34,432 nt of DNA from Alphaproteobacteria bacterium. GTDB lineage: Bacteria; Pseudomonadota; Alphaproteobacteria; CACIAM-22H2. Every line of letters begins with the position of its first letter. Position 1 is the stretch's first letter. The translations under genes and the position numbers were made by a program. Below, piece after piece: positions 1 to 34,432 of this stretch. The notes beneath the pieces are model-generated. The model did no database searches, had not been told where the DNA came from, and saw only the letters and a list, made by a program, of their open reading frames with translations. The stretch is taken from NCBI GenBank assembly GCA_016793045.1, contig JAEUKZ010000348.1:1-34432 (forward strand). Reading direction: 5' to 3'.

Positions 1-5
1 GGGGG

Positions 6-1163
6 TCAGTCGTCGTCGATGGCGCGGCGGCCGACCCGCACGTCACGGTGGACGTAGACGCTGATGAGGATGCCGAAGCTGATCAGCAGCGACATCATCG
101 CCGTGCCGCCATAGGACATGAACGGCAGCGGGATGCCGACCACCGGCATCAGCCCCTGCACCATCGCCATGTTGACGAAGGCGTAGATGAAGAAGATGCC
201 GATCAGGCCGACCGCGGTGAGCCGCCCGAACTGAGTCTGCGCGCGCAGCGCGATCGCCAGCCCGTAGATGATGATCAGCGCGTAGAGTCCGATCAGAATG
301 AGCGCACCGGCCATCCCGAACTCCTCGGCGAACATCGGAAAAATGAAATCGGTCTGGCGCTCCGGCAGAAACTGCAGATAGGCCTGAGTGCCCTGCAGAT
401 AGCCCTTGCCCCAGATGCCGCCCGAGCCGAGCGCGATGCGGGACTGGATGATGTGGTAGCCGGCGCCCAGCGGGTCGTTCTCGGGATTGAGGAAGGTCAG
501 CACGCGCTGGCGCTGATACTCGCGCAGAAAGCGCCAGGCGACGGGAATGACGGCCGCGAGGGCGCCGCCGACGAGGATGAACTTCCAGATCCTCACCCCC
601 GCGGCGAGGAAAATCACGGCACCCGTCAGGCCGAGCAGGATCGCCGAGCCCAGGTCGGGCTGCTTGGCCACGAGGGCCGCCGGCACCAGTACCAGCAGGG
701 CCGGCCAGATCAGGCGGGTCGGCTGGCCGATCTCCGCGTAGCTCAGGCCATGGAAGTAGCGGGCCAGCACCAGCACCAGCGCCACCTTCATCAGTTCCGA
801 CGGCTGCAGCTGGATGAAGCCGAGATCGAGCCAGCGCTGCGCGCCCATGCCGATGTCGCCGGCGATCTCCACCGCGACGAGCAGGAGGAACGCGAAGCCG
901 TAGAACGGATAGGCGACCTTGAACCAGAAGCGCAGATCGATCAGCGCGATGCACACGAGCATCACCATGCCGATCGCAAAGCGCGTCATTTGCCGGCCGG
1001 CCCAAGGGTCGAGGTTGCCGCCGGCGGCCGAATAGAGGGTTGCGAACCCGATCGAACTGACCAGCGAGATCAGGAAGATCAGGCTCCAGTTGATCTGGGT
1101 GAACTTCTTGCCGATCGAGATCGAGCCGGTTGGCCCGAAGACGAGGCTGCGGAGCATGCGCAT
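6..1163 (-). CDS. rodA: RodA, SEDS-family peptidoglycan glycosyltransferase
   Basis: RodA polymerises lipid II into glycan strands in the inner membrane and works with PBP2 in the elongasome. The 385-residue product is close to the family length (E. coli about 370) and has many hydrophobic segments. Conserved SEDS landmarks are visible: GAQRWLDLG near residue 107, QPSE near 120, and LPERQTDFIF near 266-275, where Asp272 matches the catalytic Asp262 of E. coli RodA. The ATG at 1163 is supported by an AGGAG that overlaps the mrdA stop codon. A second ATG lies two codons downstream. Only 9 bp separate it from mrdA, so the two are co-transcribed and probably translationally coupled. It is the last visible gene of the mre operon; its stop lies at the window edge, so any downstream member is out of view. 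Confidence 0.97.
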   Translation of the reverse strand: MRMLRSLVFGPTGSISIGKKFTQINWSLIFLISLVSSIGFATLYSAAGGNLDPWAGRQMTRFAIGMVMLVCIALIDLRFWFKVAYPFYGFAFLLLVAVEIAGDIGMGAQRWLDLGFIQLQPSELMKVALVLVLARYFHGLSYAEIGQPTRLIWPALLVLVPAALVAKQPDLGSAILLGLTGAVIFLAAGVRIWKFILVGGALAAVIPVAWRFLREYQRQRVLTFLNPENDPLGAGYHIIQSRIALGSGGIWGKGYLQGTQAYLQFLPERQTDFIFPMFAEEFGMAGALILIGLYALIIIYGLAIALRAQTQFGRLTAVGLIGIFFIYAFVNMAMVQGLMPVVGIPLPFMSYGGTAMMSLLISFGILISVYVHRDVRVGRRAIDDD

Positions 1164-1172
1164 CGCCCGCTC

Positions 1173-3041
1173 CTATCGCTCCGCCATGCGCTGCGGCGCC
1201 GTCGGGCGCTGGCGCAGGCGGCGCTGCGCCTCGGTCAGAACCTCCTTGCAGATCGGCGCCGCGGTGGCGGAGCCGCCGATCCCGTGCTCGACGACGACGG
1301 CGCAGGCATAGCGCGGCTGCTCGATCGGCGCATAGGCGACGAAGAGCGCGTGGTGACGATGCTCCCACGGCAGGTCCTCCTGCCGGCGGCGGCCGGTGAG
1401 GCGTTCCTGCATCGAGATGCGGCGTACCTGGGCAGTGCCGCTCTTGCCGCCCATCGACATGCCGGGCTCGACGATGCGCGAACGATAGCCGGTGCCGCGC
1501 TCCCCGTTGACCACCTGGTCCATGCCGCGCAGGACCACCTGCATATGCCGCCGCGGAATGTTCATCGCCGGAAAGACATCCGCCGACCGCAGGTCGGCCC
1601 GCCGTTCGACGATCCGATCGCGCGTGAGATGCGGCTTTACCGCGATCCCGCCATTGACGAGCCGTGCCGTCATCACCGCAAGCTGCAGCGGCGTCGCGAG
1701 GATGTAGCCCTGGCCGATGCCGAAGATCAGCGTCTCGCCCTGCGCCCACTGTTCGCCGTAGGTCCTGAGCTTCCATTCGGTGCTCGGCACGAGGCCGGCG
1801 CGCTCGCCCGGCAATTCCTGCGACAGCTGGGTCTCGCCGAAGCCGAAGCGGCGCGCCATCGCCGCGATCTTGTCGGCTCCGGTCCGTCGCGCCACCTCGT
1901 AGAAATAGACGTCGCAGGACTGGGTAATCGCATCGACCATATCCATCGGGCCGTGGCCGCTCGGCTTCCAGCAATGGAACCGGTTGTCGCCGAAATCGAG
2001 ATGCCCCGGGCAGCCGACCCGCGTCTCCGGCGTGACCGCGCCGGAATCGAGCGCGGCGAGCGCGACCATCATCTTGAAGGTCGACCCCGGGCTGTACTGG
2101 CCGGACACCGCCTTGTTGATGAGCGGATTGCGGATGTCGGAGGTCAGCTGCCGCCACGTCGACGCGGCGATCCCGCGCTCGAAGTCGCCGGGCCGGAAAC
2201 TGGGATACGATACGAGGGCAAGCACGTCGCCGTTGGTGACGTCGATGACCACGACCGATCCGCTCTGCTCGCGCGCCAGCGCCTGGGCTGCGACGCGCTG
2301 CAATTCGGCATCGAGGGTCAGCACGACGTCGAGGCCGGGATCGCCTTCGATCCGGGCAAGCTCGCGGATCGGCCGGCCGACGGCGTTGACCTCGAACTGG
2401 CTCGTACCGGCGCGCCCGCGCAGGGCGACGTCGTACACGCGCTCGACGCCGTTGCGCCCGATTCGCATGTCCGGCAGCTCGAGCATCGGATCGCCGGTCA
2501 GATCGCTCTCCGCCGGCGGCGCCACGTAACCGAGGACATGCGCGAACTCCTCGCCATAGGAGTATTCACGCGAGGTCCCAACCTCGATCGCGACGCCGGG
2601 CAGGTCCGGCGCATTGACCGCGACGCGCGCAACCTCGTCCCACGACAGATCCTCGCGCACGGTCACGGGGACGAAGCGCCGGCGGCGCGAAACCTCGCGC
2701 GTCACCCGCCGCCGATCGGCGTCGGTCAGCGTCACGATCGCGGCCAGCGCATCGAGCGTCGCGGCGACGCTGCCGGTCTGCTCCGCGGTCACGACGAGCC
2801 TGTAGTTCTGGCGATTGAGGGCGAGCGGCACGCCATAGCGGTCGAGGATGCGTCCGCGCGGCGGCGCCAGCAGCCGCATCGCCACCCGGTTGTCTTCGGC
2901 CAGGGTCGCGTAGCGCTCGCGGTCGATCACCTGGAGCTGGTAGAGCCGGCCGATCAGCATGCCGAGCAAGGTCAGCTCGCCGCCGGCGATCAGCGCGACG
3001 CGGCGCGAGAAGACCTGAGCGCGCAGACCGGGGCCCGCCAT
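1173..3041 (-). CDS. mrdA: Penicillin-binding protein 2, elongasome transpeptidase
   Basis: PBP2 is the class B DD-transpeptidase that crosslinks glycan strands made by RodA during lateral wall growth. The 622-residue product has an N-terminal membrane anchor (about 12-35), a PBP dimerisation region starting at the PRGRILDRYG motif (61-70), and a C-terminal transpeptidase domain. All three active-site motifs are present: STFK with Ser320 as nucleophile, SCD at 375-377 (the SxD form usual for PBP2), and KSGT at 533-536. The reading frame stays open upstream to 3668, but the ATG at 3041 is preferred because it overlaps the mreD stop by one base (TGATG) and starts right before the membrane anchor. 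It is the fourth gene of the operon and the expected beta-lactam (mecillinam-type) target. Confidence 0.96.
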   Translation of the reverse strand: MAGPGLRAQVFSRRVALIAGGELTLLGMLIGRLYQLQVIDRERYATLAEDNRVAMRLLAPPRGRILDRYGVPLALNRQNYRLVVTAEQTGSVAATLDALAAIVTLTDADRRRVTREVSRRRRFVPVTVREDLSWDEVARVAVNAPDLPGVAIEVGTSREYSYGEEFAHVLGYVAPPAESDLTGDPMLELPDMRIGRNGVERVYDVALRGRAGTSQFEVNAVGRPIRELARIEGDPGLDVVLTLDAELQRVAAQALAREQSGSVVVIDVTNGDVLALVSYPSFRPGDFERGIAASTWRQLTSDIRNPLINKAVSGQYSPGSTFKMMVALAALDSGAVTPETRVGCPGHLDFGDNRFHCWKPSGHGPMDMVDAITQSCDVYFYEVARRTGADKIAAMARRFGFGETQLSQELPGERAGLVPSTEWKLRTYGEQWAQGETLIFGIGQGYILATPLQLAVMTARLVNGGIAVKPHLTRDRIVERRADLRSADVFPAMNIPRRHMQVVLRGMDQVVNGERGTGYRSRIVEPGMSMGGKSGTAQVRRISMQERLTGRRRQEDLPWEHRHHALFVAYAPIEQPRYACAVVVEHGIGGSATAAPICKEVLTEAQRRLRQRPTAPQRMAER

Positions 3042-3559
3042 CAGACGCCCTCCAGCAGCAGCCGGGCGATCAGCCCGAGCGCCAGCACCATCGCCGGATA
3101 GACGAGGACCGTCAACATGAGCTGCAGCACGACCGTGGGCAGGGCGACGAGCGCACCGGCCAGCGCGGTCGCCAGCAGCACGCCGAGGAGCTGTGCCGCC
3201 AGCGCGGTGATGCCGAAGCACATCCATTCGAACAGGAACGGCCGGCCGCGCAGCGGCTCGGCCAGGAACGAGCCCGCTTCGCGCACCAGCAGCAGGACGA
3301 GCGCGGAGAGCCCCAGCGGCCCGCCGGCAAGCACGTCGAACAGGAGGCCGAGCAGGAAGGCGGCCCAGGCGGGCACGAGGTCGTCGCGGCGGGTGGCGAA
3401 GAAGAAGGTCGCCGCGAGCACCCAGTTCGGCGCCACCGCGGTGTAGTGCGGCAGCCGCAGCGGCACGACGCTGAAGACGACCAGGAAACCGACCAGCGTG
3501 ATCGGCAGGGCCAGCCGCGCCAGGCGGACGGCGCGGCGGAGATTGACGATCAGCCTCAT
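3041..3559 (-). CDS. mreD: MreD, rod-shape membrane protein
   Basis: MreD is the small integral membrane partner of MreC in the rod complex. The 172-residue product matches the family length and is mostly hydrophobic, with about five membrane segments. Motifs typical of the family are RRDDLVPAWAAFLLGLLFDV near 57-76 and the following GPLGLSALVLLL. The ATG at 3559 overlaps the mreC stop in an ATGA arrangement, and its own stop overlaps the mrdA start by one base. Translation of the three genes is therefore probably coupled. Sequence conservation in this family is low, so the call rests on size, hydrophobicity and its position between mreC and mrdA. Confidence 0.93.
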   Translation of the reverse strand: MRLIVNLRRAVRLARLALPITLVGFLVVFSVVPLRLPHYTAVAPNWVLAATFFFATRRDDLVPAWAAFLLGLLFDVLAGGPLGLSALVLLLVREAGSFLAEPLRGRPFLFEWMCFGITALAAQLLGVLLATALAGALVALPTVVLQLMLTVLVYPAMVLALGLIARLLLEGV

Positions 3560-4443
3560 CGCTGCCCCCGTCGCGGCCCGCCCGCGGGCGGCGGAGCCGG
3601 TGTCGGCAGCAGCCCCTGGATGCCGTAGTCGAGCACGCGCAGCTGTTCGAGCCGCCCGAGATCGACAAAGGGCTGGACGCGGATGAGGTCGTCGCCGCCG
3701 CCGAGGATGGTGCCGACCGGCAACCCGGGCGGAAAGACGCCGCCGTGTCCGGACGTGACCACGCGGTCTCCCACCTGCGGCCGCGTGCCGGCGCCGAAGA
3801 ACACGAGCCGCGGCCGCTCCGAATTGTCGCCGGCGAGGATCGCGCGCTGGCGCGAACTTTCGATCAGGACCGGCACCTGGCTGTTGAGGTCGGTGATCAG
3901 CAGCACGCGCGACCCGCGCTCGCCGACGTCGCCGACCCGGCCGACCAGCCCTTCCGCCGCGACGGCGATCTGGCCGCGCGCGACGCCGTCGCGCGAGCCC
4001 GCGGCGATCACGACCGAGCGCGCGTAGGAGCCGCCCGCATCGGCGATGACCCGCGCCGAGGTGCCGGTGGCCGTCTGCTCCGGCGTGAACCGGAGCAGCT
4101 CGCGCAGCACGCGATTCTCGGCCTCGAGCCGGCGGGCCAGCTGCTCCCATTCGAGCAGCCGATGGTTCTCCTCGCGCAGTCGGGCATTCTCGGAATGGCT
4201 GGCGGCGAGCAAGGCCAGCCGGTCGCTGACCCACGACACCGCGCTCGCCGGCCGCGCCAGCGCCTCGATCACCGGGATGAACGCATCGGTCACGCGGGTG
4301 CGGATCGCCTCGACGACCGGTGTCTCGGTCTTGCCGAAGATCATCAGGCCGATCGCGGCCGCGAATAGCCCGAGGAACGCCACCCGCTGGTTGATGACGC
4401 GGAACGGCAGGGGCAGTCGCGCGGTCGCACCCGGACGCTTCAT
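3556..4443 (-). CDS. mreC: MreC, rod-shape periplasmic scaffold
   Basis: MreC is a bitopic inner-membrane protein whose periplasmic part activates PBP2/RodA and links them to MreB. The 295-residue product has one membrane segment near 22-36, a charged heptad-like coiled-coil stretch near 85-118 (SENARLREENHRLLEWE and following), then the beta-rich periplasmic domain from about 125. A Pro-rich tail (PTPAPPPAGGP) ends the protein. The ATG at 4443 lies 55 bp after the mreB stop. That gap contains a small potential stem-loop at 4470-4493 that may separate mreB expression from the downstream genes. The stop overlaps the mreD start (ATGA). Confidence 0.96.
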   Translation of the reverse strand: MKRPGATARLPLPFRVINQRVAFLGLFAAAIGLMIFGKTETPVVEAIRTRVTDAFIPVIEALARPASAVSWVSDRLALLAASHSENARLREENHRLLEWEQLARRLEAENRVLRELLRFTPEQTATGTSARVIADAGGSYARSVVIAAGSRDGVARGQIAVAAEGLVGRVGDVGERGSRVLLITDLNSQVPVLIESSRQRAILAGDNSERPRLVFFGAGTRPQVGDRVVTSGHGGVFPPGLPVGTILGGGDDLIRVQPFVDLGRLEQLRVLDYGIQGLLPTPAPPPAGGPRRGQR

Positions 4444-4498
4444 CCGCTCAAGCCTCTTTCCGACCCGGACCGGCTTTCATCGGAGGGAGCCGGCACCC

Positions 4499-5853
<1,355 letters not shown>

Positions 5854-6849
5854 ATGATGCAAGACACGACTCGCACGCCAACCTGTTCATGCTGCGGCTA
5901 CGACGATCCGGTGTTCGGACCCGAGGCGCATGCCCGGCGCCGTTTCCTGCAATGCGTCGGCCTCGCCGCCGGGACGCTCGCGGTCGGTGCGGCCGCGCGA
6001 ACCAACCCGGCCTACGCGCAGGCCGGCGGCCCGGCGCCGGCGGTCGCTCAAGCGCCGCAGGCCCCGGTTCGCGAGATCAGCCAGATCGCCGGGAATCTCT
6101 GGCGCTTCCGCAACAACTTCCATTTCTCCGTGTTCGCCGTGACGCGCGCCGGCATCATCGCAACCGATCCGATCAACGCCGACGCGTCGCGCTGGCTCAA
6201 GGAACAGCTCGCGCAGCGCTTCCCCAACCAGCCGATCCGCTACCTGATCTACAGCCACGACCACGCCGACCACATCAGCGGCGGCGAGGTGCTGGGCGAC
6301 GGCGCGGTGGTGGTCGCACACGAGAACGCGAAGGCGAAGATCGTCGGCGAGCGGCGACCGACTGCGGTGCCGCAGATCACCTTCCGCGACGCCATGACGA
6401 TCGAACTCGGGGGCACCGTGGTCGAGCTCGTCTACGCCGGCCGCAACCACTCGGACAACTCGATCGTCATGCGCTTCCCGGCCGAGCGCGCGCTCTTCGC
6501 CGTCGACTTCATCCCGGTCGAGAGCCTCGCCTTCCGCAATCTGCAGGACACCTACGTCGAGGAATGGTTCGACTCGCTGCGGCGGGTCGAGGCGATGGAC
6601 TTCGACATCCTCGCCCCCGGCCACGGCCCGCTCGGCCGCAAGGAGCATGTCCGGCAGTTTCGGGAGTATCTCGAGGCGGTGCGCGATCCTGTCATCGCCG
6701 GCATCCGTGCCGGCCAGACGCTCGATCAGCTCAAGCAGTCGATCCGGCTGGAGCGCTATGCCGGCTGGGCGGGCTATCAGCAGATGCGCGAACTGAACAT
6801 CGAGGGGATGCATCGCTACTTCAGCCTGTTCCGCGTCCCCAACCCCTGA
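5854..6849 (+). CDS. Tat-exported MBL-fold metallo-hydrolase
   Basis: This is a 331-residue metallo-beta-lactamase-fold hydrolase. The dinuclear zinc motif HxHxDH is His135-Asp-His137-Ala-Asp139-His140, and further likely ligands are His199 (GRNHSDN), Asp218 and His257 (APGHGP). The N-terminus carries a twin-arginine signal, RRRFL at 28-32, followed by a hydrophobic run ending near AYAQA, so the folded enzyme is probably exported with its metal. Before the twin arginines lies an unusual Cys cluster (Cys11, Cys13, Cys14). The frame is open upstream to 5530, but the ATG at 5854 is chosen because GGTGGGAG sits just before it. The ATG at 5857 is an equal alternative. The substrate is not evident: the fold covers lactonases, sulfatases, glyoxalase II-like enzymes and others. 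Nothing singles out antibiotic hydrolysis. It may be co-transcribed with the gene at 6948. Confidence 0.88.
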   Translation: MMQDTTRTPTCSCCGYDDPVFGPEAHARRRFLQCVGLAAGTLAVGAAARTNPAYAQAGGPAPAVAQAPQAPVREISQIAGNLWRFRNNFHFSVFAVTRAGIIATDPINADASRWLKEQLAQRFPNQPIRYLIYSHDHADHISGGEVLGDGAVVVAHENAKAKIVGERRPTAVPQITFRDAMTIELGGTVVELVYAGRNHSDNSIVMRFPAERALFAVDFIPVESLAFRNLQDTYVEEWFDSLRRVEAMDFDILAPGHGPLGRKEHVRQFREYLEAVRDPVIAGIRAGQTLDQLKQSIRLERYAGWAGYQQMRELNIEGMHRYFSLFRVPNP

Positions 6850-6947
6850 TCGCGCGCCTCGCGCAGCCACCTTTCATTCCGCCGGGCAAGCACCTATATG
6901 CAATGGCGAGTTCAACTCGCCGTGTCCGGCGGAGTGGGAGGGTAGGC

Positions 6948-7925
6948 GTGTCGAGATTGCAGGTTCTTCGTCTCTTCGGCCTGGTCGCGGCAGCGATCAT
7001 CGCGCTCGCGCCGGCGCTGGCGGAGGCACGCGCAGGCGGGGGCGCAAGTGCCGGCAGCCGGGGCGCCCGCACGCAGCAAAGTGCCCCGCCGACGCGCACC
7101 GCACCCGAGGCGCGGCCGGTCGAACGGAGCAGCACAGCGCCTGCGGTGCTGCCCGGGACGCAGCGGCCGGCCGCGTCCATCCAGCGCCCGGCGCAGCAGC
7201 AATCCTGGTTCCAGCGCAATCCCTTCATGTCCGGCCTGATCGGTGGTCTCGTCGGCGCCGGCCTGATCGGCATGCTGTTCGGCAGCGGCCTGTTCGGCGC
7301 CGATCTCGGTTTCGCCGCGATGCTCGGACTGCTGCTGCAGCTGGCCCTGATCGGCAGCGTGGTCTGGTTCGCGATGGCGATGTTGCGTCGCCGCACGCCG
7401 GCACAGCCGGCCTACGCGTTGGCGGAAGCCGGCGCGATGGCGCGCGACAATGGCGACGTGGTACGCGTCCACGACACGCGCCCGCCCGACCTCGGCGGCG
7501 GATCGCGTCCCGGCCAGGACGCGGTCGGACTGACCGAAGCGGACTTCGGTGCGTTCGAGCGACTGCTCGCCACGATCCAGGGCGCTTGGGGCCGCGGCGA
7601 CGAGGCCGCTCTGCGGACCCACCTGACGCCTGAGATGCAGGCCCATTTCCGCGCCGCGCTCGCCGACGACGCCGATCGCGGCGTCGCCAATGTGGTCGAG
7701 GACGTCAAGCTCGAACAGGGTGATCTGGCCGAGGCGTGGGCCGAAGGCGCCACGCAGTATGCGACGGTCGCAATGCGCTGGAGCGCGCTCGACTACACCG
7801 TGCGGCGCGACGGTGGCCAGGTCGTCGCCGGCAGCCGCGACACGCGCCGCGAGGCGACCGAGGTGTGGACCTTCCGCCGCGATCGCGGCGGCCCCTGGCT
7901 GCTGTCGGCGATCCAACAGGTCTGA
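6948..7925 (+). CDS. Tim44-like domain membrane protein
   Basis: This is a 325-residue protein of the Tim44/TimA-like kind found in alphaproteobacteria. It has a signal peptide or anchor at 1-28 (hydrophobic core LFGLVAAAIIALAPALA), then a low-complexity linker rich in Ala, Pro, Arg and Gln to about 80. A Gly-rich hydrophobic stretch (MSGLIGGLVGAGLIGMLFG) and a second membrane segment (about 120-145) follow, and then the C-terminal NTF2-like Tim44 domain, about 185-325, ending in TEVWTFRRDRGGPWLLSAIQ. The GTG at 6948 is chosen because GGGAGGG lies 5 bp upstream and it gives a clean signal peptide. An in-frame ATG at 6903 has no ribosome-binding site. The cellular role of bacterial homologues is poorly known; mitochondrial Tim44 tethers Hsp70 to the import channel. 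The gene lies about 100 bp downstream of the MBL hydrolase. Confidence 0.88.
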   Translation: MSRLQVLRLFGLVAAAIIALAPALAEARAGGGASAGSRGARTQQSAPPTRTAPEARPVERSSTAPAVLPGTQRPAASIQRPAQQQSWFQRNPFMSGLIGGLVGAGLIGMLFGSGLFGADLGFAAMLGLLLQLALIGSVVWFAMAMLRRRTPAQPAYALAEAGAMARDNGDVVRVHDTRPPDLGGGSRPGQDAVGLTEADFGAFERLLATIQGAWGRGDEAALRTHLTPEMQAHFRAALADDADRGVANVVEDVKLEQGDLAEAWAEGATQYATVAMRWSALDYTVRRDGGQVVAGSRDTRREATEVWTFRRDRGGPWLLSAIQQV

Positions 7926-7935
7926 CGTGAAGTTC

Positions 7936-7963
7936 GGCCGGCGCGGCACGGGCTGCGCCGGTC
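7936..7963. terminator. Strong hairpin between convergent genes, terminator-like
   Basis: A stem of ten pairs (7938-7947 with 7952-7961, one G-T pair, loop ACGG), extendable by two pairs outward, lies just after the Tim44-like gene stop and before the end of the LysR gene. It has no T-run on either side, so it is not a classical intrinsic terminator. It could still mark the 3' end of either transcript or block exonucleases. Confidence 0.4.
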
Positions 7964-7997
7964 CGGCCGCACGCCGCCGTTCGAAGCGCATGCCCGG

Positions 7998-8891
7998 TCA
8001 GGCCGGGCGGCGCAGCGCATCGACAAGCTGGCGGGCGGGCGGCGGCAGGGTTGCCAGGTCGCGGACGCAGATCATCAGCGTTCGCCGCGCCCAGTCGTCG
8101 GTCAAACGCACGATCCTTATGTCCATGGTCGCCCGACATCGCCGTGCCGCGATCTCGGACACCACCGCGACGCCGATGCCGCCTTCGACGAGCCGGCACA
8201 CGGCATCGAAGCCGCGAACCCGGGCGCGGTAGGCAAGCCGTCCCCCCAGGCGCGCCGCGTGCGCCGCCAGATGGTCCTGCAGGGCGCTGGCTTCATCGAG
8301 ACCGACAAACGGCTCGCCGATCAGGGACGCGAACGACGTCGTACGCCTGCGCGCCAGACGATGCGTCGGCGGCGCGACAGCGACGAGCTGATCGGTCGCA
8401 AATGCAAATCGCTGGAGTGCGGCCAGATCGGTCGTGTCGGCGACAATGCCAACTTCGGCGCGCCCTGCGGCGACCTCCTGGACGATGGCGTAGCTCGGCC
8501 GCTCTTCAAGCTCAACGTCGATGCCGCGGTGCGCGCCGAGGAACGGCGCGAGCGCAGCGGGGAGGAACTCCGCCAGCGCCGCCGTATTCGCCAGCACGCG
8601 CACGTGACCGCGAAGGCCGCGACCGTGCTCGGCAAGCTCCGCACGCATCCGCTCGACCTGCGACATCACGATGCGCGCGTGGTGGACAAACGCCTCCCCC
8701 GCCGCGGTCGGCCGCACGCCGCGCCGCCCACGCGCAAACAGCCGCAATCCAAAGGCGCTTTCCAGGCCCCCGACACGCGCGCTCGCCGAAGCGAGCGAAA
8801 GATGCGCGGTCCGCGCGCCCCCGGTGATGCTGCCCGCCTCGGCGACGGCAAGGGCAAGCCTCAGGTCGGTGAGGTCGAAATGCACGGGCAT
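7998..8891 (-). CDS. LysR-family transcriptional regulator
   Basis: This is a 297-residue LysR-type regulator of normal family length. The N-terminal winged helix-turn-helix covers about 5-65 (LTDLRLALAVAEAGSITGGA, then LSLASASARVGGLESAFGLRLFAR, then RPTAAGEAF). It is followed by a linker helix and a periplasmic-binding-protein-like effector domain. The frame extends upstream to 8960, but the ATG at 8891 is preferred: it starts directly at the HTH and has GAAGG about 7 bp upstream. It is divergent from the TauE/SafE exporter gene with only 47 bp between starts, and that gap holds an evenly spaced TTCG/CGAA repeat. The usual LysR logic suggests it controls the exporter and itself. The effector is unknown. 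Confidence 0.93.
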   Translation of the reverse strand: MPVHFDLTDLRLALAVAEAGSITGGARTAHLSLASASARVGGLESAFGLRLFARGRRGVRPTAAGEAFVHHARIVMSQVERMRAELAEHGRGLRGHVRVLANTAALAEFLPAALAPFLGAHRGIDVELEERPSYAIVQEVAAGRAEVGIVADTTDLAALQRFAFATDQLVAVAPPTHRLARRRTTSFASLIGEPFVGLDEASALQDHLAAHAARLGGRLAYRARVRGFDAVCRLVEGGIGVAVVSEIAARRCRATMDIRIVRLTDDWARRTLMICVRDLATLPPPARQLVDALRRPA

Positions 8892-8899
8892 CTTCAGCC

Positions 8900-8925
8900 T
8901 TCGTAATATCCGAAACCATACTTCG
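8900..8925. promoter_or_regulatory. Phased TTCG/CGAA repeats, candidate LysR operator
   Basis: Three half-sites alternate in orientation at exact 11-bp steps: TTCG at 8900-8903, CGAA at 8911-8914 and TTCG at 8922-8925. The first pair forms a dyad containing a T-N11-A box (8901-8913). The second pair extends to CCGAA-N7-TTCGG (8910-8926). The array lies in the 47 bp between the divergent LysR and TauE-type starts. Spacing of one helical turn suits the adjacent recognition and activation sites of a LysR tetramer. That it binds the neighbouring regulator is inference. Confidence 0.6.
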
Positions 8926-8938
8926 GCAGGTCCATATT

Positions 8939-9718
8939 GTGCTGGCCGCCGCCGCTGCACAAGCTGGCGGCGTGCAGACGATCTGCCTACTCTTCGCTGC
9001 TGGATTCGCTGCCGGCGTCATGAACGCGGTCGCCGGCGGCGGCTCTTTCGTGAGCTTTCCGGCTCTCATCATGGCCGGCGTGCCTTCGGTCGAAGCGAAC
9101 GCTTCGAGTACGGTCGCGCTTCTGCCCGGGAGTCTCGCCAGCAGCTGGACCTTCCGCCGTGGCCTCAGGGGCTTCGGCGGCGTCGGCCTGCGCTCCCTGC
9201 TCGCCGTCAGCGTTGCCGGCGGCCTCGCGGGCGCCGCCTTGCTCCTGGCAACACCGCAGCGGACCTTCGACGCCGTCATCCCCTGGCTGCTGCTGCTGGC
9301 GACGCTGTCCTTCGCCTTCGGGCGCGACGCCGGTACAGCGCTGCGAAGCCGGGTGCGCATCGGCCGCCGCCCGGTGCTGGTCGTCCAATTCCTGCTCGCG
9401 GTCTACGGCGGCTATTTCGGCGGCGCGGTCGGCATCATGATGATGGCGGCGTGGCATCTGCTCGACGGCGTCGATCTCAAGGCGATCACGCCCGCGCGCA
9501 CGCTGATCGTCAGTGCCACCAACGCCGTTGCCGTCGCCGCCTTCATCGCGCTCGGTGCGGTGTGGTGGCGCGAGACGCTCGTGATGGTGGCCGCGAGCAC
9601 GCTCGGCGGCTTCGCCGGTGCGCATCTGACGCTTCGCCTCGATGCAAGAGTCCTGCGCGCCGTCATCCTTGCGATCACCGCGACGATGACGGTCGCGTTC
9701 TTCCTGCGAACGCGCTAG
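8939..9718 (+). CDS. TauE/SafE (TSUP) family exporter
   Basis: This is a 259-residue membrane protein of the TSUP (TauE/SafE/YfcA) family, whose members are proposed to export sulfite, sulfoacetate or related organosulfur anions. The family signatures are the two repeat motifs: GVMNAVAGGGSFVSFPALIMAGVP near 26-49, with the following NASSTVALLPG, and the second-half counterpart GGYFGGAVGIMMMAAW near 157-172 with SATNAVA. About eight membrane segments are visible. The start is a GTG at 8939 with GGCAGG upstream. It is divergent from the LysR regulator. Its stop TAG shares the four bases CTAG with the stop of the convergent PLP enzyme gene. The substrate is not known; the neighbouring transsulfuration-type enzyme makes a sulfur compound plausible. 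Confidence 0.9.
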   Translation: MLAAAAAQAGGVQTICLLFAAGFAAGVMNAVAGGGSFVSFPALIMAGVPSVEANASSTVALLPGSLASSWTFRRGLRGFGGVGLRSLLAVSVAGGLAGAALLLATPQRTFDAVIPWLLLLATLSFAFGRDAGTALRSRVRIGRRPVLVVQFLLAVYGGYFGGAVGIMMMAAWHLLDGVDLKAITPARTLIVSATNAVAVAAFIALGAVWWRETLVMVAASTLGGFAGAHLTLRLDARVLRAVILAITATMTVAFFLRTR

Positions 9719-10875
9719 TCGCCGGCGCCCGCCCCCGCCAGCGCGAGCTCGAGATCCTCGATCAGGTCGCCGGCGTCTTCGATGCCGACCGAGAGCCGCA
9801 GCAGGTCGCCCGGCGCCGGCGTCCCCGGCCCTTCGATGCTGGCGCGATGTTCGACCAGGCTCTCGACCCCGCCGAGCGAGGTCGCGCGCTTCCAGATCTT
9901 GAGTTGCGCGGCGGTGGCGATCGCGGCGGCAGCGCCGCCGGCGACGCGGATCGACATCATGCCGCCGAAGCCCCCGGCCATCTGCCGCGCCGCGACCTCG
10001 TGGCCCGGAAAGTTGGTGAGGCCGGGATAGAGGACGTCGGCAATGCGGCGGTGTCCGCGGAAATGCGCGGCGATCCGCATCGCCGCCGCCGAGGCCGCAC
10101 GCACACGCAGCGGCAGCGTGCGCAGACCGCGCAGCAGCAGCCACGCCTCAAACGAGCCGAGGATCGCGCCGTTGCCCTTGCGCACAGCCTTGACGCGCTG
10201 CCAGTAGCCGTCCAGACGCGCCACGGTGAGCGTCCCGGCGCAGACATCGGAGTGGCCGTTGAGATACTTGGTCGCCGCGTGCATCACGATGTCGGCGCCG
10301 AGGGTCAGCGGGCGCGTCAGGATAGGAGTCGCGACGGTCGAGTCGACCGCAAGCCGCGCGCCGGCGCGATGCGCGATGTCGGCGGCGGCAGCTATGTCGC
10401 TGATGCACCACAGCGGGTTCGCCGGAGTCTCGAGCCAGACCAGCTTGGTTTCGCCCGGCCGCACAGCGCGCCGCACCGCATCGACATTGTCGGCGTCGAC
10501 GAAGTCGACCTTGAGGCCCCATTCGGCCGCATAGCCTGCAAGCCAGCTGCGCAGCGCCCAGTACATCACCTTCGGCGCCACGACGTGGTCACCCGGTGCC
10601 AGCGCCTGGAACACCGCGGTCGCAGCCGCCATGCCGGAGGCAAAGAGCAGCGTCTCGGTGCCGTGCTCGAGCGCGGTGACGACCTGCTCGGCCTGATCGA
10701 AGGCGGGATTGTCGGCGCGGACGTAGACGCGCCCGGATCGGTACTGATTGTCGGGATCGCGCTCGAACGTCGTTGCCGTGTGGATCGGCGGCACGATCGC
10801 CCGCGTGGTCGGTTCGATCCAGCCGAGCGCCTGCGCGGCGATCGTATCGGGCTTGTACATGGGCGGCATCCGCAT
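9715..10875 (-). CDS. Cys/Met-metabolism PLP enzyme (cystathionine gamma-synthase family)
   Basis: This is a 386-residue fold-type I PLP enzyme of the transsulfuration family, which performs gamma- or beta-replacement and elimination on homocysteine, cysteine or activated homoserine. The PLP lysine is Lys203 in HAATKYLNGHSD. Other family marks are the YVRADNPA motif near 51-58 (form of the usual Y-R-x-x-NP), FASGMAA near 78-84, LVWLETPANP and AVDST with Asp178. The segment that is normally YGGTY reads VMYWALRSW near 103-111. The Tyr is kept but the Gly-Gly-Thr is not, so it is not a canonical MetB or MetZ and its reaction cannot be assigned. Starts at 10875, 10869 and 10860 are all possible. 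It converges on the TauE-type gene (shared CTAG stop) and diverges from a LysE-family exporter. Confidence 0.88.
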   Translation of the reverse strand: MRMPPMYKPDTIAAQALGWIEPTTRAIVPPIHTATTFERDPDNQYRSGRVYVRADNPAFDQAEQVVTALEHGTETLLFASGMAAATAVFQALAPGDHVVAPKVMYWALRSWLAGYAAEWGLKVDFVDADNVDAVRRAVRPGETKLVWLETPANPLWCISDIAAAADIAHRAGARLAVDSTVATPILTRPLTLGADIVMHAATKYLNGHSDVCAGTLTVARLDGYWQRVKAVRKGNGAILGSFEAWLLLRGLRTLPLRVRAASAAAMRIAAHFRGHRRIADVLYPGLTNFPGHEVAARQMAGGFGGMMSIRVAGGAAAAIATAAQLKIWKRATSLGGVESLVEHRASIEGPGTPAPGDLLRLSVGIEDAGDLIEDLELALAGAGAGD

Positions 10876-10931
10876 TGAGGTGTCTTCGCCCCTTGTAGCG
10901 CGCCCCCCGGTGGCGATGCTAGGTGAAGGCG

Positions 10932-11555
10932 ATGTCGTTCTCCTCCACGTATTTCGGCCTCGCCGCCATTGGCTTCGCCCTCGGCTGGTCCGTCGCCTGG
11001 CCCCCCGGTCCCATCAACGCCGAAATCCTCCGCCGGGCGCTCGCGGGCCGGTTCTGGCCAGCCGCGTCGATCGGCTTCGGCGCCTGTGCAGGCGACGCCG
11101 CCTGGGCGCTCGCCGTCGCGCTGGGCGCAAGTGCCCTGGCGAGGCTGCCGGCGATGATCGATGCGCTCTGGTGGATCAGCCGCGCGCTGCTCTGCCTGCT
11201 GGCGGGCCACTATCTGTGGAGCGCATACCGGCATTGGCGCGCGCCGTCACCGCCCGGCGCCGGCCCGCGCTTCGATTCGACCCGCAACGCCTTCGCGATC
11301 GGCTTCGTGCTCGCGCTCACCAGCCCATGGAATCTCGGCTTCTGGATCGGAGTGATGGGTCGGCCGGAGCTCGCGGGACTCGGTACGACCGCGGCCCTCA
11401 CGGTCGCTTTCGCCGTCATCGCTGGAGCTGCGAGCTGGGTCGCGGTGCTGACCCTGCTTGCAACCAGCCTGCAGCGCTGGCTCGATGCGCCGTCATGGGA
11501 CGTGGCCGCGCGCGTCCTGACCGCCCTGCTTCTGCTCGCCTTCGCCTTCGCTTGA
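10932..11555 (+). CDS. LysE/RhtB-family amino acid exporter
   Basis: This is a 207-residue membrane protein with about six membrane segments, matching the LysE/RhtB family of amino acid and metabolite exporters in length. The N-terminal signature is the GWSVAWPPGPINAEILRRAL stretch, the usual PGP motif after the first membrane segment. ALTSPWNLGFWIG in the second half corresponds to the conserved N-P-K/N region. The ATG at 10932 has AGGTGA about 5 bp upstream. A GTG three codons earlier (10923) is also possible. It is divergent from the PLP enzyme with 56 bp between them and is followed after 19 bp by an SDR, probably in one transcript. The substrate is unknown. Confidence 0.85.
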   Translation: MSFSSTYFGLAAIGFALGWSVAWPPGPINAEILRRALAGRFWPAASIGFGACAGDAAWALAVALGASALARLPAMIDALWWISRALLCLLAGHYLWSAYRHWRAPSPPGAGPRFDSTRNAFAIGFVLALTSPWNLGFWIGVMGRPELAGLGTTAALTVAFAVIAGAASWVAVLTLLATSLQRWLDAPSWDVAARVLTALLLLAFAFA

Positions 11556-11574
11556 CCCCTGGGAGCCACTCGAA

Positions 11575-12357
11575 ATGCGCAAGATCCTCCTCGTCACCGG
11601 CGGCGCCAGCGGCATCGGCGCGGCCGTCGCCGAACTGGCCGCAGCCGACGGCTATGCGGTCGCGATCAACTACCGCAGCCGCGCTGCGCAGGCCGAAGCG
11701 ATGGTTGGCGCGATCAACGCGACCGGCGGCCGTGCGATGGCGGTCAAGGCCGATGTCGGCGACCCGGAACAGATCGAACCGATGTTCGCCGCCATCGACG
11801 GACAGCTGGGTCCGCTCACCGCCCTGGTCAACTGCGCCGGCATCGATGGCGGGGTCCATCGCGCCGATGCCTTCACCGCCGGCGCGCTGCGCCATCTCCT
11901 GGACGTCAACGTCGTCGGCCCGATGCTGTGCTGCGGCGCCGCGATCCGCCGCATGTCGACCCGACACGGCGGCAACGGCGGCGCCATCGTGAATGTCTCG
12001 TCGATCGCGGCGACGATCGGCGGCCGGCCGGGCAAGTCGCACTACGCCGCGAGCAAGGCCGCGCTCGACAGCTTCACCATCGGTCTGGCGAAGGAAGTGG
12101 CGCTCGAGGGCATCCGCGCAAATGTCATGCGTCCGGGCGCGGCGGAGACGCCGATGACGGCAGGCGGTCTCGCCGACCCCAAGATCAGGGCGGCCATCTC
12201 CGCGACCTTGGCGATGAACCGGGTCGGCACCGCGAGCGAGATGGCGCGCGTCATTCTGTGGCTGCTTTCCGACGCGGCGTCGTTCGTCTCCGGCGCCTGT
12301 GTCGATGCCAATGGCGGAGGCTTCCTGATCGCGGGCCCGTCGGGCACGCGGCTCTGA
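11575..12357 (+). CDS. Classical SDR oxidoreductase
   Basis: This is a 260-residue NAD(P)-dependent short-chain dehydrogenase/reductase. Visible landmarks are TGGASGIG at 8-15 (dinucleotide loop), NCAG at 86-89, and the catalytic Ser142/143, Tyr157 and Lys161 (SHYAASK). The residues after beta2 (NYRSR) suggest NADP preference, as in 3-oxoacyl-ACP reductase-like and glucose dehydrogenase-like members. The ATG at 11575 is preceded by GGGAG at 11561-11565. It follows the LysE-family gene by 19 bp and converges on the amidase with a 9-bp gap. The substrate cannot be told from sequence. Confidence 0.9.
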   Translation: MRKILLVTGGASGIGAAVAELAAADGYAVAINYRSRAAQAEAMVGAINATGGRAMAVKADVGDPEQIEPMFAAIDGQLGPLTALVNCAGIDGGVHRADAFTAGALRHLLDVNVVGPMLCCGAAIRRMSTRHGGNGGAIVNVSSIAATIGGRPGKSHYAASKAALDSFTIGLAKEVALEGIRANVMRPGAAETPMTAGGLADPKIRAAISATLAMNRVGTASEMARVILWLLSDAASFVSGACVDANGGGFLIAGPSGTRL

Positions 12358-12366
12358 CGGTCGCGT

Positions 12367-13764
12367 TCAGGCCTCGGTCGGTGCCGGCCACGGCCGCTGC
12401 GCGGGCCGAATGCGCTCGTAGAGCGCCGACATGCGCAGCACGCCGATGTCGTCGAAGCGCTGGCCCGCGATCTGCAGCCCGATCGGCAGCCCGCCCTTGG
12501 TGTAGCCGCAGTTGATCGATGCAGCCGGCTGTTCCGACATGCTCCACAGCACGGTGAACACGATGTGCTCGAACGGCCTGACCGGATCGTTGATCGGCGA
12601 GGCGAACTCGGCCGGGTAGGTCGGCACCGGCGAGGTCGGCGACAGGACGAAGTCGACGTCGCGGCAAGCCCGCGCCGCCGCCGCGCGCATCTCGATCGTG
12701 CGATTGAAGCCGCGGACCACCGCGAGGCCGGACAGGCTCTCGCCCTGCTCGGCCCAGCGCAGGATATAAGGAAGGATCTTCGCGCGCCGCTCGGGCGGCA
12801 GCTTGGAGATGTCGTCCCACGACCGTGCGCGCCAGAAATCGTCGAGCCCGTCGAGCATCGCACGGGTCACGACCGGCGCGATCGGCCGGATTTCGGCGCC
12901 GAGGCTCGCGAACGCGTCTGCTGCGGCGGCCACGGCAGCAGAGACGTCCGGATCGACGGGCAGGCCGATGCCGGGATCGAGCATCAGGCCGATGCGCAGG
13001 CCACGCGGGCTGAAGTCTTCGAGCGCGTGCCAGGCGATGTCCGCTGGCGGCAGGCTCATGTGGTCGCGCCGGTCCGGGTCCGAAAGCACCGCCATCATCA
13101 GCGCGCTGTCGGCGACGCCGCGTGTCATCGGGCCGGCCACGCGCGCGGGATAGGGCGGGTCGATCGGGATGCGGCCGAGACTGGGCTTGAGCGTGAAGAT
13201 GCCGCACCAGCCGGCGGGCAGACGCACCGAACCGCCGATATCGGTTCCGAGATGCAGCGGACCGTAGCCCGCCGCGGCGGCCGCACCGGCGCCGGCGCTC
13301 GAGCCGCCCGGATTCTTGGAGAGGTCCCAGGGATTGCGCGTGAGCGGATGGAAGCTCGACAGCCCGGACGACAGCATGCCGTAATCGGGCATCGTCGTCT
13401 TGGCGAAGCAGATCGCACCCGCTTCACGCAGGCGCGCCGCGGGCGGCGCATCGTCGGCCGCCGGAGTAGGCATCGTCGCCGCCGTCCCGAGCGGGATCGG
13501 CGTTCCCTTGGTGGCGATGTTCTCCTTGATCGTGACGGGCACGCCGTCGAGCGGGCCGACCGGCGTGCCGCGTGCCCAACGCGCGGATGCCTGCGCGGCG
13601 GCGCGCAAGGCCGCGTCGGGATCGTAGGCATAGAGCGCCTTGAGCTTCGGTTCCCATGACGCGACATGGCCGATCACCGCGCGCATCACGTCGGTCGGAG
13701 AGAACGACTTCTTGCGATAGCCGTCGATCAGGGCGACGGCGGAAAGGTCGTGCAACGCAGTCAT
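12367..13764 (-). CDS. Amidase-signature family hydrolase
   Basis: This is a 465-residue amidase-signature enzyme that hydrolyses a C-N amide bond through a Ser-cisSer-Lys triad. The triad is Lys80 (VTIKENIATKG), Ser155 (NPGGSSAGAG) and Ser179 (GTDIGGSVRLPAG). The spacings of 75 and 24 residues equal those of fatty acid amide hydrolase. No signal peptide is seen, so it is likely cytoplasmic. It is not a clear GatA: there is no gatB or gatC beside it and it fits the general amidase group. It is divergent from an oligopeptide-type ABC importer, 180 bp away, suggesting that it acts on an imported amide or peptide-like compound. That link is inference from context. The ATG at 13764 has only a weak ribosome-binding site. 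Confidence 0.92.
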   Translation of the reverse strand: MTALHDLSAVALIDGYRKKSFSPTDVMRAVIGHVASWEPKLKALYAYDPDAALRAAAQASARWARGTPVGPLDGVPVTIKENIATKGTPIPLGTAATMPTPAADDAPPAARLREAGAICFAKTTMPDYGMLSSGLSSFHPLTRNPWDLSKNPGGSSAGAGAAAAAGYGPLHLGTDIGGSVRLPAGWCGIFTLKPSLGRIPIDPPYPARVAGPMTRGVADSALMMAVLSDPDRRDHMSLPPADIAWHALEDFSPRGLRIGLMLDPGIGLPVDPDVSAAVAAAADAFASLGAEIRPIAPVVTRAMLDGLDDFWRARSWDDISKLPPERRAKILPYILRWAEQGESLSGLAVVRGFNRTIEMRAAAARACRDVDFVLSPTSPVPTYPAEFASPINDPVRPFEHIVFTVLWSMSEQPAASINCGYTKGGLPIGLQIAGQRFDDIGVLRMSALYERIRPAQRPWPAPTEA

Positions 13765-13856
13765 CGTCGATGGTCATCCAGGCTGCTGAGAAGTGATTCA
13801 GTCTGACCTACGCCGTGCCGCGGCGCCAGCGCCATACCGCCGCGGCGGCGCCGTGC

Positions 13857-13884
13857 TTGCCCGCCCGGCCGCGCCGTGTAAGCT
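13857..13884 (+). promoter_or_regulatory. Weak promoter candidate for the ABC importer
   Basis: TTGCCC (13857-13862) and TAAGCT (13879-13884) are 16 bp apart in the 180-bp divergent gap between the amidase and binding-protein genes. They match the sigma70 consensus at only four and three positions. Nothing else in the gap (13765-13944) stands out except G+C-rich self-complementary tracts near 13820-13851. Confidence 0.25.
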
Positions 13885-13944
13885 GACTGCCGAAAGCCGC
13901 CGCCGCGACAGGCACGGGACGAGCCTGGCAATGAGGAGGACCAC

Positions 13945-15564
13945 ATGATGCATCGGGGGCCGGGGCCGGGGATCGGCCGGCGCGACCTTTTGGCGGGCGC
14001 TGCGGCGCTCGGTGCTCTGGCTGCCGCCGGACCGGCGCGCGCCCAGCCGGCGCCGCGGCGCGGCGGAGTCCTGCGCGTCGCCTACAACACCGAGCAGCCG
14101 AATCTCAACGCGGCGCTGGTCGCGTCGAATGCGGTGTATCTTGTCGCCAGCAAAGTGCTCGAGCCGCTTGCCGAGATGGATGGACTGGCGGGCGGCGTGC
14201 GGCCGCTGCTGGCGACGGGCTGGGATGCCGCCCGCGACGGCAAGACGATCACTTTCCGCCTGCGCCAGGGCGTGAAGTGGCATGACGGCCGCGACTTCAC
14301 CTCGGCCGACGTGCAGTTCTCCGCCATGGAGGTCTGGAAGGCGCTGCAGAATTTCGGCCGCGCCGTCTTCAAGGATCTCTCGGCGGTCGAAACGCCCGAT
14401 GCCCATACGGCGATCTTCCGCTTCGATGCGCCCATCCCGCTTCAGCTCGTCCTCAACGCGATCCCGGCGCTGACGACCGTGTTGCCGCGCCATCTCTATG
14501 CCGGCACCGACATCCGCAACAATCCGCGCAATGCGATGCCGGTCGGCACCGGGCCGTTCAAGCTGACCGAAAACCGCCGCGGCGAATATGTTCGCCTCGA
14601 CCGCAATCCCGACTACTGGGATCGCACGCAGCCCTTCCTCGACCAGATCCTCTTCCGCGCGATGCCGGACAAGGCGGCGATCGCCGCCGCGCACGAGGCC
14701 GGGGAACTCGACCTCTCCTGCTTCACGTCGGTGCCGCTGCCGGACATCGCGCGGCTCGGCCGGTTGCCGACGCTCGAAGTCGTCGCGCGCGGATACGAAG
14801 GCGCGATCAACCACGCAACGATCGAATTCAACCTGCGCACGCCCCAGCTCCAGAAGCTCGAGGTTCGCAAGGCGATCGCGCACGCTGTCGACATCGGTTT
14901 CGTCGTCGACAACGTTTTCGAAGGCTACGCCAAGGCTGGCACCGGCCCGGTGCCGTCGACCTCCTCCGCCTTCTACACGCCCGACGTTCCGCGCTATCCC
15001 TACGACGCCGCGCGCGCCAACCGCATGCTCGACGAGGCCGGCTTCCCGCGTGGCGCCAACGGGACACGGTTCTCGCTGCGCCTGCGCCCGGCACCCTGGT
15101 TCGAGTATACGCGGCTGATGGGCGACTACCTCGCCCAGGCCCTCCGCCGCGTCGGCATCGACGCGCAGATGCAGGTCTTCGACCCGGGCGCGCATCTCAA
15201 CGTCGTCTATCGCGACCATGCCTTCGACATCACGACAGGGACGCACGCCTACCGCAACGACCCTGCGATCTCGACGACGGTGCTCTACGCCACCGGGACG
15301 CCGCCCGGGGTCCCGTGGAGCAACCAGTACGGCTACGCCAACCCGGCGATGGATGCCGTGATCCGCGAGGCGGCCAACGAAATCGACCCGGCCAAGCGCG
15401 TTGAGCTCTACCACCGCTTCCAGCGCATCGCGCAGGAGGACATCCCGCTGCTGCCGGCGGTCGAGCACGCGTTCGTTTCGGTCGTCAGCCGGCGGCTGGT
15501 CAATCATCACAACAATCCGCGCTGGGCCATGTCTTCATGGGCGGACCTCGCCTTCGCAAGCTGA
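13945..15564 (+). CDS. ABC importer substrate-binding protein, family 5 (DppA/OppA type)
   Basis: This is a 539-residue periplasmic solute-binding protein of the extracellular family 5, used by dipeptide, oligopeptide, nickel and glutathione-type importers. A twin-arginine signal, GRRDLLAG at 11-18, is followed by an Ala-rich hydrophobic run ending in PARAQP, so export through Tat is likely. Family features include the N-terminal RGGVLRVAYNTE, the conserved TFRLRQGVKWHDGRDFTSAD stretch near 94-113, and GTGPFKL near 195. The ATG at 13945 follows a strong GAGGAGGA (13933-13940); an ATG at 13948 is equivalent. It is the first gene of an importer operon with two permeases. The ligand is unknown. 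Confidence 0.93.
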   Translation: MMHRGPGPGIGRRDLLAGAAALGALAAAGPARAQPAPRRGGVLRVAYNTEQPNLNAALVASNAVYLVASKVLEPLAEMDGLAGGVRPLLATGWDAARDGKTITFRLRQGVKWHDGRDFTSADVQFSAMEVWKALQNFGRAVFKDLSAVETPDAHTAIFRFDAPIPLQLVLNAIPALTTVLPRHLYAGTDIRNNPRNAMPVGTGPFKLTENRRGEYVRLDRNPDYWDRTQPFLDQILFRAMPDKAAIAAAHEAGELDLSCFTSVPLPDIARLGRLPTLEVVARGYEGAINHATIEFNLRTPQLQKLEVRKAIAHAVDIGFVVDNVFEGYAKAGTGPVPSTSSAFYTPDVPRYPYDAARANRMLDEAGFPRGANGTRFSLRLRPAPWFEYTRLMGDYLAQALRRVGIDAQMQVFDPGAHLNVVYRDHAFDITTGTHAYRNDPAISTTVLYATGTPPGVPWSNQYGYANPAMDAVIREAANEIDPAKRVELYHRFQRIAQEDIPLLPAVEHAFVSVVSRRLVNHHNNPRWAMSSWADLAFAS

Positions 15565-15589
15565 CCGCGACCGCACGGCGCACGCCGGC

Positions 15590-16567
15590 ATGAACCGCGT
15601 CGCGACGCTGCTGCGCCGGAGGCTGGCGCAGGCGGTTCCGACGCTGCTGATCGTGCTCACCGGAAACTTCCTGCTGATCCGGCTCGCGCCCGGCGACGTG
15701 GTCGACACGCTGATGATCTCGCAGGGCGGCGGCGATCCGGCGACGGCCGCGGCGCTGCGCGCGGAATATGGGCTCGACCAGCCCTGGCCCGTGCAGCTTG
15801 CGCTCTTTCTCTGGAAGTCGCTGCGCTTCGATCTCGGCTTCTCGTACTTCTACAGCGAGCGGGTGGCGACCCTGGTGTTCGACCGCCTGCCGATCACGCT
15901 CGTGCTGATGGGAACCGCGATGGGCGTGGCGCTCGCGATCGGCGGCACGCTGGGCGCACTGGCCGCGCAGCGCGCGGGTGGACGGCGCGACGTCGCCATC
16001 CTGGCGTTCGGCCTCGTCTGCTACGCCCTGCCGAGCTTCTGGATCGGGCTGATGCTGATCGTCCTCTTCGCCGTCAAGCTGCAATGGCTGCCGGTCGGCG
16101 GCGTCGCGACGATGGGATCGGGCCTCGCTGGTATCGCACACGGGCTCGACGTCGCACGCCACCTCGTCCTGCCGGTCGCGACGCTGGCTCTGTTCTTCGT
16201 CGGCGTCTACATGCGCGTGATGCGTGCCGCGATGATCGAGGTCTTCACCCAGGACTTCGTACGAACCGCGCGCGCCAAGGGCCTGAGCGAGCGCCAGGTC
16301 GCGTTCCGCCACGTCGCCCGACACGCCATGCTGCCCTTGGCGACAATGCTCGGGCTCCACGCCGCGACCGCGCTCGGCGGCAGCGTCGTCGTAGAAAGCA
16401 TGTTCTCGGTGCCCGGCGTCGGCCGCCTCGCCTTCGACGCGGTGATGCAGCGCGACGTCAACACGCTGCTCGGCATCGTATACGTCAGCGCGCTGGTCGT
16501 CATCGCGGTCAATTTCCTGGTCGACGTCGCCTATGCGTGGATCGATCCGCGCATTGGCGAAGGGTGA
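15590..16567 (+). CDS. ABC importer permease, DppB/OppB type
   Basis: This is a 325-residue inner-membrane permease of the BPD_transp_1 superfamily, DppB branch. N-terminal landmarks are a first membrane helix, then FLLIRLAPGDVV and a periplasmic region with YGLDQPWPVQ. The EAA loop that contacts the ATPase is visible as FVRTARAKGLSERQVAFRHV near 233-252. Six membrane segments are apparent. The ATG at 15590 lies 25 bp after the binding-protein stop. Its ribosome-binding site is poor, so coupling to the upstream gene is likely. It is followed by the second permease after only 4 bp. Confidence 0.93.
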   Translation: MNRVATLLRRRLAQAVPTLLIVLTGNFLLIRLAPGDVVDTLMISQGGGDPATAAALRAEYGLDQPWPVQLALFLWKSLRFDLGFSYFYSERVATLVFDRLPITLVLMGTAMGVALAIGGTLGALAAQRAGGRRDVAILAFGLVCYALPSFWIGLMLIVLFAVKLQWLPVGGVATMGSGLAGIAHGLDVARHLVLPVATLALFFVGVYMRVMRAAMIEVFTQDFVRTARAKGLSERQVAFRHVARHAMLPLATMLGLHAATALGGSVVVESMFSVPGVGRLAFDAVMQRDVNTLLGIVYVSALVVIAVNFLVDVAYAWIDPRIGEG

Positions 16568-16571
16568 CGCC

Positions 16572-17429
16572 GTGACCGTCGCCGGCGAGCGCGAACGCGG
16601 AGTGTGGCGGGCCCTGCGGGCTGATCGCATGGCGATGGCCGGGCTTGCGATCATCGCCATTGTGGTCGCGATGGCGCTCGCGGCGCCGCTGCTCTTCCCG
16701 CTCGATCCGCTCGACTCGGTCGGGCGGCCTCTCATCGCCCCGTTCGAGACCTGGCGCCACCCGCTCGGAACCGACCGGCTCGGTCGCGATCTCGCTGCCG
16801 GCGTGTTTCACGGCGCACAGGTTTCGCTCGCGATCGGCGCGCTCGCTGCGCTGCTTGCGGTCGGCATCGGCGTCCTTGCCGGCGCGACCGCCGGCTACTA
16901 CCGCGGCTGGATCGACGAGGCGCTGATGCGCGTGGTCGAAGCCTTTCAGACCGTGCCGAGCTTCGTGCTTGCGCTGGCGCTGGTCGCCGTGCTGGGGCCG
17001 TCGATCTCCAGCAGCATCATCGCCGTGGCGCTGAGCACGTGGACGCAGTCGGCGCGGCTGGTCCGCGCGGAGTACCTCAGCCTCGGCCAACGCGACTTCG
17101 TGCGCGCCTGCCGCGCGCTCGGCATGCGCGATGGGGCGATCATGTTCCGCCACATCCTGCCCAATGCCCTGCCGCCGGTGATCGCGCTCGCGACGCTGAC
17201 GATGGCGATCGCGATCCTGGTGGAGAGCGCGCTCGCCTTCCTCGGGCTCGGTGATCCCAACCGCGTGAGCTGGGGCGCGATGATCGGGAGCGGGCGCGCC
17301 CTGCTGCGCACCGCGTGGTACGTGTCCGCGGTGCCCGGCGTGGCAATCGCGCTGACCGTTCTCGGCATCACGATGTTCGGCGAAGGCCTCAACGCCGCGC
17401 TCGACCCGCGGCGGATGCGGCGATCCTAG
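16572..17429 (+). CDS. ABC importer permease, DppC/OppC type
   Basis: This is a 285-residue permease of the DppC/OppC branch, pairing with the DppB-type gene just upstream. It has an N-terminal cytoplasmic stretch and first helix. The HPLGTDRLGRDL motif that marks this branch lies near 60-71, and an EAA loop reads FVRACRALGMRDGAIMFRHI near 176-195. The frame extends back to 16533, but a GTG at 16572 is preferred: it lies just after the upstream stop and has GAAGGG upstream. The stop TAG shares CTAG (17426-17429) with the stop of the convergent SDR. No OppD/OppF ATPase follows, so the importer must borrow ATPases encoded elsewhere. Confidence 0.92.
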   Translation: MTVAGERERGVWRALRADRMAMAGLAIIAIVVAMALAAPLLFPLDPLDSVGRPLIAPFETWRHPLGTDRLGRDLAAGVFHGAQVSLAIGALAALLAVGIGVLAGATAGYYRGWIDEALMRVVEAFQTVPSFVLALALVAVLGPSISSSIIAVALSTWTQSARLVRAEYLSLGQRDFVRACRALGMRDGAIMFRHILPNALPPVIALATLTMAIAILVESALAFLGLGDPNRVSWGAMIGSGRALLRTAWYVSAVPGVAIALTVLGITMFGEGLNAALDPRRMRRS

Positions 17430-18166
17430 ACTGCGCCGGCGAGCAGGCCGCCGGCGAGCGTGAGCGTGGCGCCGGTCATGTAGGCGGCATCGCGCGACAG
17501 CAGGAAGGAAACCGCGCCGGCCACCTCTTCCGACGTGCCGGCCCGGCGGCTCGGGATCGCGGCGGCGCGCTCCGCCGCGACCACGGCGGGCGCGACGCCG
17601 CGCGATTGCGCGAGCGCGGCATTCGCGGCATCGGTCATCGGCGTGTCGATCAGCCCCGGGCACAGGCAGTTCACGCGGATCTGCCGCTCGGCGAGGCCGA
17701 GCGCGAGGCTGGCCGCGAGACTGCGCAGCGCGGCCTTGCTGGCGGCATAGAGGAGATGGTCGGGCGTGCCGCGCAGCGCCGCGATCGAAGCCACGAACAC
17801 GGCAGCCGATCCCGGCGCCATGCGGTCGACGACGCGCTGGAACAGCAGCAGCGGCCCCTTGGCGTTGACGGCGAAGACGTGATCCCAGTCGGCGTCGGTG
17901 ATGTCCGCGAGCCGGCCGGTGTGGAAGACGCCGGCGCAATGGACGAATCCATCGAGCGTCGCAGCGCCGAGGTCGGCGACCGCCGCGCGCCCTGCCGCGG
18001 TCGCCAGATCGGCCGCGATCCACTGCGCAACCGGCAGGCCGGCCGGCGCAGAGCCGCGATCGGTCCCGATGACGCCAACGCCATCGTCGCGAAGGCGGCG
18101 CACGACGGCCCCGCCGATCGCACCGCCGGCCCCGGTGACCAGCACGGTCCGCGCGGCGCCGCTCAT
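17426..18166 (-). CDS. SDR oxidoreductase, last gene of the TRAP operon
   Basis: This is a 246-residue short-chain dehydrogenase. It has TGAGGAIG at 11-18, Asp36 after beta2 (GTDRG), which favours NAD over NADP, and HCAG near 76-79. The catalytic residues are Ser127, Tyr140 and Lys144 (YAASK), and PG(L)IDTPM lies near 181-188. The ATG at 18166 overlaps the stop of the GntR regulator gene in an ATGA arrangement, so the two are coupled. The context with a TRAP importer suggests oxidation of an imported hydroxy acid or sugar acid. The substrate is inference. It converges on the ABC permease with a shared CTAG stop. Confidence 0.9.
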   Translation of the reverse strand: MSGAARTVLVTGAGGAIGGAVVRRLRDDGVGVIGTDRGSAPAGLPVAQWIAADLATAAGRAAVADLGAATLDGFVHCAGVFHTGRLADITDADWDHVFAVNAKGPLLLFQRVVDRMAPGSAAVFVASIAALRGTPDHLLYAASKAALRSLAASLALGLAERQIRVNCLCPGLIDTPMTDAANAALAQSRGVAPAVVAAERAAAIPSRRAGTSEEVAGAVSFLLSRDAAYMTGATLTLAGGLLAGAV

Positions 18167-18867
18167 GAGCGGTCCACCACGCGGCCGGCCGAATCGAGGA
18201 TCTTCAGCAGATCCTGCGCCGCCTGGCCGACATGGCGCTGCGCGGCCGCCTCGACCGCGGCGGCGTCGCCGTCCCGCATCGCGGCGATGATCGCGGCGTG
18301 TTCGGCGAAGGTCGACTCGGCACGCCCGGGGATCAGCTTGTAGCCGAGGCGGAAGCGGAAGCAGCGGCCCCAGATGTCCTCGAGCATCCGCGCGAGGTGC
18401 GGGTTTGCCGCCGCCGACAGGATGGCGCGGTGGAACGCCCAGTTGGCGTCGGCCATCGACTGGAAGTCGCGCACTTCGTAGGCGGCACGCATGCGGCGCT
18501 CCGCCTCGACCAGTCGCTCGGCGCAGGCGGAAGCGCCGTTCTGCGCCGCCAGCCGCGCGGCCAGCGCCTCGAGCGCGCCGCGGATGTCGAAGAGCTGCGT
18601 GACATCCTGCACCGACAGGTCGGCGACATGCGTGTCCTTGTGCGGCGCGAGGGTGATCAGTCCTTCCTGCTCCAGCCGCGCGATTGCTTCGCGGATCGGC
18701 ATCACCGAGACCTGGAGCTGCTTCGCCAACGCCGCCAGGGTGATTCGCTGGCCCGGCGCGAGGCTGCCGCTCAGGATCTGCTCGCGGAGCTGCGCATAGA
18801 CGATCTCGGTCTTTGTCCGATAGGACGCCGGTGCAAGCGTCGGCATCGAGTCCGCGGGCGTGCTCAC
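18163..18867 (-). CDS. GntR-family regulator, FCD (FadR-like) type
   Basis: This is a 234-residue transcription factor. The N-terminal winged HTH spans about 20-80 (VYAQLREQILSGSLAPGQRI, then LAKQLQVSVMPIREAIARLE). The C-terminal FCD domain carries the likely metal/ligand-binding residues in DANWAFHRAI (His146), FAEH (His190) and QRHV (His212). A GTG at 18867 is chosen because CAGGA lies about 8 bp upstream. The ATG seven codons later has no such site. It is internal to the TRAP operon and probably senses the imported acid, repressing through the palindrome at 23075-23098. The regulator-operator pairing is inferred from family habit. A 115-bp gap before the gene leaves room for a second promoter. 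Confidence 0.92.
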   Translation of the reverse strand: MSTPADSMPTLAPASYRTKTEIVYAQLREQILSGSLAPGQRITLAALAKQLQVSVMPIREAIARLEQEGLITLAPHKDTHVADLSVQDVTQLFDIRGALEALAARLAAQNGASACAERLVEAERRMRAAYEVRDFQSMADANWAFHRAILSAAANPHLARMLEDIWGRCFRFRLGYKLIPGRAESTFAEHAAIIAAMRDGDAAAVEAAAQRHVGQAAQDLLKILDSAGRVVDRS

Positions 18868-18914
18868 GTCAACGTCCTGACCGGTGTTGCGCCGGTGCCG
18901 AGAATCGGATCGGG

Positions 18915-18936
18915 CATTGCAATCGAAATAGCAATG
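18915..18936. repeat. Inverted repeat upstream of the GntR gene
   Basis: CATTGC (18915-18920) and GCAATG (18931-18936) form a perfect six-base inverted repeat around a 10-bp A+T-rich centre. It lies 48 bp upstream of the GTG start and inside the 115-bp gap after the epimerase-like gene. It could be a second operator or a promoter-associated element. It does not resemble the 24-bp palindrome at 23075-23098. Confidence 0.35.
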
Positions 18937-18982
18937 ATCCGGTCCCGGCGCCACCACGGCGCATTCGGCGGCACGCTCGCTT

Positions 18983-19888
18983 TCATCGACCGCGCATCCT
19001 CGCGATCCAGTCGGGAATGCCCGTTTCCAGGGTGAAGCGCGGCCGGTAGCCGAGGTCGGCGGCCGCGCGGCTGACGTCGCACGGGCCGCGGATGTGCAGC
19101 TTTGGGTTCCGCCCCGGCCCTTGCGCAATCGCCGCCTGCGGCAGTTCGCGCCGGACGATCGCGGCGAACTCGCCGCGGGTGCGCAGCACGCCGGTGGTGA
19201 CGTTGTAGACGGAGTGCGGCAGCCGTTCAGCCTCGACTGCACGCAGGATGCCGCTGGCAAGGTCGACGACATAGGTGAAGTCGCAGGGGTGGTCGATCCC
19301 CGCCTCCTCGGTCACGGGCTGCCCAGCAAGCGCCGCCGGCACGAAATACTGGCCGATGCCGCTGCCCATGCCATAGACGAAGCCTGTCCGGATCGAGCAC
19401 GCCACGACACCATAGGTCTTGCGATAGGTCGCGCACAGCGTCTCGCCCATCAGCTTGGTCGCGTCGTAGAGGCTGACCGGATCGGGCGGCGAATCCTCGG
19501 TCAGCACGCCGAGTTCCGGGCGGTTGCCGTAGAGCGTCGCCGTCGAGAGATTGACGATGCGCGCGCCCGATCCGCGCGCGAGTTCGAGCACGTTGAACGT
19601 GCCGCCGACATTGACCGCGAATGCCGCCTCGGGCGCCTCGCGCGAACGGATCGGTCCGACGATGGCCGCACAGTTGACGATGACCGGGCAGCCCTCGGCT
19701 GCGGTGGCGAGCGCCTCGCGATCGCGCACGTCGCCGGTCACGAACTCCGCCCGGGCGGTCAGCGTCTGCAGCGCGTCGGACGGCGGGCGAGTGTCGAACA
19801 GACGCACGCGGTGTCCGGCCGCGACCGCCTGCTCGGTCACGTGGGCGCCGACGAAGCCGGCCCCGCCGACGATGAGGATCTGCACCAT
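18983..19888 (-). CDS. NAD-dependent epimerase/dehydratase-family protein
   Basis: This is a 301-residue extended SDR. The nucleotide-binding motif GGAGFVG (8-14) and Asp32 (LFDTRP) indicate NAD binding. The active site is Ser115/Thr116 with Tyr141 and Lys145 (YDATK). The length and fold suit sugar-nucleotide epimerases, and also sugar-acid dehydrogenases such as uronate or erythronate dehydrogenases. With a TRAP importer beside it, oxidation or epimerisation of a free sugar acid seems more likely than cell-wall chemistry, but this is inference. The ATG at 19888 lies 3 bp after the cupin stop. It has no signal peptide and is cytoplasmic. Confidence 0.88.
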   Translation of the reverse strand: MVQILIVGGAGFVGAHVTEQAVAAGHRVRLFDTRPPSDALQTLTARAEFVTGDVRDREALATAAEGCPVIVNCAAIVGPIRSREAPEAAFAVNVGGTFNVLELARGSGARIVNLSTATLYGNRPELGVLTEDSPPDPVSLYDATKLMGETLCATYRKTYGVVACSIRTGFVYGMGSGIGQYFVPAALAGQPVTEEAGIDHPCDFTYVVDLASGILRAVEAERLPHSVYNVTTGVLRTRGEFAAIVRRELPQAAIAQGPGRNPKLHIRGPCDVSRAAADLGYRPRFTLETGIPDWIARMRGR

Positions 19889-19891
19889 GGC

Positions 19892-20239
19892 TCAGCCGCC
19901 GAGCTCCGTCGTCGAGACGCGGTCGTCGTTGACGATCGACACGACGTTGACGAAGACGAGCGGCTCGTTGCCCGTGTTGTGGAGCGCGTGCGGCGTGCCG
20001 GGCATCGTCACCATGGCGTCGCCCGGCGCGACCGCGAATTCCTGCGCGCCGATGCGTGCCCGGCCGTTTCCCGCGACGATGAGCCAGGTTTCCGCCTTGC
20101 CGGTGTGGACATGCGAGGTGCAGACGTCGCCCGGCGCGACCGCGTACCACGACAGGCCGGCGAGCGGCGTCTTCGCCTCGGTCTGCCAGCGCAGCGGCTG
20201 GCGCTGCGCGCCGCCGTGCAAGGTCTCGCGTCGATCCAC
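19892..20239 (-). CDS. Small single-domain cupin protein
   Basis: This is a 115-residue protein that forms one cupin barrel. Motif 1 is VCTSHVHTGKAETWLIVAGNG (from residue 39), giving metal ligands His43, His45 and Glu50. Motif 2 is PGDAMVTMPGTPHALHN (72-88), giving His84. All four ligands of a metal-binding cupin are present. Such small cupins may be isomerases, lactonases or ligand sensors, and the reaction cannot be assigned. The start is a GTG at 20239 preceded by GGAG, only 2 bp after the DctM stop. The epimerase-like gene follows after 3 bp, so it is firmly part of the TRAP operon. Confidence 0.87.
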   Translation of the reverse strand: MDRRETLHGGAQRQPLRWQTEAKTPLAGLSWYAVAPGDVCTSHVHTGKAETWLIVAGNGRARIGAQEFAVAPGDAMVTMPGTPHALHNTGNEPLVFVNVVSIVNDDRVSTTELGG

Positions 20240-20241
20240 GC

Positions 20242-21513
20242 TCAGTCTCCGTAAACCACGTTGGGCAGGAACAGCACGAGCTGCGGGAAGAAGATCAGCA
20301 GCACGAGCACCACGAGCAGCGCGCCGACATAGGGCAGCGTCTCGCGCGCCACCGCCTGCATCGGCACCTCGGCGATCCGCGCCACGACGAACAGCGCCAT
20401 CCCGACCGGCGGCGTCAGCAGGCCGATGCAGAGATTGACGATCATCACCATGCCGAAATGGATCAGGTCGATGCCCAGGCTTTGCGCCACCGGCACGACG
20501 ACGGGCGTCACGAGCAGCAGGATGGCGGTCGTGTCGAGCACCATGCCGAGCAGCAGCAGGATGACGTTGACGACGACGAGGAACTGCCAGGGCTCGAGCG
20601 CGGCGCCGACGACGACCTGGGTCAGGCGCTGCGGCACCTGCTGCTGCGCCAGGATCCAGGCGAAGGCGAAAGCGCCCGCGACGATGATCATGATCGCGCC
20701 GGCGCTGAGCGCGGTCTCGCGCAGCGATTCGATCAGGTCGCGCAGGGTCATGCCGCGATAGAGCAGGCCGAGCGCCAGCGCGTACACGACGGCGACCGCC
20801 GCGACTTCGGTCGGCGTGAACCAGCCGGTGCGCATCCCGCCCATCAGAAGGATCGGCGCGAGCAGCGCAGGCAGCGCGATGAACGTTCGCGCGCCGAGCT
20901 CGCGCAGCGGCGGGCGCGCGGTCGGCGGGTAGTCCTGGCTGCGCGCGCGTACGTGGATCGTGGCCATCAGCGCCGCCGCCATCATGATTCCCGGGATCAC
21001 GCCGGAGATCAGGATACGGCCGACCGACACGTTGGCGATGAAGGCGTAGATGATCGCCGCGATGCTCGGCGGGATGATCGGCCCGAGCGTCGCCGAGGCT
21101 GCGGTGATCGCTGCCGAAAAGGCCGGCGTGTAGCCGTGCCGGACCATCGCCTTGATCTCGATCGTGCCCATTCCGGCCGCGTCGGCGAGCGCCGAGCCGG
21201 AAAGGCCGGAGAACACCACCGAGCCGAGCACGTTGACCTGGGCAAGGCCCGCCTTCCAGTGGCCGACGAGCGCGCTGCAGAGGTCGTAGATCCGGTGCGT
21301 CACGCCCGACACGTTCATCAGATTGCCCATCAGCAGGAACAGGGGGATCTGGACGAGCGTGAAGGAGTCGAGCCCGAAGGCCATGCGCTGGACGATGATC
21401 GTCGGCGGCACGCCGGCGAACCAGACGCCGACGAGGGCCACGATCGCCATCGCCATGCCGATCGGCACGCTGAGCGCGAGCAGGCCGAGAAGGCCGGCGA
21501 GATAGGCAGTCAT
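20242..21513 (-). CDS. TRAP transporter large permease (DctM type)
   Basis: This is a 423-residue integral membrane protein of the DctM family, the ion-coupled channel of TRAP importers. Length is typical (about 425). Characteristic stretches are PIGMAMAIVALVG near 17-29, IPLFLLMGNLM near 57-67, the GSVVFSGLSGSALADAAGMG loop near 93-112 and its repeat-half counterpart near LDTTAILLLVTPVVVP. About twelve membrane helices are apparent. The ATG at 21513 overlaps the DctQ stop (ATGA), marking translational coupling of the two membrane subunits. The frame runs upstream to 21834 but that part is in DctQ. Confidence 0.96.
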   Translation of the reverse strand: MTAYLAGLLGLLALSVPIGMAMAIVALVGVWFAGVPPTIIVQRMAFGLDSFTLVQIPLFLLMGNLMNVSGVTHRIYDLCSALVGHWKAGLAQVNVLGSVVFSGLSGSALADAAGMGTIEIKAMVRHGYTPAFSAAITAASATLGPIIPPSIAAIIYAFIANVSVGRILISGVIPGIMMAAALMATIHVRARSQDYPPTARPPLRELGARTFIALPALLAPILLMGGMRTGWFTPTEVAAVAVVYALALGLLYRGMTLRDLIESLRETALSAGAIMIIVAGAFAFAWILAQQQVPQRLTQVVVGAALEPWQFLVVVNVILLLLGMVLDTTAILLLVTPVVVPVAQSLGIDLIHFGMVMIVNLCIGLLTPPVGMALFVVARIAEVPMQAVARETLPYVGALLVVLVLLIFFPQLVLFLPNVVYGD

Positions 21514-22001
21514 GATGCAGCCGCCGCCGGCGGGCCGGCGTGCCGCGTGATGACGCGAAGGGCCGAGTGGACGGCGGCCAGCGCCGAGCCGAACAGCACC
21601 GGCCAGACGAGGATCGACGTCGGCAGCTCGGTCGCGGCCATTTCCAGGCCAGCCGTGACGCCGATCAGCCGATACGCCTGATAGCCCAGAAACACGAAGA
21701 AGGCGCCGGACGCCAGATCGACCGCACTTTCGAGGACCGCGACCGCGCCGGCGCCGAGATGCGCCAGCATCATGTCGAATCGGATGTGGAGGCCGCGGCG
21801 GGTGACCGCCGCGACGCCCCACCACGCGCCCCATACCATCAGGATGCGCGAAATCTCCTCCGGCCAGATGAACGGATCATCCATGACGTACCGGCTGACG
21901 ACCTGGAGGTTGATCACCGCGGCGATGCCGACGAGGAAGAGCATGGCCAGCCCCTCCTCGACGGCCCCGAACAGCGCCGCCGCGCGGTTCACCCGTTGCA
22001 T
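21510..22001 (-). CDS. TRAP transporter small permease (DctQ type)
   Basis: This is a 163-residue membrane protein with four membrane segments, the usual size for a TRAP DctQ subunit. The family signatures are VVSRYVMDDPFIWPEEISR near 34-52, where the W-x-E-E motif is conserved, and GLHIRFDMML near 70-79. The ATG at 22001 lies 9 bp after the binding-protein stop, and the stop overlaps the DctM start. It forms the membrane complex with DctM and receives ligand from the binding protein at 22011-23021. Confidence 0.95.
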   Translation of the reverse strand: MQRVNRAAALFGAVEEGLAMLFLVGIAAVINLQVVSRYVMDDPFIWPEEISRILMVWGAWWGVAAVTRRGLHIRFDMMLAHLGAGAVAVLESAVDLASGAFFVFLGYQAYRLIGVTAGLEMAATELPTSILVWPVLFGSALAAVHSALRVITRHAGPPAAAAS

Positions 22002-22010
22002 CGCCCGTGC

Positions 22011-23021
22011 TCAGCGCACGTTGACGATGCTGCCGTAGAGATTGGCGTCGCCGCCCCACACCCGCGCGAGGTCCGGGATGGCGCGCTCCGCCGCGGCCTG
22101 CCGCCACGCCGGCATGTCGGTCGGCGTCACGACCGTCATGCCGCGCTGCGCGAGGTCACGCTTGAGCTGCTCCTCCTGCTCGACGAAGACGCGCGCGATC
22201 ATCTCGGTACCCTCGCGGATGGCCGCCTTGAAGCGGTCGCGGTCCGCCGCCGGAACGCGCGCCCATGCGGCCGCGCTCATCAGCACCGGGCCAGGCGCCG
22301 CGTTCGACCACTCGATCAAGGTCAAGAATCGCGCGACCTCGTTGAGGCGCATCGCCGGGATCGAGTCGAGCGGCGCGTCGGCGCCGTCAACGACACCGGA
22401 TTCGAGCGCCGAGTACATCTCCGCGAACGCAATCGGCGTCGGCACGGCACCGAAGGCACGGAAGACCGTCGGATATAGCGGCAGGTCGGCAACCCGGATC
22501 TTCTGACCGCGGATCTCCGCGATCGTGTTGTAGGCGCGGGTGCGCGAGATCACGTGGCGCTTGCCGCGCGGGAACCAGCCGACGATCAGGACATTGGCCT
22601 GGGTCTGCGCCTGCTGCTCCCAGCGCCGGCCGACGTCGCCGTAGACAACCTTGCGCCAGTGCTCTTCGTCGCGAAACAGATACGGCGCGTCGAGCACCGC
22701 GACCTCGCGGACATGGACGCTCGCCCCGCCGGGCGAGGCCAGCAGCATGTCGACCGCGCCGGTGCGGACCGCGACGTGCATGTCGCGCTCCGTGCCGAGT
22801 TGCGAGGACGGATAGACCTCCATGCGCAGCCGCCCGTCGGTCGTCTCGGCGAGCTTGCGCGCGGCGAGTTCCATGCCGGTGTGGAACTGATGGGTCGGAG
22901 CCAGCACATGGCCAAGCTTGAAGGTCTCGACCGCGTGGGCCTGCCGGCTGAACAGAGCGGGCGCGGCCAGAACCGCAGCGCCGAGCGCACCGCTGCGAAT
23001 GACGTCGCGACGGGAAATCAT
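22011..23021 (-). CDS. TRAP transporter solute-binding protein (DctP type)
   Basis: This is a 336-residue periplasmic binding protein of the DctP family. A twin-arginine motif (SRRDVIR, 3-9) precedes a hydrophobic run ending in RQAHA near 30, so Tat export is likely. Domain marks are FKLGHVLAPTHQFHTGME near 34-51, the EVYPSSQLG motif (68-76), and GQKIRV at 172-177. Arg176 matches the arginine that pairs with the carboxylate of organic-acid ligands, so the ligand is probably an acid. The usual Asn-rich GAEN segment reads GADAP (213-217). The ATG at 23021 is preferred over the longer frame because GGAGG lies 8 bp upstream. It is the first gene of the seven-gene operon. Confidence 0.95.
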   Translation of the reverse strand: MISRRDVIRSGALGAAVLAAPALFSRQAHAVETFKLGHVLAPTHQFHTGMELAARKLAETTDGRLRMEVYPSSQLGTERDMHVAVRTGAVDMLLASPGGASVHVREVAVLDAPYLFRDEEHWRKVVYGDVGRRWEQQAQTQANVLIVGWFPRGKRHVISRTRAYNTIAEIRGQKIRVADLPLYPTVFRAFGAVPTPIAFAEMYSALESGVVDGADAPLDSIPAMRLNEVARFLTLIEWSNAAPGPVLMSAAAWARVPAADRDRFKAAIREGTEMIARVFVEQEEQLKRDLAQRGMTVVTPTDMPAWRQAAAERAIPDLARVWGGDANLYGSIVNVR

Positions 23022-23074
23022 GGCGATCCTCCGATGAATGCCGGGTGCGATCTGCCCCGGCGTCTTGATTGATC

Positions 23075-23098
23075 TCATATATGTGATCACATATATGA
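23075..23098. promoter_or_regulatory. Perfect 24-bp palindrome, candidate operator of the TRAP operon
   Basis: The 24 bases form a perfect inverted repeat centred between 23086 and 23087, with core TGTGATCACA flanked by TATA-type steps and ending in TCA/TGA. It is by far the most A+T-rich site of this region. It lies 54 bp upstream of the binding-protein start. A -35-like TTGACC on the minus strand (23109-23104) sits just upstream of it, so a bound repressor would cover the -10 region. FCD-type GntR proteins bind short A+T-flanked palindromes of this kind, and one is encoded in the operon. Binding itself is inferred. Confidence 0.7.
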
Positions 23099-23167
23099 TA
23101 CGCGGTCAAGCTCGGGATCGCGCCGGCGAAAGGTCGGTTCAGCCGGCGCTGCCCGGGCAACGCGTCG

Positions 23168-25336
23168 TCAGTAGTTCAGGTTCTCCGCCGGATGCGGTGG
23201 CGCGCGACCCAGGATCGTCGCCATGGTTGCGTCGATGACGCCGGCATGGTTGTCGAAGCAGCCATGGACGGCGGGCGTGGTTCCCGCCCCCGGCGCGCTT
23301 CCCATGCCGACATTGTCCCGCGTCTCGACGACGAGGCGATCGGCTGCGGCGCCCGGCAACCCCTTCCAGAATTTCTGCCAGGCGACAAGTTCGCGCTCGT
23401 ACTCCGCCGCGGCATCCTCCGTGTTCCATTGCGCGGAGCCGTTGTGGCGCGGATCGAAGGCGAGTTGCAGCCCGAGGATCGGCGTCTTGTGGTCGCGCTC
23501 CAGCGCACGGCTGACCAGATAGAGCAGCGACTTTCCGTAGGGGCCGACGCTGTCCGCCTGCTCGAGAAGGTCTGACAGGACATGGATCCGCAGGCCGTCC
23601 TTGGCGAGTTTGCCCGCGGTCGCCGCGGCAGCATAGCGAGCATTGGCAAACCCGACCGTGCAGGCCGGCGCGAACAGCGTGCAGCTCGCAACCGCCCCGG
23701 GCAGATGATCGAGAAGATGCCCGAGGATGATCGCGCCCGCCGAGTGGCCGACAACATGGATCTCCAGCCTGTCGCCGCGCGCCGCGCGCAGCCGCGCGAG
23801 CGCTTCGGCAAGGCGCCGCCCGCCACGTCCCGGCTCGGCCGCCATGGCCGCGTTCTGCTTCATCTGGTCCCACAGCGCACGCACCAGCACCTGCCGCGCG
23901 CTCACTTCGAGCGCGCGATCCTTGGCCTCGATCGCGCTGTCCTTGAGATGCTGCAGCCAGTCCTTGATGCCGCGCGCCGGACCGACGAGTTCGGTCAGCA
24001 GGTCGTCGAGCATGCCGCCGATGCTCTCCTGCACGCCTGTCTTCCAGGTCAGGAACAGCGGATAGATGCCGTTCTGCTGAAAGCAGTGGCCCAGCGCGCG
24101 CACGCGCTCGAGCGAGGCAGCCTCGCTGTTCAGCCCGCCATGGGCGTAGATCACCAGCCGCTCGCGGCGGTCGCCGGCGCGATTGTCGTCGAACCACTGC
24201 GCCGGTATCGCGTGGCCGATCTTGTCGATCGTGTCGGCGACGTCGGCGTGTTCGACGATGCGCCGTTCCACCCGGCCGTCATTGCCGATCACCAGCGTGC
24301 GGCGGTAGGCCTCGTCGAGAGTCAGTCGCGGTTCGGCACTCTGCGCGCGGCGACCGACCGTGACGCCGATGCTGCTGGCAAGCGTCGCGCGCTGCATGTG
24401 GCGCTGCATGATGCGCGGCGTAGCGGCCATCTGCCGGCCCGCGCGCGCGACTTCCTTCGGCACGCCGAGCGCCGACGCCCAGGCGTCGGCGCCGAACTCC
24501 ACCCAGTCTTCGTAGGGCAGCAGCGCGAAGCCGCCGAGGCCCCAGCCCGGCCCCCACGAGTTCTGCACCACGAAGCCGCGTTTGTCGTAACCGACCAGCG
24601 CGAAGGCGTGGCCGCCATCCGCCTTGGCATTGCGCGCCTTCGCGATGACGGGGAGATTCTCGAAGGACATCGTCTTCTTGGTCTCGTCGAGATTCCAGCC
24701 GGAGTGAACGTCGGACGATACGTAGATCGCGCCGATCTCGGTGATCGCCGCCTGCATCTCGACGATGCTGTTCTTGTCGACCCGATAGTAGACGCCGAGC
24801 GGCCGCGTCAGTGCGTCGTCGTTCCAGCCGGTCCGGGGTTCGACGAACTCCTCCTTGCCGGCCGCATTGCGGTAGGGCCACAGATCCTCGGCGCAGACGC
24901 CGTGCTTGTGCCAGCCCTTGAGCGCGCCGCGGCAGCTCGATCCGTCGTAGTCCTCGCCCGGCCATTCGTCGTAGAGCCTCGCGAGGTGATAGATCATCCG
25001 CGGGCTTACCGAGGGAAAGCGCTTCGGCGAGCCCGCCTTGACCCACAGCAGATAGTTCACGACGCAGGACAGGCCGAAGCCGGTGCAGGCGCCTTCCTGT
25101 CCCTGATCCAGAATCAGCCCCGCCGCGACGTAGCGCGGCAGGAAGCGCGACAGCAGCTTGGGTTCGGGGAACTGATCGAGCAGCGAGCGCACCCGCGGCA
25201 TATAGGCCCGATCGCGCAGGTCCAGGCGGTCGCGCCTGGCATCGAGCAAACGCCCGGCAATCCTGTCGGTGCGAACCGGTTCGCGCATTGCGCGCGATGT
25301 CGCCGCGGCCTGGCGCGGCGTGGGCTTGGCGGCCAT
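23168..25336 (-). CDS. Fusion of papain-like cysteine peptidase and alpha/beta-hydrolase domains
   Basis: This 722-residue protein has two enzyme domains. Residues about 60-285 are a papain-like (C1) peptidase: Gln78 and Cys84 are spaced as Gln19 and Cys25 of papain (DQGQEGACTGFG), His243 lies in GGHAFALVGYD, and Asn259 lies in VQNSWGPGWG. The whole triad and oxyanion Gln are therefore present. There is no signal peptide and no recognisable inhibitory propeptide; the first 60 residues are charged. Residues about 390-715 look like a lipase/esterase-type alpha/beta-hydrolase: an HGG oxyanion-type loop (399-401), nucleophile elbow GHSAG with Ser532, a possible acid around Asp589 or Asp595, and His691 or His697 near the C-terminus. 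A helical, charged insert (about 440-520) separates the oxyanion loop from the elbow. The ATG at 25336 has a very strong ribosome-binding site (GGGAGGT). It stands alone between the TRAP operon and the ilvC terminator. Biological role unknown. Confidence 0.85.
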   Translation of the reverse strand: MAAKPTPRQAAATSRAMREPVRTDRIAGRLLDARRDRLDLRDRAYMPRVRSLLDQFPEPKLLSRFLPRYVAAGLILDQGQEGACTGFGLSCVVNYLLWVKAGSPKRFPSVSPRMIYHLARLYDEWPGEDYDGSSCRGALKGWHKHGVCAEDLWPYRNAAGKEEFVEPRTGWNDDALTRPLGVYYRVDKNSIVEMQAAITEIGAIYVSSDVHSGWNLDETKKTMSFENLPVIAKARNAKADGGHAFALVGYDKRGFVVQNSWGPGWGLGGFALLPYEDWVEFGADAWASALGVPKEVARAGRQMAATPRIMQRHMQRATLASSIGVTVGRRAQSAEPRLTLDEAYRRTLVIGNDGRVERRIVEHADVADTIDKIGHAIPAQWFDDNRAGDRRERLVIYAHGGLNSEAASLERVRALGHCFQQNGIYPLFLTWKTGVQESIGGMLDDLLTELVGPARGIKDWLQHLKDSAIEAKDRALEVSARQVLVRALWDQMKQNAAMAAEPGRGGRRLAEALARLRAARGDRLEIHVVGHSAGAIILGHLLDHLPGAVASCTLFAPACTVGFANARYAAAATAGKLAKDGLRIHVLSDLLEQADSVGPYGKSLLYLVSRALERDHKTPILGLQLAFDPRHNGSAQWNTEDAAAEYERELVAWQKFWKGLPGAAADRLVVETRDNVGMGSAPGAGTTPAVHGCFDNHAGVIDATMATILGRAPPHPAENLNY

Positions 25337-25393
25337 GCGTACCTCCCCCCGATCGATCGAACGGAAGAAATCCGACCAAGACGCGCCCAGGAC

Positions 25394-25422
25394 AATTTAC
25401 CGCAACCGCAGTCCCCCCGCAA
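25394..25422 (-). promoter_or_regulatory. Candidate promoter of the peptidase-hydrolase gene
   Basis: On the minus strand, TTGCGG (25422-25417) and TAAATT (25399-25394) are 17 bp apart and about 60 bp upstream of the ATG at 25336. The -10 box matches four of six consensus bases and the -35 box three. It begins right where the ilvC terminator ends, so the gene is probably its own transcription unit. Confidence 0.35.
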
Positions 25423-25453
25423 ACGTCAAAGGGGCGGGATTGCTCCCGCCCCT
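25421..25453 (-). terminator. Intrinsic terminator downstream of ilvC
   Basis: On the minus strand a 10-bp G+C-rich stem (25453-25444 pairing with 25439-25430) encloses the stable GCAA tetraloop and is followed by TTTGACGTTT. It begins about 35 bp past the ilvC stop. The T-tract is interrupted, so termination may be partial. Confidence 0.75.
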
Positions 25454-25487
25454 CTTCCGCGAGCCCGATCGTGTGATCGGCGACGCG

Positions 25488-26573
<1,086 letters not shown>

Positions 26574-27377
26574 TCACACGGCGGTCTGGCGTTCCGGCAG
26601 CCGCTCCAACAGCAGCGGATTGGCGATCGGGCGGCGCGAGGCGACGAAGACGGCGCGCTGGTACTCGATCCCCGGTACCGCAGGCGCCGTCCAGTCCAGC
26701 GGGAATTCCTCGTGCGCCGGCTGGGTGGCGGGAACATAGACGTGGGCGAAATGCTGCTTGAGCTGCGCGAACAGCCAGGGCCGCGTCGGGCGTACGCCGC
26801 GGCCGGTGACCGCCTGGGTCGGCGCCTCGGCCGCCTCCTCTACGTTGCGCATGCCGGCCGCATCGCCGAGCGACACGGCCGTCTCCAGCAGCAGCAGATC
26901 CTGGCAGCGGCCCGCGAGTTGGCCGATCGCCAGCCCGGGGTCGGGAACGTGATAGAGCAGCCCGTAGCAATAGACGATGTCGAACCGTTCGGCGACGTGG
27001 CGGTCGAGGTCCTCGACCGCGCAGGGCAGCAAGGAGCAGCGCGCCGCCGCGCGATAGCCCGAGATGGCCAGCGAGCGCATCATGAACGCGAAGAGATTGC
27101 AGTTCTCCGGTCGCGGTTCGGTCGACAACACCGTGCAGCCGCGGTCGAGAAAGAAGGTCGTATGGTCGGCGATGCCGGCGCCGACTTCGAGGACCGTTCG
27201 ATTGGCGAGGTCGAGCCCCAGCGTCGCCAGATGCTCCTGCCGGCGCTGGTTGTGGCGCAGGTAGTGCGGAGTGCGGAACAGCTCGTAGGCCTTCTGCACG
27301 GCCGACTTTTCGGGCGCCGGCAGTTCGCCGGTGGGCGTGCGGATGCCGCTCCACTGGAAGCCTTGCGACTCGCTCAT
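26574..27377 (-). CDS. SAM-dependent methyltransferase, class I
   Basis: This is a 267-residue class I methyltransferase. Motif I is VLEVGAGIADHT near 61-72, the acidic residue after beta2 is in STEPRPEN near 84-91, and IVYCYGLLYHVPDP corresponds to the motif IV/post-IV region near 136-149. An N-terminal helical stretch (KAYELFRTPHYLRHNQRRQEH) and a C-terminal extension flank the Rossmann core. The substrate is not evident; similar domains methylate small molecules, glycans or lipids. The ATG at 27377 has GAGGATGA upstream and starts 4 bp after the LysE-family stop, so these two genes are coupled. The position between a metabolite exporter and ilvC is unusual. Confidence 0.85.
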   Translation of the reverse strand: MSESQGFQWSGIRTPTGELPAPEKSAVQKAYELFRTPHYLRHNQRRQEHLATLGLDLANRTVLEVGAGIADHTTFFLDRGCTVLSTEPRPENCNLFAFMMRSLAISGYRAAARCSLLPCAVEDLDRHVAERFDIVYCYGLLYHVPDPGLAIGQLAGRCQDLLLLETAVSLGDAAGMRNVEEAAEAPTQAVTGRGVRPTRPWLFAQLKQHFAHVYVPATQPAHEEFPLDWTAPAVPGIEYQRAVFVASRRPIANPLLLERLPERQTAV

Positions 27378-27381
27378 CGGA

Positions 27382-28005
27382 TCATCCTCTGTCGAGCACG
27401 AGTTTGAGGCCGAGCGCCCCGAGCACGCCTGCGACGGCGCGGTCGAGCCAGACCTTGATGGACGCGTAGACGCGGCGCACCGGCGCCGCCGAGAAGGACA
27501 GGGCGAGCGTCGTATACCACAGCGTCTCGTTGAACAGCACGATCGCGAGAGTCGCCGCCCACACCCAGGCCGGCGCATGCGCCGGCAGCAGGGCGACGAA
27601 GACGCTGCCGAAGAAGACGACGACCTTGGGGTTTGAGAGCTGCGACAGCAGCGCGACCACGAAGGCGCGCAGAGGGTCGCGCGTGGCGCCGCCCTTCATA
27701 TCGACCGTGATCGGTGCGCGCGCGCCGCGCCACACCATCACGGCGATGTAGATCAGGTAGAGCCCGCCGAGGAACTGGATCGCGCGATAGAGCCAGGCGA
27801 GTTCGGCGAACAGCAGCGCCAGGCCGAAGATCGCAGCCGCCGCCCAGATCCAGGCACCGAGCACCATGCCCGCCGCCGCGGCAAGGCCGGCGCGGCGCGA
27901 GCCCGCAACCGCGATGCGTGCGACCAGGACGAAGCTCGGCCCCGGACTGATCGCGGCGAGCAGATTGGCGGCAGCGATGCCGAGCAGCGGCAGCATGTAT
28001 TCCAT
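27382..28005 (-). CDS. LysE/RhtB-family amino acid exporter (second copy)
   Basis: This is a 207-residue LysE/RhtB-family exporter with about six membrane segments. The N-terminal LLAAISPGPSFVLVARIAVA carries the conserved PGP motif. LSQLSNPKVVVFFGSVF near 117-133 is the family N-P-K motif, and ALGLKLVLDRG forms the usual C-terminus. The ATG at 28005 has GGGGAGG upstream. It differs clearly from the LysE-family gene at 10932, so it is not a recent duplicate. It lies 20 bp after an exported hydrolase gene and 4 bp before a methyltransferase gene. Location inside the branched-chain amino acid cluster makes an amino acid or derivative a reasonable but unproven substrate. Confidence 0.9.
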   Translation of the reverse strand: MEYMLPLLGIAAANLLAAISPGPSFVLVARIAVAGSRRAGLAAAAGMVLGAWIWAAAAIFGLALLFAELAWLYRAIQFLGGLYLIYIAVMVWRGARAPITVDMKGGATRDPLRAFVVALLSQLSNPKVVVFFGSVFVALLPAHAPAWVWAATLAIVLFNETLWYTTLALSFSAAPVRRVYASIKVWLDRAVAGVLGALGLKLVLDRG

Positions 28006-28025
28006 CGGCGTTCCTCCCCTGGATG

Positions 28026-28862
28026 TCAGCGCCGGTCGATCCAGCCGGCGATGGCGGCGACGACCTCCGCCTCGATGCCGTAAAAACTGTGTGCGCCGTA
28101 GAGGCCGCAAGTTCCCGCCTCAGGCGACGCCGCACTGCTGACCAGCAGCATGTCCTGGCGCGGCGCGCCGGACAGCTGGAAGCGCAGCGCCTGGGCGCCG
28201 GCGAGCGGCGTGCACGCATCGAGCCTGTTGTGCACGAGCAAGGTCGGCACGCGGATATCCGCAAGGCTCGGTCCATGCGTCGCGATGATCGGGCGCGCCA
28301 CCGAGGCCGTCAGCACGATGCCGTCCGGCCCGCGCGTCGGCGGCAGCAGCGCCGCCGCATAAGCCGCCGAACGCGTGCCGTTGCTGCTGCCCACCAGCCA
28401 CACCGGCAAATCGGCCGCGCGACGACGGACGTCGGCGATCACCGCCGCGAGATCGGCGAGATGCTCCGGCGTGTTGCGGAACGCGGTCGGCATGCCGCCG
28501 CGCAGATCGGACGGCACCTCGACCAAGACCGTATAGGCGCCACGGTCGCGGAACAGCGGACTCGATCGAACGAGGAAACTGCCGTCGCGCGTCCATGCGG
28601 CGTCGGCATTGGCGGGAATGCCGGTCACGCCATTGCCGCCGACCAGGAGGACTGCGGCAAACGATGGCCGACCGGGCGGAACGAGGGTCAGCATACGAAC
28701 GGTGACGCCGGGCCGGGTCGGCAGATCAGCGACGAACGCACTGCCAGGCGCCTGCGCGCTTGCCGGCGCGCCCGCCACGATCAGACCGACCACGAATGCG
28801 ACGCATGCCGCCGCGTGCATCAGCCGCAGTCCGCACATCGACATCCACCGGGCGTCATTCAT
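28026..28862 (-). CDS. Exported alpha/beta-hydrolase, paralogue 1
   Basis: This is a 278-residue secreted hydrolase. A signal peptide with hydrophobic core near 16-33 ends in ASAQA. The alpha/beta-hydrolase triad can be read as Ser160 (GSSNG), Asp215 (VHNRLDACTP) and His258 (YGAHSF). It shares long stretches with its neighbour at 28878-29702: VADLPTRPGVT near the N-terminus, AAVLLVGGNG, AAW-R-G-FL-R, and the SNGT after the nucleophile. Two Cys (217 and 252) match Cys210 and Cys247 of the paralogue and may form a disulfide. The start is uncertain: ATG codons also occur at 28844, 28838 and 28820, and none has a strong ribosome-binding site. Substrate unknown. Confidence 0.82.
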   Translation of the reverse strand: MNDARWMSMCGLRLMHAAACVAFVVGLIVAGAPASAQAPGSAFVADLPTRPGVTVRMLTLVPPGRPSFAAVLLVGGNGVTGIPANADAAWTRDGSFLVRSSPLFRDRGAYTVLVEVPSDLRGGMPTAFRNTPEHLADLAAVIADVRRRAADLPVWLVGSSNGTRSAAYAAALLPPTRGPDGIVLTASVARPIIATHGPSLADIRVPTLLVHNRLDACTPLAGAQALRFQLSGAPRQDMLLVSSAASPEAGTCGLYGAHSFYGIEAEVVAAIAGWIDRR

Positions 28863-28877
28863 GTCGCGATGTCCGGC

Positions 28878-29702
28878 TCAGTTCCCCGCGGCCATCCATT
28901 CCACCATGGCATCGACGGCCTGCGCCTCGACACCGAGGAAGCCATGGGGAGCCAGCGGTTCGCAAGGCCCGGAGCGCGGCGCGTCGCCGCCTGCGACGGC
29001 CACGACATCGACGCGCGAAGCGCCCGACAGGCGGCGGCGCAACAACTCCGCCCCGGCAAACGGCGAGGCATAGCAGGCGTCGTCGCGGTGATGGAGGAGC
29101 AGCGTCGGAACGCGGATGTTCGCGAGCGCGACATCGTTCACCGTCAGGGCGCCACTTTCGCGGCCGACGCGCCCGATGCGCGTCACCGTCGCACTGAGCA
29201 CCACGCCGTCGACCGTACCGGGCGGCAGCTGGGCCGCGGCGCTCGCGGCCGACAGGGTCCCGTTACTGGTGCCGATCAGCCACACCCGTGTGACGCCCCA
29301 GCGCCGCCGTGCCTCGGCCGCCATCGCGCCGAGATCCGCCGCGTGCGCCGCCGACAAGCGCCAGTTGCCGAGGCCGTCGCGATGGTCGGACGGCGGGCCG
29401 ACGACGATTGCCAGGATGCCTCGCTGGCGCAGCAGTTCTCGAGCGCGAAGAAGAAAATTGCCATTGCGGGCCCAGGCCGCGCTGCCGCGATCGGGGATCG
29501 ACAGCGCTCCGTTTCCGCCGACAAGCAGGACCGCGGCGACGGTCGGCCGACGGTCCGGTTCGACCGCCAGATAGCGCATCGTCACCCCGGGCCGGGTCGG
29601 CAGGTCGGCGACCACGCCGTCCGCCCTGCCCTGCGCCGAAGCCGCCGGCGCGCCGGCCAGGATCGCGACGATCACCGCGGCGCCGAGCGCCGGCGCGATC
29701 AC
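28878..29702 (-). CDS. Exported alpha/beta-hydrolase, paralogue 2
   Basis: This is a 274-residue secreted alpha/beta-hydrolase, a tandem paralogue of the product of 28026-28862. The signal peptide (hydrophobic 4-20) ends at ASAQG. The triad is Ser146 (GTSNG), Asp208 (HHRDDAC) and His253 (APHGF), and the conserved cysteines are Cys210 and Cys247. The start is a GTG at 29702 that overlaps the ilvN stop codon (GTGA), which ties its translation to ilvN. The frame is open far upstream through ilvN and ilvB, but only this start places the signal peptide at the N-terminus. The paralogue follows after 15 bp. No known link exists between this type of enzyme and branched-chain amino acid synthesis. Confidence 0.83.
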   Translation of the reverse strand: MIAPALGAAVIVAILAGAPAASAQGRADGVVADLPTRPGVTMRYLAVEPDRRPTVAAVLLVGGNGALSIPDRGSAAWARNGNFLLRARELLRQRGILAIVVGPPSDHRDGLGNWRLSAAHAADLGAMAAEARRRWGVTRVWLIGTSNGTLSAASAAAQLPPGTVDGVVLSATVTRIGRVGRESGALTVNDVALANIRVPTLLLHHRDDACYASPFAGAELLRRRLSGASRVDVVAVAGGDAPRSGPCEPLAPHGFLGVEAQAVDAMVEWMAAGN

Positions 29703-30211
29703 AGCCCCTGGCCGCCGCGCGCGATCGCGACGACGCCGGTCCGGCTCACCTCGACGAGGCCGAGCGGCTCCATCAGGGCGATGAAGGCGTTGATCTTGTC
29801 GGTCGACCCCGTGACCTCGAAGACGAAGGACTTGATCGTCGAGTCGACCGCCCGGGCGCGGAAGATGTCGGCAATGCGCAGCGATTCCACGCGCTTCTCG
29901 CCGGTCGCGGCAACCTTGACCAGCGCAAGCTCGCGTTCGACCGCCGGCCCGCCGAGGGTGAGGTCGCAGACCTTGTGGACCGGCACGAGGCGATCGAGCT
30001 GCGCCTTGATCTGCTCGATCACCATCGGGGTCCCCGTGGTGACGATGGTGATGCGAGAGAGATGCGCATGCGCATCGGTCTCGGAGACGGTCAGGCTTTC
30101 GATGTTGTAGCCGCGGCCGGAGAACAGCCCGACGACACGGGCGAGGATGCCCGGCTCGTTGTCGACCAGGACGGCGATGGTGTGGCGTGCGGTGGGTTGC
30201 GGTTGGGTCAT
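29699..30211 (-). CDS. ilvN: Acetolactate synthase small (regulatory) subunit
   Basis: This is a 170-residue regulatory subunit of acetohydroxyacid synthase, which stimulates the catalytic subunit and confers valine feedback inhibition. The N-terminal ACT domain holds the valine-site segment NEPGILARVVGLFSGRGYNI (18-37), followed by the second ACT-like domain (ELALVKV near 94-100) and the conserved C-terminal region around ARAVDSTIKSFVFEVTGS. The ATG at 30211 starts right before the ACT domain; the frame runs on to 30277 without support. It lies 129 bp after ilvB. Its stop overlaps the GTG of an exported hydrolase gene. Size and motifs fit the long-form (IlvH-like) subunits. Confidence 0.97.
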   Translation of the reverse strand: MTQPQPTARHTIAVLVDNEPGILARVVGLFSGRGYNIESLTVSETDAHAHLSRITIVTTGTPMVIEQIKAQLDRLVPVHKVCDLTLGGPAVERELALVKVAATGEKRVESLRIADIFRARAVDSTIKSFVFEVTGSTDKINAFIALMEPLGLVEVSRTGVVAIARGGQGL

Positions 30212-30232
30212 CGATCGGAACCAGACTGGAGG

Positions 30233-30268
30233 GCCGAGCGGGGCTCGGCGGAGCCGGGAGCGCCCCGG
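30233..30268. repeat. Short stem-loops in the ilvB-ilvN gap
   Basis: The 129-bp gap between ilvB and ilvN holds a 7-bp stem (30233-30239 with 30243-30249, 3-nt loop) and, next to it, a 5-6-bp stem around 30253-30269. They may stabilise or process the ilvBN transcript. In DNA this G+C-rich such stems can also occur by chance. Confidence 0.3.
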
Positions 30269-30340
30269 CCCCGACATGGGGTGGAGAAACGGCGCCGCGT
30301 CCGGCGCTCAGCGACGAGGGCCGACGCGGCGCGGCGACGC

Positions 30341-32143
<1,803 letters not shown>

Positions 32144-32164
32144 GGCGAATCGCTCTCGGGTTGA

Positions 32165-32188
32165 GCGGCGCTGCACAAAGAGCGCCGC
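32165..32188 (-). promoter_or_regulatory. Hairpin in the ilvB leader
   Basis: GCGGCGCT (32165-32172) and AGCGCCGC (32181-32188) form a perfect 8-bp stem with an 8-nt A+C-rich loop. It lies between the candidate -10 box and the ilvB start. No separate leader peptide is visible: the only GTG in the leader is in frame with ilvB. It may tune translation or mRNA stability. Confidence 0.35.
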
Positions 32189-32198
32189 GGGGCCGGAC

Positions 32199-32227
32199 AA
32201 ACTAGACGGATCGACTCCGGGGGTCAA
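32199..32227 (-). promoter_or_regulatory. Candidate promoter of ilvB overlapping the miaA stop
   Basis: On the minus strand, TTGACC (32227-32222, five of six -35 matches) and TAGTTT (32204-32199, three of six -10 matches) are separated by 17 bp. The -35 box covers the miaA stop codon. It would drive the ilvB-ilvN block independently of miaA, starting about 50 nt before the ATG. Confidence 0.45.
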
Positions 32228-33195
32228 CAGGTCAATCTAATAAACGAACCAATTTCACCTGCGATTCTTTCCGAATATTGCGCGTCCCATTGCCGCGCCG
32301 CGGGCAGCTGGTGGCGGAAGAAGGTGCGCTGGCGCTTGGCGTAGCGCTGAGTCGCGACGACGAAGCGGGCAAGCGCGCCCTGGCGATCGCATTCGCCGCG
32401 GAGATGCGCGGCGAGTTCGGGCACCCCCACCGCCTTCATCACCGGCAGCGCGGGGTCAAGGCCGCGCGCGAGCAGCGCACGCACCTCGCCAAGGGCGCCT
32501 GCCTCGATCATGGCCGCGCAGCGCGCGGCGATGACCGGGCGCGCGATCTCGGCCGGCGGAATCAGCTTGAGCACCATGAAGGCGAGCCCAGGCGGCGGCG
32601 TCCCCTGCGCCTGGAACGCCGCCAGCGAGCGCCCGGTGGCGCGCCGCACCTCGAGCGCGCGCGAAACGCGCTGCGCATCCGCCGGCCCGAGCCGCGCGGC
32701 CATCGCCGGATCGAGCGCCGCCAGTTCCGCGTGAAGCGCGGCGACACCGTCGCGCGCAAGGCGGGCGCGGACATCGGCGCGGATCGCGTCCGGCACCTCG
32801 GGCGTCGGCGCGATGCCCTCGATCAGCGCCTTGAGGTACATGCCGGTGCCGCCGACCAGCACAGGAAGCCGGCCCGAGTCGTGCGCCGCCGCGATCTCCG
32901 CCAGCGCCATGTCGCGCCAGCGGCCCGCGCTGCACGGATCGGCGCCGTCGAGCACGCCGTAGAGCCGGTGCGGCGCCGCGCCGCTCTCCGCTTCCGACGG
33001 ACGCGCGGTGAGGATCGCAAGGTCGCGATAGACCTGCAGCGCGTCGGCGTTGATCACCGTCGCCGGCCGCTCGTGCGCGATCGCCAGCGCCGCCGCCGAC
33101 TTGCCGCTCGCGGTGGGTCCCGCGACGACGAGCACCTTGCGCCCGGCCGCCGCGCCAACCAATATCCCGCGCCTCTCCCGCAAGCTGGCGTCCAT
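32224..33195 (-). CDS. miaA: tRNA dimethylallyltransferase
   Basis: MiaA transfers a dimethylallyl group to A37 of tRNAs that read codons starting with U. The 323-residue product has the P-loop GPTASGKS at 26-33, the substrate-binding INADALQVYRDL (48-59), a form of the family DS-Q-VYR motif, LVGGTGMYLKALIEG near 105, and the C-terminal YAKRQRTFFRHQ motif that contacts tRNA. The ATG at 33195 has AGGAC about 8 bp upstream, inside the serB coding region. The frame continues upstream within serB antisense, which is rejected. Its start codon overlaps the serB start codon on the other strand. Confidence 0.96.
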   Translation of the reverse strand: MDASLRERRGILVGAAAGRKVLVVAGPTASGKSAAALAIAHERPATVINADALQVYRDLAILTARPSEAESGAAPHRLYGVLDGADPCSAGRWRDMALAEIAAAHDSGRLPVLVGGTGMYLKALIEGIAPTPEVPDAIRADVRARLARDGVAALHAELAALDPAMAARLGPADAQRVSRALEVRRATGRSLAAFQAQGTPPPGLAFMVLKLIPPAEIARPVIAARCAAMIEAGALGEVRALLARGLDPALPVMKAVGVPELAAHLRGECDRQGALARFVVATQRYAKRQRTFFRHQLPAARQWDAQYSERIAGEIGSFIRLTC

Positions 33196-34066
33196 GTCCC
33201 ACGTCCTGGTGCTCACGACCGATCCGGCCGCGCCGTCGCTCGACGATAGCATCGTCGCGCGCGCGACGAGCGGGCTGATCGGGGCGCAGGCGCCGCGCTG
33301 GCTCGCCCCCGGCCTCGCCTGCGAGATCGACTGCGCCTCGGGCGTCATCGCCGCCATCCGCGCCGCGCTCGCCGGCACCGGCGTCGACGCCAACCTGCTG
33401 CCCCGGGCCAGCCGCCGCAAGCGACTGCTCGTCGCCGACATGGAATCGACGCTGATCGAGAACGAGATGATCGACGACCTCGCGGCGATGATCGGCATCG
33501 GCGCCGAGGTCGCCGAGATCACCCGGCGCACGATGAACGGGGAACTCGACTTCAAGGACTCGATCCGCGAGCGCGTCGCGCTGCTCGCCGGCATGCCGGC
33601 CGAGCGGATGGAGGAGGCGGCGACGCAGATCCGCCTGATGCCGGGCGCCGAGACGCTGATCCGCACGATGCGCGCGCACGGCGCCTACACCGCGATCGTC
33701 TCCGGCGGGTTCCGCATCTTCACAAGGCAGGTGCGCGAACGTCTCGCGATCGACGAGGACGAGGCCAACGACCTCGAGATCGCCGCCGGGGCGCTCACCG
33801 GCGAGGTGCGCGAACCGGTGCTCGACCGCAACGCCAAGGAGCGCGCGCTCGTCCGCATCGCGGCCGCCCGCGGCCTGTCGACCGACGAGGCGGTGACGGT
33901 CGGCGACGGCGCCAACGACGTGGCAATGCTCGCGCGCGCCGGGCTCGGCGTCGCGTTCCGCGCCAAGCCGGCGGTCGCGGCGCAGGTGCCGGTGCGCATC
34001 GACCACGGCGACCTGACGGCGCTGCTCTATCTCCAGGGCTATCGGGCGGAGGCGTTCGCGCGCTGA
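33194..34066 (+). CDS. serB: Phosphoserine phosphatase
   Basis: SerB dephosphorylates O-phosphoserine in the last step of serine synthesis. The 290-residue product has the alphaproteobacterial layout: an N-terminal ACT-like segment to about 70 and a HAD phosphatase domain. Motif I reads VADMESTLIENE (80-91), with nucleophile Asp82 but Glu84 at the acid/base position that is normally Asp. Motif II is SGGF (170-173). Lys215 is motif III, and GDGANDVAM (237-245) is motif IV. The ATG at 33194 matches homologue length but lacks a clear ribosome-binding site and overlaps the divergent miaA start (shared CATG). The gene ends 12 bp from the convergent PilZ gene. Confidence 0.94.
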   Translation: MSHVLVLTTDPAAPSLDDSIVARATSGLIGAQAPRWLAPGLACEIDCASGVIAAIRAALAGTGVDANLLPRASRRKRLLVADMESTLIENEMIDDLAAMIGIGAEVAEITRRTMNGELDFKDSIRERVALLAGMPAERMEEAATQIRLMPGAETLIRTMRAHGAYTAIVSGGFRIFTRQVRERLAIDEDEANDLEIAAGALTGEVREPVLDRNAKERALVRIAAARGLSTDEAVTVGDGANDVAMLARAGLGVAFRAKPAVAAQVPVRIDHGDLTALLYLQGYRAEAFAR

Positions 34067-34078
34067 CCGTGCGCCGGA

Positions 34079-34411
34079 TCAGGTCGCGGTCGACGCGCGC
34101 TGCAGGGCGGCGCGCGCGGCGTCGAGGAACTGCAGGCCCATGTGCGGAGCCTGCACCCAGACGACGCGGGCGTGGAACTTGCCGAAGTTCTCGATGTGCA
34201 GGGTCACGACGGTCCAGGGCCGGAACGTCTCCGCGCACTCGACCTTCGCGCCGCCGACCGAGATGTCGCGCACCGTGCAGGCGAGGTCCTTGGGCCCCGA
34301 GGTGACACGGCCGGGCCAGCCGACCTGCTGGCGCGGATGCGCCCGGCGCTCGCTGCGGTCAACGACGGGCTTGGCGTCGGTTTCGATCGTGGCCAAAAGG
34401 GCGCGCTCCAC
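34079..34411 (-). CDS. PilZ-domain protein, possibly running off the window
   Basis: This small protein of 110 residues as drawn consists of one PilZ domain. The cyclic-di-GMP-binding motifs are visible: the RxxxR segment in SERRAHPRQQ near 20-29 and the D-x-S-x-x-G motif DISVGG near 49-54. The C-terminal HMGLQFLD matches the usual end of the barrel. Single PilZ proteins act as c-di-GMP-dependent adaptors for motility, polysaccharide or surface functions; the partner here is unknown. The displayed start is a GTG at 34411 without a good ribosome-binding site. The frame stays open to the window edge at 34432, so the true start may be outside. Confidence 0.85.
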   Translation of the reverse strand: MERALLATIETDAKPVVDRSERRAHPRQQVGWPGRVTSGPKDLACTVRDISVGGAKVECAETFRPWTVVTLHIENFGKFHARVVWVQAPHMGLQFLDAARAALQRASTAT

Positions 34412-34432
34412 AGAGGCAAAATCCGTTGCACC

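Follow-up and report, generated by a model that had tools for sequence, protein, structure and literature searches.

The window, a 34,432-nucleotide stretch of alphaproteobacterial DNA, contains an open reading frame at positions 23168..25336 of the minus strand that starts with ATG and encodes a 722-residue fusion of a C1 peptidase and an alpha/beta-hydrolase. All coordinates of its features given below are on this strand. A strong Shine-Dalgarno sequence, GGAGGT (25341..25346), was read 4 nt ahead of the ATG. The neighbors are ilvC and a methyltransferase gene upstream, a TRAP transporter operon downstream, and a gene for a GntR regulator. The 151 bp between ilvC and the fusion gene hold an intrinsic-terminator-like hairpin past ilvC, GGGGCGGGA-GCAA-TCCCGCCCC-TTT (25428..25452, minus strand), so the fusion gene probably has its own promoter. 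Its codon usage is nearest to that of its neighbors (distance 0.125; ten window ORFs compared), and in the closest relative (G015) ilvC likewise lies 2.5 kb upstream of the fusion homolog. The native codon usage and the position common to both genomes point to a resident gene, with no sign of recent insertion. The initial annotation had assigned the gene to an accessory region, which these observations make doubtful. A perfect 24-bp palindrome, TCATATATGTGATCACATATATGA, is located at 23075-23098 between the fusion gene and the start of the TRAP gene dctP. It is likely the operator of the TRAP operon and possibly the site for the GntR/FCD regulator encoded at 18163-19272. Two other window ORFs, 27374-28276 and 28878-31739, were set aside as probably wrong frames (GC3 ~0.55 versus 0.84-0.94).

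No conflict gene linked to the fusion gene was found within the window. The locus was searched for a linked NTPase, EAD or other sensor and none was found, and MoxR, vWA, and a fused or adjacent caspase are absent from the window. Nor does the locus contain a NucA or trypsin gene or a murein hydrolase, either fused to the protein or adjacent. Three caspase genes are present elsewhere in the 5.3-Mb genome. PADLOC models gave no match to the fusion protein at E up to 1, and hydropathy analysis revealed no signal peptide or transmembrane helix in the 722 residues.

Domain organization of the fusion protein

The peptidase domain spans residues 61-292 (24461..25156). Pfam Peptidase_C1 (PF00112) matched residues 76-272 with E=9.7e-8, above the family cut-off. 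The best solved relative by sequence is xylellain (3ois; E=7e-15), which Foldseek also ranked first for the AlphaFold2 model of the peptidase half (E=1.6e-15, TM 0.74 by target). The active site comprises Gln78 of the oxyanion hole (25103..25105), the nucleophile Cys84 (25085..25087), His243 (24608..24610), and Asn259 (24560..24562), all invariant in 49 aligned homologs. With this Gln/Cys/His/Asn site on a papain profile and modeled fold, the peptidase half is predicted to be a C1A papain family member of the xylellain type. The protein was originally described as having neither an export signal nor a classical propeptide. We also found no signal peptide and no I29-type propeptide, but residues 31-60 (25157..25246) form a conserved segment with the motif DxxDxRDxxYxP that lines up with xylellain's own N-terminal segment. 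Its conservation score, 0.66, equals that of the peptidase core (0.66), and D36, D39, R41, and D42 are invariant wherever the segment is present among the 49 homologs. The full-length AlphaFold2 model, built from 49 sequences, has a mean pLDDT of 85 and a pTM of 0.81. The domains are joined by a flexible, poorly conserved linker (residues 293-342, 24311..24460; conservation 0.24) that is disordered at about residues 299-333, where pLDDT is ~40.

Residues 343-722 (23171..24310) form the alpha/beta-hydrolase domain, which hhalign places in a family of caspase-paired hydrolases. Modeled alone, the domain reaches pLDDT 87 and pTM 0.87. Pfam sees this half weakly, its alpha/beta-hydrolase families matching with E=0.007. 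Ser532 (23741..23743) sits in a GHSAG elbow that follows strand 524-531 in the model, and a helical insertion (residues 435-522, 23771..24034), weakly conserved and partly of low confidence, lies ahead of this nucleophile strand. The candidate catalytic acid is within E592-D595 (23552..23563) and the candidate catalytic histidine is His691 of HGxFDN (23264..23266). Ser532, E592, D595, and H691 are invariant in the same 49 homologs, and the alpha/beta-hydrolase order of GxSxG elbow, acid, and histidine is satisfied. The initial annotation had pointed to a downstream acid and histidine; the histidine and E592/D595 are conserved, but D589 varies among the homologs, so D595 (or E592) is more likely to be the catalytic acid. 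The nearest solved folds are cutinases, which rank first, and monoglyceride lipases, and the match is weak (E ~0.01, TM <0.4). A profile search found no close PDB relative of the domain. These results make the hydrolase half a divergent alpha/beta-hydrolase. It is probably a lipase or esterase, and its substrate may be a lipid. The initial description of two complete catalytic domains in one lone gene is supported, and Q78, C84, H243, N259, and Ser532 of GHSAG are where they were first placed.

Distribution and relatives of the fusion

A scan of GTDB genome contigs returned at least 503 relatives among at least 589 pattern matches. The best 80 of the at least 503 are nearly full length, share 42-64% identity, and keep the fusion in the same order, and they come from Pseudomonadota, Thermodesulfobacteriota, Nitrospirota, Verrucomicrobiota, and Planctomycetota. 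Where they are annotated at all, the homologs carry the sole label 'C1 family peptidase', and under this name the fusion is also present on rhizobial and burkholderial plasmids. That Q78, C84, H243, N259, S532, E592, D595, and H691 are all invariant in 49 homologs is far from chance. A distant relative (L019:5923-7875) has an intact papain site and a dead hydrolase, with CDGAG at the elbow and the histidine lost. This gene is followed after 25 bp by a gene for a GDSL-caspase fusion, which may supply the missing lipase. In Paracoccus (L020:5014-7545) a Trypsin_2 domain is joined to a relative of the C1 peptidase domain. The extra N-terminal stretch of a 1498-codon open frame in G013 (L157) was discounted as a shadow frame with no domain. 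The fusion was also not considered a phage gene: phage records match the peptidase part alone, with two matches in viral contigs. A literature search found no paper on a papain-type peptidase fused to an alpha/beta-hydrolase.

Some relatives carry additional enzymes. A GH19 motif precedes the papain domain in 22 of the best 80 of the at least 503 loci, and most of the GH19-bearing fusions that were scanned have PG_binding_1 as well. Other N-terminal modules are a Muramidase (L161) and an endolysin-like module (L160). On the tree, the murein-hydrolase modules, including the Amidase_2 of the caspase-fused proteins described below, require five changes, at least four of them forced by strongly supported branches. 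The relatives gained N-terminal murein-hydrolase modules about five separate times. Where the fused module is absent, a separate gene for a murein hydrolase is often found immediately upstream in the plasmid loci. These genes encode DUF2272-SH3 (L012), CHAP-PG_binding (L014 and L133), Amidase_2-PG_binding (L015), CHAP (L019), and Phage_lysozyme (L134). Peroxidase genes also occur near L014 and L015, and an animal-type heme peroxidase gene (L168:6804-8714) overlaps the start of another papain-hydrolase gene. A 577-residue protein of no known family is encoded directly upstream of the papain-hydrolase gene in L013 (L013:4005-5738).

The hydrolase half was compared with stand-alone hydrolases encoded next to caspases on rhizobial plasmids. 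The profiles of the fusion and of these plasmid hydrolases match with an hhalign probability of 99.9% (E=1e-33). The motifs HGGL, GHSAGSI, APA, E..D, Y..SLLY, and HG.FDDD are common to both types. The profile match and the motifs show that the hydrolase of the fusion and the caspase-paired hydrolases share common descent. Eight stand-alone loci were examined (L021, L131-L135, L163, and L164), and a caspase is the immediate next gene in all except L164. With the three caspase genes of the window's 5.3-Mb genome as a guide, this adjacency in 7 of 8 loci is not chance. In most of these loci the caspase is followed by a further gene, for trypsin-NucA (L131), PLD-trypsin (L021), or pYEATS (L133-L135), and the L135 operon opens with a STAND-like AAA_16-TPR protein. 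The hydrolase also occurs between an N-terminal Amidase_2 and a C-terminal caspase in three triple-fusion proteins, from Kovacikia (L022:3065-6046), L162, and L166; their hosts are one cyanobacterium and two other genomes. In a tree built from 74 hydrolase domains, a branch with SH-aLRT 94 has the papain-fused members on one side, and another with SH-aLRT 93 has the caspase-fused members on one side. The simplest reading of this tree would be a single swap of the peptidase partner between caspase and papain, the direction of which depends on the root. About 240 residues separate strand 4 from the nucleophile elbow in the stand-alone caspase-adjacent hydrolases (L131-L135, L021, and L163) versus about 92 in the peptidase-fused ones, a correlation in few sequences that hints at a possible protease-cut gate in the caspase-adjacent proteins.

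Some papain-fused genes lie in similar company. Caspase genes adjoin those of L019 and L093, a trypsin-NucA gene is 20 bp downstream of that of L102, trypsin, YLATT, and caspase genes stand alongside that of L017, and pYEATS is near that of L034. Caspase, trypsin-NucA, trypsin, or pYEATS is close to about 5 of some 97 papain-fused loci, and most lack them. Neighbor clustering over 90 loci gave no recurrent partner gene, and most close homologs have variable housekeeping neighbors. The phmmer matches in L158 and L168 were rejected as caspases: what they matched was the probe's GDSL/SGNH lipase part, and Pfam found no caspase. A search of the available literature found no paper on pYEATS or YLATT.

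Proposed function and comparison with known systems

The fusion protein is predicted to be a cytosolic bifunctional hydrolase with a papain-type peptidase in place of the caspase of its relatives. Two published studies offer parallels. The conflict systems predicted by Kaur et al. 2020 (PMC7159879) include some whose caspase always comes with an alpha/beta-hydrolase, as well as NucA-trypsin systems (System 3), to which lysozyme- and papain-like effector domains are recruited. In a Science 2025 study (PMC12799240), pro-nucleases were proven to be switched on by trypsin and caspase partners in phage defense, and further protease-gated enzymes were foreseen. We propose, as the best of several readings and at just under an even chance, that the fusion is a regulated protease-hydrolase effector of bacterial conflict, acting in anti-invader defense or self-lysis, in an orphan single-gene form. 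The proposal draws on these parallels, on the invariant residues of the two catalytic sites, on the profile match to the caspase-adjacent hydrolases, on the three Amidase_2-hydrolase-caspase proteins, and further on evidence from the caspase, trypsin-NucA, PLD-trypsin, pYEATS, and STAND-like partners in the operons of the hydrolase relatives, from the repeated gain of murein-hydrolase modules, and from the five papain-fused genes (L019, L093, L102, L017, and L034) in conflict loci. A toxin or defense effector had been suggested from the outset. Its support is indirect, coming from the company that the hydrolase relatives keep, STAND-like NTPase and murein hydrolases included, but the window itself has no linked conflict gene. 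The small share of papain-fused loci with such neighbors, the lack of a PADLOC match, and the signs of a resident gene also count against a conflict role.

A rather improbable alternative is that the protein is a resident processing or turnover enzyme uninvolved in conflict, whose peptidase and esterase act together on an internal substrate (storage material and acylated proteins are examples). The lone gene in its metabolic setting, its native codon usage, and the ilvC near the closest relative all favor such an enzyme, as do close betaproteobacterial homologs flanked solely by variable housekeeping genes. Its distribution argues the other way: it is patchy, and of 23 genomes in the organism's own family 4 have the full fusion, one of these represented by two partial contig hits. 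The links of the hydrolase relatives to caspase, trypsin-NucA, pYEATS, and murein hydrolases, and the recurrent acquisition of endolysin-type modules, also speak against a resident enzyme.

The murein-, protein-, and lipid-degrading activities could instead be the cargo of an antibacterial effector sent into rival cells by a type VI or similar system. The module set is alike (GH19, muramidase, amidase, and lipase-like), and L134 encodes a Tle1-like protein close to its hydrolase-caspase operon. However, a VgrG domain search around the fusion genes found no VgrG/Phage_GPD gene, and VgrG/Phage_GPD is absent from 13-14 of 21 genomes or records, several of which are plasmid records with the chromosomes unseen. 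There is no consistent close candidate immunity gene, with a same-strand gene at most 60 bp downstream in 13 of 78 cases, and the protein has no export signal. Type VI delivery of the fusion protein is therefore disfavored and is judged quite unlikely. An assembly or gene-calling artefact that joined two genes is rejected as next to impossible, because the same order and linker recur across at least five phyla in independent genomes, complete plasmids and isolates among them.

In the proposed conflict effector, a trigger would unlock the papain-type peptidase. The peptidase would then cleave proteins of the cell or the invader, or unlock its own hydrolase, or both. The unlocked hydrolase would attack lipids or other esters, and in some relatives a murein hydrolase is added to the pair. 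The initial annotation suggested that one domain might control the other, which agrees with the coupling of protease and hydrolase seen across the family. A more specific model, judged rather unlikely, is a one-polypeptide, protease-gated lytic device. Here papain, in the stead of caspase, would cut or release the hydrolase, perhaps within the variable insertion that lies past strand 4 and ahead of the nucleophile strand or in the disordered linker, and together with a murein hydrolase in some relatives it would degrade the wall, membrane, and proteins of the infected cell. If true, this model would broaden protease-gated immunity to include lipases besides nucleases, and papain besides trypsin and caspase. 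Pairing a protease with another, dangerous enzyme has recently been recognized as a logic of bacterial immunity, established with nucleases (PMC12799240). A widespread fusion family labeled 'C1 family peptidase' couples its protease in like manner to a lipase-like hydrolase, with the protease exchanged between the caspase and papain clans. If the conflict role is true, the lone gene would offer a simple handle on protease-gated envelope attack, and direct comparison of the caspase-fused with the papain-fused versions would be possible.

The peptidase half resembles xylellain, the C1A peptidase of Xylella fastidiosa (3ois), by sequence, fold, and N-terminal segment, but xylellain, at 291 residues in the PDB, has no counterpart of the 380-residue hydrolase domain. 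That domain is a GxSxG serine hydrolase like the cutinases and monoglyceride lipases, although the fold match is weak. VMAP and other NTP-dependent conflict systems (PMC7159879) also couple a cysteine peptidase to an alpha/beta-hydrolase. In VMAP-type systems a caspase neighbors the hydrolase, whereas in the window the peptidase is papain-type and fused, and there is no NTPase, EAD, MoxR, or vWA. The relatives in L102 and L131 adjoin trypsin-NucA genes of the kind found in NucA-trypsin systems (PMC7159879), whereas the window locus has neither trypsin nor NucA. The nuclease-protease pairs and canu systems (PMC12799240) share with this family a protease plus a second, possibly gated enzyme, and trypsin and caspase interchange in them. 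Their partner is an MBL nuclease, whereas the window protein pairs an alpha/beta-hydrolase with a papain-type peptidase, and gating in the window family would be by analogy. Set against these systems, the apparently new features are the exchange of papain for caspase in a peptidase-hydrolase pair, its orphan form, and the repeated gain of murein-hydrolase modules.
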